DNA of 64,000 nt from Picrophilus oshimae DSM 9789 (lineage in GTDB: Archaea > Thermoplasmatota > Thermoplasmata > Thermoplasmatales > Thermoplasmataceae): positions 124,001 through 188,000 of the forward strand of contig NZ_FWYE01000003.1 of assembly GCF_900176435.1 (NCBI RefSeq), in the 5' to 3' direction. Position numbers and translations under genes: made by a program. This document shows positions 1-64,000 of this stretch, in pieces (positions within the stretch are counted from its first letter, which is position 1; every line of letters starts with the position of its first letter). Below the pieces are notes generated by a model. The model ran no database searches. It saw only the letters and a program-made list of their open reading frames with translations, and was not told the DNA's origin.

Positions 1-102
1 CGTCTCATTTATACAAGAATTGCCTGCCGAAACAGATTCAAGTCTTAAAAACTCATTAAGTATGCCCAGTGATCTATCCCTTAAATCATTTGAAATTTCC
101 AT
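1..102 (-). CDS. N-terminal fragment of a probable M20-family peptidase
   Basis: An open frame runs from ATG at 102-100 off the left edge of the window, giving 34 codons with no stop. The peptide (MEISNDLRDR..., then LRLESVSAGN) resembles the extreme N-terminus of M20 metallopeptidases, where a helix is followed by a 'R-x-x-S-V-S' segment before the metal-binding domain. No metal ligand lies inside the window, so the family call rests on this short similarity only. The gene is divergent from the DUF302 gene, with an AT-rich gap of about 190 bases between them. Confidence 0.45.
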   Translation of the reverse strand, partial: MEISNDLRDRSLGILNEFLRLESVSAGNSCINET

Positions 103-258
103 GTATTTATAATATTATTGCATTAAAGACCTTTTCTATGCTATGATTTTACTCAAAATACAAATTGTTATTATTAATTCAAAATTAAATATTTTCTATT
201 ATATTTTAAAAATATGGTTCAAAGAATATTTATTTTTTCACAAAATAGTTAAAAAGCG

Positions 259-268
259 TTTAAATATA
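259..268 (+). promoter_or_regulatory. TATA box of the DUF302 gene
   Basis: TTTAAATATA lies 21-30 bases before the ATG at 289. No Shine-Dalgarno motif lies between it and the ATG, as expected for a leaderless archaeal transcript starting at or next to the start codon. The rest of the gap from 103 to 288 is AT-rich, and I see no gene in it. Confidence 0.5.
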
Positions 269-288
269 ATAAATAATTTATCTTTTCA

Positions 289-651
289 ATGAAATACGAA
301 TCAAAGGATAATTTTGACTCCGTTATTAAAAAGATGCACGAATCAGTAACAAGGCACGGCATGAGGATTATATCAATAATAAATGTAAGGGAAAATCTTG
401 AAAGATTTGGTTATAATATAATGAATAACATGATATTTGAACTTTCGAGACCGGATCTTGTTTATTCATTAATAAATACTGACCCAGATATGACAATAAT
501 ACTCCCTGTAAGAATATGCGTTTATGAGTTGCAGCATGCTGTTTACATAATAACACAGGATGTTAAGGAAACACTCGAAAATACAGGCTTAATAAAAATT
601 GGTGATGAAATAGATAAAATAATTAACGAAATAGCAATGGATTCTATTTAA
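289..651 (+). CDS. DUF302-like small protein
   Basis: The 120-residue soluble protein has the layout of DUF302 domains: an N-terminal stretch with S-x-x-D-x-V-x-K-M followed by a short helix, a beta strand ending in I-I-N-V near residue 33, and a central L-P-x-R-I-C-V-Y-E segment near residues 72-80. It is about the size of a single DUF302 domain. The molecular function of this family is not established; members are often monocistronic, as here. ATG at 289 is preferred because a TATA box sits 21-30 bases upstream. I see no signal peptide or membrane segment. The family assignment is by eye and moderately secure. Confidence 0.6.
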   Translation: MKYESKDNFDSVIKKMHESVTRHGMRIISIINVRENLERFGYNIMNNMIFELSRPDLVYSLINTDPDMTIILPVRICVYELQHAVYIITQDVKETLENTGLIKIGDEIDKIINEIAMDSI

Positions 652-713
652 AATTAATTATAGTTTTCAAATAAAGTATTTTTTTTGGAAATTAATTACA
701 TAAAATGAAAATA

Positions 714-723
714 TTTTATATGG
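714..723 (+). promoter_or_regulatory. TATA box pointing to the ATG at 742
   Basis: TTTTATATGG at 714-723 lies 19-28 bases before an ATG at 742, the usual spacing for leaderless genes in this window. No equivalent element precedes the GTG at 796. This supports 742 as the original start of the solute-binding protein gene, although a TAA at 757-759 now interrupts that frame. Confidence 0.4.
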
Positions 724-795
724 TTATATATTATATTTAATATGAAGGCACCAGAGTAATATAAAGGTAAACAACGAAAGCCATGGGTAATTCCA

Positions 796-2376
796 GTGGT
801 TATCGTTGTTGTTATAATCGTCATAGTTCTCGGTGTTTACTTTGGTTTAGTCTATCATCCGCCTAAAAAGGTGAAGACAATATACTTTTATACATGGTGG
901 GCAACGGATGGCAAGGTGGCTCTTGATAAGGAATACGCAGCATTTGAAACCTCGCACCCAGGATATGTTGTTAAAAGCGAGTTGAAACCTGGCGCTGCCG
1001 GTACCGAGGCAATTTATGCAATTCTCGCTGATATAAAGGCAGGGCATCCTCCTGATTTATTCCAGTCCCTGTTTGGTCCGCAGGTTCTTAGCTATATAGA
1101 GGATGCACCAAACGGTGCAAAGGACTTTGTAAACATGACGCCGATAGCAAAAAGCACTGGATTATATTCAAACGCTGTTACACAGGTTTTAATGGCCGGT
1201 ACATTTAATGGCACAATGTTTTCATTGCCTGTGGACGTTCACAGATGCAATGAGCTTTACTTTAATCCACAGGTATTAATAAAGTATAATCTGCCATTTC
1301 CGGATAATTTATCTGAATTAATATCAGACAGCAGGGCACTTGAAAGCCATGGCATATATGCATGGGCCGTTCCAGGCGATGACGGTGGCTATGATCAAAC
1401 AGTTCTCTGGGGAAACATATTTCTATCCGTAAGCCAGAACACAACAATGTACGATGAATTAAATTACGGAACATTGAATCTGAGCAATCCAAAGGTTTTA
1501 AATGTATTAAATGAAACGAATGAAATATTCCAGGAATTTGTTAGTGATGGATATCCTGGGGAGAGCTCACAGACATGGACGCAGGCAGTTCCAAAGATTA
1601 TCTCTGGAAAGGTCGGCTTTGAGGCTGTTATAAATTCGTACTGCAACTATGCATACGATTTTGATAACACAACAACATATCCAAATGCGGCACCTTACAA
1701 TAATACATCGTACATAATGAGCCATGACATAAAATTAATGTCAATGCCATTCCCTGGAACATCGAGGTATTATATAATACTGGACGATTCAATAGTTGTG
1801 CCAGCAGGACCAACACAGAACGAGGGATTAACATTCGCAGAATACTTTTCATCATACTCCGGACAGCTGGTTTTCACAAAATGGAAGGCAGTTACATTCT
1901 ATAAAAACATAACAAATGATTATTACAACACACCAGGCCAGTGGTACAACTATGAATCATTATTAAACCACTCAAGCAATGCGCATAGCTTCCTGTACCA
2001 GCTATCAGATGGTGGCTTCTTTGCAGGGCCATACGCAGATCTTGACAGTGCATTCCTTGCAACAATATATGCACATCCAAATGTAAATGACTCATCGGCA
2101 AGGGCTGCATTTGTATCAGATCTAAAATCAACACTTGCAAAGGAAAAGAGCGACTGGTTAAAGGCAAACAGTCTTGGCTATGGCTTCATGGGCACATTAA
2201 GCGATCCATTCGGTGGATACCTGCCGCCATGGGTAAACAATACATCTGCCTCAGTCATAACATCAAATGCAGTTGCAGACAATTCAAATGTCAATTCAAC
2301 CAGTGCATTCAATGGAAACATATATTCAACATTAATGGAATTCCTTGATAACGTAATAGCGGAAGTTAAATATTAA
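796..2376 (+). CDS. ABC transporter solute-binding protein (sugar type), N-terminus interrupted
   Basis: The product is a membrane-anchored extracytoplasmic binding protein resembling family 1 sugar/oligosaccharide binding proteins. A hydrophobic Val/Ile-rich segment (residues 1-18) is followed by a mature domain with the N-terminal strand I-Y-F-Y-T-W-W and a typical lobe of about 500 residues, Asn-rich and with many N-x-S/T sequons. GTG at 796 is the first start codon after an in-frame TAA at 757-759. Five codons before that stop, in the same frame, an ATG at 742 has a well-placed TATA box, and the codons between the stop and 796 encode a basic K/R-rich stretch typical of a signal-anchor N-terminus. 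The gene is therefore either broken near its start, read from GTG with a shortened anchor, or affected by a sequence error. No permease or ATPase gene is adjacent. Confidence 0.75.
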   Translation: MVIVVVIIVIVLGVYFGLVYHPPKKVKTIYFYTWWATDGKVALDKEYAAFETSHPGYVVKSELKPGAAGTEAIYAILADIKAGHPPDLFQSLFGPQVLSYIEDAPNGAKDFVNMTPIAKSTGLYSNAVTQVLMAGTFNGTMFSLPVDVHRCNELYFNPQVLIKYNLPFPDNLSELISDSRALESHGIYAWAVPGDDGGYDQTVLWGNIFLSVSQNTTMYDELNYGTLNLSNPKVLNVLNETNEIFQEFVSDGYPGESSQTWTQAVPKIISGKVGFEAVINSYCNYAYDFDNTTTYPNAAPYNNTSYIMSHDIKLMSMPFPGTSRYYIILDDSIVVPAGPTQNEGLTFAEYFSSYSGQLVFTKWKAVTFYKNITNDYYNTPGQWYNYESLLNHSSNAHSFLYQLSDGGFFAGPYADLDSAFLATIYAHPNVNDSSARAAFVSDLKSTLAKEKSDWLKANSLGYGFMGTLSDPFGGYLPPWVNNTSASVITSNAVADNSNVNSTSAFNGNIYSTLMEFLDNVIAEVKY

Positions 2377-2379
2377 AAT

Positions 2380-2402
2380 TATACTTATCTTATGTAAGTA
2401 TA
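2380..2402 (+). terminator. Hairpin and T-run after the solute-binding protein gene
   Basis: TATACTTA at 2380-2387 and TAAGTATA at 2395-2402 form a perfect 8-bp stem with a 7-base loop, beginning 4 bases after the stop codon. T-rich DNA follows. Archaeal termination relies mainly on T-runs, so the hairpin may be incidental, but position and structure fit a transcript end. Confidence 0.4.
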
Positions 2403-2475
2403 TATTTTAATTAAATAAGTTTTTTATTATTATTTCATTATTTTTTAATATTTACAATGAAATAATTCTAATTAG

Positions 2476-3255
2476 GTGATAAACCTGAATAAAAAGATAG
2501 CGGTACTGCTTGTTGTGCCGATACTGATTGCAATGGGCGGTACATTTGCCTTTTCAGCATTCTCCGGCTCATCAAGCATAACAGTGAATAGCACCGCCGG
2601 GCATCTAACATGGGAGCTAAACGGAACATTGATAAAAACGAATGCAAACAACACACCTATAACAGTGATAGGACCCAATGGAATGATATATGAAATAGGC
2701 GTCGCAGAGCCATACCATGCAGATAATGGCAAATATAATTTACTTCTTGGCTCGGTGAAATACACAACATCAACTGTGTATAACTTCAGGGTAAACGTTA
2801 CAAACCTTGCACCTGGAGAATACTTTGAGATACAATTCGTGGTATATAACTCAGGCACTGTTGGTTTAATAGCAACGCCAACAGCATTAATGAACACAAC
2901 ATCATATAATGCAACATATGATGATCCACCTGCACCACCTCCAGCACCTCCATCCGGACCAACACCTCCTCCATCAAAATCACCAGCACCTCCGTCTGCA
3001 ATGCCAATGTATAAAATAAATGCAACACAGGTGGCAGAATCACAATTCATGAGCGCCCTTCAATCATACACAGGATATATATACAATCTATCATACTCAA
3101 AGAGCACCGGCGTTGGCGTTTCATTGAATCCATCAGGCATGGCAGTCCTCGATCTATGGGTTGGCCTTGGAAATTCAAACGGTAAGGATGTAAATTACTA
3201 TCAGAACTCAGATATGACACTCACGTTTTCCATAGATGTTATATCTGATCCATAA
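2476..3255 (+). CDS. Secreted protein with Pro-rich linker
   Basis: This exported protein of about 259 residues is of unknown function. A lysine-rich start and a hydrophobic segment (residues 8-27, ending near A-F-S-A-F-S) form a signal peptide or anchor. A beta-rich domain with N-x-T sequons follows, then a Pro-rich linker at about residues 150-175 (repeats of P-P-A-P-P and P-P-P-S), then a second beta-like domain. The layout recalls SipW/TasA-type surface proteins, but I cannot assign a family. The start is uncertain. GTG at 2476 lies inside a strong AGGTGAT Shine-Dalgarno motif (2474-2480), so translation may begin at CTG 2485, five bases after the motif, which would give a normal MNKKIAV signal peptide. 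It is convergent with the aminopeptidase gene. Confidence 0.65.
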   Translation: MINLNKKIAVLLVVPILIAMGGTFAFSAFSGSSSITVNSTAGHLTWELNGTLIKTNANNTPITVIGPNGMIYEIGVAEPYHADNGKYNLLLGSVKYTTSTVYNFRVNVTNLAPGEYFEIQFVVYNSGTVGLIATPTALMNTTSYNATYDDPPAPPPAPPSGPTPPPSKSPAPPSAMPMYKINATQVAESQFMSALQSYTGYIYNLSYSKSTGVGVSLNPSGMAVLDLWVGLGNSNGKDVNYYQNSDMTLTFSIDVISDP

Positions 3256-3271
3256 AATTAATTTATATTTT

Positions 3272-4144
3272 TTATTTTGTTGTTACTATAATCTCATCGC
3301 TTAATACCATTATTGTATGCTCTGCCTGCGATATGTAAGAATTTTTATGCTCCTTCAAAACAGGAAACGCTGATATATACCTTTCATTTAGTTTTTTCCT
3401 TATATATTCCTTATAGTCAGGCATAAGCTTTGCGACCCAGCGTTCGGCGAATGGTATTGTATTGAAATTTTTGTATATCTCCTCATTTTTATCTATTCTT
3501 GTCTCCTCGACTATGTATATATTACCAGGCATGCCGTTATGTATCATGCCTATGCCGGTGCTGGCAAATGGCTCAACTGCTATTACCTTATCTATTTTTA
3601 AACGCTCGCCGTTTCCATCGTTGTAATTCGGTATAAATATCTCTGAATGTAAATCATATCTGTTTATTCCATGGCCACCAAGGTTCTTTATTGGATTAAA
3701 CCCATAGGAATTTATTGTATCGGCTATTGTATTTCCTATATTATATAATTCAATTCCAGGTCTTATCATTTTTATTGCATTATTTAAAGCCTCCCTGGTT
3801 GCATCTATTAAATCAGAGAACTTTCCAGTGTTTCCGACCTCAACCGTCGTTGCATTATCAGACATGTATCCGTCAACCATTGCACCAAGGTCAACCTTTA
3901 CAAGATCACCGGTTTTAAACTTCTTTTTATCATTTTCGTAAGGTGTGTAATGTGCAGCCTCATTGTTTATTGAAAGATTTACCGGAAATGATGGAAGTGC
4001 ACCATTATCCCTTATAAATGCCTCTGTTTTCTCAGCAACATCGTAAAATAATGCCCCAGGCTCTATCAGGCTCTGTGCATAGTCAAGCGCCATTTTTCCT
4101 ATCTTTCCAGCCTGGAGGTATTTTTCCTTTACATCATGATCCAT
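3272..4144 (-). CDS. map: Methionine aminopeptidase, type II
   Basis: The enzyme removes the initiator methionine from nascent proteins in the cytoplasm using two divalent metals. The expected ligand motifs appear in order: H-Y-T-P-Y with the substrate His near residue 66, V-D-L-G-A-M-V-D-G with the first Asp ligand, S-D-N-A-T-T with the second, G-G-H-G-I with the His ligand, E-P-F-A with a Glu and A-E-H-T near the C-terminus with the last Glu. The insertion around the second half and the 290-residue length match archaeal type II enzymes. The gene is monocistronic, and its 3' end faces the secreted protein gene 16 bases away. Confidence 0.95.
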   Translation of the reverse strand: MDHDVKEKYLQAGKIGKMALDYAQSLIEPGALFYDVAEKTEAFIRDNGALPSFPVNLSINNEAAHYTPYENDKKKFKTGDLVKVDLGAMVDGYMSDNATTVEVGNTGKFSDLIDATREALNNAIKMIRPGIELYNIGNTIADTINSYGFNPIKNLGGHGINRYDLHSEIFIPNYNDGNGERLKIDKVIAVEPFASTGIGMIHNGMPGNIYIVEETRIDKNEEIYKNFNTIPFAERWVAKLMPDYKEYIRKKLNERYISAFPVLKEHKNSYISQAEHTIMVLSDEIIVTTK

Positions 4145-4176
4145 GGATGCTTATTCAATGATCATTTATTAATTTT

Positions 4177-4860
4177 CTATGGGCTGTAAAAGCGCTTTAT
4201 TTTATTATATGTATCATCGTCAAGCAGATTCTTTAGCTTCTTTAATGTGTTTTCATAATTGTAATTAAATCTTTTAAACAAAAACGAGTTATCCCTTGAG
4301 TCATATAATAAATACGATGGCATGTAATTATTATCCCTTGGCTGGCCTGCACTTCCTGGATTTATTATTTTATTTCGGTACATCATCATGAAGTGCGTGT
4401 GGCCAACCAGTATAAAATCATATTTTTCCATAAATTCCCTTTTTTTGTATAACATTTCAGCCTCGGTTGCAAACAGGTATCCATTTAGGTTGTTCATCGG
4501 GCTTCCATGGGTGGCATAGAATCTTTTATTGTCTATATTTATCTCAGCATAACTTTTGAAGCCCTTTATGTAATCTATATCGTTTTTTCCTAGAAGTTTC
4601 ATGCTTATTTTCTCCCTGGTCCTCTCGCTTAGATCGTGCATATCAAAAGAGCACATGCAATCCTGATTATATGCAACGGCATTATCATGGTTTCCCATTA
4701 TATTGATATCGCTGTTCTCTCTAAGAAAATCTATGACTCTATCAGGTTCAGGCCCATAATCAACGGCATCACCTAAAAAGATCATCTTATCATAGCTTTC
4801 ATTTATAGAGCTTAATGCATCGTAATTACCATGTATATCAGATATAATAAGAATTTTCAT
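4177..4860 (-). CDS. Metallophosphoesterase of the MJ0936/YfcE type
   Basis: This 227-residue calcineurin-like phosphoesterase probably hydrolyses phosphodiesters or phosphomonoesters with two metals. Visible motifs are S-D-I-H-G-N (residues 7-12), G-D-A-V-D-Y, M-G-N-H-D-N, A-T-H-G-S and V-G-H-T-H. The ending motif I-N-P-G-S-A-G-Q-P-R-D is characteristic of the MJ0936/YfcE group. The physiological substrate cannot be read from the sequence. It is divergent from the kinase-like gene, with 69 bases between the two starts that must hold both promoters. Confidence 0.9.
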   Translation of the reverse strand: MKILIISDIHGNYDALSSINESYDKMIFLGDAVDYGPEPDRVIDFLRENSDINIMGNHDNAVAYNQDCMCSFDMHDLSERTREKISMKLLGKNDIDYIKGFKSYAEINIDNKRFYATHGSPMNNLNGYLFATEAEMLYKKREFMEKYDFILVGHTHFMMMYRNKIINPGSAGQPRDNNYMPSYLLYDSRDNSFLFKRFNYNYENTLKKLKNLLDDDTYNKIKRFYSP

Positions 4861-4929
4861 ATAACCTTATTAATTGTTTCTTATATTAATCTTGGGTATA
4901 TATTATATATAAAAAATGCATCATTTCTT

Positions 4930-5982
4930 ATGAATTTCGGCTTCTTTGTAAATCCACTGGCAGGCTACGGTGGCATGATAAATAATAAGGGCTCTGACAA
5001 TTTAAAAATATCAGACCCTGGGGCCTCTGTATCAATAAAGATCGCAATGAAATTTATTAAAAACATCCTTGATGAGGACAATTTTTATATACCATCATTG
5101 TACATGGGAGAGGAAATATTTAAATCAAGTGGCAGGGATAATTATAAAATTATATACGAATCAAAATGGCCGAGCTCAAGGGATGACACATTAAATTTTT
5201 TAAATAAACTGAAAGATTTCGATGTAGATTACATAATCTTTGTAGGTGGTGATGGAACCGCCAGGGACATTGTTTCATCAAATATTAAAAAACCTGTTAT
5301 AGCCATACCTGCAGGTGTAAAGATGTACAGCTCAATCTTCTGCATAAATGTTAACCATGCAATTGACCTTTACATGGATGTTCATAAAAACGTTGAGTCA
5401 ATGGATTCTGGGGTATACGATATAGATGAGGATGCATACAGGTCCGGCCTTTTAAAGATAAAATATTTTGGATCATTAATGGTACCGGTTTCAAATAACA
5501 TTGTTTCATCATCAAAGGCCGAGTATAATAACGATGATGCATACGATATAGCAGAGTACATAATTGAGAACATGGATGATTCATATTATATAATAGGGCC
5601 TGGCAGAACATGCAAAATTATAGTTGAATCGCTTGGTTACAAAACAAATATTCTTGGTTTCGATGTAATAAAAAACATGAAATTAATTAAGTATGATGTT
5701 GATGAGGAATTTTTGTATAATATCTCATTGAACGGAAAAACAAAATTAATAATATCGCCAATAGGAGGCCAGGGCTTTGTTCTTGGCCGCGGCAACAAAC
5801 AGATCTCTGGCAGGGTTTTTGATCTAATTGGATTTAAAAATTTGATTTTAATCTCGGATAAGAATAAAATAAATAATATTAAAAATCTGTACATAGATAT
5901 TGATACATCGCTTGAAATACCAAAATATTTAAAGGTTATAACAGGTTACGGCATTTATACTTTGAAACGTCTAATTAAATGA
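4930..5982 (+). CDS. ATP-NAD/AcoX-family kinase (COG3199 type)
   Basis: This is a lipid-kinase/NAD-kinase-fold protein of 350 residues. Supporting motifs are F-F-V-N-P-L-A-G-Y-G-G at the N-terminus, V-G-G-D-G-T-A-R-D-I at about residues 100-109 and I-P-A-G-V-K-M-Y-S-S, which is the hallmark of the AcoX-like COG3199 subgroup rather than canonical NAD kinases. The substrate is not certain: NAD kinase activity is possible, but the subgroup is poorly characterised. I chose ATG at 4930 over an in-frame upstream ATG at 4831, because the family similarity begins with MNFGFF and the upstream codons overlap the divergent gene and a TATA-like stretch at about 4900-4912. Confidence 0.8.
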   Translation: MNFGFFVNPLAGYGGMINNKGSDNLKISDPGASVSIKIAMKFIKNILDEDNFYIPSLYMGEEIFKSSGRDNYKIIYESKWPSSRDDTLNFLNKLKDFDVDYIIFVGGDGTARDIVSSNIKKPVIAIPAGVKMYSSIFCINVNHAIDLYMDVHKNVESMDSGVYDIDEDAYRSGLLKIKYFGSLMVPVSNNIVSSSKAEYNNDDAYDIAEYIIENMDDSYYIIGPGRTCKIIVESLGYKTNILGFDVIKNMKLIKYDVDEEFLYNISLNGKTKLIISPIGGQGFVLGRGNKQISGRVFDLIGFKNLILISDKNKINNIKNLYIDIDTSLEIPKYLKVITGYGIYTLKRLIK

Positions 5983-6021
5983 CATTCAAAAGATTTTTTA
6001 TTTAAGTTTCATTCATGAGTT

Positions 6022-6984
6022 ATGTTACTATCGGTTGATGGTGGTGCCACAAAGACATTTGCCGTTGTCTACGATGATTTAAACAAAAAGGTTGCCGGTA
6101 TTGGTGTTTCAGGTCCAAGCAATGTAAGGTCTGTATCAGAGGATGTATCAAAAAAGAACATTTTAAAGGCCATGGAGAACGCCTTAAACATGGCCGGAAA
6201 TCCGGAGATAAACAATTCATTCTTTGGAATAGCCGGCTATGGCGATTCAAAATATCACAGCGAGATGCTTAACAGAATAGTATCCTCAATAAGCCAGAAT
6301 TATATAATAGAAAATGACGGTAACGCAGGCACATTTCTTGTTACATTGGGAAATGATGGCGTTGTAACTGCGATAGGCACAGGATCGGTTGGCAGTTACA
6401 TTATAAACGGCGTTAATCACAGAATAGGCGGCTGGAGCTACCTGACAGATGACTGCGGCTCTGCCTACTGGATATCAAGAAAGGCAATACAGCTTGCTGA
6501 AAAGAGCCATGATGGATTAATAGACAAAACAACCTTGATAGACCTAATAGAGGAAATTACAGGTCTTGGTCTCAGGGATGCCGTAGCCGAGCTTGAGAAC
6601 AATTTTAATAAAAGGTTCTTTGCATCAATTGCAGCAAGGGTGGATGAGCTTTCATATAAAGATAAAATAGCCTTAAATGTTCTTGACCTTGCATACAACG
6701 AGATTGAATTAATGCTTCTGGGAATGTCTAGGCATTTCAATGGCAAATTTATAATAGGCTCTGTTGGAGGCGTAATGCGCTCAAAGCATATAAGGGAAAG
6801 GCTTTATAAGAGATTTCCTGGTATAAAGATCTTTTTTGGATATCATGTGGCCGCCGGTGGCATATTAAAAATGCTATCATTGAAAAATGGTATAGATGAA
6901 ATCTTAAGGGATAAAATTATCAGCGAAATTGATCAAAAACTCGTGCTTTTAAGCGATGCTGAAAAGGAGTTTCTATTCATATAA
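6022..6984 (+). CDS. BadF/BadG-family sugar kinase, possibly 2-keto-3-deoxygluconate kinase
   Basis: This is an actin-fold kinase of 320 residues. Motifs are D-G-G-A-T-K-T at residues 6-12 (phosphate 1 loop), G-I-A-G-Y-G-D, E-N-D-G-N-A-G, G-T-G-S-V-G and G-G-W-S-Y-L-T-D-D-C-G-S, the pattern of the BadF/BadG/N-acetylglucosamine kinase group. A member of this group in Thermoplasma acidophilum has been described as a 2-keto-3-deoxygluconate kinase, so a role next to the Entner-Doudoroff pathway is a reasonable inference; N-acetylhexosamine kinase is the alternative. It follows the AcoX-like kinase gene by 39 bases but has its own AT-rich leader. ATG at 6022 starts two codons before the conserved first strand. 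Confidence 0.75.
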   Translation: MLLSVDGGATKTFAVVYDDLNKKVAGIGVSGPSNVRSVSEDVSKKNILKAMENALNMAGNPEINNSFFGIAGYGDSKYHSEMLNRIVSSISQNYIIENDGNAGTFLVTLGNDGVVTAIGTGSVGSYIINGVNHRIGGWSYLTDDCGSAYWISRKAIQLAEKSHDGLIDKTTLIDLIEEITGLGLRDAVAELENNFNKRFFASIAARVDELSYKDKIALNVLDLAYNEIELMLLGMSRHFNGKFIIGSVGGVMRSKHIRERLYKRFPGIKIFFGYHVAAGGILKMLSLKNGIDEILRDKIISEIDQKLVLLSDAEKEFLFI

Positions 6985-7003
6985 ATATCTTTTTTTATAA
7001 TAG

Positions 7004-7030
7004 ATATATCTAAATACAATTTAGATATAT
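7004..7030 (+). promoter_or_regulatory. Perfect palindromic operator in front of the PadR gene
   Basis: ATATATCTAAAT (7004-7015) and ATTTAGATATAT (7019-7030) are exact 12-bp inverted repeats around a 3-base centre, ACA. The site ends 6 bases before the PadR start codon at 7037 and covers the place where the TATA box of a leaderless transcript should be. Binding there would block the promoter, so autoregulation by the PadR protein and control of the ABC exporter genes behind it is the simplest reading. Confidence 0.7.
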
Positions 7031-7036
7031 ACATCT

Positions 7037-7468
7037 ATGGTAAATGTATCAGACATGCTAATACTCGATCAGATATACTATGAGGAAAAGAAACCATATG
7101 GAATAATAAAAGGTATAATAGAAAAGTTTGACGAGCGTTATAAACCAAGCACCGGAATGATATATCCATCATTAAGAAGGCTTCAAAGGGAAAATTACAT
7201 AATAAAAATGGAGTCTGGATATAAAATAACGGATAAGGGCAAGGAATACTTTAATAAAAACTTTGATGAATACAAAAGGTTTTCAATTAATTACGTGCAG
7301 AACCATTCCTTCTTCAAGACCTTAAGAAAGGAGATGAAGGATCTATTTAACGAGCTTGTAAAAGCAAATTCTGAATACATAAAGGAAAACCAGGAAAGCA
7401 TAATAGCAGATATAGAAAACCTTAAGAAAAGGATAGTGATGGAAAATGGAGAATATAATAGAGACTAA
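7037..7468 (+). CDS. PadR-family transcriptional regulator
   Basis: This is a 143-residue winged-helix regulator. The N-terminal half has the PadR pattern: L-I-L-D-Q-I-Y-Y, G-Y/P-Y-G-I-I-K-G-I, then S-T-G-M-I-Y-P-S-L-R-R-L-Q-R-E (recognition helix, residues 36-50) and the wing with Y-K-I-T-D-K-G-K. The C-terminal half is a charged helix suited to dimerisation. PadR proteins usually repress nearby efflux pumps and respond to small toxic compounds. Here it is the first gene of an operon with an ABC-2 exporter, the following gene overlaps it by 23 bases, and a perfect palindrome covers its promoter. The inducer is unknown. Confidence 0.9.
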   Translation: MVNVSDMLILDQIYYEEKKPYGIIKGIIEKFDERYKPSTGMIYPSLRRLQRENYIIKMESGYKITDKGKEYFNKNFDEYKRFSINYVQNHSFFKTLRKEMKDLFNELVKANSEYIKENQESIIADIENLKKRIVMENGEYNRD

Positions 7469-8429
7469 GAATTTAACAAAGATTTATAAAAATTTAAGGG
7501 CCGTCGATAACTTAAACATGACCGTTAGAAGTGGCGAGATCTTCGGCCTTTTAGGTCAGAATGGTGCCGGCAAGACAACAACGATAAAGATGCTAACAAC
7601 CATAATAAAACCAACGTCAGGGACTGCCATAGTTGATGGCCACGACATTGTAAAGGAATCAATGAAGGTTCGCGATTCAATAGGTATAGTGCCGCAGGAA
7701 CTGACAACAGATGAGGATTTATCAGGCTATGAGAATTTAATGCTGATAGCAGATTTTTATAATATAAAAAAGAGCGATGCAAGGGCCAAGGCGCTTGAAC
7801 TTTTAAAGATGGTTGATCTTGAGGATGCGGCAAGAAGGCCTGTTTCAACCTATTCAGGAGGTATGAGGAAGCGTATTGAATTAATAGCAGGTCTTGTCCA
7901 CAGTCCAAAGGTATTATTCCTTGATGAGCCAACCCTTGGTCTTGATGTACAGACAAGGACAAACCTCTGGTCATATATAAAAGCAATAAAGGAAAACCTT
8001 GGGATAACAATAATATTAACATCGCATTATCTTGAGGAGGTCGACGCACTTGCAGATCATATAGCAATTATAGACCATGGAAGGCTATTAAAGGTTGGCA
8101 CATCAGAGGAATTAAAGGAAGGCCTTGGCGGGGACATAATATCAATGGAATTGAACAGTGAATCAGAGGTTAATCTTTTAAAGGACTTCCCTGCAAAGGA
8201 GACAAGCATAAATGGAAGCAGTATAAGGTTCAAGGTTGAGAATTCTGATGCAATCCTTCCTGAATTAATGAATATATTATACAGGAATCATATATGGCCC
8301 AGGAAGATGACCGTGGAAAAGCCATCACTTGATGAGGCGTTCCTCGAATACACCGGCAGGAAGATAAATGATGAAACGCCAATGGATTATGTAAAGACAA
8401 TGAATTATATGAGGAGGATAAGCAGATGA
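7446..8429 (+). CDS. ABC-2 exporter ATP-binding protein (DrrA-like)
   Basis: This is the 327-residue ATPase subunit of a drug- or lipid-type exporter. Walker A is G-Q-N-G-A-G-K-T-T (about residues 36-44), the Q-loop lies in V-P-Q-E-L, the signature is Y-S-G-G-M-R-K-R, Walker B is V-L-F-L-D-E-P-T and the switch His is in L-T-S-H-Y. The D-loop G-L-D-V-Q-T-R and the C-terminal extension of about 90 residues match the DrrA/CcmA-like exporter group. ATG at 7446 lies inside the PadR gene, which implies translational coupling. Its partner permease begins at its own stop codon. Confidence 0.93.
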   Translation: MENIIETKNLTKIYKNLRAVDNLNMTVRSGEIFGLLGQNGAGKTTTIKMLTTIIKPTSGTAIVDGHDIVKESMKVRDSIGIVPQELTTDEDLSGYENLMLIADFYNIKKSDARAKALELLKMVDLEDAARRPVSTYSGGMRKRIELIAGLVHSPKVLFLDEPTLGLDVQTRTNLWSYIKAIKENLGITIILTSHYLEEVDALADHIAIIDHGRLLKVGTSEELKEGLGGDIISMELNSESEVNLLKDFPAKETSINGSSIRFKVENSDAILPELMNILYRNHIWPRKMTVEKPSLDEAFLEYTGRKINDETPMDYVKTMNYMRRISR

Positions 8430-9235
8430 GCGGACTTTTACCACTTACCGGAAGGGAATTAAAGAAATGGTATAGAAATCCAACGTATTTAATAGTAAGC
8501 GTAATACAGCCGATATTCTGGGTACTCCTGTTTGGCAGTGCAATAGACATTGCAAAATTCGCATTTCCAGGGGCTCCAGTTTCGTCATTCTTTAACGGCG
8601 CACCCGATTATATAACATTCCTGCTTGGAGGCATATTGACAGTGCTATCGCTGTTTACCGCCATGTTCTCAGGAATAAACATTATATGGGACAGGCGTCT
8701 TGGTGTTTTAACAAGGTTTCTTGCATCACCGATACACAGAAGCTCAATAGTTTTTTCAAGAATGCTTGCATCGGTTGTTAAAATAGCTGTTCAGGCTGCA
8801 ATACTAATAGGCATCGCCGCAGTTATACCTGACGGCCTCAAGTTTCCACACGGATTTACAGTATTTGACGCTTTGATATTATTTACTGCAATGCTTTTAA
8901 TCTCGGTGATCTTTGGTTCAATATTCTCTGTAATAGCAATAAAGATGACACAGGTAAACACAATCATGGGAATAGTAAATCTTGTTAACCTGCCACTGAT
9001 GTTCGCAAGCACAGCTCTTTTCCCGGGTGCCATAATGCAGCCCTGGCTCCATCACGTTGCAATGTACAATCCAATATCCTGGTCAGCTGATACAATAAGA
9101 ACCGTTATAATAAACGGTGATCTAAATGCGGCCCAGATGCACTCTGTTGGCCTTAATCTTTTATATCTATTTATCTTCGCCGTTGTTATGATATTAATAA
9201 CGTACTTTGCATCTGAAAAGGGAATTCAGAATTAA
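8426..9235 (+). CDS. ABC-2 type exporter permease (DrrB-like)
   Basis: This 269-residue membrane protein has six predicted transmembrane segments: one near residues 20-40, then four in the middle (about 65-90, 105-130, 145-170 and 175-200), and a last one at 235-258. The ABC-2 signature region is visible in the middle, with R-R-L-G-V-L-T-R-F-L-A-S-P-I and later L-P-L-M-F-A-S-T-A-L-F-P. The ATGA overlap with the ATPase gene (8426-8429) indicates coupled synthesis of a two-component exporter. The substrate is not evident; PadR control suggests a toxic small molecule. Confidence 0.92.
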   Translation: MSGLLPLTGRELKKWYRNPTYLIVSVIQPIFWVLLFGSAIDIAKFAFPGAPVSSFFNGAPDYITFLLGGILTVLSLFTAMFSGINIIWDRRLGVLTRFLASPIHRSSIVFSRMLASVVKIAVQAAILIGIAAVIPDGLKFPHGFTVFDALILFTAMLLISVIFGSIFSVIAIKMTQVNTIMGIVNLVNLPLMFASTALFPGAIMQPWLHHVAMYNPISWSADTIRTVIINGDLNAAQMHSVGLNLLYLFIFAVVMILITYFASEKGIQN

Positions 9236-9270
9236 AAAATCTTTAATATCTTTATTTTTATACATATCCA

Positions 9271-10005
9271 TTGAAGGACATAAGAATAGATGATAATGTT
9301 TACATTTCGAATTTATACTGTGCATACCTGGCAGATATAGGTGCCGCTGTGGTCTCTGATCTGCACCTTGGCTTCGAGGATGAGATGAATCTTCATGGTA
9401 TATTTCTGCCAAAGCTGCAGTTTAACCATATTACAAATATAATTGATAATATAATATCAAGGTATAATCCTGAAAAGATCATTATAAATGGCGATTTCAA
9501 GCAGGAGTTCTCAAGAAACCTGCCACAGGAATGGGATGATATAAATAGATTCATAGATAAATATGAAAACGATGTTTCATTAATCTATATAAGGGGAAAC
9601 CATGATAATTATCTAATAAACATACTAAAATCGAGGAATATAAGGATTTATAATTATTACGAGGACGATCATTATTATATATACCATGGCGACAGGGATC
9701 TTGGCATAAAAAAGATTACAATTCTGGGGCATGAGCATCCATCAATTGCACTGAGAGACCGTGTCGGTGGTGTTTTTAAGATACCGGCATTTGTCTACAA
9801 TGAGGAATATAAGGTTTTAATAACACCGGCAATGAGCTTCTTCTCATCAGGCACAGATGTGACGCAGTCATTATTAAGTGATGAGCACTTCACACCCGTT
9901 CTCAGGAACGTTTCAAAAAAATTCAGGGCCTATGGAATAACAGATGAGTTCGGCCTGCTTGATTTTGGCTACATCGAGGACATATCAAAAAGCATGGAGA
10001 TATAA
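9271..10005 (+). CDS. ICC-like metallophosphoesterase (COG1407 type)
   Basis: This 244-residue calcineurin-fold protein belongs to the archaeal group often annotated as ICC-like phosphoesterase. Motifs are S-D-L-H-L-G-F-E-D (residues 29-37), N-G-D-F-K-Q-E-F, R-G-N-H-D-N, Y-H-G-D and L-G-H-E-H-P-S. The F-K/H-x-F after the second metal site is typical of this group. Translation appears to begin at TTG 9271, because the next in-frame ATG would remove the first metal motif; a TATA-like TTTATTTTTATA precedes it. The cellular substrate is unknown. The unrelated phosphoesterase at 4177 is a different subgroup. Confidence 0.85.
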   Translation: MKDIRIDDNVYISNLYCAYLADIGAAVVSDLHLGFEDEMNLHGIFLPKLQFNHITNIIDNIISRYNPEKIIINGDFKQEFSRNLPQEWDDINRFIDKYENDVSLIYIRGNHDNYLINILKSRNIRIYNYYEDDHYYIYHGDRDLGIKKITILGHEHPSIALRDRVGGVFKIPAFVYNEEYKVLITPAMSFFSSGTDVTQSLLSDEHFTPVLRNVSKKFRAYGITDEFGLLDFGYIEDISKSMEI

Positions 10006-10033
10006 ATTTTAAACCATGATTGCATATTAAACC

Positions 10034-10960
10034 ATGGAGATAAAAAGATATAAAATTGATGGAGAATCATTAAAAAACAACAGACTTAATGACGATTTCA
10101 AAAGAGATTTAATAGTCATAGAGAACAATGTAAATGATAGAACCCCTGTGCTTATAGGCCTTGCCGGTTTCTTTGGAAGTTCAGAGAGCTTTTTAAACAG
10201 AAGCTATACAGGCATGGATTTTTTATCTGTTTTAAATATTATATCAAAAGATTATAGCTTTATCATAGCCCTTCCAGATACAATGACATCACTGCGGGGA
10301 AACCAGTATCTAAACTCAATGGCAGTGGGCAACTACGAGGACTTCATAGTTAAAGATGTTTTAAAACATCTTGATGATCTATATGGTCCCAGGGATAAAT
10401 ATTTATTTGGAAAATCATCAGGGGGCTTTGGGGCAATAAATCTATCAATGAAACATGATGAATTCTCTGGATTTATAGACATCTCCGGCGATTCATATTT
10501 TTATTATTCATATCTTAATGATTTTCCTGTTGCTTATAATATATTAAAGAAAACAGGAATAGATGATTTTATTGATAATTTTAATAAAAAATACATACAT
10601 TCAAATGATGAACTAACGGCAATGAACATGGTTGCAATGTCTGCATTCTATTCAAGGAATGATAAGATAAACCTGCCATTCGATTTATCAGATGGCTCAT
10701 TAAACCAATACTGGAATGACTGGCTTTCCTTTGACCCGGTTTCAACAGTAAACAATTATCTGGAAAATCTAAGGAAAAAGAGAATAGTTCTTCAAACAGG
10801 AATCCATGATGAATTCAAAATGTACATAGGCATGAAGATAATAAGCAGAACACTGGAAAGAAATAATATAGACCATGTTTACATGGAATACGATGCAGGG
10901 CATTTCAACACAAATCATTTTTATCTTGATTCAATTCCTGTTATACTTAAAAACTATTAA
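10034..10960 (+). CDS. Alpha/beta-hydrolase, esterase D / PHB-depolymerase-like
   Basis: This is a cytoplasmic alpha/beta-hydrolase of 308 residues. The nucleophile elbow is G-K-S-S-G-G (about residues 131-136), and a likely catalytic His is in A-G-H-F-N near the C-terminus; the Asp may be in the H-D-E segment about 35 residues earlier. An oxyanion-type G-L-A-G-F-F-G motif follows the first strands. The arrangement fits the esterase D/feruloyl-esterase group. No signal peptide is present. Carboxylesterase activity is likely; the natural substrate is not apparent. A TATA-like TTTTAAACCA precedes ATG 10034. Confidence 0.75.
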   Translation: MEIKRYKIDGESLKNNRLNDDFKRDLIVIENNVNDRTPVLIGLAGFFGSSESFLNRSYTGMDFLSVLNIISKDYSFIIALPDTMTSLRGNQYLNSMAVGNYEDFIVKDVLKHLDDLYGPRDKYLFGKSSGGFGAINLSMKHDEFSGFIDISGDSYFYYSYLNDFPVAYNILKKTGIDDFIDNFNKKYIHSNDELTAMNMVAMSAFYSRNDKINLPFDLSDGSLNQYWNDWLSFDPVSTVNNYLENLRKKRIVLQTGIHDEFKMYIGMKIISRTLERNNIDHVYMEYDAGHFNTNHFYLDSIPVILKNY

Positions 10961-10983
10961 ATTTTTAAATAAGATACCATGCC

Positions 10984-12120
10984 ATGGACGAATCGTTTAT
11001 AATTGAGACCGCAAAGAGGTTAATACCATTGAAATCTGTTGGGCCATTGTCTGATGGTCCTGGTGAATCAAGGAAGGCCGAGGAGATATGCAAAATAATA
11101 AAAGAGCTTGGATACAATTACGAAAGATATGATATCGATGGCAGGCCAAACATTATAGTAAGGATAGGCAGCATGGAGAAAACACTATGGATAATATCAC
11201 ATATGGATACAGTTCCTGAGGGTGATATAAATCTATGGCATTATGATCCATACCAGGCAACGGTTTCAGGCGATCTTATATACGGCCGTGGCACCGAGGA
11301 TAACGGTCAGGGCATCTTCACCTCGCTGCTCCTGCTTAAAAATTTAAAGCCGGACCGTTTAAAATTTAATCTTGGCCTTGCATTTGTATCAGACGAGGAA
11401 ACGGGCAGCAACTTCGGCATAAAGTATTTAATTAAAAATAATATATTTAAAAAGGATGATTTAATAATAGTGCCAGATGCCGGCACACCTGATGGAAGAA
11501 CGATAGAAATCGCAGAAAAAAGCATATTATGGTTGAAGATAAATTCCCATGGAAGGCAGTATCATGCCAGCATGCCAGGAGAGGCAATCAACGCCACAAA
11601 GGAGTTATACAAATTTGTTTTAAATCTGGAATCAAGGCTCAAGGAAAAATACAATAAAATAAACGATGTTTTTGATCCACCATATTCAACCTTTGAGATA
11701 ACAAAGCATGGAAAGAATGTTGATAATATAAATACAATACCAGGCCTTGATTCCCAGTTTCTTGACTGCAGGATATTACCAGATTATGATGTAAACGATG
11801 TACTAAAATTCATAGATGATGAAATAGCCGGTTTTAAAAGCCCGGCAAGGATAAGCTATGAAATTATACAGAGGGAGGATGCCCCTGAACCAACAAGGAA
11901 GGACAGTGAAATTGTTAGGCTTCTATCAGATGCCATAGAAAACCCAAAAGTAGTTGGCATTGGCGGCGGGACATGCGCAGCATTCTTCAGGGAGAATGGA
12001 ATACCGGCGGTTGTATGGTCAACAACAGACGTTGATGTTGCACACCAGGCCGATGAATTTGTCAGGATAAGCAACATAATAAAGGATGCAAAAACAATAG
12101 AGAGGATAATCTATAAATAA
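10984..12120 (+). CDS. M20-family metallopeptidase (ArgE/DapE type)
   Basis: This two-domain, zinc-dependent amidohydrolase of 378 residues has the family motifs in order: S-H-M-D-T-V-P with metal His and catalytic Asp (about residues 73-79), Y-G-R-G-T-E-D-N with the bridging Asp, S-D-E-E-T-G-S with the catalytic Glu pair, V-P-D-A-G-T with a ligand Asp, and V-A-H-Q-A-D-E-F with the final His. The central lid domain (S-H-G-R-Q-Y-H-A-S) is present. Substrates of the family include acetylornithine, succinyl-diaminopimelate and dipeptides; none can be chosen from neighbours. The 3' end overlaps the convergent thymidylate kinase gene by 10 bases. Confidence 0.88.
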   Translation: MDESFIIETAKRLIPLKSVGPLSDGPGESRKAEEICKIIKELGYNYERYDIDGRPNIIVRIGSMEKTLWIISHMDTVPEGDINLWHYDPYQATVSGDLIYGRGTEDNGQGIFTSLLLLKNLKPDRLKFNLGLAFVSDEETGSNFGIKYLIKNNIFKKDDLIIVPDAGTPDGRTIEIAEKSILWLKINSHGRQYHASMPGEAINATKELYKFVLNLESRLKEKYNKINDVFDPPYSTFEITKHGKNVDNINTIPGLDSQFLDCRILPDYDVNDVLKFIDDEIAGFKSPARISYEIIQREDAPEPTRKDSEIVRLLSDAIENPKVVGIGGGTCAAFFRENGIPAVVWSTTDVDVAHQADEFVRISNIIKDAKTIERIIYK

Positions 12121-12719
12121 TCATTTAATCCTTTTATCGCCTCATCTTTTACATAATTATATTCCATTTCCGCATTGATTTTTATAACAGGTATCTTTAT
12201 AATCCCTGAAAATATGTAATCATAGTATTTTGAAACGTTTTTAAGCATCTCCAGCCTCTCAAAGGCATCAGTGTTTTTTTTCTCATTCTTCCTGAGATTC
12301 AATCTCTTTAACGCAAGCCCCGGATCGATTTTTAAATAAATTATTAGATCCGGCATTATTATAAATCTTGAGACGTCAAGCATCCATGATATTGTTTCAT
12401 CCATATTTTTAAACCTTTTTTCCATGCCGGATCCCTGGTATGCAATGGAAGAAAATACATATCTATCTGAGATTACACCATTTATTAGATGGTTTTTTAT
12501 CTCCTTCTGGTGCATGTACCTGTCAAGTGTAAAGAGGAAAAAATTTATTATGCTGCTTTCATCATTGTAATCGGCTTCTATGTAATCATAGCAGAATCTG
12601 TCTGTTGGCTCCCTTGTCAGATAAAAACCTGTATAACTGGCAATATCGCCCGCAAGCGTGGTCTTACCCGATCCATCAATGCCCTCTATGGCTATGAACA
12701 TTGAACCATTATCGATCAT
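12111..12719 (-). CDS. tmk: Thymidylate kinase
   Basis: The enzyme phosphorylates dTMP to dTDP with ATP. The P-loop is G-I-D-G-S-G-K-T-T (about residues 14-22), the substrate motif is L-T-R-E-P-T, and S-D-R-Y-V-F-S-S-I-A-Y-Q-G is the family D-R-Y/H motif. The lid region shows L-R-K-N-E. The 202-residue length is normal. ATG at 12719 is used; a second in-frame ATG at 12701 begins only one residue before the conserved strand and is also possible. It is divergent from the PLP enzyme gene across a 60-base gap holding both promoters. Confidence 0.93.
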   Translation of the reverse strand: MIDNGSMFIAIEGIDGSGKTTLAGDIASYTGFYLTREPTDRFCYDYIEADYNDESSIINFFLFTLDRYMHQKEIKNHLINGVISDRYVFSSIAYQGSGMEKRFKNMDETISWMLDVSRFIIMPDLIIYLKIDPGLALKRLNLRKNEKKNTDAFERLEMLKNVSKYYDYIFSGIIKIPVIKINAEMEYNYVKDEAIKGLNDYL

Positions 12720-12779
12720 TGTTTAATAATCTTCACGTTTTAATTGAAAGGTTTATAATATTATAATCATTATTTTATC

Positions 12780-13937
12780 ATGTTAAATGGTTTTAATACA
12801 AGGGCCGTACAGGCCGGTGATTTAAAAATAAGGGAAATTGGAAACGTTGTTACACCGATATTTGAAAACAGCACATTTATCTATCCAAACAGTGAATCCG
12901 AGTACATGGATAGCTCAAGCGGCATGCCATACATATATTCAAGGTGGGGAAATCCTACTGTGCAATCCCTTGAGGATAAATACAGGGCCCTTGAGAATAC
13001 CGGGCATGCTGTTGCATTTTCATCCGGAATGGGCGCGATAACAGCCGCAGTGCTATCAAATATAAAAAAGAAAAGAATACTATCAATTATGGATCTCTAT
13101 GGACAAACGTTTCAGTTCTTTTCAAGGACGTTAAAAACTCTTGGAATTCATGTGGACTTCATAGACGTTGATAAATTAAACAACCTGGACTTTGATGCCA
13201 AAAATTACGATCTTGTATATGCAGAATCAATAACAAACCCGCTTTTAAAGGTAATTGATATAAAAAACGTGGCAGCGTTCTGCCATGAAAATGATGTTTT
13301 ATTTATAGATGATGCGACCTTTGCATCGCCTTATAATCAAAATCCTGTGGAACTCGGTGCTGATATCGTTGTTCACAGCGCAACGAAATACATATCAGGC
13401 CATTCCGATGTAATTATTGGCATTGCCGGCACAAACAATTATTATAATAATTTAATAGAAATGAGAAAGACACTTGGTGCATCGCCGGATGCATTCCAGG
13501 CATATCTATCATACCGTGGCCTAAAAACCCTCGGCCTGAGGATGGAGAGGCATAATAAAAATGCCATGGAGCTTGCCAGGTTTTTAAGGGATTCAAAAAA
13601 GGTATTGAATGTAAACTACCCCGGCCTTGATGATAATAAATACCACAAAATCGCCGGGAAGGAGATGAGGGGCTACGGTGGCATGCTGTCATTCACATTA
13701 AACAGCATGGAGGATGCGCATAAGCTAATAAAAAACCTTGAGATACCTGCCTATGCTGCAAGCCTTGGCGGGGTGGAATCATTGATAACCATGCCTGTTG
13801 AAACAACACATGCATCGCTTTCACCTGAAGAAAGAAGATCACTTGGAATATCAGACTCGCTGGTAAGGTTTTCAACTGGCATAGAGGATATCGATGATAT
13901 TATAAAAGATTTTGAAAATGCACTTTCAAAATTATAA
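12780..13937 (+). CDS. Cys/Met metabolism PLP-dependent lyase/synthase
   Basis: This fold-type I PLP enzyme has 385 residues. Key features are the N-terminal N-T-R-A-V-Q-A-G, Y-S-R-W-G-N-P-T (phosphate/active-site Tyr-Arg), S-S-G-M-G-A-I, the cofactor Asp in I-D-D-A-T-F-A-S and the Schiff-base lysine in H-S-A-T-K-Y-I-S-G-H. The C-terminal V-E-S-L-I-T-M-P and R-F-S-T-G-I-E segments are typical of the substrate-binding domain. Cystathionine gamma-synthase, cystathionine gamma-lyase, methionine gamma-lyase and O-acetylhomoserine sulfhydrylase share these motifs, so the exact reaction is not resolved. The gene stands alone on its strand. Confidence 0.88.
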   Translation: MLNGFNTRAVQAGDLKIREIGNVVTPIFENSTFIYPNSESEYMDSSSGMPYIYSRWGNPTVQSLEDKYRALENTGHAVAFSSGMGAITAAVLSNIKKKRILSIMDLYGQTFQFFSRTLKTLGIHVDFIDVDKLNNLDFDAKNYDLVYAESITNPLLKVIDIKNVAAFCHENDVLFIDDATFASPYNQNPVELGADIVVHSATKYISGHSDVIIGIAGTNNYYNNLIEMRKTLGASPDAFQAYLSYRGLKTLGLRMERHNKNAMELARFLRDSKKVLNVNYPGLDDNKYHKIAGKEMRGYGGMLSFTLNSMEDAHKLIKNLEIPAYAASLGGVESLITMPVETTHASLSPEERRSLGISDSLVRFSTGIEDIDDIIKDFENALSKL

Positions 13938-14282
13938 TAGATGGTATTTTCCGGTGATGCCATCAAGAACATCATCATCCGCCGGGCCTATGCCTATGCA
14001 TGTTACCGTTCCAGGATCTATCTGTGTATATCCGGCATCTACAATTATCTCATTTATTATCTTTAATTCATCAAATTTTCTCTTTAAATTGTAGATCTCA
14101 TCGAGATTATCCACCTTTATAACAACCTTTTTCTGACCGGTGTTTATCCATTCCCTAAATATTTTTTTATTCTTTTTCATCGAGATCAATGCACATGATA
14201 CTGCAGCATGCGCTACCTGTGCTGCTATCTTTCCCTTACCGAGATCGAGATCCCTTCTAACGGCTATGACCATCTTTACCAA
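13932..14282 (-). CDS. pth2: Peptidyl-tRNA hydrolase, Pth2 type
   Basis: The enzyme releases peptides from stalled peptidyl-tRNA, recycling tRNA. The sequence shows the Pth2 hallmarks: [20 protein letters not shown] at the N-terminus, Q-K-K-V-V-I-K-V in the middle, and [13 protein letters not shown] and I-G-P-A at the end. It is the third gene of an operon behind an XRE-CBS regulator and carS. A TTG at 14282 overlaps the carS stop codon; the ATG at 14273, three codons later, is an equally reasonable start and would give 113 residues. Confidence 0.95.
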
Positions 14283-14830
14283 GGCACATCCTTCATCTTT
14301 AATTTATATCCAAGTATGTTTACACCACGGTGAAGCGGCGGTGTTAAAACCAGTATCAATATAATGGCTATAAAATTTCCGTAGAATTCAAGGAAGAAAT
14401 GCCTTGCAAATATAAATATAAAAAGAAAGGACATCAAAACAAAGGGCCATTGATCCAGTAATGATCCCTTTGCACCGCGCTTCATGCCGAGCCTTCTCTT
14501 TATAAAGGAACCTGTTATATCCCCTGTAAGCGAGCCAAAGCTCATTGCAAAGAGTACCGGGAGTGCAGAGATTATATTATTACCATAGTTGCCAAGGCCG
14601 ATGTTTGATATATATATTATATAATATACAATAATGCCTGCCAAAACGCCTATAAGCGAGCCTCCAATAAAGCCTGATAATGATTTTCCATCACCAAGGA
14701 TCCTCTTTCCGTGAATGGTTTTTCCGCGGTCCAGTATAAAATGCCCACCAGTTATAACAGCCCCTGGATTTGCTATAAATGCCGGTAGAAACAGAAATAT
14801 TGAATATAAAACCATGATAATATTAACCAT
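14276..14830 (-). CDS. carS: CDP-archaeol synthase
   Basis: This integral membrane enzyme transfers CMP from CTP to unsaturated archaetidic acid, making CDP-archaeol for archaeal polar lipids. The 184-residue protein has about five membrane segments and the conserved polar loop [17 protein letters not shown], with later [11 protein letters not shown] and [13 protein letters not shown], which together identify the family. It overlaps the upstream regulator gene by 8 bases and the downstream pth2 gene by 7, so all three are expressed as one unit. Confidence 0.95.
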
Positions 14831-15401
14831 AGATCTCTACCGCTTTTAATATATCTGCCTTTGTTATTATGCCCTTTAATTCTGATCCGTCCACAATTAA
14901 AACCGCGCTTGAATACTTTAATAATGGATAGACCATTGATATCGGGCTGTCCTTATCAAGCTGCGGTAAAACCTTACCCATGACCTTCCTAACAGTCATA
15001 TATTTTAATGATTCTATAGATGTTCCCTTTATAAGCATATCATTTATATCAGATTCGGTTATTGTTCCTATTATCCTTTTGTCCCCGGTTAAAACAGGCA
15101 GCTGTGAGTAGCCCTTCTCCCTCATCTTGTTTAATGCAGATATTATTGAATCATTAACCTCACAGGTTATTACATCCCTCGTCATGATCTTTTCTGCCCT
15201 TATATCTATGTTCCCGGCCCTGTTGCCTGAACTGTTTAAATACTCATAGATCTTTTTTATCTTATCATATGTTGGATTTATATCTCCCTTTTCCAGCCTT
15301 GCTATGTATGACTGGCTGACGCCGCTTATACTTGCAAGCTCCTTCTGGCTTATACCAAGGGATTTCCTCATTTTTCTTAGTTCCTCAATACTGGGAAGCA
15401 T
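14823..15401 (-). CDS. XRE helix-turn-helix protein with paired CBS domains
   Basis: This is a 192-residue putative regulator. Residues 5-58 form an XRE-type HTH ([20 protein letters not shown], then S-Q-S-Y-I-A-R-L-E). Two CBS domains follow: residues 72-125 (M-T-R-D-V-I-T-C to G-T-I-T-E-S-D) and 133-188 (M-T-V-R-K-V-M-G to G-I-I-T-K-A-D-I). CBS pairs bind adenosyl ligands, so DNA binding may respond to AMP/ATP, SAM or a similar molecule. It is the first gene of the operon with carS and pth2 and is divergent from the ParA gene, which suggests regulation of lipid synthesis or of itself. The ligand and target are not known. Confidence 0.85.
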
Positions 15402-15483
15402 TAAATCATTATGATTAATTACTATTAATAATTATTGAAGTTTTTAAAAGGAATATTTATATATTTATGTACGTTTTTAATTC

Positions 15484-16338
15484 GTGACAGTTATAAGCAT
15501 AATAAATCTAAAGGGCGGTGTTGGTAAAACACAGACGACCGTTGCATTATCCGAGTTTTTATCTTATAATTATAAAAAACGTGTTCTTGTCATAGATCTT
15601 GATCCACAGACAAATGCAACAGTTTCCTTAATGGACGAGATGAAATGGTATGAAAAGGATAGAAGGGGCGAGACACTGTTCCAGCTCTTTAATGATAAAA
15701 TATACGGCATGGATACATTCAACGGTGAAAGGGCAGTAGTAAAAAGCGTTTCAAACATCAATGGCGGTATAGAAAACCTTGATTTGATACCATCAAGCCT
15801 TAGGTTAATAGATCTCGAGGACAAGCTTCCATTGATATCAAACACAGGATACTATGTAAAATCACCGGTTACCGTGCTTGCAGACTCACTATCAGGCATC
15901 ATAAAAAAATACGATTTTGTTATAATAGACTGCCCGCCAAACCTTGGTTTAATAACACTGTCAGGAATATACATATCAGATTATTATATAATACCAACAA
16001 TTCCAGATATACTGTCAACATATGGAATACCACAGATCATATCAAGAATTGAATCTTTTAAAAAGGATGCCGGAATAAAGATAAATCCACTTGGTATTTT
16101 AATATCAATGTACAGATCTGGAAGCAGGCTTCACAGAAACGTAATAGAGAGTCTTCAGTCCAAGGCTGAGAAGGGTGAGTACCCAAAGCTTTTTAAATCG
16201 TATATACCATTAAGCGCAAAAATCACGGAGGCGGCTGATTTTAACTCCGGTTTTAACACGATAAAGCAGAAATATGAGGGGGAAATATTTAATAGATACG
16301 ATGAGTTAGCCAGAGAACTGCTTGAGTATGTCAGATAA
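15484..16338 (+). CDS. ParA-family ATPase
   Basis: This is a 284-residue partitioning-type ATPase. The deviant Walker A is K-G-G-V-G-K-T-Q-T-T (residues 9-18), Walker A' is I-D-L-D-P-Q-T-N-A (about residues 37-45), and Walker B is V-I-I-D-C-P-P-N-L-G. Proteins of this kind position DNA or other cargo by ATP-dependent dimerisation on DNA. It starts at GTG 15484, just before the first strand. A small gene overlaps its 3' end and could be the partner protein; no ParB is present in the window. Chromosome segregation or positioning of another cargo are both possible. Confidence 0.88.
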   Translation: MTVISIINLKGGVGKTQTTVALSEFLSYNYKKRVLVIDLDPQTNATVSLMDEMKWYEKDRRGETLFQLFNDKIYGMDTFNGERAVVKSVSNINGGIENLDLIPSSLRLIDLEDKLPLISNTGYYVKSPVTVLADSLSGIIKKYDFVIIDCPPNLGLITLSGIYISDYYIIPTIPDILSTYGIPQIISRIESFKKDAGIKINPLGILISMYRSGSRLHRNVIESLQSKAEKGEYPKLFKSYIPLSAKITEAADFNSGFNTIKQKYEGEIFNRYDELARELLEYVR

Positions 16339-16645
16339 AAAAGCTAGGGAAATGGTAAACATTCTTAGGTACCTTGCGAGAAAGATCGAGGAAAACCCTG
16401 AGCTGTGCGATATAATAAAGATAAATATCTCATACCAGGGCCATGAAAAGGATATAAATGTCTTCAAGATGTACAGCGAAAACAGGATGGATGAGCTTTA
16501 TGGCATGGATCTTGAATCATTGAAGTATATAATGAAAAAATACAATATAAGATCGACCAGGGGCATGGATAAAAACGATATGATAAATGCAATAAAATCC
16601 AGCATAGAGAAAAAGTATAAAAAGGGCAGCTCCTTCATGAGATAA
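16328..16645 (+). CDS. Small HeH/SAP-like protein coupled to ParA
   Basis: This 105-residue, charged, soluble protein is one I do not recognise as a named family. The last third (L-E-S-L-K-Y-I-M-K-K-Y-N-I-R, G-M-D-K-N-D-M-I-N-A-I) has the helix-extended-loop-helix spacing of SAP/Rho-N/LEM-type DNA-binding motifs, followed by a basic tail K-K-Y-K-K-G. The N-terminal half is predicted helical. ATG at 16328 lies inside the ParA gene (overlap 11 bases); a TTG two codons upstream is less likely. The overlap and possible DNA-binding end suggest a partner of the ParA ATPase, filling a ParB-like role without being homologous. This is inference. Confidence 0.65.
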   Translation: MSDKKAREMVNILRYLARKIEENPELCDIIKINISYQGHEKDINVFKMYSENRMDELYGMDLESLKYIMKKYNIRSTRGMDKNDMINAIKSSIEKKYKKGSSFMR

Positions 16646-16674
16646 ATTTTTAATTCGACTTAATATCACCGGTC

Positions 16675-17283
16675 ATGTTCAAAGCAGTAATCTTTGATCT
16701 TGATGGAACAATACTTGATTCAATACCATTAAGAGTTAGATCATGGCAGCAGGCATTTGACGATTATAATATATCAGCAGATCCAGAGATTATAAGACTC
16801 ATGATTGGCTATCCTGGCTCAATGCTTATAAAAAAGGTCAATGCAATGAATCCTGAGATTGAATTCAGGGAGGAATACTATTTTAAAATGCATTTAGATG
16901 AGTTAAGATTCTTTCCGGACGTTGATGATACATTTAAAGAGCTAAGAAAGCTTGGTGTAAAAATTGCCGTGGTCACATCATCAAGAAAAGATTTTGTAAT
17001 GAGACTTAATATAAAGGCCGATGCCATTGTTACAATTGACGATGTAAAAAATGGTAAACCGGATACAGAACCATACATAAAGGCAATGTCAATGATGAAC
17101 GTAAAGCCTGATGAGACTATAGTTGTTGGAGATATAGACAATGATCTAATACCGTCAAGGGAGCTTGGCTGTTTATCCGTTCTTGTCAGGCATAATAGAA
17201 ATGTAAGCTCAGATCATGCAGATATAATTATAGAGGAAATAAAAGAGGTATTGAACATCTTCAATGATAAAAAAGATTTATAA
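16675..17283 (+). CDS. HAD-superfamily phosphatase (phosphoglycolate phosphatase-like)
   Basis: This is a 202-residue HAD hydrolase, subfamily I with a helical cap at residues 16-80. Motif I is F-D-L-D-G-T-I-L-D-S (residues 7-16), motif II is V-V-T-S-S-R, the motif III lysine is in N-G-K-P-D-T-E-P-Y and motif IV is V-V-G-D-I-D-N-D. The layout matches beta-phosphoglucomutase/phosphoglycolate phosphatase relatives; a small phosphorylated metabolite is the likely substrate. It starts 30 bases after the HeH-like gene and could share its transcript. Confidence 0.88.
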   Translation: MFKAVIFDLDGTILDSIPLRVRSWQQAFDDYNISADPEIIRLMIGYPGSMLIKKVNAMNPEIEFREEYYFKMHLDELRFFPDVDDTFKELRKLGVKIAVVTSSRKDFVMRLNIKADAIVTIDDVKNGKPDTEPYIKAMSMMNVKPDETIVVGDIDNDLIPSRELGCLSVLVRHNRNVSSDHADIIIEEIKEVLNIFNDKKDL

Positions 17284-17345
17284 TTTAATATAAAAAAACA
17301 AAAGTTTATTGCAAAAATATAAAAGGAAAATATGTATCTGTCATT

Positions 17346-18485
17346 ATGGTTTCATCACGTTTAAGCCAGATTAGCGAGTCAGCAACAGTAAGCATGAGCA
17401 ACAGGGCGAGCGAGCTTAGAAAAGCCGGCAAAAAACTTTATAATTTTGGTATCGGGGAGCCGGACATGACAACACCGGATAATATAATAAAGATGGCTTT
17501 TGACGATGCAATGTCCGGAAAAACCCATTACACACCATCGGCAGGCATACCTGAACTCAGGGAAAAGATAGCATTGAAGATGAAATCAAAAAACAATATA
17601 GACGTTGTTGCAAAGAACGTTCTTGTTACGCCAACAAAGTTTTCAATAAATCTTGCACTTTATACAATAATCGATCCAGGGGACGAGGTTTTAATCCCAT
17701 CGCCATACTATGTTTCATATCCTGACATTGTTAAAATAAACTCTGGAAAACCTGTTTTTGCGGACTGCGATGATGAATACAATATAGATATTGATAATCT
17801 TAGAAGGGCGATAACGCCAAAAACAAGGGCAATACTAATTAACAATCCAGTAAATCCCACCGGGAAGGTTCTATCAGAGAAAAACATAAGGGAAACAGTT
17901 GATTTTGCCCTTGAAAACAATCTATATATGATATCAGATGAAATATATGAGGATATTATATACAGGGGAAAGATGTTCTCACCTGCATCAATACCAGAGG
18001 CCTTTGATAAAACAGTTACAGTAAGCGGATTCTCAAAGAGCTATGCCATGACAGGCTGGCGTGTTGGTTACATGGTCGCACCGGAGGAGATAATAAAATC
18101 CGCGGACAAGATTCAGCAGCAAACATTAACATGTGCACCATCAATATCACAGTACGCTGCACTGCATGCCCTGGACGATGATGATAGTGTAAAGCACATA
18201 AGGGAGACGTTTGAAAAACGCAGGGATCTTGTTGTCTCACTATTAAAGGAAACAAACCTTCACTTTTACGAACCTGAGGGTGCATTCTATGTTTTTCCTG
18301 GATATGAAAGCGATGTTAAATCATACGATGCTGCAATGAATCTTTTAGAAAACAAAAATGTAATAGTAACTCCAGGGGCGCCATTTGGTTCTGAATATCA
18401 TTTCAGGATATCATTTGCAACGTCCGAGGATGATATAAAAAATGGAATACCATTAATAGGTGAGTATTTTAAATCAATATCATAG
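17346..18485 (+). CDS. Class I/II aminotransferase (aspartate aminotransferase-like)
   Basis: This is a PLP enzyme of 379 residues, the usual length. Conserved elements are G-I-G-E-P-D-M-T-T-P near residue 37, Y-T-P-S-A-G-I-P-E-L-R-E-K, N-N-P-V-N-P-T-G, S-D-E-I-Y-E, the Schiff-base lysine in S-G-F-S-K-S-Y-A-M-T-G-W-R-V-G and the C-terminal carboxylate-binding Arg in Y-H-F-R-I-S-F-A. Subgroup I-gamma members include aspartate, aromatic and alanine aminotransferases; aspartate is the default guess. The 3' end overlaps the convergent SufR-like gene by 6 bases. Confidence 0.9.
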   Translation: MVSSRLSQISESATVSMSNRASELRKAGKKLYNFGIGEPDMTTPDNIIKMAFDDAMSGKTHYTPSAGIPELREKIALKMKSKNNIDVVAKNVLVTPTKFSINLALYTIIDPGDEVLIPSPYYVSYPDIVKINSGKPVFADCDDEYNIDIDNLRRAITPKTRAILINNPVNPTGKVLSEKNIRETVDFALENNLYMISDEIYEDIIYRGKMFSPASIPEAFDKTVTVSGFSKSYAMTGWRVGYMVAPEEIIKSADKIQQQTLTCAPSISQYAALHALDDDDSVKHIRETFEKRRDLVVSLLKETNLHFYEPEGAFYVFPGYESDVKSYDAAMNLLENKNVIVTPGAPFGSEYHFRISFATSEDDIKNGIPLIGEYFKSIS

Positions 18486-19067
18486 TTCTATTTCAACAAC
18501 GCATCTGTTTCCAAGATTAAAGTTTTCAAGTATTTTTAAATCATTTTTATTTAACATTGCCTTTTCAAATGGCTCGCAGATTGTTTTGTTTCCCTTGGCA
18601 AGGTCGTAGAAAACACAGTTGTGCCTTATTATTCTTATCTTATTGCCATCAATTTCCAGCTTTGCGTAGTAGCCAAGATCGTTCATTGTATCTATAAATT
18701 CATTCAATTTTTCAAGGCCATTGGGTGAAACCATCTTTCTTGCTATATCTGCTATTATCTCTGATGTTTTTTCCTGGCCAAATTTCTCCTCGATCTCCAT
18801 TAAAAGATAGTAAGCAAATTCAGCATATTTTTTTGGAAACAATTCTATGCCCTTTTCCGTGATTTTATAATACTTTTTTGGCCTTCCGGAACCCTTTCTG
18901 ATAAAATATGATTCTATAAAGCCATCTCTTTCAAGAACAACTATATGCTCATTTACGGCATTTTTGTTGATTTTTAATGATCTTGATAATTCATCAGTGC
19001 TCATATCCTTTTCAATGAGTAATTTTAGTATTCTATTCTTGGTATCACCAAGCATTAAATCATTCAT
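18480..19067 (-). CDS. SufR-like winged-helix regulator of the suf genes
   Basis: The 195-residue protein has an N-terminal HTH (residues 8-60: R-I-L-K-L-L-I-E-K, then N-K-N-A-V-N-E-H-I-V-V-L-E-R-D-G-F) and a wing with G-R-P-K-K-Y-Y-K-I-T. The C-terminal half carries C151, C164 and C189. The C-x12-C spacing equals the first pair of cluster ligands in cyanobacterial SufR, which uses four Cys; here the third ligand is absent and one Cys lies near the end. It is divergent from sufC, and a palindrome covers the sufC TATA box. A [Fe-S]-sensing repressor of suf is the natural inference. Confidence 0.8.
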   Translation of the reverse strand: MNDLMLGDTKNRILKLLIEKDMSTDELSRSLKINKNAVNEHIVVLERDGFIESYFIRKGSGRPKKYYKITEKGIELFPKKYAEFAYYLLMEIEEKFGQEKTSEIIADIARKMVSPNGLEKLNEFIDTMNDLGYYAKLEIDGNKIRIIRHNCVFYDLAKGNKTICEPFEKAMLNKNDLKILENFNLGNRCVVEIEL

Positions 19068-19106
19068 AATTATAATATTAAAAATGAGTATTTATACTTT
19101 GGTTAC

Positions 19107-19132
19107 TTTAAACATAATAAAATGTTTAAATA
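19107..19132 (+). promoter_or_regulatory. Palindrome over the sufC TATA box, candidate SufR operator
   Basis: TTTAAACAT (19107-19115) and ATGTTTAAA (19122-19130) are exact 9-bp inverted repeats separated by 6 bases. The right arm runs into TTTAAATA at 19125-19132, which lies 23-30 bases before the sufC ATG at 19155 and is the likely TATA box. The site sits in the gap between the SufR-like gene and sufC, so one bound regulator could control both. Confidence 0.6.
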
Positions 19133-19154
19133 TGATTTATTAATATTCAATACA

Positions 19155-19898
19155 ATGACCGAATTAAATGTTATTGATTTAAAAGCCTCAGTTCAGGGAA
19201 CTGAGATATTAAAGGGCGTAAACTTAACGGTAAAGAGCGGTGAGATACATGCATTAATGGGCCCTAATGGGGCGGGCAAGAGCACCCTGGGCTACGTTTT
19301 AATTGGTCATCCAGATTACAAGGTCACATCCGGAAGGATAATCCTTGACGGCAAGGATATTACAGGTGCAGCGCCCGAGGAGCGTGCCAGGCTTGGTTTA
19401 TTCCTTGCGTTCCAGAATCCTGTTTCAATACCGGGTGTTAAAATATCAACATTTCTGAGAACGGCATACAATCAGATGCATCCCGATGAAAAATTATCAT
19501 TAAAAGATTTCTTCAATCTTGTTAAAAGCAATATGGAATCCGTTGGACTTAATGAAAGCTTTATATCAAGATCGGTTAACGATGGTTTTTCCGGCGGTGA
19601 GAGGAAGCGCTTTGAAATACTTCAAATGCTTGTGCTGAGACCAAAGATCGTCATACTTGATGAAATTGACTCTGGTCTCGATATTGATGCATTAAAGCAG
19701 GTTTCATCACATATACAAAGGGAATACAATGAGGGTATAGGCTTTATAATAATAACGCACTATCAGAGGATATTAAAGGATATAAGGCCCGAATTTGTCC
19801 ATGTATTAATGAATGGAAGGATTGTTATGAATGGTGATAAGAATCTGTCAGATAAAATAGAGACAGAGGGCTATGACTGGCTTAAGGAGGTGGCATGA
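19155..19898 (+). CDS. sufC: Fe-S cluster assembly ATPase SufC
   Basis: This is the ABC-type ATPase of the SUF scaffold SufBCD, which builds iron-sulfur clusters. The Walker A is G-P-N-G-A-G-K-S-T, the Q-loop is in F-Q-N-P, the signature is F-S-G-G-E-R-K-R, Walker B is V-I-L-D-E-I-D-S-G-L-D and the switch His is in I-I-T-H-Y-Q-R. These are SufC-specific variants. ATG at 19155 gives 247 residues and fits the TATA spacing; an upstream in-frame ATG at 19122 would lie within the promoter palindrome. It is the first gene of sufCBD. Confidence 0.95.
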   Translation: MTELNVIDLKASVQGTEILKGVNLTVKSGEIHALMGPNGAGKSTLGYVLIGHPDYKVTSGRIILDGKDITGAAPEERARLGLFLAFQNPVSIPGVKISTFLRTAYNQMHPDEKLSLKDFFNLVKSNMESVGLNESFISRSVNDGFSGGERKRFEILQMLVLRPKIVILDEIDSGLDIDALKQVSSHIQREYNEGIGFIIITHYQRILKDIRPEFVHVLMNGRIVMNGDKNLSDKIETEGYDWLKEVA

Positions 19899-21340
19899 TG
19901 GTTGAGGAGTACAGCAAGGATGAATTAATAGAGAGATTAACAGAGGAATTAAAAAATAATGATAAATCTGCATACGAATTTAGAGATAATATAAAACCTG
20001 TTTATTCAACAGGCCGCGGTCTTACCAGAAAGACCGTCGAGGAAATCTCTGAGATAAAGAAGGAGCCTGACTGGATGCGCCGTGCAAGGCTGAAGGCTCT
20101 TGAAATATTTTTATCAAAGCCAATGCCAACGTGGGGTCCTGACCTTTCAGGAATAGACTTTGATAATATAACATATTACACCAGGCCAGATGAAATCAAG
20201 GCAAGGAGCTGGGACGAGGTCCCAGATCAGATAAAGCAGACCTTTCAAAAACTTGGAATACCGGAGATGGAGCAGAAATACCTTGCAGGCTCTGTTGCAC
20301 AGTACGATAGCGAGGGTGTTTACAGCAACCTTCGCAGGGAATGGGAGGAAAAGGGTGTAATATTCACGGATCTTGATACTGCAGTTCAGAAGTATCCGGA
20401 TCTTGTAAAGGAATACTACTGCAGGGCAATACCGCCCAGCGATAATAAGTTTGCCGCGTTAAACGGTGCGGTCTGGTCTGGCGGCTCATTCCTCTACGTT
20501 CCAAAGGGCGTAAAGATAGATATGCCTTTACAGACATATTTCAGGCTTAACGGTGAGCAGAGCGGCCAGTTCGAGCACACAATAGTAATAGCAGATGAGG
20601 GTGCCAAGGTACATTACATAGAGGGCTGCACAGCGCCGAAGTATGAAACAAACTCGCTGCATACCGCAATAGTTGAGATATATGCACATAAAAACTCGGA
20701 GGTTAAGTACACAAGCGTTCAGAACTGGTCGGATAGCGTTTACAATCTGCCTGTAAAAAGGGCATGGGTCGATGAAAACGCAAAGATGGAATGGATCACG
20801 GGCGAGCTTGGCTCGAAGGTAACAATGATATATCCATCGTCGTATCTAAGGGGTAAAAACGCATCAACATCAAATTTACAGATAACCCTTGCAACGCATA
20901 ATACGGTGAAGGACGCTGGCGGCAAGGCGCTGCACCTTGCACCAAACACAACATCAAAGATAGTATCAAAATCAATAAGCCTTGATGATGGATTAACAGT
21001 ATACCGCGGCCTTGTGAGAATAAACGATGGCGCAAGGAACTCAAAGAGCTTTGTCCAGTGCGATGCACTTTTAATAAACGATGAATCAAAGAATTATACA
21101 TATCCATACGATGAGATATATGATCCAACAGCAGTTTTCAGCCACGAGGCAACAGTTGGCAGAATAGGCACCGATGAGCTTACATATCTAAGATCAAGGG
21201 GGCTAAGCGAGGATGAGGCCTCATCAATGATAGTTCTGGGCTTCATGGACGATGTTATGAAGGAGATTCCCATGGAATTTGCCGTTGAGATGAACAGGCT
21301 TGTAAAGCTTGAAATGTCCAAGATGGGGGCAGTCGGATGA
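19895..21340 (+). CDS. sufB: Fe-S cluster assembly scaffold SufB
   Basis: This beta-helix scaffold subunit of SufBCD has 481 residues, the usual size. Diagnostic segments are Y-Y-C-R-A-I-P-P-S-D-N-K-F-A-A-L, W-S-G-G-S-F-L-Y-V-P-K-G-V, E-G-C-T-A-P-K-Y, and near the end F-V-Q-C-D-A-L-L-I, F-S-H-E-A-T-V-G-R-I and L-R-S-R-G-L-S-E-D-E-A. The Cys in F-V-Q-C-D corresponds to the conserved cluster-assembly Cys. ATG at 19895 overlaps the sufC stop (ATGA) behind a strong GGAGGTG at 19886-19892; the next codon is also ATG. Confidence 0.95.
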   Translation: MMVEEYSKDELIERLTEELKNNDKSAYEFRDNIKPVYSTGRGLTRKTVEEISEIKKEPDWMRRARLKALEIFLSKPMPTWGPDLSGIDFDNITYYTRPDEIKARSWDEVPDQIKQTFQKLGIPEMEQKYLAGSVAQYDSEGVYSNLRREWEEKGVIFTDLDTAVQKYPDLVKEYYCRAIPPSDNKFAALNGAVWSGGSFLYVPKGVKIDMPLQTYFRLNGEQSGQFEHTIVIADEGAKVHYIEGCTAPKYETNSLHTAIVEIYAHKNSEVKYTSVQNWSDSVYNLPVKRAWVDENAKMEWITGELGSKVTMIYPSSYLRGKNASTSNLQITLATHNTVKDAGGKALHLAPNTTSKIVSKSISLDDGLTVYRGLVRINDGARNSKSFVQCDALLINDESKNYTYPYDEIYDPTAVFSHEATVGRIGTDELTYLRSRGLSEDEASSMIVLGFMDDVMKEIPMEFAVEMNRLVKLEMSKMGAVG

Positions 21341-22539
21341 TCACAGAGTATCTTGAAATATTAAACAGAAAATTCAGGGATTTCGACTCTGAATACAGGA
21401 AGCAGGCATATATATATTATCTAAAAACACCGAGGCCTGATTACAAGGAAAGCCCAACAAGAAAGACATACGTTGATGTGCCTGATGATAGCATAGAAAA
21501 CATGGTCTATGGAAATATAGAAGGTTACGATTTTGAATACAAAAGCGATGCCGATATCTTCATAAAGGACCTCGAAATAAAAAGGAAAACAGATAATGTA
21601 TTAATATCGGACATGAAAACAGCATTCAAGACCAATGAACTTTACAAAAAGTATTTATCAGACAAATATGGAAATGCAAGGCTTGAATATTTAATAAATG
21701 CAGCATGGTTAAACGGCTATTTTATATATGTTCCAGAGAACAGCTCCATATCAATAAGCATTGAATCATTAAATCCATCATCATCTTTCACGGCAAAGAA
21801 CGTGATAATTGCAGGAAAAAACTCCAGTGTTGAAATAACAGATATTTACAGAAGCTACGGTTCTGAAATGGCAACCCATGGCAGAAATGTATATATAATA
21901 GCGGAGGAAAATGCCAGTGTAAAATATAATTATATACAGGACGAATCAAATAAAATAAATGTTGTTTCATTCATAAGATCCTATGAAATGCCATATTCAT
22001 CTGTTAGCGTCTACAATGTAAACACCGGCGGCAGCAAGGTTATCTACTTCAGTGAACCCGTCATGTACGATAATACATATTACAAATCATACGGTGTTAA
22101 CATTTCTAAATGGGATCAGGCGCTGGACGTTCAGGACAATAGCCTTCAGATAGGCAAAAATACCGCAGCCGATATATCGACCAGGGGCGTTATATTAAAC
22201 AATGGAACAATACTTCACCATGGAAACATAGACATAGAGGAAAAGAGCTTTAAATCCACAGGATTCTACGATTCTTCAATAATACTAATGAGTGAAAAGG
22301 GCTATGCAAATTCAAAACCGGCACTATTAATAAAAAACAATGATACAAGATCAAAGCATGGATCATATATATCGACCATAGATGAGGAAAAGATAACATA
22401 TATAAGATCCAGGGGAATATCATACAGTGATGCAAGGCGTTTATTTATAAATGGATTTCTAAGCTATATCGAGGAAAAGGGCTGCAGCAAAAAAACAGCA
22501 GAGTTTCTGGATGAATTTATAAATAGATTATCATTTTAA
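21337..22539 (+). CDS. sufD: Fe-S cluster assembly protein SufD
   Basis: This 400-residue paralogue of SufB forms the heterodimeric half of the scaffold. Shared features are A-A-W-L-N-G-Y-F-I-Y-V-P-E-N, the central beta-helix region, H-H-G-N-I-D-I-E near residue 300 and the C-terminal S-K-H-G-S, Y-I-R-S-R-G-I-S-Y-S-D-A-R-R-L-F-I-N-G-F motif typical of SufD. ATGA overlap with sufB at 21337-21340 indicates coupled translation. No cysteine desulfurase (SufS), SufU or SufA gene lies nearby, so the sulfur donor is encoded elsewhere or not used. The 3' end overlaps the convergent glyS gene by 9 bases. Confidence 0.93.
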   Translation: MITEYLEILNRKFRDFDSEYRKQAYIYYLKTPRPDYKESPTRKTYVDVPDDSIENMVYGNIEGYDFEYKSDADIFIKDLEIKRKTDNVLISDMKTAFKTNELYKKYLSDKYGNARLEYLINAAWLNGYFIYVPENSSISISIESLNPSSSFTAKNVIIAGKNSSVEITDIYRSYGSEMATHGRNVYIIAEENASVKYNYIQDESNKINVVSFIRSYEMPYSSVSVYNVNTGGSKVIYFSEPVMYDNTYYKSYGVNISKWDQALDVQDNSLQIGKNTAADISTRGVILNNGTILHHGNIDIEEKSFKSTGFYDSSIILMSEKGYANSKPALLIKNNDTRSKHGSYISTIDEEKITYIRSRGISYSDARRLFINGFLSYIEEKGCSKKTAEFLDEFINRLSF

Positions 22540-23955
22540 TTTTCCTGATAGATAATCAAGAAGATCCTTTTTATCTATTCTTTCCTGGTTGCCTGTATCC
22601 CTGAATCTAACGGTCACGCTATCGTTTTCAAGTGTTTCATAGTCTATTGTTATACAGAACGGTGTTCCTATCTCATCCTGCCTTGAGTATCTTTTGCCAA
22701 TTGAGCCTGTTTCATCATAGTATACATAGCTGTCTATTGACATGATCATATTATATATTTCCATGGATTTTTTTATAAAATTCTCCTTTTTTATAAGCGG
22801 GAGCACGGCGAAATGATACGGCGCCATTTCTGGTTTAAATGATAAAACGTTGTATCCCTTTTCATTTTTATGATATGACTGAACCATCAATGCCAGGGTT
22901 ATTCTGTCAATTCCATAAGAAGGCTCTATGACGTTTGGTATTACATCCCTGTTATTGATCTTCAATGACATTCTCTCGCTGCTCTTTGCATCATGGTTCT
23001 TTAAGTCATAATTCGTCCTGTTCGCAATTCCAACGATCTCAACCCAGTCATCATCGATCCTTGCCTCCGCATCCCAGCTGTCTGATGCGTAATGTGCACG
23101 CTCATCCGGATCGTGCTGCCTGAATCTTATATTATCATTTTTAAAGCCAATATCGTTTAATATCTTCTGTGTTTTTAATATAAAATATGCCATGGCTATG
23201 TTGTCTATTATTCTATTTTCAAAGGCATTCTTAATGCTTGTTTTATATTCAACGCCGGTATTTGGTTTCAATGTTATTTCATCGTAATCGAACAGATCCT
23301 TCCAGTACTCGTTCTCCGGATCAAAGAATACCTCGACCTCACCCTGCGAGAACTCTCTAAGTCTTATAAGGCTCTGCCTTGGTGATATCTCATTCCTGAA
23401 GCCCTTGCCAAGCTGTGCAACCGCCATTGGTAGTTTTCCACGGTAATAATTGCTGAGCAGCTTGAAATTAACAAAGATGCCCTGGGCGGTTTCAGGTCTC
23501 AGGTAAAAATTTGAATTCTCAAGCTTGAACATTAAATTATAATTGTATATTTTCTTTATTATATTGCCGCATACAGGGCACTTTAAATTATTTTTCTCCG
23601 AGATTGATAATGCCTCATCAACGCTTTTTGGTATAATCTCTATCTTATTAAAGGCAAGCACATTTTCTATCTTAAATTTTGATTTGCATGAATCGCACTC
23701 TGCAGCTATATCCGAGAATCTTGATAGATGGCCTGACGCATCAAAGACCTCTCCAGGTGTTATATTTGGCGTGTCAATAAATATTGCGCCCTCATCTAGA
23801 TATGCCTTCTTCCATTTATTTATTATATTATCCTTTAACAAAACGCCAAGGGGCCCATAATCATATAAACCTGAAAAGCCGCCGTATATGGAAAATGAAG
23901 GCCAGAAAAAGCCACGCCTCTTTGCTATCTCAACAACATCACTGTACATATTCAT
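22531..23955 (-). CDS. glyS: Glycyl-tRNA synthetase, class II alpha2 type
   Basis: The enzyme charges tRNA-Gly. The 474-residue protein begins with A-K-R-R-G-F-F-W-P-S-F and G-G-F-S-G-L-Y-D-Y-G-P-L-G, includes motif 2 (F-R-N-E-I-S-P-R, R-E-F-S-Q-G-E-V-E) and motif 3 (P-S-Y-G-I-D-R), and ends in the anticodon-binding domain (I-G-K-R-Y-S-R-Q-D-E-I-G-T-P). Two C-x2-C pairs (C-D-S-C and C-P-V-C, about residues 89-141) probably hold zinc. It lacks long insertions seen in larger archaeal relatives. It is translated from an ATGA overlap with the upstream four-CBS gene. Confidence 0.95.
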   Translation of the reverse strand: MNMYSDVVEIAKRRGFFWPSFSIYGGFSGLYDYGPLGVLLKDNIINKWKKAYLDEGAIFIDTPNITPGEVFDASGHLSRFSDIAAECDSCKSKFKIENVLAFNKIEIIPKSVDEALSISEKNNLKCPVCGNIIKKIYNYNLMFKLENSNFYLRPETAQGIFVNFKLLSNYYRGKLPMAVAQLGKGFRNEISPRQSLIRLREFSQGEVEVFFDPENEYWKDLFDYDEITLKPNTGVEYKTSIKNAFENRIIDNIAMAYFILKTQKILNDIGFKNDNIRFRQHDPDERAHYASDSWDAEARIDDDWVEIVGIANRTNYDLKNHDAKSSERMSLKINNRDVIPNVIEPSYGIDRITLALMVQSYHKNEKGYNVLSFKPEMAPYHFAVLPLIKKENFIKKSMEIYNMIMSIDSYVYYDETGSIGKRYSRQDEIGTPFCITIDYETLENDSVTVRFRDTGNQERIDKKDLLDYLSGKLK

Positions 23956-24797
23956 CTACCAAAGACTGATAGTATCTCTATATCGTAAAGCATGCCCGCA
24001 AGGTTTCCATGACCGTCAAGAACCGGCAGCTGGTTATAATTTTTCTGCATCATTAACTTAACAGCATCGCCCAGCCTTGCATTGATATATGTTACAACAG
24101 GGTTTTTAACCATGATCTCCCTTGCCGGTATATTTGGTATTTTTACATTGGATTTTTCTATTATATATGTGAAGACATTTCTTATGCCATCCCAGGTCCA
24201 TGGATCCTCGTCATCGGCTATGCCTGCCTGTGATAGCATCTCAACGGATGACATTTTTACCTTGTCAAAGATGTCACGATCCGTTACAAGGCCCGTGAAG
24301 TTACCATCCCTATCCAGAACCGGAAAGGAAAACGTCTTTGATATAAGCATCGATGAAAATATGACGTTCAATGGGGTTTCATCCCATATTGGAAATGCCG
24401 GGGCTGATAGTATTTCCTTGACAAGAATGTCTGAATACCTTTCCCTAACAACGGATAAAAAATTCTGTGGTGTCAGTATTCCTGTAACCTCGTTATTTTT
24501 GTCTATTACTATAAGATGCCTCCTGTTCTGTTTGACAATCTCCATTGCAGCCTTTTCTATGTCATCATCCTCATAGACTGTGTTTGCCCTTCTCATCACT
24601 ATTGCGGTCTGTGTTTCATTTGGATTAAAGAAGATATCCCTCCTTGTTATTACACCTGCATATTTATTATTTGAATCAACAACAGGTATCCCTGTAACAT
24701 TGTTTTTAATAAGCACCCTGACAACATCTGATATGGTGCTTGGAACGCTATATTTTATTGGATTGTGCGTCATTATATCAATAACCTTGGTAGACAT
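23952..24797 (-). CDS. Four-CBS-domain protein coupled to glyS
   Basis: This 281-residue protein is built almost entirely of four CBS domains: about residues 8-58 (M-T-H-N-P-I to T-R-R-D-I), 68-115 (ending V-T-G-I-L-T-P), 133-182 (ending G-L-V-T-D-R-D-I-F) and 225-277 (M-V-K-N-P-V to G-M-L-Y-D-I-E). Such proteins bind adenine nucleotides or SAM and act as sensors; some archaeal ones regulate partner proteins. No catalytic or DNA-binding domain is visible. It is the first gene of a two-gene unit with glyS (ATGA overlap), so a link to translation or adenylate status is plausible but unproven. Confidence 0.85.
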   Translation of the reverse strand: MSTKVIDIMTHNPIKYSVPSTISDVVRVLIKNNVTGIPVVDSNNKYAGVITRRDIFFNPNETQTAIVMRRANTVYEDDDIEKAAMEIVKQNRRHLIVIDKNNEVTGILTPQNFLSVVRERYSDILVKEILSAPAFPIWDETPLNVIFSSMLISKTFSFPVLDRDGNFTGLVTDRDIFDKVKMSSVEMLSQAGIADDEDPWTWDGIRNVFTYIIEKSNVKIPNIPAREIMVKNPVVTYINARLGDAVKLMMQKNYNQLPVLDGHGNLAGMLYDIEILSVFGR

Positions 24798-24881
24798 TGC
24801 AGGTTAATATGTTTTAATTAAATAATGTTTATGCTATTGTTACTAAAAAAAGTTTAAAAAGCATTATTTGCATATATTTAC

Positions 24882-25775
24882 ATGAAGGTATCTGTTCAGG
24901 TTAACAGTTATTATAATAACGAGATGTCAAAGAAGCTTCTTGAGCTCTGCAGGGATATAACAGGTCTTGATGCTGTTCCTGGCTTTGATGATGATGCCGA
25001 GATTATTCTATTCTCCGGAAGGCCTGTTCCAGGCAAAAAGACGAAATTTATGCAGAGTCTATCGGCAGGCGTTAACCATCTTGATTTTTCAAAAATACCT
25101 GATAATATAATCATCGCATCAAACGCTGATGCATATTCAATACCTGTTGCAGAAACGGCCATTGGTTTGATGCTTGCATGGGCAAGAAAGATATGCATTT
25201 CAAACTATAATATACATAACAATAATTATAAAAGGCTTGATTATAAAGAGTATGTATCGCTTTATAATAAAAGTCTTGGCATACTTGGTTATGGCGGCAT
25301 AGGCAGAAGAACTGCGTTAATAGCAAAATCTTTTGGCATGAATATATATGCATACTCAAGATCATATAAAAACGATGGCATATCATCTTACATGGAACCA
25401 GAAGATATAATGAAAAAATCGGATTTTGTCCTTATATCATTGCCATTGACAAAAGAAACAGCGAATTCAATAAATGACAAAATGCTGTCATTGTTCCGTG
25501 GCCTTGCCATAATAAACGTTGGCAGGGCAGGCGTGGTTGATAGAAACAGCATGCTAAATTTTCTAAGGAATCATAATGATAAATATTATTTAACAGATGT
25601 GTGGTGGAATGAACCTATAATAAATGAAAATATACCTGATAATGTAATAATAACACCGCACAGTGCAGGAATGTCGGATAACATTTACCAGCCCGCAGTG
25701 GCGGCAATAGAGAACATTAAGAACTATATCAATGGCAAACCAAAAAACATAGTGAAGAGATCGGATTATATCTAA
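24882..25775 (+). CDS. D-isomer-specific 2-hydroxyacid dehydrogenase
   Basis: This is an NAD(P)-dependent oxidoreductase of 297 residues, related to phosphoglycerate and glyoxylate/hydroxypyruvate reductases. The Rossmann motif is G-I-L-G-Y-G-G-I-G-R-R (about residues 129-139), the catalytic Arg lies in I-N-V-G-R-A-G-V-V-D, and the usual catalytic His is seen in I-T-P-H-S-A-G-M. The usual Glu region shows W-W-N-E-P. The N-terminal substrate domain is short, with S-A-G-V-N-H-L-D. The substrate is unassigned. Its stop overlaps the stop of a convergent Cys-rich microprotein gene by 4 bases. Confidence 0.87.
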   Translation: MKVSVQVNSYYNNEMSKKLLELCRDITGLDAVPGFDDDAEIILFSGRPVPGKKTKFMQSLSAGVNHLDFSKIPDNIIIASNADAYSIPVAETAIGLMLAWARKICISNYNIHNNNYKRLDYKEYVSLYNKSLGILGYGGIGRRTALIAKSFGMNIYAYSRSYKNDGISSYMEPEDIMKKSDFVLISLPLTKETANSINDKMLSLFRGLAIINVGRAGVVDRNSMLNFLRNHNDKYYLTDVWWNEPIINENIPDNVIITPHSAGMSDNIYQPAVAAIENIKNYINGKPKNIVKRSDYI

Positions 25776-25909
25776 AATCCCTGGCAGCAGTCAAGAAATA
25801 TTGTGTGCCCGCATACAGGGCATGCCTGGTTATGCCTGTATAGATAGCATTTATCGCATTTACAAGTCTCATCAAAGCAGTCAGAGCACATAAAACCTAA
25901 TCTTTTCAT
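25772..25909 (-). CDS. 45-residue Cys-rich zinc-ribbon-like microprotein
   Basis: A short gene reads from ATG at 25909 to TAG at 25772. The 45-residue peptide has nine Cys: C8-x2-C11, C16-x-C18-x2-C21, C30-x2-C33 and C41-C42, plus His26 and His35. The pairs C-S-D-C and C-P-V-C-G-H are classic zinc knuckles, so two bound zinc ions are likely. Chance Cys density of this kind is very unlikely in AT-rich DNA. Its stop overlaps that of the convergent dehydrogenase gene in the same way as most convergent pairs here, which supports a real gene. I do not recognise a named family. Confidence 0.7.
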   Translation of the reverse strand: MKRLGFMCSDCFDETCKCDKCYLYRHNQACPVCGHTIFLDCCQGF

Positions 25910-26055
25910 ACTATTAAGGCTTTTTCACAAAATATAAAAATAATATTTTGTTTATAATTGATATTATCCGAAATTTTTTTATATCAATATTTATTATCAA
26001 ATTTATTGCAGTTTTTCAGGCAAAAAATATATATAAAATTTTATTTCTATTAACC

Positions 26056-26412
26056 ATGAAAAAGGGTGCAATAATAGCAGTAATTATAATCATAGGTTTA
26101 TTCATTTATGGTGTTTTACCATCGCTGGTTAACACGAATCCAGCCTCAATGCAAAAGGGAAAAACGTATTATATATATGGAACTGTCGAAAGCGTTGTAA
26201 CAATAAACAATAAAACAGAGATGCTTGTAAATGACAATGGCAACAACATCTATGTTTCATACAATGGCCCTGGCCAGGCCGTGAATTCAACGGTTTTGAT
26301 ATATGGCACATACCAGGGACCAATACTTACCGGATTCGGTACACATTTTGGTTATATGATACACGCCATTAATATATACAAATGGTATTATGAAATTAAT
26401 ATAAAATCATAA
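26056..26412 (+). CDS. Small membrane-anchored OB-like protein
   Basis: This is a 118-residue protein with a basic start (MKKG) and one hydrophobic anchor (residues 5-24). The external part is beta-rich: Y-Y-I-Y-G-T-V-E-S-V, then T-E-M-L-V-N-D-N-G-N-N-I-Y-V-S-Y, then S-T-V-L-I-Y-G-T-Y. This strand and turn pattern resembles OB folds such as CcmE or tRNA_anti-like domains, but the CcmE heme His is not evident. ATG at 26056 is preferred over an in-frame start 36 codons upstream, which would add a second hydrophobic stretch and lie in promoter-like DNA (ATATATAAAATTTTA). The function is unknown. Confidence 0.6.
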   Translation: MKKGAIIAVIIIIGLFIYGVLPSLVNTNPASMQKGKTYYIYGTVESVVTINNKTEMLVNDNGNNIYVSYNGPGQAVNSTVLIYGTYQGPILTGFGTHFGYMIHAINIYKWYYEINIKS

Positions 26413-26413
26413 T

Positions 26414-27076
26414 TTATAAATTTATCTTTTCCTCTATTTCAGGTATAATGACCTCTATGCCAAGTTTTGAAGCCTCCTTTTTTAGATCCTGTGGATCTGC
26501 TTTTATTACTGGAAATGTATTGTAATGCATCGGTATGGCTATTTTTGGTCTTAAAATATCGAGAGCTATTAAAGCCTCATTAACGTCCATGGTATAATGG
26601 CCGCCTATTGGAAGCATAACAATCTCTGGTTTGTCATATTTTGATATTAGTTCCATATCAGAGAAATATTGTGTATCGCCTGCATGATAATACATCCTCT
26701 CATCAGTTACAATAAAGCCAAGTGGATTTCCTGCATACATACCATTGTAGCTTGATGAGTGTATTGCATTAACAGCCTTTATCTTTATATCATCGAAATC
26801 CACGGTGCCGCCCTGATTTATATCAATTGTTTTTGCGTCTTTTTTTAAAAGCTCTGTAAGCTCAAATGCGGCCAGAACAGGAATTTTTAACCTCTGGGCT
26901 ATGTTAACAGCATCACCTGCATGGTCGAAGTGCCCGTGCGTTAATAAAATAATATCTGCATCAATATCCTCTGGTTTTATTTTTGAAAGCGGGTTCCCTG
27001 CAAGAAACGGGTCTATTAAGACATTCTTCCTGCCATTTATTGAAAAGCATGCATGTCCGTGCCAGATTATCTCCAT
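26414..27076 (-). CDS. Metal-dependent hydrolase, UPF0173 type
   Basis: This 220-residue metallo-beta-lactamase-fold protein belongs to the UPF0173 group. Metal motifs are [10 protein letters not shown] (about residues 46-55), Y-H-A-G-D-T-Q-Y near residue 131 and P-M-H-Y-N-T-F-P near the C-terminus; N-terminal I-W-H-G-H-A-C-F is a signature of this subgroup, as is L-P-I-G-G-H-Y-T-M. The biological substrate is not known for the group. Its 3' end is 1 base from the convergent OB-like gene. Confidence 0.88.
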
Positions 27077-27164
27077 GATTTTTTATCTCTATAAACTATA
27101 AAAATTTTGTTTAATAGAAAATGGACTTTGAAAAATATTATATAATTTTAAAATATATAAATTC

Positions 27165-28028
27165 ATGTACCCATCGGCTTTTGAATACTTTGCACCTTCA
27201 AGCGTCGAGGAGGCCCTCGATCTGCTTGAAAAGTATGGAGAGGATGCAAAGGTTATGGCTGGTGGCCAGAGTTTAATACCGCTTTTAAAGCTCAGGTTTA
27301 CCACCATACCTTATATAATAGACATTGGTCATATAAAGGATTTAAACTATATAAAGCATAGAAATGATGATACTGAGATCGGTGCCATTGTTAAAGAGCA
27401 TAAAATAGAATACGATGATGAGATATCAAGGAGATTTCCCGTAATGCACGATGCGGCCATGCAGATAGCAGATCCAGTTGTCAGAAACATGGGAACCATA
27501 GGCGGGGACCTGTGCCATGGGGATCCTGCAAATGATATGCCCGCGGTATCATTATCATTAAATGCAGTATTCAATGTTAAGAGCAAGTCATCAGAAAGAA
27601 GGATAAACGCATCTGATTTTTTCAAGGATACCTTTGTAACGGATCTTAAATCCAATGAAATACTGTTATCAATAGATGTAAAAAACAGGAATTCCACAGG
27701 GGCATATTTTAAATACAAGAGGCCTGCAGGCGATTATTCCATTGCAGCCGTTGCGGTTTCATTCAATCTGGATAATAATGTATTAAGCAATGTTGGCATA
27801 GGCTTAACATCACTTGCAAATATACCATTAAAATGTGTTGATGCCGAGGAGTTCCTTGAGAATAAAGAATATAATAAAGAAAATATAGATAAGGCAGCAG
27901 ATATTGTATCAAAATCTGTTGACCCATCAGATGATATAAACGGCTCTGCAGATTTTAAGAGAAGGGTCTCAGGCATGGTATTTAAACATGCCATGGAGAA
28001 TGCATACAGGAGGTATAACCATGTTTAA
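27165..28028 (+). CDS. Molybdenum hydroxylase, FAD-binding medium subunit
   Basis: This 287-residue flavoprotein subunit belongs to the CO dehydrogenase/xanthine oxidase family. The FAD-binding motifs are A-G-G-Q-S-L-I-P (about residues 32-39) and T-I-G-G-D-L-C-H-G-D-P (residues 113-123), with R-N-M-G before it. The C-terminal CODH FAD domain ends in a helical segment. It opens the operon medium-small-large subunit. Relatives in thermoacidophilic archaea oxidise aldehydes such as glyceraldehyde, so this is a candidate for sugar degradation, but neither the sequence nor the neighbours identify the substrate. Confidence 0.92.
   Translation: MYPSAFEYFAPSSVEEALDLLEKYGEDAKVMAGGQSLIPLLKLRFTTIPYIIDIGHIKDLNYIKHRNDDTEIGAIVKEHKIEYDDEISRRFPVMHDAAMQIADPVVRNMGTIGGDLCHGDPANDMPAVSLSLNAVFNVKSKSSERRINASDFFKDTFVTDLKSNEILLSIDVKNRNSTGAYFKYKRPAGDYSIAAVAVSFNLDNNVLSNVGIGLTSLANIPLKCVDAEEFLENKEYNKENIDKAADIVSKSVDPSDDINGSADFKRRVSGMVFKHAMENAYRRYNHV
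28008..28014 (+). promoter_or_regulatory. Shine-Dalgarno motif deciding the small-subunit start
   Basis: AGGAGGT lies 6 bases before the ATG at 28021, which begins the [2Fe-2S] domain. It argues against an in-frame upstream ATG at 27988 that has no such motif and lies deeper inside the medium-subunit gene. Confidence 0.7.
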
Positions 28029-28476
28029 TCTAAAGATAAAGGTTAACGGCAGGCTTTATGAAAAGGAGGTCGAGCCAAGAAAGCTCCTGGTCTCATTTTT
28101 AAGGGAGGATCTTGGTTTAACAGGAACGCATATTGGCTGTGATACAACAAACTGCGGTGCATGCACGGTTCTAATGGACGGCCTTCCTGTAAAATCATGC
28201 ACAGTGCTTGCTGTTCAGGCAAACAATCATAATATAATGACCGTTGAAAACAGCGATGAAACACTATCAAATCTAAAGGAATCATTTTTAAAGAACAACG
28301 GCCTCCAGTGCGGATACTGCACGCCTGGCATGCTCATGACATCATTTTATATTGTTAACTCAAAGATAAGGGACGATGATGAGATAAAAAGAAATCTTGA
28401 GGGTAATCTATGCAGGTGCACGGGTTATGATGGAATAATAAAATCAATAAGGGAGGTATCAAGGAATGAACCATAA
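28021..28476 (+). CDS. Molybdenum hydroxylase, [2Fe-2S] small subunit
   Basis: The 151-residue electron-transfer subunit has a plant-type ferredoxin domain (C-D-T-T-N-C-G-A-C followed by C at about residue 60) and a helical domain with the second cluster, C-G-Y-C-T-P-G-M and C-R-C-T-G-Y. All eight Cys ligands are present. The gene overlaps both neighbours (8 and 11 bases). It passes electrons from the molybdenum centre of the large subunit toward FAD of the medium subunit. Confidence 0.95.
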   Translation: MFNLKIKVNGRLYEKEVEPRKLLVSFLREDLGLTGTHIGCDTTNCGACTVLMDGLPVKSCTVLAVQANNHNIMTVENSDETLSNLKESFLKNNGLQCGYCTPGMLMTSFYIVNSKIRDDDEIKRNLEGNLCRCTGYDGIIKSIREVSRNEP

Positions 28477-30502
28477 TGACATTGTAAATGGCAGGGGAAA
28501 ATACATTAACGATATAAAATTCGACGGCATGCTATACATGTCTCTTGTTAGAAGTCCATATGCCCATGCAAAGATAAACAGGATAAACGGTGGCTTAAAC
28601 AGCAGCGAGTTAAAGGCATACTACATATCAGAGGAGATGGCCAGCAGTGGTGAACTTGGCTCACTGGGCTCATCATCCTCAGGAACCTCACTTTTCGAAC
28701 CTGTCCTTGCAATTGATTATGTTAATTACATGGGACAGCCTGTTGCGGCAGTTTTTGGAAATAATGAATACGAGAGCGAGGACCTTCTTGATTCTGTTGA
28801 GGTTGATTACGATCCGCTGGAGGCCGTTGCAACAATAGATGATGCATTTAAAAAAGGTCCAATACATAATGGAACAAAGAATAATATTGTTAACAGCTCA
28901 TATCTTGGAAGGGATTTTAACCCGGAGTACGACGTTGTCGTTGAGGACACATTAATGAATAACAGGATAGTGCAGAATCCAATAGAAACAAGGGGCATCG
29001 TTGCAGTACCGGAGAACGATAATATTACGGTATACATATCAACGCAGTCCGCACATTTAATAAAGGATGGTATATGCTCTGCCCTGAAGATACCAAAGGA
29101 CAGGCTCAGGGTTATACAGGCCGATACCGGCGGTGCCTTTGGTTTAAAGGCTGTTATGTATCCAGAGTATATAATAGCTGTGTACGCTGCGATGAAGTAT
29201 AAAAGGCCTGTGAAATGGATAGAGACAAGACGTGAGCATTTAATGGCAGCACATGCCGGCCGCGGCATAAAAGCCCATTTAAAATTATATGCAAAAAAGG
29301 ACGGTAAAATAACTGGCATAAAGGGCGAGATCATAGTTGATGCCGGTGCTTACAAGGCAGGCGTTGGAGAATCCACAGCAAATTTCGTCGCATTCCAGCT
29401 TACCGGGCCCTATGATATAAAAAATGCATATATAAATGCAATATCAGTTTTCACAAACAAGGCACCCATGGGTTACTACCGCGGCGCCGGCAGGCCCGAG
29501 GCATCATTTTTTATGGAAAGGATGATCGATCTCCTTGCAGATAAATTAAACATGGATCCCGCAAGGTTAAGACTAATAAATGCAAGTGATGGGCCCTTCA
29601 GGTCACCGCTTGGGCTTGAGGTAAAGGAGGCAACCAGGCCGTTCCTTGAAAACGCATTAAAGGCCTTTAATTATTACCAGGTGTCAAAGTACGAGCATAC
29701 CGGTATATCATTCTTTGTGCTTATACCGGCTGTATCTCCAGGTGAAACGGCAAGGGCACTGATAAAGGATAATAAAATTAAGGTCTGGCTTGGTGGCAAT
29801 GACCACGGCCAGGGTCATGAATACCTTGTAAAAAGCATACTTTCAGACCAGTTAGGTATTGATCCTGATATAATAAGCTATGAAAATGGCGATACATCCT
29901 CCATGGAGTCCGGCATAGGCACCTGGGGAAGCAGGTCAGCCATAGCTGCAGGCTCAGCATTGTACGCCCTATGCAGGAAATTAAAGGACGATGTCTACAA
30001 AAAATACGGGGATTACAGTCCGGAGCTACTATTAAGGGATGAGCATGATGAATATGTATTTGCAAAGATAGACTCACCAATAAACTCCGTTAACGCATGC
30101 ATGGTCACGGCAGATGTTGACGACCTTGGGAATATAAAGGTTAAGGACATATATTCATACTTTGATCTTGGCCATGTAATGAACCGTGAAAACGTTAATA
30201 ACCAGATCTATGGTGGCTCGCTTCAGGGAATGGCCCAGGTTCTCTCAGAATGCGTAAGATATTCTGAGGACGGTCAGTTAATGACATCATCAATATACGA
30301 TGCAGGATTACTAACTGCTGATAAGATACCAAGATATCATAATATAATCGTTGAGAATCCATCAAATGCCCTAAACGGTGCCAAGGGCCTTGGAGAATCC
30401 CCTGCAATAGGTGTTCCATCAGCGCTTTCAAGGGCAGTTGAAATGGCCACCGGAAAGAGGATACGTGAAACACCGGTTAGCCAGGAATATCTAATTAAAT
30501 AA
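28466..30502 (+). CDS. Molybdenum hydroxylase, large molybdopterin subunit
   Basis: This is the catalytic subunit. Motifs include G-G-A-F-G-L-K, Y-Y-R-G-A-G-R-P-E-A (aldehyde/xanthine oxidase type), G-N-D-H-G-Q-G-H and, near the C-terminus, K-G-L-G-E-S-P-A with the catalytic Glu. The C-S-F-R loop that carries the Cu-bound Cys of true aerobic CO dehydrogenases is not seen, so aldehyde oxidation is more likely than CO oxidation. At 678 residues it is shorter than most relatives (about 750-800); the N-terminus begins close to the usual G-R-G-K-Y-I-N-D-I. GGGAGGT at 28451-28457 precedes ATG 28466. The 3' end overlaps a convergent hydrolase gene by 8 bases. Confidence 0.9.
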   Translation: MNHNDIVNGRGKYINDIKFDGMLYMSLVRSPYAHAKINRINGGLNSSELKAYYISEEMASSGELGSLGSSSSGTSLFEPVLAIDYVNYMGQPVAAVFGNNEYESEDLLDSVEVDYDPLEAVATIDDAFKKGPIHNGTKNNIVNSSYLGRDFNPEYDVVVEDTLMNNRIVQNPIETRGIVAVPENDNITVYISTQSAHLIKDGICSALKIPKDRLRVIQADTGGAFGLKAVMYPEYIIAVYAAMKYKRPVKWIETRREHLMAAHAGRGIKAHLKLYAKKDGKITGIKGEIIVDAGAYKAGVGESTANFVAFQLTGPYDIKNAYINAISVFTNKAPMGYYRGAGRPEASFFMERMIDLLADKLNMDPARLRLINASDGPFRSPLGLEVKEATRPFLENALKAFNYYQVSKYEHTGISFFVLIPAVSPGETARALIKDNKIKVWLGGNDHGQGHEYLVKSILSDQLGIDPDIISYENGDTSSMESGIGTWGSRSAIAAGSALYALCRKLKDDVYKKYGDYSPELLLRDEHDEYVFAKIDSPINSVNACMVTADVDDLGNIKVKDIYSYFDLGHVMNRENVNNQIYGGSLQGMAQVLSECVRYSEDGQLMTSSIYDAGLLTADKIPRYHNIIVENPSNALNGAKGLGESPAIGVPSALSRAVEMATGKRIRETPVSQEYLIK

Positions 30503-31370
30503 ATCTATAATATATTCCAGATCTTTTTATTTCACCTTTTTCCTCAAGGTATTTTAAATGTGATACTGTCTCGATTATTGCAAAACCAAGCTGGTTTCCA
30601 TCCATGTCATTGAAATTGTAATGCCATGTTATTCCTGATGCAATTTCAAAGGCCGTCATATCATGTTTTAATAATGATCTTATCTGATTTAACCTAATGT
30701 TATGATGTTCTATTATTTCATCTATCCTACTGCCAACATTATTTATAACATTTCCATGGCCCGGGTAAATTGATCTTATACTAATGTTTTTTAATTTTTC
30801 CAGGCTCTTAATATAATCATCGAGCGGGTTTCCATAATACATGGATACGTTTGGCGTTATCCTTTCAAGCACATGGTCACCTGAGAATAAACGTTCATTG
30901 TATGAATCGTATATGCATATCGATCCCGGGGAATGGCCGGGCGTGTCTATAATTGAATATCCATTTATATAATTCAATGGCTTTAGATTTATTTCCCTGT
31001 AGTAATCAATGTATTTACCAATTATATTATCACTAATTATTTTTTCTATAATGGCATCAGGGGCACCGGAATCTTTTATTAAGGACCTGTAAAAATCAAT
31101 ATATTCATCAATATTTTCTATATATTTTAATTCATTGATGCCTATATAAACATCGATATTATTTTCCTTCTGGAAGTACAATGCACCGCCTATATGATCT
31201 ATATGCATATGGCTTATTACAATAAAATCTATATCATCAACATTTATGCTTGATTTTATGTAATCATAGCTGTATCTTGACATTCCCGAATCTATAATAA
31301 AATTGTCATTCAGGTAAATATTTGCAGTCCTTAAAGCTGGAATTTCAACTGGAACCTTTAAAAGCCTCAT
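30495..31370 (-). CDS. Metallo-beta-lactamase-fold hydrolase
   Basis: This is a 291-residue hydrolase. The metal motif is S-H-M-H-I-D-H-I-G-G (about residues 69-78), with later T-P-G-H-S-P-G-S, S-G-D-H-V and Y-P-G-H-G providing further ligands; the C-terminal helical part resembles the winged extension of glyoxalase II/LACTB2-like proteins. Thioester or ester hydrolysis is likely; the substrate is unknown. It is distinct from the UPF0173 member and from the lactonase-like member at 32162. Confidence 0.87.
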   Translation of the reverse strand: MRLLKVPVEIPALRTANIYLNDNFIIDSGMSRYSYDYIKSSINVDDIDFIVISHMHIDHIGGALYFQKENNIDVYIGINELKYIENIDEYIDFYRSLIKDSGAPDAIIEKIISDNIIGKYIDYYREINLKPLNYINGYSIIDTPGHSPGSICIYDSYNERLFSGDHVLERITPNVSMYYGNPLDDYIKSLEKLKNISIRSIYPGHGNVINNVGSRIDEIIEHHNIRLNQIRSLLKHDMTAFEIASGITWHYNFNDMDGNQLGFAIIETVSHLKYLEEKGEIKRSGIYYRFI

Positions 31371-31417
31371 GATAAATTATAATAAAAAAATTATTAAGCT
31401 TTTTCAAATCATATTTT

Positions 31418-32098
31418 ATGTCGCCATTTATAAAACGCGGGCATGGATTCATGGTTTTAAGTTTTGAAAATCTAATTGACGCTGTAATTGTATCAAGAAT
31501 AAACCGCTTCGTTGTAAAATGCATGGTAAACAATGAGGAGGTCTATGCGCATTTGCATGATCCGGGAAGGCTTAATGAAATAATATATCCAGGAAATAAA
31601 ATAAAATTAAGAAAAACTGATGGTAAAAAATATAATTATTCTGTTACCTTTGGCCATGACGGATTTAATTACACATTAAATGATGCAAGGTTTCATTCAA
31701 TGATAGCATCACAGTTTCTAAGACCGGGCTTCAAAAAGGAGTATAAATACATGGATTCCAGAATAGATTTTCTTCTTGATGAATATCTAATAGAGGTAAA
31801 ATCCTGCACCCTTGTAAATTCTAAAAAGGCCATGTTTCCTGATGCTGTAACAAGGAGGGGAACACATCATTTAAATGTGCTATTAAATTCGATACAAGAT
31901 GGTTATAGACCATACATTATGTTTTTGATATTCAACGAGCGTGCGGAATGCTTTACACCAAATAAATGCAGGGATCCTGAATTTTCCAGGACATTTTGCA
32001 GGGCAGTTAAAAACGGTGTTTCATCGAAATTCCTGGTTTTTTATATAAGGGGAAATTCTATATATTTTGATAAGGAAATATCAATGTGCGTTAATTAA
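31418..32098 (+). CDS. sfsA: SfsA family protein
   Basis: This 226-residue protein belongs to the sugar fermentation stimulation A family. Typical elements are R-I-N-R-F-V-V-K, A-H-L-H-D-P-G-R-L, F-L-L-D-E-Y-L-I-E-V-K-S-C-T-L (residues 121-135), F-P-D-A-V-T-R-R-G-T-H-H-L and a closing F-S-R-T-F segment. The E-V-K core resembles nuclease folds, and the family has been proposed to bind or act on DNA, but its cellular role is unclear. ATG at 31418 fits a TATA-like CATATTTTATG context only loosely; ATG 31451 (MVLSFENL) is an alternative start. Confidence 0.88.
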   Translation: MSPFIKRGHGFMVLSFENLIDAVIVSRINRFVVKCMVNNEEVYAHLHDPGRLNEIIYPGNKIKLRKTDGKKYNYSVTFGHDGFNYTLNDARFHSMIASQFLRPGFKKEYKYMDSRIDFLLDEYLIEVKSCTLVNSKKAMFPDAVTRRGTHHLNVLLNSIQDGYRPYIMFLIFNERAECFTPNKCRDPEFSRTFCRAVKNGVSSKFLVFYIRGNSIYFDKEISMCVN

Positions 32099-32161
32099 TA
32101 AATTAAATGTAAATTTACGTAAAATAGAAATTGTATTAATAATCGTTTTATATAAAACATA

Positions 32162-32926
32162 ATGGAGCTTTACATTCTTAATGATGGTTCCTACACAATA
32201 GATGCAGGTGCATTCCTTGGTATAACACCAAAAAAGCTGTGGTCGCGGTATTTCAACGATGAGAATAACAGAATAAGGATATCTTTAAACGTTCCTGTAT
32301 TAATAGACGATGACCTTTCAATAATGATCGATGCAGGAATGGGCAGCGTTTTTGACGACAGGTTTAAAAAAATCTTCGAGCCTGTAAAAAATTATGATCT
32401 TGCATCATCACTAATTGATCTTGGGGTTAACAGAATCGATTATATAATATTATCACACATGCACTTTGATCATTCAGGCCATATCTTTGATGATGGACCG
32501 TTCAAAAATTCGAGGATTATTGTCAGCAGGGAGGAAATTAATGCATATTACCACGTTAATGAATTCACCAGGGGCAGTTATATAAAAAGGAGATTAAAAA
32601 AGGAGATAATATACAATAAAAGGTTTAACGGCATTCATATAATAAAAACCGGTGGCCATACGGCCGGACACAGGATAGTCTGGTTCCAGTTGAATGGTGA
32701 GAAATACATATATTTCGGTGATCTTGTTCCTACGCCCTTTCATTTGAAACCTGCATATATACCTGGCGTGGACTGCTATCCCCTTGAAACGTTGAAAATG
32801 AAGAAGGATCTTATTAAAATGGCAATTGACAAAAAAATGATTGCCATATTTGACCACGATCCTGAAGTACCCATGGCCAGGCTATCTGGCAACGTTTCAA
32901 ATCCAAAATATGAGGAACTTTTTTAA
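32162..32926 (+). CDS. Metallo-beta-lactamase-fold hydrolase, lactonase-like
   Basis: This is a 254-residue hydrolase with L-S-H-M-H-F-D-H-S-G-H (about residues 97-107), G-G-H-T-A-G-H near residue 166, Y-F-G-D-L-V-P near 183 and a final D-H-D-P metal site. The pattern matches the acyl-homoserine-lactonase-like branch, which in archaea usually acts on unknown lactones or esters. It is monocistronic, with a leader of 63 bases after sfsA. Confidence 0.87.
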   Translation: MELYILNDGSYTIDAGAFLGITPKKLWSRYFNDENNRIRISLNVPVLIDDDLSIMIDAGMGSVFDDRFKKIFEPVKNYDLASSLIDLGVNRIDYIILSHMHFDHSGHIFDDGPFKNSRIIVSREEINAYYHVNEFTRGSYIKRRLKKEIIYNKRFNGIHIIKTGGHTAGHRIVWFQLNGEKYIYFGDLVPTPFHLKPAYIPGVDCYPLETLKMKKDLIKMAIDKKMIAIFDHDPEVPMARLSGNVSNPKYEELF

Positions 32927-33013
32927 ATAAGACATCAATATTAAGCATTTATACAAATATTGAAATTATTTTTTTAGCATAATGAAAAGATTTAATAAAA
33001 TTATATTAATCAC

Positions 33014-33421
33014 ATGTATGAAATGAATATAATAACCTTCAACTATGATATACCGAGGTTGCCGTTGATTATAGTTGGCCAGAAGAGAAGTATATATTAT
33101 GATGTGGAAGTTTCACTTGGAACAGATTACTTTGGTAATAACATCTATGGTGTTATTCCATTAAATATAAAAAATGAACTTGAGCTCAGGGTACATTCCT
33201 TTGAAAACTTTGAAAGACGTGGCATGATAGAAAAAAGGTCTGTTGTAAAACCAACATTAATAATAAGGACAATACATCCAATAAAGATAGAAAATGTAAA
33301 AATGGTTACATATAACGGTGATGATATAATACTATCAAGATCATTTCTTGTAGATTTCATGAATGTAAAAAGAATAGTAATGGATTTTAAATTAAATAAA
33401 ATAAGTTATATATGTCATTGA
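33014..33421 (+). CDS. Hypothetical protein, 135 residues
   Basis: I do not recognise this protein. It is soluble, rich in beta-forming residues (long runs of Ile, Val and Tyr alternating with charged residues), has a single Cys near the end (Y-I-C-H) and no signal peptide or obvious catalytic motif. A TATA-like TAATAAAATTATATTAAT stretch precedes ATG 33014. The coding strand ends exactly one base before the convergent MFS gene, and codon use is like its neighbours, so the gene is probably real. Confidence 0.55.
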   Translation: MYEMNIITFNYDIPRLPLIIVGQKRSIYYDVEVSLGTDYFGNNIYGVIPLNIKNELELRVHSFENFERRGMIEKRSVVKPTLIIRTIHPIKIENVKMVTYNGDDIILSRSFLVDFMNVKRIVMDFKLNKISYICH

Positions 33422-34681
33422 TTATATGGCATTATTTTCAAGGACGTTATTTGGTTTATCCAGTGGAAGGACTGATACAGCAACAGCGCTTATTATTAAA
33501 GGTATAAAGAGCACATAGATTATTGCATAATTCCAGCCAGTTACTGATACAAGGCTTAAAAGTAATGTTGGTAATATTATGTTTCCTATCCACATAAACG
33601 CATAGCCATAGGTGCTGGCAGTTGCCCTTACCCTTGTTGGAAACATATCATTAACGTAGAAAGGCCATGCCGCCCACTGGCTTAGCAGAAAGAAGATAAA
33701 AACAACGTTGAATGCAAGTATAAGATAGTACATTGTTGATTCAACTATAAGTATTGTTGCAACGGCACTCAGTATCATAAATATTATCATAACATTGCGT
33801 CTTCCGATTCTGTTTCCGGTAAGGCCTGCAAATACGTATCCAATTATTCCAATGCCAAATGATATGAATTCAAATGACAGTGCATCCAAAAATGCTATGT
33901 GCTTAACCTCTATGAAATATATTGGCAGTGCAACCAGGTATATCGTTGCGCTTCCTGAAAGTATTGCAGTGTAAATTGCAAATATTGCACTTTTCTTCCT
34001 TAAATCGGAATCAAACATCTGCGAAAAACTGTTCTTTATTGCCTTTTTCATATCAACAGGATACTTTTCATTGTAATTTTTATGTTCAAGATATGCCCTT
34101 TTTGCATTTTTATAATCCTGAAATCTTTCAGTTTCTGGCAGGGCCCTTCTAAAGTATAATATTAAAAGTGCAGGAAGCACGCCAATAAAGAATATGTAAG
34201 TTATTTTTATTCCGGTATATTCGAAAAGGTATACTGCCGCGGCTCCAAGCGTCTGACCAACGGGAAATCCTATTGATGTTATTAACATCTGCCTTCCACG
34301 TTTTTCATGTGGTGCAGTTTCAGCGGTTAATGTAAATCCAAGTGGCTCATCGCTTCCGGCCCCTATTGATGCAAAGCTTCTTGATGCTGCGAACATTGCT
34401 GTTGAGAAAGAAAGACCCGTGAAAAACGATCCTATTGAATATATTAGAACGGTAAGCATGAATAAAAGCCTTCTTCCATATCTATCTGCAAGAAAACCAA
34501 AGAGAAAAGCGGAAACTGCTGAAACACCAAAGGCCGTGTCATTTATTATTGAAACATCACCAAGGTTTAATTTAAAAAGAACAATTAAACCCGGTATGCT
34601 TGCCAGGAATATCTCAAAATCGAAGGCAAACAATAAAACGCCAAGAAAGGCTGCTATCGTGAATTTCCAGTATTTTTCCAT
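33422..34681 (-). CDS. MFS transporter (sugar/metabolite:H+ type)
   Basis: This is a 419-residue, 12-segment major facilitator protein. The loop 2-3 motif is G-F-L-A-D-R-Y-G-R-R (about residues 60-69), with G-S-D-E-P-L in segment 4 and G-L-T-G-N-R-I-G-R-R in loop 8-9. The pattern is that of the sugar-porter/aromatic acid carrier branch. The substrate is unknown; in an acidophile it is likely proton-driven. ATG at 34681 is preferred to a TTG three codons upstream, because a TATA-like element lies about 20-30 bases before it. Confidence 0.9.
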   Translation of the reverse strand: MEKYWKFTIAAFLGVLLFAFDFEIFLASIPGLIVLFKLNLGDVSIINDTAFGVSAVSAFLFGFLADRYGRRLLFMLTVLIYSIGSFFTGLSFSTAMFAASRSFASIGAGSDEPLGFTLTAETAPHEKRGRQMLITSIGFPVGQTLGAAAVYLFEYTGIKITYIFFIGVLPALLILYFRRALPETERFQDYKNAKRAYLEHKNYNEKYPVDMKKAIKNSFSQMFDSDLRKKSAIFAIYTAILSGSATIYLVALPIYFIEVKHIAFLDALSFEFISFGIGIIGYVFAGLTGNRIGRRNVMIIFMILSAVATILIVESTMYYLILAFNVVFIFFLLSQWAAWPFYVNDMFPTRVRATASTYGYAFMWIGNIILPTLLLSLVSVTGWNYAIIYVLFIPLIISAVAVSVLPLDKPNNVLENNAI

Positions 34682-34809
34682 GGTGATCAATCGTTATTTA
34701 TTATATATTTATAATCATTGCCAAGAATATTTTTTATTTATTCGCCATCTTTAATTACATGTTTTGTTATATCAAAAAAATTTTATATACTTAGTAATAT
34801 ATCATTACA

Positions 34810-35301
34810 ATGATAAATGGCGGCTCATATGGTATTATCATTTTTATTATAATAATTGGCATAATTGTTGTGGCAAGATTTGCAAGGAATTACTCTGGAT
34901 ATAAATTTCGAATATCAAGGTTAATAAGAAGGCCATTAATATATGTGTTCCTGCTTTTGCTTTCACTCTTTTCATCAGGCAATTATGAAATTAATGCCAT
35001 GACAATGTTATTTATATTCCCGGGCATAATTGCCGGTTCAAGATCCATGGATTCAATAGAATTTTTCATGTCCGGTGGTACGCTGTATTATAAAAGGCCT
35101 GTTATCATAATGATATTCTGGCTTCTCTCGCTTATTGCAAGGGAGATTCTTGTTTTGATGTTTCCAGGAAATATTTATATAATTATAACGGTCAATGCGG
35201 TCCTGGCACTGACCACCGGAATAATAATTGGCGAGGCAATAGCAACATACAAAAAGTACAAAATTTTCAATGATGGGAAATTAAATAAAGACATGGAATA
35301 A
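34810..35301 (+). CDS. Small integral membrane protein, CcdC/DUF1453-like
   Basis: This 163-residue protein has about five hydrophobic segments (near residues 8-24, 40-62, 65-78, 95-112 and 120-145). A basic loop R-I-S-R-L-I-R-R-P follows the first segment. The size and spacing resemble the DUF1453/CcdC group of small membrane proteins, though no diagnostic residue is certain. Function unknown. ATG 34810 follows a TATA-like TTATATACTT at 34781-34790. Confidence 0.55.
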   Translation: MINGGSYGIIIFIIIIGIIVVARFARNYSGYKFRISRLIRRPLIYVFLLLLSLFSSGNYEINAMTMLFIFPGIIAGSRSMDSIEFFMSGGTLYYKRPVIIMIFWLLSLIAREILVLMFPGNIYIIITVNAVLALTTGIIIGEAIATYKKYKIFNDGKLNKDME

Positions 35302-35354
35302 ATTTATTTATATTCATTACAAAATTATTATTAAGATTCCTTGGTTTTGTTTTT

Positions 35355-36113
35355 ATGGCAGATATAAGATACAGAAGCGGTGATAAGATGCATATATAAC
35401 AGGAAGCAATAATGAAAAAGTAATTGTAATACATGAAATATTTGGCCTGGATGAGCATACAAAAAGCGTTGCTGACAGATATTTGGTACACGGCAATGGC
35501 GTCGGATCTATTTTCAAGCAGGTATTTCTCATCAAGGATATCAAAGAATGATATATACAAAACAATGGATTTTATCATGTCAATTCCGCCTGAGAAACAG
35601 CGTGACAACGATTTTAGAATGCATAGATTAATGGAAATGGACGAAAATGAAAGAAGATCCATAGAAAAAGTTAATGAATTGCTATTTGTCAACAGGCCTG
35701 TGGATCTTCTTACAGAATATTTAAAGGATGGTGTTCTATATTTAAAATCAAGGGGGTATAAAAAAGTTGGCTCTGTTGGATTCTGCTTTGGAGGCGGGAT
35801 GTCAATAAACCTTGGATGCACCGGAACCGTGGACGTCATGGCAATATACTACGGTGAAAATCCAGAGCCCCTGGAAAAGTTAAAAAACGTTAATGCTGTA
35901 ATAGGATTCTACGCCGGCGAGGATAAAAGAATAACATCAAAGGCTCCTGATTTAATCTCTGAGCTTTACAAATACAACAAGGAGGTTACAGTAAAAATAT
36001 ATCCCGGGACCTATCATGCCTTCTTCAACAGTACCAGGCCAAAAATATACAATGATGCTGCGGCAAGGGACTCATGGGAGCTTTTAGTCCAGTTTTTTAA
36101 CAATCATTTATAA
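35355..36113 (+). pseudogene. Dienelactone hydrolase gene with two compensating frameshifts
   Basis: The C-terminal part (from about 35500) encodes a clear dienelactone hydrolase: nucleophile Cys in G-F-C-F-G-G-G, Asp in G-E-D-K-R and His in Y-H-A-F-F. ATG at 35355 starts a good N-terminus (M-A-D-I-R-Y-R-S-G-D-K) that meets TAA at 35397 in its own frame. The next coding segment (V-I-V-I-H-E-I-F-G-L-D-E-H) lies in another frame until about 35490-35500, after which the original frame resumes (A-M-A-S-D-L-F-S). A lost base in the TATATA tract at about 35392-35398 and a second indel about 100 bases later explain this. Translation from ATG 35433 alone would lack the first part of the fold. Either a decaying gene or sequence errors. 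Confidence 0.75.
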
Positions 36114-36610
36114 TTTTTATCAAATCTTCTTTCTATATAAACAAATTTCTCCAGGATTTTATCAAGTGATGCTATTATCAATGCCCCAAGAACAACAAAA
36201 ATTATTGAATATATATTTAATTTTTCTATTACATAGACAAGATCTATGCCCATTGCAGGTGGATGCTCTGCCCGTAATGAAACCAGGGCCAAGGCCAGAA
36301 TGAATTCAACAATGGTAACGCTGTAATATATATTTATATAATATGTTAACAAGGAAACTATCAGTCCTATAATCCCTGCTATAATATAGCTTCTTATAAA
36401 TGTCATTAATTTTGATGATTTATTCTCCGGCTCCATAAAAAGAAGAAAGGCACTCGATGCAAAGGAACCGAAGATGATAAATCTTGCAATCGGTATTACA
36501 AGATTGTAAAAATAATGTAATAGAAATATTGTAATGGCAATTGTTATTCCAACAAACAATGCAGGTATCATCTTATTCCTAATAAATTCCTCATGATTTT
36601 TATAGTACAT
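36104..36610 (-). CDS. HPP-family membrane protein
   Basis: This 168-residue integral membrane protein has four to five hydrophobic segments and the eponymous motif E-H-P-P-A-M-G-I near residue 115. An F-G-S-F-A-S-S-A-F-L-L-F segment earlier is also characteristic. Some HPP proteins in cyanobacteria and plastids have been linked to nitrite transport; in archaea the role is unknown. The 3' end overlaps the convergent dienelactone hydrolase gene by 10 bases. Confidence 0.8.
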   Translation of the reverse strand: MYYKNHEEFIRNKMIPALFVGITIAITIFLLHYFYNLVIPIARFIIFGSFASSAFLLFMEPENKSSKLMTFIRSYIIAGIIGLIVSLLTYYINIYYSVTIVEFILALALVSLRAEHPPAMGIDLVYVIEKLNIYSIIFVVLGALIIASLDKILEKFVYIERRFDKNYK

Positions 36611-36706
36611 TACATCTTAAAATTGTTTTAATATATTTATTTATTGCATAATAATTAATTCAAGGCAAAATAGTTAATTATAAATAAAATTATTTAATGA
36701 TAAAAC

Positions 36707-37006
36707 ATGAAAATTAACATAGGCCTTTCAACACTTGATATAGATGATGAAATAATAAAAAACGACGATGTTTTATCAATAGGCGTTATATTAAAGAACG
36801 GCCCATGTAACGATAACATGTGCCAGCTGATAAGGGTTCCATACGCTGAGATAAATAAGGATTACACAATGAAAAATTCCATAAAACTATTTAATCCAAG
36901 AATAGAAATAGATACAAACGTTTACGATATGATTTCAAGGGAAAGGGAGAACATAAAAATAAGAATGTCGAATAGAAAAATATTGATAAAGGGCATACAC
37001 CTTTAA
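36707..37006 (+). CDS. Hypothetical protein, 99 residues
   Basis: This is a small soluble protein that I do not recognise. It is charged, with a short C-x4-C pair (C-N-D-N-M-C) near residue 34, which could be a redox or metal site. A TATA-like TTATAAATAAAATTATTTAA precedes ATG 36707. Its stop codon overlaps the stop of the convergent tatC gene by 4 bases, the pattern of real neighbours in this window. Confidence 0.5.
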   Translation: MKINIGLSTLDIDDEIIKNDDVLSIGVILKNGPCNDNMCQLIRVPYAEINKDYTMKNSIKLFNPRIEIDTNVYDMISRERENIKIRMSNRKILIKGIHL

Positions 37007-37818
37007 TAATCATTTGTTATGGAAATTAATTTTTCCTTCTTTTCAACCCTTTTTGATATGTAAAGCCCGGCAAAGTAAAGTGCTATTATTGGCACTGCAA
37101 GTATAATCATTGTGAATCCAGTAACCCCCGGTGAGAATATCATGCCAAAGATAAATGCACCTATAACTGCATACCTCCAGTTTGCAGCCCACTGCTCATA
37201 TGTTACTATGCCGAATCTTGTAAGCCCAACCATGATTACGGGCAGTTCAAAGGAAAGGCCAAAGGCAATTACATATATAAATAAAAAGGAGACGAAGCTT
37301 GATATGCTTAATGTCGTCGATGCCCCAAGGCCGACATTAAAGTCCTGGAATATTATAAATATCTCTGGCGCAACAAAGTAAAGGCCCATAAAAGCACCTG
37401 CTGCAAACAGAAGCGATGCCGGTATTATTATGGATTTTATAAGCTCCCTCTCACTATTTTTTAATGCCGGTGATACAAACTGCATTAACTGGTATGCTAT
37501 ATAAGGCATCGAGATAATCAATGAAAGCGACATGCAGGAATAAAAATCGGCCATAACACCGTCCGTTGGCTTTATAACAAGCAATTTTGTATCCTCTGGA
37601 AGCACATGATCCTTTATTATAAAAAGGAACTGCGCACCAATGTTATGGAAAGGATCAGGATATATAAATAAAAACCTGTAATTAAATAGAGATATGTATC
37701 TTATCTGGAACATTAAAAATATGGCAAAGAAAATACCAAAGACTGTTAAGGATCTTATAAGCCTGTACCTTATCTCATCGGAGTATTTAACAAGATAATT
37801 GAATATCTCGTTTTCCAT
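37003..37818 (-). CDS. tatC: Sec-independent protein translocase TatC
   Basis: This core receptor of the twin-arginine translocase binds the RR signal. The 271-residue protein has six membrane segments. Recognisable elements are the N-terminal E-I-R-Y-R-L-I-R, the periplasmic loop with P-T-D-G-V, F-V-S-P-A-L-K-N-S-E-R near residue 122 and the F-x-x-P-V-x-M-x-G-L-T-R-F-G segment. It is coupled to tatA, 2 bases upstream. A Tat-signal Rieske protein is encoded on the other side of tatA, an obvious client. Confidence 0.93.
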   Translation of the reverse strand: MENEIFNYLVKYSDEIRYRLIRSLTVFGIFFAIFLMFQIRYISLFNYRFLFIYPDPFHNIGAQFLFIIKDHVLPEDTKLLVIKPTDGVMADFYSCMSLSLIISMPYIAYQLMQFVSPALKNSERELIKSIIIPASLLFAAGAFMGLYFVAPEIFIIFQDFNVGLGASTTLSISSFVSFLFIYVIAFGLSFELPVIMVGLTRFGIVTYEQWAANWRYAVIGAFIFGMIFSPGVTGFTMIILAVPIIALYFAGLYISKRVEKKEKLISITNDY

Positions 37819-37820
37819 AT

Positions 37821-38102
37821 TTAATTCTCTTTTACCTTTAACTTCTCATTTATTTCACCAATTATCTGGTCTATCGTCTTATTTTTTATATCTATGTTAA
37901 GATCCTGTGCTATCTTCATGTAATCTATCTGATTTTTATTTGTGTTTGAATGTATTTCATTTTCTATTTCCATCTGGCCCTTTTTGAATTCTCCTGTCGC
38001 CCTGCCAAGATTCCTTGCGAGCTCCGGTATCTTCTTTGTACCGCCAAAGATTATGACGGCAACAACAATCAAAATAAGCCAGTCATCAATTGATCCTATC
38101 AT
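37821..38102 (-). CDS. tatA: Tat translocase pore protein TatA
   Basis: This 93-residue protein has one N-terminal membrane helix (I-L-I-V-V-A-V-I-I-F), the F-G-G-T-K-K-I-P-E-L-A-R-N-L-G-R hinge and amphipathic helix, and a charged tail. ATG at 38102 is preferred over a TTG three codons upstream, because the TatA helix normally begins close to Met and the TATA box at 38128-38137 fits. It is the first gene of tatA-tatC. Confidence 0.92.
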   Translation of the reverse strand: MIGSIDDWLILIVVAVIIFGGTKKIPELARNLGRATGEFKKGQMEIENEIHSNTNKNQIDYMKIAQDLNIDIKNKTIDQIIGEINEKLKVKEN

Positions 38103-38127
38103 GATGATCAATTAATAATGCTTTCCA

Positions 38128-38137
38128 GTATATATAA
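38128..38137 (-). promoter_or_regulatory. TATA box of tatA
   Basis: On the minus strand, TTATATATAC lies 26-35 bases before the ATG at 38102. This is the expected distance for a leaderless or nearly leaderless transcript. Confidence 0.45.
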
Positions 38138-38412
38138 TTTTTTTTACATTGAACAAATTAGATCCAAAATTCCAATTTTTTAGTTTTATTATGATTATAT
38201 CTTTTTAATAAAAAATTAAATAAACAATAATACTCAAAAAATTCTTTATTTTTCTAATTTTGTAAATTAAAAATATTAAAATGTTTTTAAAATGAATGAA
38301 AGTATCACTCAGTCATTGTATATATTATTAATAATTTACATATTTAATATAAAAAGTTTTGTTTTCTTTTGAATATTTTCATGCATAAAATTAGCTCTCC
38401 TAATGGCAAAAG

Positions 38413-38422
38413 TTTAATATAT
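38413..38422 (+). promoter_or_regulatory. TATA box of the Rieske/cytochrome b operon
   Basis: TTTAATATAT lies 18-27 bases before ATG 38440, with no Shine-Dalgarno motif between them, consistent with a leaderless first gene. Confidence 0.5.
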
Positions 38423-38439
38423 TATTATGATAAACAATC

Positions 38440-39297
38440 ATGAGGCCAAACAAAGAGGACATACCAGAACCTGAAAGGCGGGCCTTTATAAAGGGTGCTG
38501 GGCTCTCCATTGCGGCACTTTTTATAGGCGGGCTTTCCATAGAAAGGTATGCTGTCCCAAAGGATAGAAACATTCCTGTCATGGATAGCTATCCCCTGGC
38601 AATTCTGGAGGACCCCAATGGAAATCCAATAAAGGCATCTGAGATACCTGCCGCCGAGCCATCCAGTACTTCCTATCCAATAATGGTTTTTAACTATCCA
38701 CTTCAGGATGAGCCGACGTTTTTGATAAAGCTTAAGGGCATAAAGATAACACCAACAGATGGCATAATATATAATTCATCTGATAATACATCAATAATTG
38801 CACTTAGTGCCATATGCCAGCATCTTGGCTGTGTACCGCCATTCCTTGACTATCACCCTGGTGAAAGCATACCGTTTGAGGCAAAATTAATAGGCTACAA
38901 TAAAACAAACTGGCCAAAATACGGTCTTATATACTGCAAGTGCCATGGAAGCCAGTACGATCCATCTCACGGTTATCAAAACCTTTACAATAATGGGCCG
39001 GCACCAAGCCCTGCAAATCATTCATTGCCACAGATCATGCTGGCAACGGATGATCAGGATTATGTCTATGCATATGGAATAAACTCAAAGAATGCGGTTA
39101 TAAGAACACATCTATGGTATCCTGGTGGAGAGGTTCACGGACCGGAGGTTATAAAGGAAAATCTAAGCGGTGGAACACCGATAAGGGAATCAAGGAGGTC
39201 AGTTCCATCATCGCTTTCATCGATAACAGCATCAAGGGTTCTGTACAAAACAACCGTTGTAAGCAGCTCAAACGGCCCGTGGCCGGGATCATTTTAG
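38440..39297 (+). CDS. Rieske iron-sulfur protein with Tat signal
   Basis: This [2Fe-2S] electron carrier belongs to a bc1-like quinol-oxidising complex. The 285-residue protein starts with a Tat signal (P-E-R-R-A-F-I-K-G-A-G then a hydrophobic helix, residues 10-35). The two cluster loops are C-Q-H-L-G-C (about residues 127-132) and C-K-C-H-G-S (about residues 167-172), giving the standard two Cys and two His ligands plus the disulfide Cys pair. A long insertion between the loops and a C-terminal extension resemble archaeal SoxL/SoxF-type proteins. It is the first gene of the operon with cytochrome b and is divergent from tatAC, which would export it. Confidence 0.92.
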   Translation: MRPNKEDIPEPERRAFIKGAGLSIAALFIGGLSIERYAVPKDRNIPVMDSYPLAILEDPNGNPIKASEIPAAEPSSTSYPIMVFNYPLQDEPTFLIKLKGIKITPTDGIIYNSSDNTSIIALSAICQHLGCVPPFLDYHPGESIPFEAKLIGYNKTNWPKYGLIYCKCHGSQYDPSHGYQNLYNNGPAPSPANHSLPQIMLATDDQDYVYAYGINSKNAVIRTHLWYPGGEVHGPEVIKENLSGGTPIRESRRSVPSSLSSITASRVLYKTTVVSSSNGPWPGSF

Positions 39298-39306
39298 GGT
39301 GATTTA

Positions 39307-40500
39307 ATGGAAAGAACAGAGGCTGAAAGGAATAATTATGATCTCACAAAGATAATGAAGCCAGAGGAGCTCCCTGAGGGTTCCTATAGCATAGGCATAA
39401 GGTCTGTAACATTACGTGGTTTAAGGATAGATGAGTGGACCGGTGCATTTGTTGCCACCGCATTATTTTACCAGATTATTTCAGGAATAATATTATTCTT
39501 CTATTACAGCCAGATTGCGCCTTACGATTCAACGTTATATATAATAAATGATGTACCATTCGGGCATATAATATTGACATCGCATCTTTACATGGCATAC
39601 GCAATGATTGGTCTTGTTTACTTCCATATGATGCGCCAGTATTTCATTGGATCATATAAGGGTGCATGGCGCTGGCTTCAGTGGATGCTTGGTGTCATAA
39701 TGTTTCTGCTTGTTATACTTACAGCAATTCTTGGATACATGCTTGCAGATACAACAATAGCAATGGCCGCACTTCATATAGGATTATTGTTCATGCAGAG
39801 GAGCGTTCTTGGAAGAATACTGCCGGGCGTTTTTATAAACTGGCTTGAGGCGATACTTGTTGGTAACTATACAACGCAGGCAGAATTCTCGCATATCCTT
39901 GCGCTTCACGTTGCAGTTTTCTCAACATTACTGCTTGGCATATTCGCCGTGCATTTCATGCTCTTTGAAAGGTCAGGGCTTGCAACTGACAAACCCGAGA
40001 AGGGAAAGATGGTTCCATGGTATCCGAACAATCTATTATACATGATCTTCATGGGCGTAGTTCTTGTGTTCGTTGTTATAGTGTTTGCGGCTGCATTCCC
40101 TCAGAAACTAACACTTGCATATGGTTCGCTTGCCTATGGAACTTTTCCTGTGCCTGACTGGTACATAACACCTGTTTACAAATTAATGGATGTTGCGGGC
40201 TATGGTCTTAGCACGGGCGGTGTGCCACTTGTAATAGGCATTGTCATATTTTTATTCTTCCTGCCATTCATAGACAGATACAAAAAGCTTGGTCCGCTGC
40301 AGAGGCCATGGGTCACAGCCTTTGGAATATACTTATTAATAGGCATAGCAGTAACAACGATCTGGGGATACTCGCAGCCAGGCCTGACGCAGTCAAGAAT
40401 AATGACCGAATATCTATGGTGGTCAATAACGGTAATATCATTCCTAAGCGTCTATGCAATGAGATTTGCAAAGAAAGATCTATCAGGTGATAAAAAATGA
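39307..40500 (+). CDS. Cytochrome b subunit of a bc1-like complex
   Basis: This is a 397-residue membrane protein with about nine segments. Candidate heme ligands are His in H-I-I-L-T-S-H-L-Y and F-H-M-M-R-Q-Y-F (segment 2) and in H-I-L-A-L-H and A-V-H-F-M-L-F-E-R-S-G (segment 4); F-P-V-P-D-W-Y-I-T-P marks the Qo-side loop, where the usual P-E-W-Y is here P-D-W-Y. It passes electrons across the membrane and partners the Rieske protein. GGGTGAT at 39297-39303 directs its start. No cytochrome c1 gene is near, as in other archaeal complexes. Confidence 0.9.
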   Translation: MERTEAERNNYDLTKIMKPEELPEGSYSIGIRSVTLRGLRIDEWTGAFVATALFYQIISGIILFFYYSQIAPYDSTLYIINDVPFGHIILTSHLYMAYAMIGLVYFHMMRQYFIGSYKGAWRWLQWMLGVIMFLLVILTAILGYMLADTTIAMAALHIGLLFMQRSVLGRILPGVFINWLEAILVGNYTTQAEFSHILALHVAVFSTLLLGIFAVHFMLFERSGLATDKPEKGKMVPWYPNNLLYMIFMGVVLVFVVIVFAAAFPQKLTLAYGSLAYGTFPVPDWYITPVYKLMDVAGYGLSTGGVPLVIGIVIFLFFLPFIDRYKKLGPLQRPWVTAFGIYLLIGIAVTTIWGYSQPGLTQSRIMTEYLWWSITVISFLSVYAMRFAKKDLSGDKK

Positions 40501-40688
40501 AGGCAAGTCATGTGGTTTATGGAATAGCGATATTCCAGCTTGTGGTCCTTGATCCATTGATGTGGTACTTCACACAGGTAAGACCATATCAATACGAGAG
40601 TCTCTGGGCCGTAACGCTGGGATTGAACATCTTAATGTTTGGAATAATAGCGTTAATAATGTTTAGAAAGACACTCAGGGAGGTTTAA
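40497..40688 (+). CDS. Small membrane subunit of the cytochrome b operon, 63 residues
   Basis: Two hydrophobic segments (about residues 5-25 and 38-55) are joined by a short loop with W-Y-F-T-Q-V-R-P-Y-Q-Y-E. ATGA overlap with the cytochrome b gene, and GGTGA at 40486-40490, imply coupled translation. I do not recognise a family; it is probably an accessory subunit of the quinol-oxidising complex. It has no heme or metal motif. Confidence 0.75.
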   Translation: MKASHVVYGIAIFQLVVLDPLMWYFTQVRPYQYESLWAVTLGLNILMFGIIALIMFRKTLREV

Positions 40689-40689
40689 T

Positions 40690-41040
40690 ATGAACAAGGC
40701 ATTGAATATGTTTTATGCATCAATGGTTTTGTATCTCTTCGGTTCGGTTCCTTTTGTCCTTTACGCAGTTGTTATAAAGCCACTGTCTGTATCATACCAT
40801 GAAAACACATATAGTATGATATCACCAGTTTTCGGCAATTTTGGCGTTTACATAAGTTCACTTGAAATCATAGAGCTTGTTTTAATAACAATATCCCTTG
40901 CATTATTTATTGTTTCGATATTCCTTGCAAGAGCCAGCGGTAAAAAACTTTCAAAACTAACGCTGATGTTTCCAGTTATACTTTATTTATTTGCATATAT
41001 AGCAACGGCAATGGCCGGAGTGGTGGGTGCTGCAACATGA
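40690..41040 (+). CDS. Membrane protein of the cytochrome b operon, 116 residues
   Basis: Three hydrophobic segments are seen (about residues 8-30, 52-78 and 92-114). No cofactor-binding motif is evident; a single His lies in the first external loop (S-Y-H-E-N). A GGGAGGT motif precedes ATG 40690, which is one base after the previous stop. Position in the operon suggests a subunit or assembly factor of the bc1-like complex. Confidence 0.75.
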   Translation: MNKALNMFYASMVLYLFGSVPFVLYAVVIKPLSVSYHENTYSMISPVFGNFGVYISSLEIIELVLITISLALFIVSIFLARASGKKLSKLTLMFPVILYLFAYIATAMAGVVGAAT

Positions 41041-41258
41041 TGGATAGAATAAAAAGCATGAAGAAAAGCTCTAAGTACATGATGGTGACCGGTATAATAT
41101 TTTTAATAATATCGGTGCCAACCTTTATAGACTATGATATGTTTCCGAGGTACGATGCCAGCATAGGACCGCACCAGCTTGGCAGCTGGATTTCATTCTT
41201 CTTTACCTTTGTTGGCTTTATACTTTTAATCATGGCATTCGGTCAGGAGGACCTTTAA
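41037..41258 (+). CDS. Small membrane protein of the cytochrome b operon, 73 residues
   Basis: A basic start (M-M-D-R-I-K-S-M-K-K) is followed by two hydrophobic segments (about residues 13-30 and 48-68), with an external loop containing M-F-P-R-Y-D-A-S-I-G-P-H-Q-L-G. The gene overlaps the preceding stop codon, and ATG 41040 is an alternative start one codon on. It is the last gene of the operon. No family was recognised. Confidence 0.72.
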   Translation: MMDRIKSMKKSSKYMMVTGIIFLIISVPTFIDYDMFPRYDASIGPHQLGSWISFFFTFVGFILLIMAFGQEDL

Positions 41259-41316
41259 AATAAAAAATTATAAATTTTTTTGATAATCATTTTATATGAA
41301 TAATTTATGATCTTTT

Positions 41317-42351
41317 ATGACTGACGAGGTTCCAGAGAAGAGAAATAAACATCCATATATAATGTATGATATGATAAGGGATATACCAAATGGAATATCA
41401 AAGACCATTGATGTTATGGAATCAATGGATTATTCATTCTTAAATGCACCTTTGATAATGACCGGTAATGGAACTGCATATCATGCAGGATATCTTGGCA
41501 TGCAGTTTCTAAAAAAGACAAACTATCATTTTGATTTTATCCAGGCCTATGAGCTTTTAAATTATTACATCCCTGATGGAACTGTAATAGGCATATCGCA
41601 TACAGGAAAAACAAAGAGTACAGTGGATGCAATAGAATTTTCAAAGAGGTATTCATATACCGTTGGAATAACACATTACATGGATTCACCACTATACAAA
41701 ATATCAAATAAACCGGTATTCATTGATTCAGTTGATAAATCACTTTGCAATACAAAGGCATTCTTTGATAATGCATTTGCATCACTTTACATTGCAATGA
41801 ATTATTCCGGAATATACTTTGATGTAAAGGATATTAAAAATGATATAATAGATGTTATAAATAAAAAGGAAAAGGAAATCTCTGAGTTAACATCAAAATT
41901 ATCGCATATAAATAATGTCTTTGTGCTTGGTGCAGGGCCAAATTACATAGCTGCAAGGGAGGCTGCACAGAAGATTAAGGAGGCAACGCATTTACATGCG
42001 GAGGGCATAGAGCTTGAGGAATTCAATCATGGATGCACCTCGGTAATAGACGAGAACTCACTTTTGATAATAATAAATAACAAAACCGTAAATAAGAGGA
42101 CAGAAGATATCGTAAGGGCATGCAAGGTTCTTGGAACAAAAACCATTGTTATCCGTGGCGATGGTGATTTTTCAATAGACCTAAACGAGTCAAATGATGA
42201 GTACATTGAACCATTTACAAACATGGCAGTGCTTTATTACATTGCATATTACCTTGCACTGGCAAAAAAGGTAAATCCTGATCTATTAAGATTTGACGAA
42301 AAAAAATATCGTGAATTTGATGATATAATATTCCCACCAGGCGCACACTAA
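41317..42351 (+). CDS. SIS-domain sugar phosphate isomerase/deaminase (GlmS isomerase-like)
   Basis: This 344-residue protein has two SIS domains and corresponds to the isomerase half of glucosamine-6-phosphate synthase, without the N-terminal glutaminase. Domain 1 (about residues 30-165) has T-G-N-G-T-A-Y-H-A-G and I-G-I-S-H-T-G-K-T-K-S-T; domain 2 (from 200) has L-G-A-G-P-N-Y-I-A-A-R-E-A and H-A-E-G-I-E-L-E-E-F-N-H-G. The typical GlmS C-terminal Lys-containing tail is not obvious. Archaeal proteins of this kind include glucosamine-6-phosphate deaminases, so an amino-sugar role is likely. Confidence 0.8.
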   Translation: MTDEVPEKRNKHPYIMYDMIRDIPNGISKTIDVMESMDYSFLNAPLIMTGNGTAYHAGYLGMQFLKKTNYHFDFIQAYELLNYYIPDGTVIGISHTGKTKSTVDAIEFSKRYSYTVGITHYMDSPLYKISNKPVFIDSVDKSLCNTKAFFDNAFASLYIAMNYSGIYFDVKDIKNDIIDVINKKEKEISELTSKLSHINNVFVLGAGPNYIAAREAAQKIKEATHLHAEGIELEEFNHGCTSVIDENSLLIIINNKTVNKRTEDIVRACKVLGTKTIVIRGDGDFSIDLNESNDEYIEPFTNMAVLYYIAYYLALAKKVNPDLLRFDEKKYREFDDIIFPPGAH

Positions 42352-42394
42352 TATAATAAAAAAATTTATATTTTATTATTTATGTCATTAATTA

Positions 42395-43819
42395 ATGAAC
42401 ATAGAGGAAATGCTTTTATATGAGATTAAATATGGAAGATTTTCAAATTTTATGATAAACAATGAATTTTATAACATTAGTGATCCATCGTATCTTGATA
42501 TTGATATAAAAAGCCTTCTGTCAAAACTTGAGTCATCAGGTTATATAATTAAAAGTGCTGAAAGGCCTGTATTAAAATGTAATTATTGTGGAAACGATAG
42601 GTTTTTCGCTATTCCATACTGCAATGAGCATGGAATGCCAATGGAGCTAAAGGACAATAAAATTATATGCCCTGTTACGGGAGATATTGAGGCATACAAA
42701 TTGATGGATATATGCTCATCATGCATGAAATTAAACGAATCCATGAAATCAATGGAAATCTCTGAAAGTTATAAATTAACTGAAAAAAAGAATTTTATGG
42801 TTGAACTTTTACATGATGCCATTTCAATATTAAATGAATATAATCTAAAATATGAAATTGGTGGAAAAATATCCGGAATAAAAACGGAGCATGTTTTTAA
42901 TATAATAATAAAAAAGGATTTTTCATATCTTATAGATATATATTATGGAGGAGATGTAAAGGTCATAACAGAGCATCATTATTCAATACCGGATGATGTA
43001 CCTGGATCTTACACCGTTGTTTTTAACATAGATGAAAATAACTCCGAATTTGAAATTCCAGGGATAAAATACATAAAGTCTGTTAATTATGAGGAATTTT
43101 TAAGCAATTTTAAAAAATTCGTACTTGATATAGTAAATAATAAATCATTCATGTTTGGCATACCTGCACTTGATAATCTTATAAAAACAGGCTTAAAAAT
43201 AAATAATGTATATGGCTTTGAAACATTTTCATCAGGCAATATATCATATTTTCTCGTCAGGTTTCTTATCTACGGTGCCGAGAACGCTGAGCCAGGAATT
43301 TACATAACAACCAGGAACTCACCTGATTATATTATAAGAAATGCAAGATCATATAATATAGATCTTGAAAAATACATAGATTCAAAAAACATAGCAATCA
43401 TGGATTTAAACTCAACAATAGAAAAAATAGATCTTGGATCTGATTATTACAAGCTTTCCGGACACATCTCTGATATTCTCAATGAAATATCAAAGGCAGT
43501 AAAAAAGTACGGTGCAAGGAGGCTTGTTATAGACTCAATAGAGCCGCTGGAGCTTGGTCAGAACCAGAATATAATAAGATACCTCTTCAACGGTTTAAGG
43601 AAGCTGGACTGTGTTATTGTAGCAACAAAATACATAGATAATATAGATTCGCATCCTATAGAGGACATGTACTTTTCAGGTATAGGCGTTATGGGAACAA
43701 TGATAACAAACGGTCAGCTGCACGAGATATTTATATTAAAAAAATCCGGTGAATTTATTCCAGGCAAAAAGGTATTTGATGTTGAAATTGACAGCAATGG
43801 TGAGTTTGTATTTAGATGA
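42395..43819 (+). CDS. Zn-finger protein with degenerate KaiC-like ATPase domain
   Basis: This 474-residue protein has two parts. Residues 62-110 form a Cys/His module: C62-x2-C65, C76-x2-H79, C92 and C107-x2-C110, resembling the TackOD1 metal-binding output domain. Residues 250-470 match the KaiC/RecA fold: G-I-P-A-L-D-N-L-I, G-I-Y-I-T-T-R-N, Walker B R-R-L-V-I-D-S-I. The Walker A region at 274-283 reads G-F-E-T-F-S-S-G-N-I and lacks the P-loop Lys, so ATP hydrolysis is doubtful. It overlaps the next gene, a membrane glycosyltransferase, by ATGA. A regulatory role toward the glycosyltransferase is inferred. Confidence 0.75.
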   Translation: MNIEEMLLYEIKYGRFSNFMINNEFYNISDPSYLDIDIKSLLSKLESSGYIIKSAERPVLKCNYCGNDRFFAIPYCNEHGMPMELKDNKIICPVTGDIEAYKLMDICSSCMKLNESMKSMEISESYKLTEKKNFMVELLHDAISILNEYNLKYEIGGKISGIKTEHVFNIIIKKDFSYLIDIYYGGDVKVITEHHYSIPDDVPGSYTVVFNIDENNSEFEIPGIKYIKSVNYEEFLSNFKKFVLDIVNNKSFMFGIPALDNLIKTGLKINNVYGFETFSSGNISYFLVRFLIYGAENAEPGIYITTRNSPDYIIRNARSYNIDLEKYIDSKNIAIMDLNSTIEKIDLGSDYYKLSGHISDILNEISKAVKKYGARRLVIDSIEPLELGQNQNIIRYLFNGLRKLDCVIVATKYIDNIDSHPIEDMYFSGIGVMGTMITNGQLHEIFILKKSGEFIPGKKVFDVEIDSNGEFVFR

Positions 43820-45303
43820 ATATGAACCCAAAATTACTGTATTTTATATCAATAATCGCAATAATACTTTATTTATATTTTTTAATAATATCATTGATTA
43901 AGTTTGATGAAACATATATCGAAAAATTTCTCAGTCTTCTGCTTATAATTATAAATGCCTTTTTTATAATACATTCAATAGAATATCTTCATTATTACAT
44001 AAATGCAAGGACATTCTATGAAAAAAGCACCTATAAATATTTTAATACATACTTTAATTTTGAAACTGCAGTATTTATAGCAAGCTATAATGAATCAGAA
44101 ACCGTTCTTGAAGACACATTAATAGCCTGCATTAACATGTCAAAACAGGCAAATGGTATTGTATATGTTCTTGATGATTCAACAGATATTAAAAAGGCAA
44201 AAGCAATAAAGGATCTATGCATGAGATACAGTGTAAATTATATACATAGAGATAATCGAAGGGGATACAAGGCAGGGGCATTGAACGACGCATTGAAATT
44301 TATAAATACAAAATATTTTGCAGTATTCGATGCGGATCAAAGGCCGATGGAGAATTTTTTGAATGAACTGATACCAGTTCTTGAGGATGATGAGAACATT
44401 GCATTGATACAGGTGCCACAGATATATGATAATAATAACACACCTGTTGCAAGAGGCGCAAATGACATACAGATGGTATTTTATACTTTTATAACAGAGG
44501 GAAAAAGCCTTGAAAACAGCATGTTTTCATGCGGTTCAAATGTAATATACAGGACAGAATCGATAAAAAGCATTGGCGGCTTTGTTGAAACAAATATAAC
44601 AGAGGACATGGCCACAACAATAAAACTCCATGAACGTGGATATAAAACAATATATTATAATCTGCCACTGGTAAGAGGTGAGGCCCCTGAAACATTGAAT
44701 GCGTATTTTATACAGCAGTCAAGGTGGTCCCAGGGCTCTATATCCCTTTTTTATGGTATTTTAAAAAGTATTTTTTCAAGGAACGGAATGAATTACAGGC
44801 AGAAAATAGGGTATTTTGTAACAACCTCCTGGTATTTTATAGGCGTTGTTAATATAATAATGCTCTTGTTTCCATTGCTTTTTATATTTTTTAATGTTAT
44901 TTCTTTAATAACACCGGAAATATACATATTTGTGCTCGCATTTTATATAATATTTGAATTCTTTGTCTTCACCGCAACGGTATATGAAAAAACAAAATCG
45001 ATAATACCTGTGCTGAGAAATATATCATTAACCTTTATAACATCACCAGTATTTGTAAAATCTGCCTTTTATGCATTTATTAATAAAAGGACTTCATTTA
45101 AGGTCACGCCCAAAGGAGATTCATCGAAAATACCGTTTTCAGGATTAAAGGCACAATATGCAATAATGTTTATAAGCGCCGCGGGATTTGCATACGCCAT
45201 TTACAGATATATAATATCAGGAAACATGGAATTCATTTTCAATGGTGCATTTATGCTGTACTTTTTATTATTATCCATGTCCATTTTTTATTATAATAGA
45301 TGA
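43816..45303 (+). CDS. Membrane GT2 glycosyltransferase, cellulose-synthase-like
   Basis: This is a 495-residue polytopic enzyme. Two N-terminal membrane segments (about residues 6-26 and 38-58) precede the catalytic domain with I-A-S-Y-N-E-S-E (residues 88-95), D-D at 120-121, D-A-D at 172-174, T-E-D at 262-264 and Q-Q-S-R-W at 300-304, the D, DxD, D and QxxRW motifs of processive family 2 transferases. Four to five membrane segments follow. No PilZ domain is present. It likely makes and exports a beta-linked polysaccharide or glycolipid. It is translated with the KaiC-like gene. Confidence 0.9.
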   Translation: MNMNPKLLYFISIIAIILYLYFLIISLIKFDETYIEKFLSLLLIIINAFFIIHSIEYLHYYINARTFYEKSTYKYFNTYFNFETAVFIASYNESETVLEDTLIACINMSKQANGIVYVLDDSTDIKKAKAIKDLCMRYSVNYIHRDNRRGYKAGALNDALKFINTKYFAVFDADQRPMENFLNELIPVLEDDENIALIQVPQIYDNNNTPVARGANDIQMVFYTFITEGKSLENSMFSCGSNVIYRTESIKSIGGFVETNITEDMATTIKLHERGYKTIYYNLPLVRGEAPETLNAYFIQQSRWSQGSISLFYGILKSIFSRNGMNYRQKIGYFVTTSWYFIGVVNIIMLLFPLLFIFFNVISLITPEIYIFVLAFYIIFEFFVFTATVYEKTKSIIPVLRNISLTFITSPVFVKSAFYAFINKRTSFKVTPKGDSSKIPFSGLKAQYAIMFISAAGFAYAIYRYIISGNMEFIFNGAFMLYFLLLSMSIFYYNR

Positions 45304-45365
45304 TAAATTAATATTTTTATACATATTTTAATAATAAATAAATATTAATAAATGCTAATCAATCA

Positions 45366-46565
45366 ATGTTGACCGGAGATAAAACAAGATTTGCAGGCAT
45401 GCTTAAGGGCAGAAAAATTGTTGTTGCAACATCGGCAAGCATATCAATATACAGGGTGCCTGACCTTGTAAGGGATTTAAGAAGGGAGGGGGCCGATGTA
45501 AAGGTTGCAATGAGCGATGCATCGCAAAAGATGGTGAGTCCGGAGGTTATGAAATGGGCCTCAGGTCATGATGTTGTAACAGATATTACCGGAAATATAG
45601 AGCATATTACACTCTTTGATAGCGATACATTATTACTTCTTGCACCGGCAACTTACGATACAATAGGTAAGATGGCATCTGGCATAGCAGATAACATACC
45701 ATCACTCTTCTTTTCATACGCATTAAAGGCCACCGGGCATATAGTCATAGTTCCGGCAATGCACAGAAACATGATGGAAAACAGAATAAATCTGGAAAAT
45801 ATTGAAAAGCTTAAAAACCTCGGCTGTTTAATTGTTGAACCCGAGTACGATGAGGAAAAGGCAAAGATTGCGGACAATGACAGGATCATTGATTATGTAT
45901 GCCGCTCATTCTACGGGGAAAAATTAAAAAATAAAAATATACTAATAATAGGTGGAAGATCAGAGCTTTCAATAGATCCTGTTCGATTTATATCAAACAG
46001 ATCAACCGGATACACAGGATACTGGCTTGCCAGAATGGCATTCCGGCTTGGGGCGGATCAAATAGTCTATGTCGGCAACTCCAATTACAGAATGCCGAAC
46101 TATGTTAACTTTATACAAAGAACGAATCTAAGGGAGATCATTATTGAGGTTAATACCGTTATAAACGTTTACAAATTTGATATAATTGTAATGTGCATGG
46201 CCGTACTTGACTTTGATATAAAGGAGGAAAAGGAAAAGATAACAAGCAGTGAAAAACATGTAATAGAGCTTGAGCCCAGGAACAAGCTAAGGAACAGAAT
46301 AAGGCAGATGTCGCCGTCATCCATTCTTGTGCTCTTTGAACTTGAGGGCGATCTTAAATACAATGATGAAAAATTTAAGGATTCAAGGCCTGATATGGTT
46401 ATAGTGAATTCATATAAAAACAGCGCCTTTGGTGAGTCATCCCAGGAATATATAATAGTTTCAGGTAATAATAAGGAAAATATAAATGCTGAAAAGAGCC
46501 TTTTATCAAGAATAATACTTGAAAGGGCATCATCAATTAACAAAAGTTCCGATTTTATTCTATAA
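45366..46565 (+). CDS. coaBC: Coenzyme A biosynthesis bifunctional protein CoaBC
   Basis: This 399-residue protein combines phosphopantothenoylcysteine decarboxylase (CoaC, residues 1-180) and synthetase (CoaB, about 190-395). The CoaC half has T-S-A-S-I-S-I-Y-R, P-A-T-Y-D-T-I-G-K-M, G-I-A-D-N and P-A-M-H. The usual bacterial P-A-S-A-N-T and the Cys-containing clamp motif are not seen in standard form. The CoaB half has I-I-G-G-R-S-E-L-S-I-D-P-V-R-F-I-S-N-R-S-T-G-Y. It makes 4'-phosphopantetheine. The 3' end overlaps the convergent hydrolase gene by 11 bases. Confidence 0.9.
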   Translation: MLTGDKTRFAGMLKGRKIVVATSASISIYRVPDLVRDLRREGADVKVAMSDASQKMVSPEVMKWASGHDVVTDITGNIEHITLFDSDTLLLLAPATYDTIGKMASGIADNIPSLFFSYALKATGHIVIVPAMHRNMMENRINLENIEKLKNLGCLIVEPEYDEEKAKIADNDRIIDYVCRSFYGEKLKNKNILIIGGRSELSIDPVRFISNRSTGYTGYWLARMAFRLGADQIVYVGNSNYRMPNYVNFIQRTNLREIIIEVNTVINVYKFDIIVMCMAVLDFDIKEEKEKITSSEKHVIELEPRNKLRNRIRQMSPSSILVLFELEGDLKYNDEKFKDSRPDMVIVNSYKNSAFGESSQEYIIVSGNNKENINAEKSLLSRIILERASSINKSSDFIL

Positions 46566-47250
46566 TTTTATTTATTATTGATGAAACCTCCTCTGGATTG
46601 CTTATCTGTGGTGTATGTCCAGAGTCAAGTACATGCATCTCACTGTTTCTTATATAATTTTTATATTCATATCCCTTTGAAATGGGTATCGTATTATCGT
46701 TTTTACCCCAGATTATGATTGTTTTGCAGCTCAGCCTCTTTAAATCATTTAGGTTTATCTTCTCGGATGGCCTTCCGTTGTTTTCAGCTATTTTTATTAA
46801 TGCATCCCTGTTTTTGTAATTTCTAACCTTCATTATTTCATCGACAACCTCATTTACCATGCCATCCTCGGCAAACGTCCTGTTTGTTCCTGCGCTGTCA
46901 ATTAAAATCAGTGCCTCCGGCTCATTTATATTAAGTGCATAGTCAAGGGCAATCCAGCCACCATATGAGTTGCCACCAATTATTATTTTATCAAGATTTA
47001 ATGATTTTATCATATCGTTTATTGCAAGTGCCTGCTGATGAATTGTGTAATCTATATCAGGCTTGTCAGAATGGCCATGGCCAAGAAGGTCAGGGAATAT
47101 CACCTTGAAATTCTCATTAAGGTATGGCTCAATTCTTAGAAACGTGTTTCCGGTGCCGCCAAAACCATGCATTAAGATCAATGGTATTTTGCCATCCCTT
47201 ATTAAATATGATATTCTTCCAAACCTTGTTTCAGAATAATTCCTTATCAT
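46555..47250 (-). CDS. Alpha/beta-hydrolase
   Basis: This is a 231-residue soluble hydrolase. The oxyanion segment is L-M-H-G-F-G-G-T-G, the nucleophile elbow is G-G-N-S-Y-G-G (about residues 92-98), the acid is probably in W-G-K-N-D and the His in D-S-G-H-T-P near the C-terminus. The F-P-D-L-L-G-H-G-H-S-D-K-P segment is typical of the epoxide hydrolase/haloperoxidase-like branch. It is the third gene after HMG-CoA reductase and the TPR gene, coupled by ATGA. The substrate is unknown. Confidence 0.85.
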   Translation of the reverse strand: MIRNYSETRFGRISYLIRDGKIPLILMHGFGGTGNTFLRIEPYLNENFKVIFPDLLGHGHSDKPDIDYTIHQQALAINDMIKSLNLDKIIIGGNSYGGWIALDYALNINEPEALILIDSAGTNRTFAEDGMVNEVVDEIMKVRNYKNRDALIKIAENNGRPSEKINLNDLKRLSCKTIIIWGKNDNTIPISKGYEYKNYIRNSEMHVLDSGHTPQISNPEEVSSIINKIIE

Positions 47251-47960
47251 GATTTTGCCCTCTCGGCAATCTTCATTGCCTCATCAAAATTCTCAAGCTC
47301 CATGGCCATATCAGAGGCCGAATCATATATATATGACAGGGATTTTTTAAATTCTGTTCTTTCCTTTTTTGTTTTTATTGTTTCGAGTATTTTATCTATT
47401 TTATCCATTGCCCTGTATGCGGCCTCCATTGCACTGTTTATGTCATTATCCCTTAATATGTTTATTTCACCAAGGGCAGCCTCAAAGTAGTTGTCCCAGT
47501 CATTTGATTTCTCAGAAATTTCCATGACGTTCCTGTATATCTTTAATGCCTCATTATTATCATTTATCGCCTCGGCCTTTGCATTAAGTGCCATGGCCTT
47601 AAGCTGTACATCCTTTATCTCATCCGCTATTCTATATGCATTTTCTATGTATTTTAATGCCTCATCCCTGTTTGAATCAAGATATATATATCCAAGGTTC
47701 ATCAAGTCAAGTATTTTTAATTCCATTTCTCCTGATCTTTCATGCTCTTCAAGGGCCTCTTTTGCATATTTCACAGGATTCTCTATATTTTTATGGTCAA
47801 GTGCAAGGTATGCCTGTGAAAGTTTATAGCAGAGCTCGGCCTTTTCTGAACCTGGCTGCATTATTTTATAAGCCTCGGAGTATTCCCTGATTGCATCCAT
47901 GTACTTTTCTTTATCCATTAGCTTATCACCGTTATTAATATGTGTTTTATAATCATCCAT
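47247..47960 (-). CDS. TPR-repeat protein
   Basis: This 237-residue all-helical protein is rich in Ala, Lys and Glu, with several degenerate tetratricopeptide repeats (for example Y-M-D-A-I-R-E-Y-S-E-A-Y near residue 20, N-L-G-Y-I-Y-L-D-S-N-R-D-E-A-L-K-Y-I-E near 87 and later A-L-K-I-Y-R-N-V-M-E). It probably scaffolds protein-protein contacts. It lies between HMG-CoA reductase and the alpha/beta-hydrolase, and an AGGTGA motif at 47965-47970 sits over the end of the upstream gene. Confidence 0.82.
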   Translation of the reverse strand: MDDYKTHINNGDKLMDKEKYMDAIREYSEAYKIMQPGSEKAELCYKLSQAYLALDHKNIENPVKYAKEALEEHERSGEMELKILDLMNLGYIYLDSNRDEALKYIENAYRIADEIKDVQLKAMALNAKAEAINDNNEALKIYRNVMEISEKSNDWDNYFEAALGEINILRDNDINSAMEAAYRAMDKIDKILETIKTKKERTEFKKSLSYIYDSASDMAMELENFDEAMKIAERAKS

Positions 47961-49193
47961 TTAATCACCTTTTAATATTTCCATTGCCCTGGTTATTGAT
48001 ATTTTATTCTCCCTTATCATTTTATCTGCTATTTTATCTATATCATCACCTGTTGCACCTGCGGCAATGGCCACATTCCTTGCATGGAGCTTCATGTGTC
48101 CTCTCTGTATGCCCTCATCCGCCAGGGCCCTCAGTGCGGCAAAGTTCTGGGACAGACCAACCGATGCCAGGACACATGATAGATCCCTTGCGTTTTCTAC
48201 ATTTAATATCTTCATTGCTATTCTTGAGATCTCTGAGCTCCTTGTTGTTCCACCGACTGTACCTATGGCAACAGGTATCTCTATGCTGCCAACAAGATCC
48301 CCGTTTTCATTTTTATAATATCTGGTCAATGGTTTGTATCCATTCAATGATGCATAGGCATGTGCATTTGCCTCCTGTGCCCTGAAATCGTTGAGTGTCG
48401 CAAGAAGCACGGCATCTATACCGTTCATTATGCCCTTGTTATGTGTTGCTGCCCTGAATACATCATGCTCAGCAAATTTATATGCATATATAATGTTATC
48501 AACAGTTCTCTCCCCTATTAAATCCTTTGGAAAAACGGCCCTTGCATATGCCATTCTCAGCGGGGTTAAATTGCTCATTATTCTTAAAATAACACGTCCC
48601 TTTGTTATCTCCTCTATAAAAGGTGAAACATACTCACACATTGTGTTTATTATATTTGCACCCATGGCCTCCTGGACATCTATTTTTAAATAAATTATCA
48701 TCATGTCATCAAAGATCTTTATTTCAAGATCCTTTGCACCGGCACCAAGGCTTTTTAACGTACTGCTTCTTGTATTTGCCATCTCAAGGATCCTGGCCTT
48801 GTTTTTCATTATATTTATCCTTGCAAGCTCAGGATCATTAATATCAACAATTTGTATCTGGCCATACATCATTGGCTCGCTTGCATATGCAGTGAAGCCA
48901 CCTCCTGCCCTTGCAATCCTTGCACCGTTTGAGCATGCGGCAACAACTGATGGCTCCTCTATTGCCATTGGTATTAGATAATCCCTGCCATTGATAAGAA
49001 AATTTGTGGCAATGCCCATTGGTAAATATATCCTTGAGACAACATTTTCTATAATGTGATCTGCGGTTTCCATTGGCATAACCCAGGATGATAATTTATT
49101 TATATCTTCATCTGTTAAATTTGAAAACTCCATTAATTTTTGAAGCCTTTCGTTTATGCTCATCTTATGGAAATTATGTATATTTGATTCCAT
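47961..49193 (-). CDS. hmgA: HMG-CoA reductase, class II
   Basis: The enzyme reduces HMG-CoA to mevalonate, the committed step toward isoprenoid lipids. The 410-residue protein follows the class II type, as in Pseudomonas mevalonii and Thermoplasma. Key residues appear in A-I-E-E-P-S-V-V-A-A (catalytic Glu), H-N-K-G-I-M-N-G-I-D-A (Lys), D-F-R-A-Q-E-A-N-A-H (Asp) and G-H-M-K-L-H-A-R-N (His, near the C-terminus). Cofactor preference (NADH or NADPH) cannot be read. It is the first gene of the unit with TPR and hydrolase genes. Confidence 0.95.
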   Translation of the reverse strand: MESNIHNFHKMSINERLQKLMEFSNLTDEDINKLSSWVMPMETADHIIENVVSRIYLPMGIATNFLINGRDYLIPMAIEEPSVVAACSNGARIARAGGGFTAYASEPMMYGQIQIVDINDPELARINIMKNKARILEMANTRSSTLKSLGAGAKDLEIKIFDDMMIIYLKIDVQEAMGANIINTMCEYVSPFIEEITKGRVILRIMSNLTPLRMAYARAVFPKDLIGERTVDNIIYAYKFAEHDVFRAATHNKGIMNGIDAVLLATLNDFRAQEANAHAYASLNGYKPLTRYYKNENGDLVGSIEIPVAIGTVGGTTRSSEISRIAMKILNVENARDLSCVLASVGLSQNFAALRALADEGIQRGHMKLHARNVAIAAGATGDDIDKIADKMIRENKISITRAMEILKGD

Positions 49194-49409
49194 TAATTGA
49201 GTATAACATATTTTATTAATAATTTTCTTTTATTATTTTTGTAAATTATCTTTAATAATTAATATAAAGAAGATACTCATATGTTATATCAATACCTGAT
49301 GTTATCTTATAATTAAATGATGCCCTTAGCTTCCGAGAACGTTGAAATTTTTATGATAATTGCAATTAAAATATTTATTAAAGCATTGATTATTTTATTA
49401 TAATATAAA

Positions 49410-49484
49410 CGGGCTCGGTGGGATTTGAACCCACGATCACCGACTTAGAAGGACGGTGCCTTATCCATGCTAGGCCACGAGCCC
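49410..49484 (-). tRNA. tRNA-Arg (anticodon UCU)
   Basis: A 75-nt cloverleaf reads on the minus strand. The acceptor stem is GGGCTCG/CGAGCCC with G as discriminator, the D stem GCCT/AGGC, the T arm GTGGG-TTCAAAT-CCCAC, and the anticodon loop CTTCTAA gives anticodon TCT (Arg, reading AGA). The anticodon stem CCGTC/GTCGG pairs except for a U-U mismatch at positions 30 and 40. There is no intron and CCA is not encoded. Acceptor, D and T stems are perfect, so the gene call is secure. Confidence 0.95.
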
Positions 49485-49496
49485 AGTTCGTAATGT

Positions 49497-49508
49497 TATA
49501 TATAAATT
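49497..49508 (-). promoter_or_regulatory. TATA box of tRNA-Arg
   Basis: On the minus strand, AATTTATATATA ends about 13 bases before the 5' end of the tRNA at 49484, with its centre about 18-20 bases away. This is compatible with archaeal tRNA promoters, in which transcription begins a few bases before the mature end. Confidence 0.4.
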
Positions 49509-49522
49509 TAAGAGTTTCGATG

Positions 49523-50728
49523 CTATCTGCTTGCTATTTTTATTGTGTTCACTTTTCTTTTACTGTAATAGAACATTGAATTTATTGCAATGTAGGAAAG
49601 GCCGGTTATTAAGGTGCCAATACCAAAGATTATCCAGAATATTGATGCATCCGAATAAAAGTATGACAGAACGTAAAGCCCAATAATTGATCCTGAAAGT
49701 GAGCCAAAGCTTGTTATTAAATTGTATATTCCTATGTATGTACCCCTCAAATTTGATGGTGCTATCAATGTGATTATTGTCTGTGTTGTTGGTGCAACAA
49801 AATCCTCGCCTATTGTCATTACAGACATTGATATTAAGAAGAATTCAAGGTCATGTCCAAAGGCCAGTATTATATATCCTATAAAATAAAATACAACCCC
49901 TATTGATCTGCCTATAACAGGGCTCATCCTGTTTAATATATTATATATTGGATACTGAAAAATAACAACAAGCAGGCCATTTACGGCATATATATATGCA
50001 AGATAAAGTATTGGCAATTTCTCTATATCAAATGCGAACAGTGTTAATGAAGCGCCCCTCTGTCTTAAAAACAGCATAAGAACTATGCCAATTATTGAAA
50101 ATATTAAAAAGAATCTGTCATTGAAGAGATGGCTTAGCTTTTTCGCATATATTTTCTCCTTTATTGGTATGTATGTTTCCTTAACGTTGAAGTAAAGTAT
50201 TATTATTTCAATAAATGTTGCTATTCCGGCAAGCAAGAATATGTATCCGAAATTGTATGTTGCAAGCACAGCACCTGCTATTGGGCCTATGGCCGCACCG
50301 GCGTTTGCAAGAACCCTGACTATGGTATAACCTGATAATCTCTGTGATTCTGATGTTATATCTGCTATTGCTGCCTCGATGGCCGGATATTGAAGTGCAT
50401 TTACTATTATTGTCATTTCAAACAGTGCTATTAATATTATATATGATAAATTATAATAAACAGTTAAAAACATCAATATGTAAAGGAAACCGGCCGGTAT
50501 CGGTATAAATATAAGAAAGAATCTTCTGCCTATTTTATCAGTCATTGCGCCAGAGTAATACTGAACAAGGGACATTAAAAACGTTGAAAAACCGAGTATT
50601 ATGCCTGTTAAAATAAATGATAAATGGTATATAAAAACGAATATCAATGGAAGAAATATAAACGACGAAACACGACCTGTAGTTCTTATCAGCCTTGTGA
50701 GGCCTAGATACCATACCCTTTTATCCAT
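49523..50728 (-). CDS. MFS transporter (second of a coupled pair)
   Basis: This 12-segment major facilitator of about 401 residues has loop 2-3 motif A-M-T-D-K-I-G-R-R (about residues 64-72), and motif C-like G-A-A-I-G-P-I-A-G in segment 5. It resembles multidrug-efflux-type carriers. ATG at 50728 overlaps the stop of the preceding MFS gene; a GTG one codon upstream is also possible. The two carriers have different sequences, so they may form a heteromer or transport related substrates. Confidence 0.88.
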   Translation of the reverse strand: MDKRVWYLGLTRLIRTTGRVSSFIFLPLIFVFIYHLSFILTGIILGFSTFLMSLVQYYSGAMTDKIGRRFFLIFIPIPAGFLYILMFLTVYYNLSYIILIALFEMTIIVNALQYPAIEAAIADITSESQRLSGYTIVRVLANAGAAIGPIAGAVLATYNFGYIFLLAGIATFIEIIILYFNVKETYIPIKEKIYAKKLSHLFNDRFFLIFSIIGIVLMLFLRQRGASLTLFAFDIEKLPILYLAYIYAVNGLLVVIFQYPIYNILNRMSPVIGRSIGVVFYFIGYIILAFGHDLEFFLISMSVMTIGEDFVAPTTQTIITLIAPSNLRGTYIGIYNLITSFGSLSGSIIGLYVLSYFYSDASIFWIIFGIGTLITGLSYIAINSMFYYSKRKVNTIKIASR

Positions 50729-51960
50729 CACTTTGCATCAACATCCCTTTTTGTGAAGATCCTTCCCTTATAGTATGATTTCAATAAATCATAGTAAACT
50801 ATGCCTCCAATAGCCTGTATTATGCCGCCTATTATCAAAGGCAGGCCCAGAGAGTAATCCATTAAATAGCCAGAAAGACCTGTTGTAAGTTGCGCACTCC
50901 TGTTTGAAACTCCCTGTATGCTTGTTCCCGTGCCATAATCCTCCCTGTTTATTCCACGCACATTTATGGCACCACGCATTGGTGAGCCAATACCGGCTAT
51001 TCCCATTCTTATTATATATAATGCCGATGCAATAATTAAATACGGCGTAAAGGCAAGTATAACAAAGAACGCTCCCTGAATAACATGGGCAACGGACGCT
51101 ATGAATAACGAGTTCACCCTGCCGTTTATGTACCTGCCAGATACAAATGAGCCAATGGCAGTGCTTGCATATGCAACAGTGTATATATCACCGACATAAG
51201 ATGGCCCTATGTGAAAGCTTAACTCAAACCAGAGTGGCAGAAGTGGCATCATTATTCCTATCGCTGCTGCATTTATTGTATTCGGCGCTATGATCTTTAA
51301 TAAATATTTAAAGCTCTCCTTTTTCATCATCCTTGTTGTCTTCTTTGGTCTTCTAAATTCCTTTAGCATTGCAAGGGAAATCACAGATACAAGAACAAGT
51401 GCAAATGAAACGTAGAAGAATATGTGATAAAACTCAATTATATTCACATAGCTTTTGAATATTATATATGATCCAAGCATAAGGCCACTAAATATTGAAA
51501 AGAATGATGCAGTTGCATTCAAAAGAGACAGTCTCTGAACCCTTAAATTGTCAACATCATAGCTGCTTGCAACGTATGCCGTCATTCCAGGGGAAAAGGC
51601 TCCACGCATTCCGCCAGCACCGCCTGTTATTCCGGCTATAATTGCACCCAGGGCTATTAAATATATATTTGTTGAAACAGCCAGTATCAGCATTCCTACA
51701 AGAGGAAATAATTCTCCTATGAATAGTACCCTTGAATAACCTATACGATCACCGGCCGTTCCAAGGAAAAATGTTAAAAAGACATTGAAGATTGTTATTG
51801 GGACATATAATAGACCTATAAAGGTAACCGGATAATGAAGCGCATGAAGGTACAGCGATAATGATAAAGTAACGAATATCAGTGAAACGGATCTGGCCGC
51901 CCTTGATATTAAGAGGAATTTAAATGATCTGTCTACCTCATCGTAGGAATCGGTGAACAT
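50728..51960 (-). CDS. MFS transporter (first of a coupled pair)
   Basis: This is a 410-residue, 12-segment major facilitator protein. The loop 2-3 motif is G-T-A-G-D-R-I-G-Y-S-R (about residues 66-76), and a Gly-rich segment I-T-G-G-A-G-G-M-R-G-A-F lies in loop 4. It is translationally coupled to the next MFS gene by overlapping stop and start codons. The substrate is unknown; paired efflux or metabolite uptake are both possible. Confidence 0.88.
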   Translation of the reverse strand: MFTDSYDEVDRSFKFLLISRAARSVSLIFVTLSLSLYLHALHYPVTFIGLLYVPITIFNVFLTFFLGTAGDRIGYSRVLFIGELFPLVGMLILAVSTNIYLIALGAIIAGITGGAGGMRGAFSPGMTAYVASSYDVDNLRVQRLSLLNATASFFSIFSGLMLGSYIIFKSYVNIIEFYHIFFYVSFALVLVSVISLAMLKEFRRPKKTTRMMKKESFKYLLKIIAPNTINAAAIGIMMPLLPLWFELSFHIGPSYVGDIYTVAYASTAIGSFVSGRYINGRVNSLFIASVAHVIQGAFFVILAFTPYLIIASALYIIRMGIAGIGSPMRGAINVRGINREDYGTGTSIQGVSNRSAQLTTGLSGYLMDYSLGLPLIIGGIIQAIGGIVYYDLLKSYYKGRIFTKRDVDAK

Positions 51961-51988
51961 ATATAGATATTATTTACTACTATATTAT

Positions 51989-52642
51989 TTATTTGTTTAA
52001 AGTCTTCCTGGGTTTTATCGCAAGGTAATAGTAAACAATGATTATTGCCGCTATAAAGGCTATTATTGCAATGTATGTTAAATTATTAAAGAATCCAAGA
52101 ATGGTCTCCCATCTTGATCCAAGCAGTATTCCAAGGTATATTAATATCGAATCCCAGACAAGATCCCCTGCGATAGTATATAATGAAAACTGACCCAAAT
52201 CCATGTTTGCTATTCCTGCAGGTATAGATATAAATGTTCTGAAAACAGGTAAAAACCTGGTTGTGAAAACTGACAGCTTGCCATATTTTTCAAACCAGAT
52301 CTTGGATTTATCTATTGTATCCCTATTCAACATTAGGTACCTTCCGTATTTTATTATAAATGGATCGCCGCCATACCTTCCTATTGCATATGCTATGAGG
52401 GCCCCTGTTAAATTGCCGACAGTGCCAACTATTAATAATATTATAATAGAAGCGTATCTATTAAAAGGATCAAGCATGCCATAGTATGCCAGGTAGCCAG
52501 AAAATGGCATGACAACCTCTGATGGAACCGGCAATAACATGCCTTCAAGGAGCATCAAAAAGAAGACTCCCGGATATCCAAGCTTTATTATTATATACTC
52601 AACGAAGTGAATAATTGCTACTATTATGTTGCCTATGCTCAT
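51989..52642 (-). CDS. DedA-family membrane protein
   Basis: This is a 217-residue protein of the DedA/SNARE-associated superfamily. Diagnostic elements are E-G-M-L-L-P-V-P-S-E-V-V-M-P-F-S-G near residue 34 and F-T-R-F-L-P-V-F-R-T-F-I-S-I-P-A-G-I-A near residue 125, with G-R-Y-G-G between. DedA proteins are linked to membrane homeostasis and lipid-carrier flipping in bacteria. It probably acts in the cytoplasmic membrane of this organism; the archaeal substrate is unknown. Confidence 0.92.
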   Translation of the reverse strand: MSIGNIIVAIIHFVEYIIIKLGYPGVFFLMLLEGMLLPVPSEVVMPFSGYLAYYGMLDPFNRYASIIILLIVGTVGNLTGALIAYAIGRYGGDPFIIKYGRYLMLNRDTIDKSKIWFEKYGKLSVFTTRFLPVFRTFISIPAGIANMDLGQFSLYTIAGDLVWDSILIYLGILLGSRWETILGFFNNLTYIAIIAFIAAIIIVYYYLAIKPRKTLNK

Positions 52643-52751
52643 TTAAAAATGAAATTTAAATTATGTATATAACCATATTTAATTATTTTACAATGATTAA
52701 TAATTTTTGGCTTCGTGGTAAATTTAATATTCATGTCATCTTTATATTATC

Positions 52752-53594
52752 ATGAACGTTGGCGTTCTTGGTCTTGGAAGGATGGGCAGTGGTATGGCAT
52801 ACACGCTACTAAAAAAGAACTTTAATGTTACAGGTTACGATGTAAACAAGATGGCCTACGGAAGATTTAACGGTATAAAAAACTTCAAGCCTGCGGACTC
52901 CATTGACGATCTATATAATAACGATGCAGTTATATTTTCATTGCCAACCGGTCTTGAGGTTAAGCAGGCACTTTCAAGTTATAATAATAAATCGATAATA
53001 ATAGATACAACAACACTTGATATAAGGGAACTGCACGAAAATCTGGCAATAATAAACAATTCAAAAAATTATCTAACATGCAGGCTCGAACGCGGCCCAA
53101 AGGAGGCAAACGAGGGCGACCTTGCAATGTTTGTCGGCGGTGACATGGAGACATATAATAAAATAAATAATCTCTTTGATGCCCTTGGCACACACGTTTT
53201 CATAGGCACCCATGAACAGGCAACAATGATGAAGTTAATAAGCAATATGATAGGCACGGCCATAGTCGATCTTCTCGGTCAGGTCTCGGTGGTTATAGAA
53301 CGGGCTGGTATAGACAAGGACACTGCCATAAGGGCATTATCCCTTGGCGGTGCAAACACCGTTGAATTGTTCAGGCTGCCGTGGCAGATCTCATCCAAAT
53401 ACGAGCCATCGTTCTCTCTTGAACTTGCCCAGCACGTAATAGAAATGGCAATAAACTCATCAAGGGAGCTTGGTATAGAGGAGATTCCCATGGTTCAGTT
53501 AAATAATACCATGATGAAGCTGGGCCTTAAAATGAATCTTGGTTCAAAGGATGTATCAGAAATAGCAGAGCTCTATAAGAAATTAAATAAATAA
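52752..53594 (+). CDS. Beta-hydroxyacid dehydrogenase (3-hydroxyisobutyrate dehydrogenase family)
   Basis: This 280-residue NAD(P)-dependent enzyme has G-L-G-R-M-G-S-G-M-A (residues 6-15), S-L-P-T-G near residue 68 and the catalytic Lys in M-K-L-I-S-N-M (about residue 160). The usual substrate loop with S-G-G is replaced by L-E-R-G-P-K-E-A-N-E-G-D-L, so the oxidised acid may differ from 3-hydroxyisobutyrate. It is monocistronic and followed by a DtxR-like gene. Confidence 0.85.
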   Translation: MNVGVLGLGRMGSGMAYTLLKKNFNVTGYDVNKMAYGRFNGIKNFKPADSIDDLYNNDAVIFSLPTGLEVKQALSSYNNKSIIIDTTTLDIRELHENLAIINNSKNYLTCRLERGPKEANEGDLAMFVGGDMETYNKINNLFDALGTHVFIGTHEQATMMKLISNMIGTAIVDLLGQVSVVIERAGIDKDTAIRALSLGGANTVELFRLPWQISSKYEPSFSLELAQHVIEMAINSSRELGIEEIPMVQLNNTMMKLGLKMNLGSKDVSEIAELYKKLNK

Positions 53595-53631
53595 TGGAAA
53601 ATGTTATCTATAAAATTAATGATATATATAC

Positions 53632-54249
53632 ATGAACTTCAAGAACAATCTTGAGGATTATTTAAAGGAGATTTATAACAACATGGATGCATTCGGCAGT
53701 GCAAATGAATCAATGATAAGTAAAAGGTTAAAGGTTTCAATGCCGACAGTTTCAGAGTATCTTGATAAATTAAGGAACCGCGGTTTAATAAAGAGTATAG
53801 GCCGTGATATACTTTTAACGGACAGGGGTATGAAGCTTGCATACCCAGTTATAAAAAGACATAGAATAGCCGAGGTTATGGCATTAAAGATCTTTGAGGT
53901 GCCATGGGAGGAAACAGATTCGGAGGTAATGGATTTAGAGCACGCAATAAACGATAAGTACGTTCCATACGTTATTAAAAATCTGGGAAATCCTGATAGA
54001 TGCCCCCATGGAAATCCAATAAATCCCGATCAAAAAATGAATGATAAATCCATATTTTCTGTTGAACCAGGCGTTTATACGCTCTCAAGGATAGTCTATG
54101 AGGATATATCAATATTAAAAAAGCTTGTTGAAATCAATGCATTTCCTGGCACAGAGATAAAAATAGAAAAAAACGATAAAATAAATGTTATTTGCAAGGG
54201 CTATGTATCGTTTTCAGATAAGGAGGCAATGGCAATAAGGGTTTTTTAG
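53632..54249 (+). CDS. DtxR/MntR-family metal-dependent regulator
   Basis: This is a 205-residue regulator. The HTH domain (residues 5-60) reads L-E-D-Y-L-K-E-I-Y-N, then S-M-P-T-V-S-E-Y-L-D-K-L-R-N-R-G-L-I; the metal-binding dimer domain (about 78-140) has K-R-H-R-I-A-E-V and M-D-L-E-H-A-I-N, with R-C-P-H-G-N-P-I. Ligands for Fe2+ or Mn2+ are His, Glu and Cys/Met. The C-terminal FeoA/SH3-like domain is present. It likely represses metal uptake genes elsewhere. Its stop overlaps the convergent pirin gene by 4 bases. Confidence 0.9.
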   Translation: MNFKNNLEDYLKEIYNNMDAFGSANESMISKRLKVSMPTVSEYLDKLRNRGLIKSIGRDILLTDRGMKLAYPVIKRHRIAEVMALKIFEVPWEETDSEVMDLEHAINDKYVPYVIKNLGNPDRCPHGNPINPDQKMNDKSIFSVEPGVYTLSRIVYEDISILKKLVEINAFPGTEIKIEKNDKINVICKGYVSFSDKEAMAIRVF

Positions 54250-55106
54250 GATTCGAATATTGGGTTTTTCTCCTTTACAAAGGTGTTTCTTCTGAGATCT
54301 ATTATTGCCTGGTTTATCTCATCCATTGTGTTCATAACTATTGGGCCGTACCATGCAACCGGCTCCTTCAAAGGCTTTCCGCTCATAAACATGAATTGAC
54401 CCTGTCCATAGATCGTTATGCGATCGCCCGGTTCTGAAAGTATAATGGCATCACCCTTTTCGTATCTGTTATTTTTTATCATTATATATCCATCGAAGAT
54501 GTATATTATCGTTCTATAGGATTCCACTGTTTTAAATACTATCTCATCATCGTTTAGCATTACATGCATGTATGTTACATCCTGGGTTCCGCCATCGTAG
54601 TACCCGTAGTCCTTGCCGAATCTTCCAGCTATTAACTTTATTTTGCTGTTTTCTATTTCTATTAAAGGTATGTCATTTGCCTTTAATGATCTGTAAACCG
54701 GTGTTGTCATCTTTTTGTTCCCTGGAAGGTTTACCCAGAGCTGGAAGCCGGACATCTCTGTGTATATCTTTTTATTTTCCTCAATGTACCCTGGCATCTC
54801 CTCATGAAATATGCCACTGCCAGCGGTCATCCACTGTGTATCACCTGGATAAATTGTTCCCCTGTTACCCTCGCTGTCATGATGCTCAACCTTTCCATTT
54901 AATACATATGTAACTGTTTCTATGCCCCTGTGTGGATGCCACGGAAATCCATTGATGTAATCTTCTATTCTGTTTGATCCAAAGTTGTCAAGCAGTAAAA
55001 ATGGGTCTGTTAAATCCGTTATGTTTGAAAATACCCTCATCAATTTGACCCCTGCACCATCGTACGTGTACCTGCCATTTATTACCTTCTCTATAAATTT
55101 CTCCAT
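54246..55106 (-). CDS. Pirin family protein
   Basis: This 286-residue bicupin has the N-terminal cupin with F-P-W-H-P-H-R-G-I-E-T-V-T-Y-V-L (about residues 53-68), H-H-D-S-E-G-N-R-G and M-T-A-G-S-G-I-F-H-E-E-M-P. The His/His/His/Glu iron ligands are present. Pirins bind Fe and some have quercetinase activity; role here unknown. It is divergent from an HxlR-type regulator, a common redox-responsive arrangement, with tandem repeats in the shared gap. Confidence 0.93.
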   Translation of the reverse strand: MEKFIEKVINGRYTYDGAGVKLMRVFSNITDLTDPFLLLDNFGSNRIEDYINGFPWHPHRGIETVTYVLNGKVEHHDSEGNRGTIYPGDTQWMTAGSGIFHEEMPGYIEENKKIYTEMSGFQLWVNLPGNKKMTTPVYRSLKANDIPLIEIENSKIKLIAGRFGKDYGYYDGGTQDVTYMHVMLNDDEIVFKTVESYRTIIYIFDGYIMIKNNRYEKGDAIILSEPGDRITIYGQGQFMFMSGKPLKEPVAWYGPIVMNTMDEINQAIIDLRRNTFVKEKNPIFES

Positions 55107-55142
55107 GATTTACCCTCAATTTACTTTATAAATTTAATATAT

Positions 55143-55171
55143 TTATGATACTTAAATACTTTATGATACTT
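55143..55171. repeat. Direct repeat in the pirin/HxlR gap
   Basis: TTATGATACTT occurs at 55143-55153 and at 55161-55171, an exact 11-base direct repeat with an 18-base period. The pentamer TACTT also lies between the two copies. The site is 29-57 bases before the HxlR start at 55200 and 37-65 bases upstream of the pirin start, so it could be the operator controlling both genes. It may instead overlap TATA elements. Confidence 0.5.
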
Positions 55172-55199
55172 TATATACATCTGATATATTACAGTAAAC

Positions 55200-55508
55200 A
55201 TGATCAATGAGAAAATGAAATGTCCACTGTCATCAGCAATAAAGGATATCGGCGGTGAGTGGGATATTATAATAATAAGGTTTCTCCTGGAAAAGGACAT
55301 GAGATTCAACGAGCTTTTAAAATCAATAAATGGAATAAGCTCTAAAACGCTGTCAGGTGCATTGAAGAGGCTATCAAATGCAAACATAGTATCAAGGAAT
55401 GTTGTATCAACGCAACCGTTCTCGGTTATATACTCACTTACAGACAAGGGAAGGGATCTTAAAAATGTTATAGAGAACCTTGAATCCTGGGAGAAAAAAT
55501 GGGATTAA
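55200..55508 (+). CDS. HxlR-family transcriptional regulator
   Basis: This 102-residue winged-helix protein has the family pattern: C-P-L-S-S-A-I-K-D-I-G-G-E-W-D-I (with the N-terminal Cys8), R-F-N-E-L-L, G-I-S-S-K-T-L-S-G-A-L-K-R-L and the wing V-I-Y-S-L-T-D-K-G. The single conserved Cys is often the sensor of quinone or thiol stress in this family (as in HypR/YodB). It is divergent from pirin, so the pirin gene is its likely target, and it overlaps the stop of the convergent gene at 55505. Confidence 0.92.
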   Translation: MINEKMKCPLSSAIKDIGGEWDIIIIRFLLEKDMRFNELLKSINGISSKTLSGALKRLSNANIVSRNVVSTQPFSVIYSLTDKGRDLKNVIENLESWEKKWD

Positions 55509-55828
55509 TGCTTTTTATGATAAAACCATCTGTTTTCGTATAAATAGAAATAACCACCATTTTTTAGATATATTCTATCGCTATTCTCACCGATGTTGTG
55601 AAAGCATAGATTTGATGATTTTACGACCTTTTTTACACAGTCCATTCTGTTCCTGCATTTATTTAATTTCTTTCTTAAATTCGATATATTCTCCTTTTCC
55701 TTTTTATTCTTCTCGCTCTGCCTTGTTATATATCCGGGCTCGAACCTCTGCCTGGAGGAATGCTTTCTCTTCTTTCTGTAGATAAATCCAGTTCTTGGTG
55801 CTATTGATCTTTTTGGTACCACAGCCAT
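55505..55828 (-). CDS. Basic hypothetical protein, 107 residues
   Basis: This protein is strongly basic, with Lys/Arg-rich stretches at residues 17-27 (Y-R-K-K-R-K-H-S-S-R-Q) and 40-58, three Cys (about residues 58, 64 and 75) and an aromatic C-terminal end (G-Y-F-Y-L-Y). No family is recognised. The charge suggests nucleic-acid binding. A stop-codon overlap with HxlR of 4 bases, the common pattern here, supports a real gene. The opposite strand contains only less plausible frames. Confidence 0.5.
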   Translation of the reverse strand: MAVVPKRSIAPRTGFIYRKKRKHSSRQRFEPGYITRQSEKNKKEKENISNLRKKLNKCRNRMDCVKKVVKSSNLCFHNIGENSDRIYLKNGGYFYLYENRWFYHKKH

Positions 55829-55864
55829 TGAAAATAAATTAATTTCATGGTATTTAGTATTTTC

Positions 55865-56869
55865 CTATTTATTTAAATCTATTAAAATCCTGCCGTTGTT
55901 CCTTTTATTTATCATATCATCAAATGCCCTGTTAACATCATTTAAAGAGACCTTATCGAAGATTCTTGGACTTATCCTTTTTTCAGATGATAGCTGAAGC
56001 GCCTCTGAGACGTCTTTTCTTGTTGAGCTCAGGCTTCCTATAATTTTATTTCCCTTCATTATGATTAAACCTATTGGCATCTCTGCACTTGCCGGCCTCA
56101 CATTTCCTATTAATACCAGTGAGCCGCCGGTCTTTAAGGACCTTAAGGATTCATTAAATGTATCCTTTCCAACGATTTCAAGTACAATGTCGGCACCGCC
56201 GTAATTTTTTACGTCTTTTGAATAACTGCCTGAAACAACGTAATCAGCACCTGCTTCATAGATGGCCTTCTTCTTCCATTCAGAAGTTGTTTCAGCTATG
56301 ACCGTGGCACCATAGGTTTTTGCTATTTCAATAGCGTGCATGCCAACGCCCCCGCCGGCGCCTGTTATTAAAACTGTTTTTTTCTCTGATATATTCCCAA
56401 TCCTGAGTGCATGTATTATCATGCCTGTTACGCAGGCCGCTATTACGGAGCTTTCCTCAGGAATGTTGTCAGGTACGTGGACCAATGAATTCATATTTAC
56501 GTTTATATATTTCCTGTATGCGCCGTTTACGGACTCACCGAAGATCCTTTTGTTTACGCAAAGGTTTTCATTTCCGGAAAGGCAGAATTCACATTTTCCA
56601 CATGGTATGTATATCAGGCTTGAAACCCTTTCATTGATATTAAATGACTCAACGTTTTTTCCCTTTTTTATAATTCTTCCTGATATCTCGTGACCTGGTA
56701 TAACAGGTATATTAACCCTGGGCTGGAAGCCCTGCATTGTTAATATGTCCCTGTAGCATATTCCAGTATATCTCTGTTCTATGACAACCTCATCATCGCC
56801 TGGCTCTGGCTCCTCTATATCATCTATTTCAAGCTCTGAGTTCAGTTTTTTCAAAAATGCTGCCTTCAT
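55865..56869 (-). CDS. Zinc-dependent alcohol dehydrogenase (MDR superfamily)
   Basis: This is a 334-residue medium-chain dehydrogenase. Catalytic zinc ligands are in Y-T-G-I-C-Y-R-D (Cys) and P-G-H-E-I-S-G (His), the structural zinc loop has four Cys in C-G-K-C-E-F-C-L-S-G-N-E-N-L-C (about residues 89-103), and the cofactor motif is G-A-G-G-G-V-G (about residues 167-173). The substrate is not defined. It is upstream on the same strand of no coupled gene; the aldo/keto reductase gene lies behind its start. Confidence 0.9.
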   Translation of the reverse strand: MKAAFLKKLNSELEIDDIEEPEPGDDEVVIEQRYTGICYRDILTMQGFQPRVNIPVIPGHEISGRIIKKGKNVESFNINERVSSLIYIPCGKCEFCLSGNENLCVNKRIFGESVNGAYRKYINVNMNSLVHVPDNIPEESSVIAACVTGMIIHALRIGNISEKKTVLITGAGGGVGMHAIEIAKTYGATVIAETTSEWKKKAIYEAGADYVVSGSYSKDVKNYGGADIVLEIVGKDTFNESLRSLKTGGSLVLIGNVRPASAEMPIGLIIMKGNKIIGSLSSTRKDVSEALQLSSEKRISPRIFDKVSLNDVNRAFDDMINKRNNGRILIDLNK

Positions 56870-56912
56870 GGTATAATATGATGATTAATCTAATCTATTT
56901 TTCCAGGGGTAA

Positions 56913-57959
56913 TTAATTGATATTATACTTTATTATCCTTTTGTAATCCTCAATGTATTTATTTTTAAACTGTATGGATAGATCATCTAGCATTTTAATA
57001 TAATCTTCAGGTATTTTTATATTTAATGATTCAACAAGCTCATTAAGCTGTTCAACCCTGGTCACACCAATAACCGGAACAATTGGTATGTTCATGATCT
57101 CGCTCTTTTTTAATATATATGATATCGAGATCTGTGCCAGACTTGCATCAAGACTTCTTGCTATTTCGTTTATCTCATTAAGTATTTTTATATTATCATT
57201 ATTTATATAAACTGATAGGTTATCGCTCCTTGACATTGGCGGCACCTCTTTTATGTACCTTCCTGATAAAAAGCCATGTGCCAGCGGCATGTATGCCATT
57301 ATGCCAAGGCCATAGACCCTTGCTATATCAATCTTATCCTTTTCTATGTATCTATCTATTAAATTGTAGGGCTCCTGCATTGATATCATCTGCAAATGAA
57401 CATCCCTTGAATACTTTAGAATGTAAATTATATCCTGTGGATGAAAATGGCTCTCTCCTGCATAATATATATACCCCTGATATACAAGTGATGATAGTGT
57501 ATCGATAGTTTCCTCAATTGGTGTTGTTATGTCTGGCATGTGCATGTGCAGTATATCTATATAATCCGTTTTCAACCTTTTTAATGATTCGTTTACCTGC
57601 CATCTTATGTATTTTCTTGAAAGGCCCATGCCATTTGGATGATTTGCCATTCTGCCCATGATCTTTGTTGATATTACCAGGCTTTCCCTGTCATATCCTA
57701 TTAATGCTCTTCCAAGGATTCTCTCGGAGTTGCCTGTGTGATAAACATCTGGATTCTGCATTACACCGTGGTAAATATTGGCTGTATCAAAGAAGTTTAT
57801 TCCGGAATCAACGGCACTTTTTATTATGTTTAATGCCGCCGGTTCATCGACCTTGTTTATATTAAAGGAATCAACATCATTTGAGCTTGGAAGATGCCAG
57901 GTGCCAAGTGCTATCTCTGAAACTTTTAATCCAGAGTTGCCAAAACGTATGTATTTCAT
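56913..57959 (-). CDS. Aldo/keto reductase
   Basis: This is a 348-residue NADPH-dependent oxidoreductase. The signature F-F-D-T-A-N-I-Y (catalytic Asp and Tyr, about residues 57-64), the Lys in V-I-S-T-K-I-M and the His in I-D-I-L-H-M-H are present; the cofactor end shows P-I-V-P-V-I-G-V-T-R. The layout resembles the beta-subunit of voltage-gated K+ channels/YghZ branch. A role in aldehyde detoxification is likely. The gap to the alcohol dehydrogenase is 43 bases; both are on the same strand. Confidence 0.9.
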   Translation of the reverse strand: MKYIRFGNSGLKVSEIALGTWHLPSSNDVDSFNINKVDEPAALNIIKSAVDSGINFFDTANIYHGVMQNPDVYHTGNSERILGRALIGYDRESLVISTKIMGRMANHPNGMGLSRKYIRWQVNESLKRLKTDYIDILHMHMPDITTPIEETIDTLSSLVYQGYIYYAGESHFHPQDIIYILKYSRDVHLQMISMQEPYNLIDRYIEKDKIDIARVYGLGIMAYMPLAHGFLSGRYIKEVPPMSRSDNLSVYINNDNIKILNEINEIARSLDASLAQISISYILKKSEIMNIPIVPVIGVTRVEQLNELVESLNIKIPEDYIKMLDDLSIQFKNKYIEDYKRIIKYNIN

Positions 57960-58086
57960 ATATATTAATATAATTTAATGTTAAAATAATTATCCATAAA
58001 TGTTATAAAAACAATTATTAAATATTATATCTATAATTTATTAAATTACAGGAATAAGTTTTATAAGAATATTAGTGCATTTAATT

Positions 58087-58110
58087 AAATTTAATATTAA
58101 ATTTAATATT
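58087..58110. repeat. Tandem 12-mer and palindrome before the interrupted MFS gene
   Basis: AAATTTAATATT occurs twice in tandem (58087-58098 and 58099-58110). Bases 58093-58110 form an 18-bp perfect palindrome (AATATTAAA/TTTAATATT). It lies 54-77 bases before ATG 58164. In such AT-rich DNA a short palindrome can be chance, but the exact duplication makes a binding site worth testing. The remaining gap (57960-58163) is AT-rich, and I see no gene in it. Confidence 0.4.
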
Positions 58111-58163
58111 TAATATATAAAGTTTATTCATAATATTTATTAGGTATGGCTTAATATAAATTC

Positions 58164-59561
58164 ATGAATGCAAATACGGAATTCCAAACTATAGACAGTG
58201 CAAAGCTTGGAAGATTCCAGTTATTGCTGACAATAACGGCCGCACTTGGCCCTTTCACGGATGCATTCAACGAGTTTGGTGCGGCAGTGTCATTAACAGA
58301 GGTAAGAACATTATTTGAATTGTCCTTGGTTGCCGCTGCACTTGCAAATGCTGCATACTGGGTCGGTGTTGCCGGTGGTGCAATCTTTGGTGGAATCCTA
58401 TCTGATGCTATAGGAAGGAAGCAGCTTTTCCTGTATGATACTCTGGGCATGGCCATATTTGCAATTTTGAGCGGGTTATCCACGGGCTTTATTACATTCT
58501 TTGTTACAAGGTTAATACTCGGAATATTCATAGGACTTGACTATGCTGCAGCCCTGCCACTGGTATCTGAATACGCACCTATAAAGAGAAGGGGATCATT
58601 ACTATCAATGGAGAAGATCTTCTTCATGTTTGGAACACTTGCAACAACATTGATAGGATTCTATTTAACTGCATAAGTAGGCGCTTTACTGGCCTGGAGG
58701 TATGATTTCTTCATAGCAGCTGTTCCGGTATTAATACTTTTCGGCCTAAGGTTTGATATGCCACCAAGCCTGAGATGGGCAAAGGCCAATGGAAGAAAGG
58801 ATTTAATACCAAAGATAGAGAAGAAGCTGGCAAAGCATGGAATATACATAGATCCAGATAAGATAGAACTTGAGAAGAAAACAAGCATTGGTGAGCATGT
58901 AAGAGAGTTCTTCAACAGAAGAAACATTAGGGCAATAGCATACATATTCTGGATAGGTGCAGCATATGCACTTACTGTTAACCTTGTTTCAGTTTACTCG
59001 TCAGCTGTTTTAAAGGATGATTTCCATGTATCATATGCAGGCGCAACATTTGGCACATTCCTAATAGATCTGATAGGTACATTCGGCGTTGTTCTAACAT
59101 TAATCCTTGCTGACCGTGTTGGAAGAAGGCTTATGGGACTTCTCGGCTTTGTTTTAAGTGCAATACCATTAATAGTGCTCTTATTCGCATATATTTACCA
59201 CTTCATAAGCGTTGACCTGGTAATAGGCATGTTTGGCCTGTTCTTCTTCATAAACGTTGGTTTCATAGGGACATTACAGTACCTGCCGGCTGCAGAAATA
59301 TCCACAACAAATTCAAGAGGTCTCGCGGTTGGCTGGGAAAAACTTTTTGAATTCGGACTGGCACTTCCGGCACTTGTAATTTACGCCGCAATAGGCCTTT
59401 TTAACTCTTTAATCTACGATATAGTCATGGTTATCATAGGCGGAATCATATTATATGCACTATCAATGGAAACAGGTGGGCGCTCCCTTGAGGAGAATGC
59501 AATGAATTCAATGAGTGGCCTAAAGCACACAGCAAAGAGAACCGAGCTCAAGGAGGAATAA
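58164..59561 (+). pseudogene. MFS transporter interrupted by an in-frame TAA
   Basis: This is one 466-codon reading frame with a single TAA at 58674-58676. Before it: a normal MFS N-terminal half (G-I-L-S-D-A-I-G-R-K, about residues 75-84; R-L-I-L-G-I-F-I-G-L-D-Y). After it, in the same frame: V-G-A-L-L-A-W-R-Y-D, the central cytoplasmic loop and the second six segments with L-A-D-R-V-G-R-R. Both halves have good codon use, so the stop is recent, a sequence error or read through. Internal ATG 58758 could start the C-terminal half separately. The family is sugar-/phosphate-type MFS. The 3' end overlaps a convergent gene by 14 bases. Confidence 0.8.
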
Positions 59562-60267
59562 AATCGTAAATACCATTGTCCTCATTAATTCTCTTTTTTA
59601 TTTCATCGTATAATATATCTTTTAAATCTATTATTAAATCCCTATTTTTTTCACAGAATGTTTTTATTTTTACACCGTATTTATATTTATATGGTACAGC
59701 TGCAATTGAATCACCTTTAAAATCATCTGAAACAGAATTTACAGAGATTACAGGTATTCTATTCTCCAGGGACCTTGATTCAACATAGAGATGCCATTCA
59801 TTGTGAAACTCGTACCTTATTAAAGAGGGATTTAATATCAATGACGCACCTTTTTTTATAAGAATCTTTGCATAGTATGGAAAATCCAGATCATAGCATA
59901 TTGCTATGCCAATTTTTCCATGCATTGTTTCAAAAACATTTATTTTGTTACCTGGATTATAATAAATGGATTCTCCCATGTACAAATTTATCTTATCCTG
60001 ATATCCAATTAAGGCACCATCTGATATTATATATGAACGGTTGAAAAGTTTTTCATCGATGAATGAGAATGATCCCGGGACTATTGTTTTATTCCTTGAT
60101 TTTTCAATCAATATATTTATAATATTTTCAATATTTTCATTGTTTAATCTTTCTGTTATCCATTTTTCAGGCATTAATGTTATATCTGAATCAAAACAAA
60201 GATCATTGAGATATTTAACAGCATCTTTATAGTTCATCCTTTGAGCCTGGATACCTTTTATAATCAT
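59548..60267 (-). CDS. Carbon-nitrogen hydrolase (nitrilase family)
   Basis: This 239-residue protein has the Glu-Lys-Cys triad: Glu in L-M-P-E-K-W (about residue 35), Lys in Y-Q-D-K-I-N-L-Y (about residue 91) and Cys in I-A-I-C-Y-D-L-D-F-P (about residue 122). The members hydrolyse amides or nitriles; the substrate here is unknown. The short length (family members have about 260-300 residues) is at the low end but includes the whole core. Confidence 0.85.
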   Translation of the reverse strand: MIIKGIQAQRMNYKDAVKYLNDLCFDSDITLMPEKWITERLNNENIENIINILIEKSRNKTIVPGSFSFIDEKLFNRSYIISDGALIGYQDKINLYMGESIYYNPGNKINVFETMHGKIGIAICYDLDFPYYAKILIKKGASLILNPSLIRYEFHNEWHLYVESRSLENRIPVISVNSVSDDFKGDSIAAVPYKYKYGVKIKTFCEKNRDLIIDLKDILYDEIKKRINEDNGIYDFIPP

Positions 60268-60342
60268 AATTTTGTATTACCTTTAAAGATATAATAATTA
60301 ATTCATGCAAAGCTTTATTTATATTGTTTATGATTATGCATA

Positions 60343-60618
60343 ATGTCTGTGAGAACGGATATTGAAAACCTTAAAAAACAGAAGGAGATCCTTGAAGACT
60401 TTATATCGAAGCTAAACGATGCCATGGAGGATGCAGTAACATCAATAAATGATAAAACAGATGATTTAGAATTAAACGACGATGATGAGCAAATATTAAC
60501 AGAGGTAAGCCTTTTATCAGAGGCCGTTGAGGTTGATATGATGCATTTACTCAGGGATCTTGAGGAGCTTGTTCAGGGTATGGATGACATGGATAAAAAA
60601 TTTAAGTTAAGCAAGTGA
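60343..60618 (+). CDS. Coiled-coil protein A of a three-gene unit, 91 residues
   Basis: This acidic helical protein has heptad-like repeats over residues 1-35 (E-N-L-K-K-Q-K-E-I-L-E-D-F-I-S-K-L) and an acidic patch D-D-L-E-L-N-D-D-D-E-Q near residue 45, followed by another helix ending in a basic tail. No enzymatic motif. TATA-like TTTATATTG precedes ATG 60343. It is followed by two further tiny coiled-coil genes, 5 bases away. Function unknown. Confidence 0.6.
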   Translation: MSVRTDIENLKKQKEILEDFISKLNDAMEDAVTSINDKTDDLELNDDDEQILTEVSLLSEAVEVDMMHLLRDLEELVQGMDDMDKKFKLSK

Positions 60619-60622
60619 AATT

Positions 60623-60751
60623 ATGAATTATCAGGAGGAGGAGGAAAAATTAGCGAACATGGAAAAGAGGCTCCAGGAGATGAAGGAGGATCTAAAAACA
60701 ATAACGGAGATAGAGTCGATAATATCGAGAAAACTAAGAGAGAGGAAATGA
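60623..60751 (+). CDS. Coiled-coil microprotein B, 42 residues
   Basis: A short frame from ATG 60623 to TGA 60749-60751 encodes a 42-residue peptide dense in Glu and Lys (M-N-Y-Q-E-E-E-E-K-L, then R-L-Q-E-M-K-E-D-L-K and I-I-S-R-K-L-R). It lies 5 bases after gene A, and its stop overlaps the ATG of gene C (ATGA at 60748-60751), implying coupled translation. The heptad pattern suggests it packs with the A and C products. A frameshifted single B-C gene is an alternative. Confidence 0.5.
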   Translation: MNYQEEEEKLANMEKRLQEMKEDLKTITEIESIISRKLRERK

Positions 60752-60945
60752 TAAAGCTTGCCATGATTGAATCAAGAATTGCAGCGATAAATACTGAGAT
60801 GCTGGAAACATCAGAGGCAATAAAAAATGAGATCATAAGGGCATCAGGACTTATTGCAATGGCAAGGCTGAATGATATAGATATCGATAAAGAACTTGAA
60901 GAAAAGATAAAATATTATTTCGATAAATATCTTAAAAAACTTTAG
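60748..60945 (+). CDS. Coiled-coil protein C, 65 residues
   Basis: This short helical protein (I-K-L-A-M-I-E-S-R-I-A-A-I-N-T-E-M-L) has a charged middle and a tail D-I-D-K-E-L-E-E-K-I-K-Y-Y-F-D-K. ATG 60748 overlaps the stop of gene B. The 3' end overlaps the convergent dinB gene by 4 bases. Like A and B it shows no known domain; the trio could form one small complex. Confidence 0.55.
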   Translation: MIKLAMIESRIAAINTEMLETSEAIKNEIIRASGLIAMARLNDIDIDKELEEKIKYYFDKYLKKL

Positions 60946-61976
60946 AAGAAATCATCTAATGTATTATTTTTTGAGATCTTGCTTAATCTTACGCCTATCC
61001 TTCTTATGTTTCTATTATCCTCTGAGATTATTTTATTTAAAAGGTTCAATGCTATATTTATTGAATTATCCCTCTTTATTGCATTTCCTGTGTATGATCT
61101 TGATACAATGTCAAGATCCTCCATTATTGCAACAACGCTTATTTCCTGTGGTATTCCAGGTGCCTTTTCATATGCTGCATCAATGCTCTTTTTAAGATAT
61201 GGAACTATCTTATCAATGTCCCTTGTGTTCTCTGGCAGTGTTAAATATCTTCCAAAGTTCTTTTTTACCCTTGGCTCAACAGGGCTAAAATATTTATTCT
61301 CATACAATTCGTAAAGATAATTTGTCTTTGATTCACCAAGTATGGATTTTATCTTATTTACATCAAAATTCTTTATATCCCTTAAATACTCGATGCCAAT
61401 CTCATTTAAATTCTTAGAAAGAACCTTTCCGATTCCAGGTATATCATTTATCTTTATGTCATTTAAAAATTTCTCTGTTTCATCAGCTGATATGCATTTT
61501 ATGCCATTTGGCTTTGCCATCTCTGCGGCCATCTTTGCTATTACCTTGTTTATACCTATTCCTATGCTGACCTTTATTCCGGTTTCATTTAATATCCTGT
61601 TTTTTATTTCATTTGCAATGCCAATTTTACAGTCGTTTCCATCAATATCTATATATGCCTCATCTATACTTGCTATCTCCATTTTTTCAGAGTATTCTGA
61701 TATTATATCCATTATTTTATCAGAGTACTTTTGATAAAAATCCTTTCTTATCGGTAAAAAAACTGCACGGTTTTTTCCTATTTCAAGTGCCCTGTAAAGT
61801 GGCATTCCTGATTTTATGCCAAGGGCCCTGGCCTCGTAGTTTGATGTTGCAACAGCGCCGCTTCTCTCATTTCTGCCAGAATAAACGGATACAACGACAG
61901 GTTTTCCCTTTAGTGATGGATCATTTATCTCCTCAACCTGTGCAAAGAAATAATCAAAGTCTATAAGCATTATCAT
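60942..61976 (-). CDS. dinB: DNA polymerase IV (Y family)
   Basis: This is a 344-residue translesion polymerase. Catalytic residues are in D-F-D-Y-F-F-A-Q-V-E (first Asp at about residue 7) and A-S-I-D-E-A-Y-I-D-I (Asp-Glu at about residues 100-101). The helix-hairpin-helix thumb motif I-P-G-I-G-K-V-L-S-K-N-L is clear, and the little-finger domain follows. The length equals Dpo4/Dbh. An in-frame ATG two codons later is an equal start. Confidence 0.95.
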   Translation of the reverse strand: MIMLIDFDYFFAQVEEINDPSLKGKPVVVSVYSGRNERSGAVATSNYEARALGIKSGMPLYRALEIGKNRAVFLPIRKDFYQKYSDKIMDIISEYSEKMEIASIDEAYIDIDGNDCKIGIANEIKNRILNETGIKVSIGIGINKVIAKMAAEMAKPNGIKCISADETEKFLNDIKINDIPGIGKVLSKNLNEIGIEYLRDIKNFDVNKIKSILGESKTNYLYELYENKYFSPVEPRVKKNFGRYLTLPENTRDIDKIVPYLKKSIDAAYEKAPGIPQEISVVAIMEDLDIVSRSYTGNAIKRDNSINIALNLLNKIISEDNRNIRRIGVRLSKISKNNTLDDFF

Positions 61977-62131
61977 TAATTTTTAAATATTAATATCTAT
62001 AAAATTTTTTTGCAATTACCAGTCCTTGAAATTCCATATTTAAATATCCTGATGCAGGATATTTATAGGGATATTTATAGTTTATTTTAATTGGTTAAAT
62101 ATTTAAATTACTATATAATGCCAATGAATAT

Positions 62132-63904
62132 ATGCGAAGAATTAGCTTTAAACTATCATCACTGCCATATTTCGAGAAATGGTTTATCATGGGACTAATC
62201 ATAGGCATTATATCAGGTCTCGGTGCTACTATCTTTTATTTTTCAATAAGATTTTTCGAATACATATTTCTTGCAAGGATTGTTGGAACAAACCTTCCCA
62301 GACCGCTCGGTGAAAATGGCTCACTCATCTATCATTTTTATGCACTTAGATTCTATTTAATACCGGTCGTTTTAATTGCTGGTGCCGCAATATCAAGCTT
62401 CATTGTCCAAAGGTTTGCGCCTGAGGCCGAGGGTCATGGAACGGATAGTGCAATAAGATCTTTTCACTACAACTATGGAAAGATAAGAAGAAGAATACCT
62501 GTTGTTAAAACAATAGCCTCTGCAATAACGATAGGCTCGGGTGGCTCTGCAGGCCGTGAGGGGCCAACAGCCCAGATAGCAGCAGGCCTTGGCTCATTTA
62601 TAGCAGATCTTCTTGGGCTAACACCAAGGGATAGAAGAATAGCAGTTGCTGTTGGCATAGGCTCTGGCATAGGTACAATATTTAAGGCACCAATAGGTGG
62701 TGCTGTTCTCGGAGCCGAGATATTGTACAGAAGGGATATGGAAACCGAGGTTTTATTTCCTTCAATAGTGGCTGCATCAGTAGGCTATTCAATATTTGCC
62801 TCAATTGTCGGCTTTGAGCCAATTTTTGGTTATTATCTTTTACCATTCAATCCACTGCGTTTGCCGTTCTATGCAACCCTTGGTTTAATAACAGGTCTTT
62901 TTGCAATTTTCTACGTAAGGTTTTTCTACGGCACAAGGGATTTTTTTAAAAGGTTAAATTTATCACCGTATTACAAACCGATAATAGGTGCTGCATTTAC
63001 CGGAATTATTGCACTGTTTTTCCCGGAGGTTCTGAGCACAGGATATGGCTGGGTTCAGCTCCTTGAATACGGCAGGTTCAATGAATTTGTTTATTATGGC
63101 ATGCCGCTGGTAATATTTTTGGTTTTCCTTCCATTTATGAAGGTATTTGCAACATCATTTACTGTAGCCAGCGGTGGCTCAGGCGGTGTCTTTGCGCCTG
63201 GCATATTCATAGGTGCATCACTTGGTGCGCTTCTTGGTTATCTAGTTCATCTTGGCTTTCCATACATAGCACCAAACATTGCACCATTTGTTATCATTGG
63301 AATGCTTTCTTTTTTTGGTGCTGCCGGAAAGGTGCCGCTTTCTGTTATTTTAATGGTCGTTGAAATGACCGGTAGCCTTCAATTACTCCCTGGTGCCATG
63401 CTTGCAGTTGCAATATCATATATTGTTTCAGGTACAAAATACAGCATATATGAATCACAGGTACTTACAAGAAGGGATTCACCTGCAAACATGGGTGAAT
63501 TCTCATCCCCACTGCTTAAAAATATAATTATTAAGGATCTAAACATAGAAAAGATATACGTTGAACCATACGATGAAATATATTCCGCAAGGGAACTAAT
63601 GAACTATTATGAACTTTACTCGCTGCCTGTTGTCCAGAACCAGAAATTTTTGGGAACGGTCTATGTAACAGATCTTGAAAATGCAAGGTACGGCCCGGTT
63701 AACGATTACTATGTACCGGCAACATCATTTATAAGGCCTGAAAGCAATGCCGAGGCAGCATGGGAGCTTATGATGAAGAACAGAACAACCTGGTGTCCCG
63801 TTGTCAAGGATGGTAATTTTATAGGCATAGTAAGATTAAAAACAATTCTTGATGTTTACAAAAAATACCTTGAGGAAAACCCGGAGATTAATAAAGATTA
63901 TTAA
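62132..63904 (+). CDS. ClC-type chloride channel/transporter with CBS pair
   Basis: This is a 590-residue ClC family protein. Membrane domain motifs are E-G-H-G-T-D (about residues 100-105, in place of the usual G-S-G-I-P), G-R-E-G-P with the gating Glu at residue 143, and G-G-S-G-G-V-F-A-P-G near 350. Two CBS domains fill residues about 470-585, including P-Y-D-E-I-Y and V-R-L-K. CBS regions usually bind adenine nucleotides and gate transport. In an acidophile it may balance anions during pH control. TATA-like TTTAAATTACTATATAAT precedes ATG 62132. Confidence 0.9.
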   Translation: MRRISFKLSSLPYFEKWFIMGLIIGIISGLGATIFYFSIRFFEYIFLARIVGTNLPRPLGENGSLIYHFYALRFYLIPVVLIAGAAISSFIVQRFAPEAEGHGTDSAIRSFHYNYGKIRRRIPVVKTIASAITIGSGGSAGREGPTAQIAAGLGSFIADLLGLTPRDRRIAVAVGIGSGIGTIFKAPIGGAVLGAEILYRRDMETEVLFPSIVAASVGYSIFASIVGFEPIFGYYLLPFNPLRLPFYATLGLITGLFAIFYVRFFYGTRDFFKRLNLSPYYKPIIGAAFTGIIALFFPEVLSTGYGWVQLLEYGRFNEFVYYGMPLVIFLVFLPFMKVFATSFTVASGGSGGVFAPGIFIGASLGALLGYLVHLGFPYIAPNIAPFVIIGMLSFFGAAGKVPLSVILMVVEMTGSLQLLPGAMLAVAISYIVSGTKYSIYESQVLTRRDSPANMGEFSSPLLKNIIIKDLNIEKIYVEPYDEIYSARELMNYYELYSLPVVQNQKFLGTVYVTDLENARYGPVNDYYVPATSFIRPESNAEAAWELMMKNRTTWCPVVKDGNFIGIVRLKTILDVYKKYLEENPEINKDY

Positions 63905-63925
63905 GTATAATTTAAATTATCTTTC

Positions 63926-64000
63926 ATGAAGGTTACTGCAGGCAAGCTCTTTATAATATTCTTCGTACTTGAAATAGCCATCTATCTTGGTGTTTCCTCA
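63926..64000 (+). CDS. N-terminus of a membrane or secreted protein (partial)
   Basis: An open frame of 25 codons starts at ATG 63926 (M-K-V-T-A-G-K) and runs into a hydrophobic stretch (L-F-I-I-F-F-V-L-E-I-A-I-Y-L-G-V) before leaving the window. It is either a signal anchor or the first membrane segment of a polytopic protein. No domain can be named. TTTAAATTAT at 63911-63920 is a loose TATA candidate. Confidence 0.5.
   Translation, partial: MKVTAGKLFIIFFVLEIAIYLGVSS

Follow-up and report, generated by a model that had tools for sequence, protein, structure and literature searches.

Inactivated copies of KaiC ('iKaiC'), such as MEDS, are mentioned as a part of archaeal KaiC-like signalling in PMC5847659, with reference to Makarova et al. 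2017. TackOD1 is presented in PMC5847659 as an output domain found in response regulators, among them proteins with the architecture REC-wHTH-TackOD1, and is defined there by 11 conserved cysteines in five CxxC motifs plus an HxxC. The same work reported TackOD1 near pilus genes in Thaumarchaeota, as well as fusions of a receiver domain with a glycosyltransferase (REC-GT) in Methanobacteriaceae (MTH_548). In a survey of Thermoplasmatales from acid mines, genes for cellulose or cell-wall polysaccharides were scored as absent, Ferroplasma included (PMC3750248).

Here we describe a pair of overlapping genes in Picrophilus oshimae DSM 9789 that, like MTH_548, ties an archaeal signalling domain to a BcsA-like glycosyltransferase; MTH_548 is a receiver-domain fusion, whereas the glycosyltransferase of the present pair is the separate partner of a KaiC protein. 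This protein, iKaiC, carries its KaiC fold within a multidomain protein, as do the archaeal KaiC-like signalling proteins, but it differs from the described inactivated KaiCs in having a TackOD1-like N-terminus fused to it and in being tied to a family 2 (GT2) synthase. No published KaiC-glycosyltransferase pair was found in our literature search; Makarova et al. 2017 (mBio) lay outside that search and may hold an earlier mention.

Results

The window analysed here is a stretch of 64,000 nucleotides with a GC content of about 36%, from a genome of 1.53 Mb in six contigs (G000). The family relatives of the host include Ferroplasma acidarmanus Fer1 (G026) and Acidiplasma aeolicum VT (G035); G010 denotes what is probably Ferroplasma acidiphilum and G093 the MAG WH1.bin9. 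All features given below for the window lie on the + strand. The first gene of the pair (42395..43819) encodes iKaiC, of 474 residues, and the second (43816..45303) a BcsA-like processive GT2 membrane glycosyltransferase (hereafter GT) of 495 residues without PilZ. The two open reading frames share an ATGA start-stop overlap (43816..43819), which had been noticed in the first-pass annotation and which favours coupled, probably stoichiometric translation. By the ORF list and profile matches, a SIS-domain sugar-phosphate protein (GlmD/GlmS-like; 41317..42351) is encoded 43 bp 5' of iKaiC on the same strand; this gene is a putative operon member and could hint at an amino-sugar substrate for the GT. 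Downstream lies an unrelated CoaBC gene, and the flanks of the pair differ between genera.

Residues 250-474 of iKaiC (43142..43816) had been read as a KaiC/RecA fold, and both sequence and structure bear this out: the Pfam KaiC family PF06745 matches residues 255-413 (E 2.3e-21), and Foldseek places the domain of the AF2 model on KaiC CI with a TM score of ~0.75-0.86 (by target length), so that Pfam, AF2 and Foldseek agree on a RecA-type fold of the KaiC superfamily. The solved structures nearest to iKaiC are KaiC proteins and SSO2452, and a Foldseek comparison with viral proteins gave generic RecA/helicase matches only. The model has a pLDDT of 75.5 overall, being weak before residue 60 and confident in the KaiC domain. 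The MEDS model reached E 0.02 against iKaiC, below the MEDS cut-off.

The P-loop does lack its lysine, as the earlier reading had it. Compared column by column, the region GFETFSSGNIS stands where the paralogues have GKAGTGKT, and the dead P-loop TFSSGNIS (residues 277-284; 43223..43246) aligns with the G-x4-GK[T/S] of KaiC and paralogues. At the position of the catalytic acids, where KaiC has Glu-Glu and the paralogues still show one acid, usually as TDT, alignments give R307-N308 in iKaiC (43313..43318); a Walker-B-like RLVIDS (residues 376-381; 43520..43537) is kept, and with it the Walker-B Asp D380. The same losses were found in the Ferroplasma orthologue (TFSSGNTL at the P-loop, RY at the acidic pair), in which the string ETFSSGN is identical to that of the window protein, so that the Walker-A Lys and the catalytic acidic pair, the two marks of an active KaiC-like ATPase, are missing from both intact copies compared. 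As the P-loop Lys, the glycine pattern and the catalytic acids have all gone, it is questionable whether iKaiC binds ATP in the canonical way, and the proposal of a nucleotide-sensing but non-hydrolysing KaiC is not supported.

Despite these losses, the dead domain is maintained by selection, because between the two Ferroplasma orthologues synonymous changes in it outnumber nonsynonymous ones by 27 to 6 (dN/dS 0.048); the ratio between these species is 0.20 in the N-terminal half of iKaiC, 0.11 in the active KaiC and 0.06 in the GT. The F. acidarmanus Fer1 pair (L044:6838-9827), with a nonsense codon in iKaiC and with stops and a short duplication in the GT gene, is by its sequence a recent pseudogene pair. 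In A. aeolicum the iKaiC gene is broken and the GT gene intact, which indicates that a GT can persist, for some time at least, after its partner is lost. The window and G010 each hold intact versions of both genes; some lineages can do without the system, and in others, that of the window among them, it is intact.

Three parts can be distinguished in the N-terminal half of iKaiC. A wHTH-like stretch (residues 36-58; 42500..42568), modelled by AF2 with low confidence and matched to TackOD1 proteins by hhalign with P between 4e-8 and 6e-9, is followed by a four-Cys zinc ribbon (residues 60-112; 42572..42730), in whose model short beta strands surround the cysteines, and by an alpha-beta-beta-beta-alpha-beta domain (residues 123-248; 42761..43138) with a restriction-endonuclease-like topology and no nuclease motif. 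The first-pass annotation had listed seven metal ligands (C62, C65, C76, H79, C92, C107 and C110). Of these, the Ferroplasma and Acidiplasma orthologues retain C62, C65, C107 and C110 only, which leaves one zinc ribbon of four cysteines and rules out a seven-ligand cluster. For the third part, hereafter the middle domain, assignment to the restriction endonucleases was considered; as the topology was joined only by a single Mrr_cat hint (E 0.06) and the PDB held no sequence match, the domain is called restriction-endonuclease-like only.

A resemblance of the zinc module to TackOD1 had also been noted, and it survives as a remote relation. The Pfam TackOD1 model PF18551 did not match iKaiC, which rules out direct membership at the Pfam level. 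By hhalign, residues 1-250 nevertheless matched whole TackOD1 proteins, taken from other archaea, in a colinear alignment spanning residues 25-248 (probability 97.8, P 9.5e-13), with P 5.6e-9 for the zinc part alone and P 1.7e-5 for the middle part alone; these are single-comparison values, and the iKaiC profiles were built from two to four sequences. Reversed and column-shuffled control profiles gave P 0.03 or worse throughout. The match, set against these controls, indicates that the lead was real, and the N-terminal half of iKaiC is, as judged by profile comparison, remotely related to TackOD1. The accompanying statement that TackOD1 is known from archaeal KaiC-like signalling needs correction, the domain having been described from two-component response regulators instead (PMC5847659). 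The TackOD1 proteins and iKaiC have in common a colinear wHTH-like stretch, a CxxC zinc ribbon and a C-terminal alpha/beta domain, and some TackOD1 genes adjoin GT2 genes as iKaiC does; unlike those proteins, iKaiC has 4 conserved cysteines rather than 11, is fused to KaiC and falls under Pfam detection.

The alpha/beta domain of the TackOD1 proteins lies past the Pfam model and is of the same kind as the middle domain of iKaiC (hhalign P 1e-5). It lies in the residues after about 190, carries a GxSGxxHxF motif and is unnamed and outside Pfam. The N-terminal domain of the active KaiCs described below also matched it (hhalign P 2e-13). The middle domain of iKaiC and the N-terminus of the active KaiCs therefore each match the TackOD1 C-terminal domain, and their direct comparison was not significant (P 0.02).

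Around TackOD1 genes themselves, a GT2 gene directly adjoined TackOD1 at 6 of the 20 loci inspected (L201, L209, L212, L213, L214 and L216), its identity being confirmed by Pfam at three of the six. The association is suggestive only, as five of these six loci probably represent one lineage. Most of these neighbours in other archaea stand tail to tail. Pilus-looking genes adjoined TackOD1 at no fewer than 4 of the 20 loci (at least four).

Profile matches and alignment with BcsA agree with the earlier identification of the second gene as a processive GT2. The GT aligns with E. coli BcsA over residues 85-474 (E 9e-37) and ends at the point where BcsA runs on into PilZ. It shares with BcsA the full set of GT2 catalytic motifs, namely DAD (DxD, substrate; residues 172-174; 44329..44337), TED (catalytic base; residues 262-264; 44599..44607) and QQSRW (QxxRW; residues 300-304; 44713..44727), and also the FxVTxK gating-loop motif of the cellulose synthase, here FKVTPK (residues 428-433; 45097..45114), which aligned with FNVTAK of BcsA. 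It differs from BcsA in having no PilZ and in remaining under the cut-off of the CelA equivalog (233.6 bits against 699). No PilZ or GGDEF domain was found in the five family genomes searched, whereas the control genomes gave matches. As polysaccharide genes of the cellulose or cell-wall kind were scored absent from acid-mine Thermoplasmatales (PMC3750248), the synthase seems to have been overlooked there. The GTs paired with a dead KaiC group in a single, fully supported clade and have the motif FxVTxK; those of the active Thermoplasmatales pairs have FxTART.

The two genes are kept together. Across 117 genomes of the order, all but one of the 23 closest GT genes have a KaiC-like gene directly 5' on the same strand; a GT of UBA567 has no KaiC neighbour. 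Loss of the neighbourhood in related genomes, which would have spoken against a coupled pair, was thus not what the comparison found, and this adjacency strongly supports the reading of the two genes as a functional pair. Most of the 22 pairs are of a second type, with an intact P-loop and genes of the Ta1207 family (PF19020; PDB 5m86) on one or both sides. Such a pair is present in the genome of the window itself (contig C4, 66.8-69.4 kb), where it adjoins a Ta1207-family gene (G000 C4:66809-70314; L060:4810-8314), and every sampled genome with a dead pair also carries an active one. The window pair shares with the Ta1207-KaiC-GT-Ta1207 operon the order KaiC then GT on one strand, but no Ta1207 gene was found among the window ORFs or at the orthologue loci L043 to L046 and L048. 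In another family of the order, KaiC and Ta1207 occur without this GT. The Ta1207 model matched Ta1207 itself alone and so gave no functional clue. In the KaiC tree, iKaiC occupies its own long branch and is not joined with the active partner KaiCs, which suggests that the two pairings may have arisen separately.

Most of the genomes compared in this work are species representatives or MAGs. When the scan was widened to 84,980 species genomes, a KaiC with the P-loop GECGTGKT was also found adjoining this GT, here with FxVTxK, in a groundwater MAG of Chloroflexi (L090), a pair known from a single short MAG contig; its neighbours are an NTP-transferase and a phosphorylase-like gene. No KaiC match lay within 6 kb of any of 54 more distant GT loci (L112-L165). 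One active-type partner KaiC (L108:5124-5975) has a shortened N-terminus and Leu for the Walker-A Lys (GRPGTGLS); it comes from a low-coverage MAG and could reflect either another inactivation or an error. Beside several of the GTs, a weakly predicted beta-helix or pectate-lyase-like protein is encoded (L061:3363-4358, L056:6950-7870, L052:3675-4598 and L051:3544-4470), possibly a polymer-processing enzyme.

Discussion

The explanation that we favour, at roughly even chances of being right, is that the pair consists of a pseudo-ATPase adaptor and a PilZ-less polysaccharide synthase under its control, the adaptor doing the job of PilZ and c-di-GMP in bacteria. The window pair would then be a variant of a KaiC-glycosyltransferase module, in which the BcsA-type GT would polymerize and export a surface polysaccharide, and iKaiC would serve it as a cytosolic adaptor in place of the PilZ and c-di-GMP of bacterial BcsA. 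The N-terminus, as a remote and trimmed TackOD1, would sense or dock something, and the dead KaiC domain, by itself or in mixed assemblies with the active paralogue, would offer a surface for assembly and interaction through which the activity of the GT is set. That relatives of iKaiC and of the GT travel together suggests that iKaiC controls the timing of surface polymer synthesis. A role at the protein level is supported by the gene order and overlap, by the lack of other known GT regulators and by the selection on the dead domain. The physical contact between iKaiC and the GT, the direction of control and the product are inferred. Against this reading stand the intact GT beside a broken iKaiC in A. 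aeolicum, the UBA567 GT that lacks a KaiC neighbour, and the separate place of iKaiC in the KaiC tree. The first-pass description of the pair as regulated polysaccharide synthesis would fit.

The zinc ribbon and the wHTH-like stretch leave room for a transcriptional role, in which iKaiC would bind the promoters of its own operon or of other surface genes, linking it to the GT through transcription, and its KaiC domain would merely oligomerize. The response-regulator origin of TackOD1, REC-wHTH-TackOD1 included (PMC5847659), and an hhalign match that spans the wHTH-like stretch speak for such a DNA-binding regulator. However, the active partner KaiCs pair with GTs equally tightly without a wHTH or a zinc ribbon, and the gene overlap points to coupled translation; we therefore consider this role unlikely, though worth keeping in mind. 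The active paralogue also leaves room for mixed rings, which iKaiC would tune as a subunit, the adjacent GT being one of several targets. The confidently predicted KaiC fold and the co-occurrence of an active partner KaiC in every sampled genome are consistent with this, but the two kinds of KaiC domain are only ~24 percent identical and iKaiC keeps a GT partner to itself, which speaks for a separate complex and makes mixed rings the more doubtful proposal.

The damage in both F. acidarmanus Fer1 genes and in A. aeolicum iKaiC could suggest a decaying relic without present function; this is improbable for the window pair, given that both genes are intact there and in G010, that dN/dS is low both for the dead KaiC domain (0.05) and for the GT (0.06), and that the pseudo-P-loop motif is identical across genera. 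That the two genes are functionally unrelated neighbours, as the unrelated CoaBC and the varying flanks might allow, is most unlikely, since the adjacency persists despite differing flanks and recurs in the paralogous pair and in the Chloroflexi MAG.

Returning to the pseudo-ATPase adaptor, we can more tentatively propose, as a possibility short of an even chance, that KaiC partners, rather than c-di-GMP and PilZ, control BcsA-type synthases in archaea and in one bacterium or more, and that one branch lost the ATPase activity but retained the protein, fused to a TackOD1-type module, as a gate of fixed state. To our knowledge, no function is known for TackOD1; if the proposal is true, TackOD1 would be a regulator of, or a dock for, surface-building machines such as GT2 synthases and type IV pili. 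Archaeal KaiCs, for their part, have been proposed to act as signalling hubs, and few of their outputs are known. As the conserved operon joins a KaiC and a TackOD1-like module to an enzyme whose product can be measured, it would permit a direct test of each.
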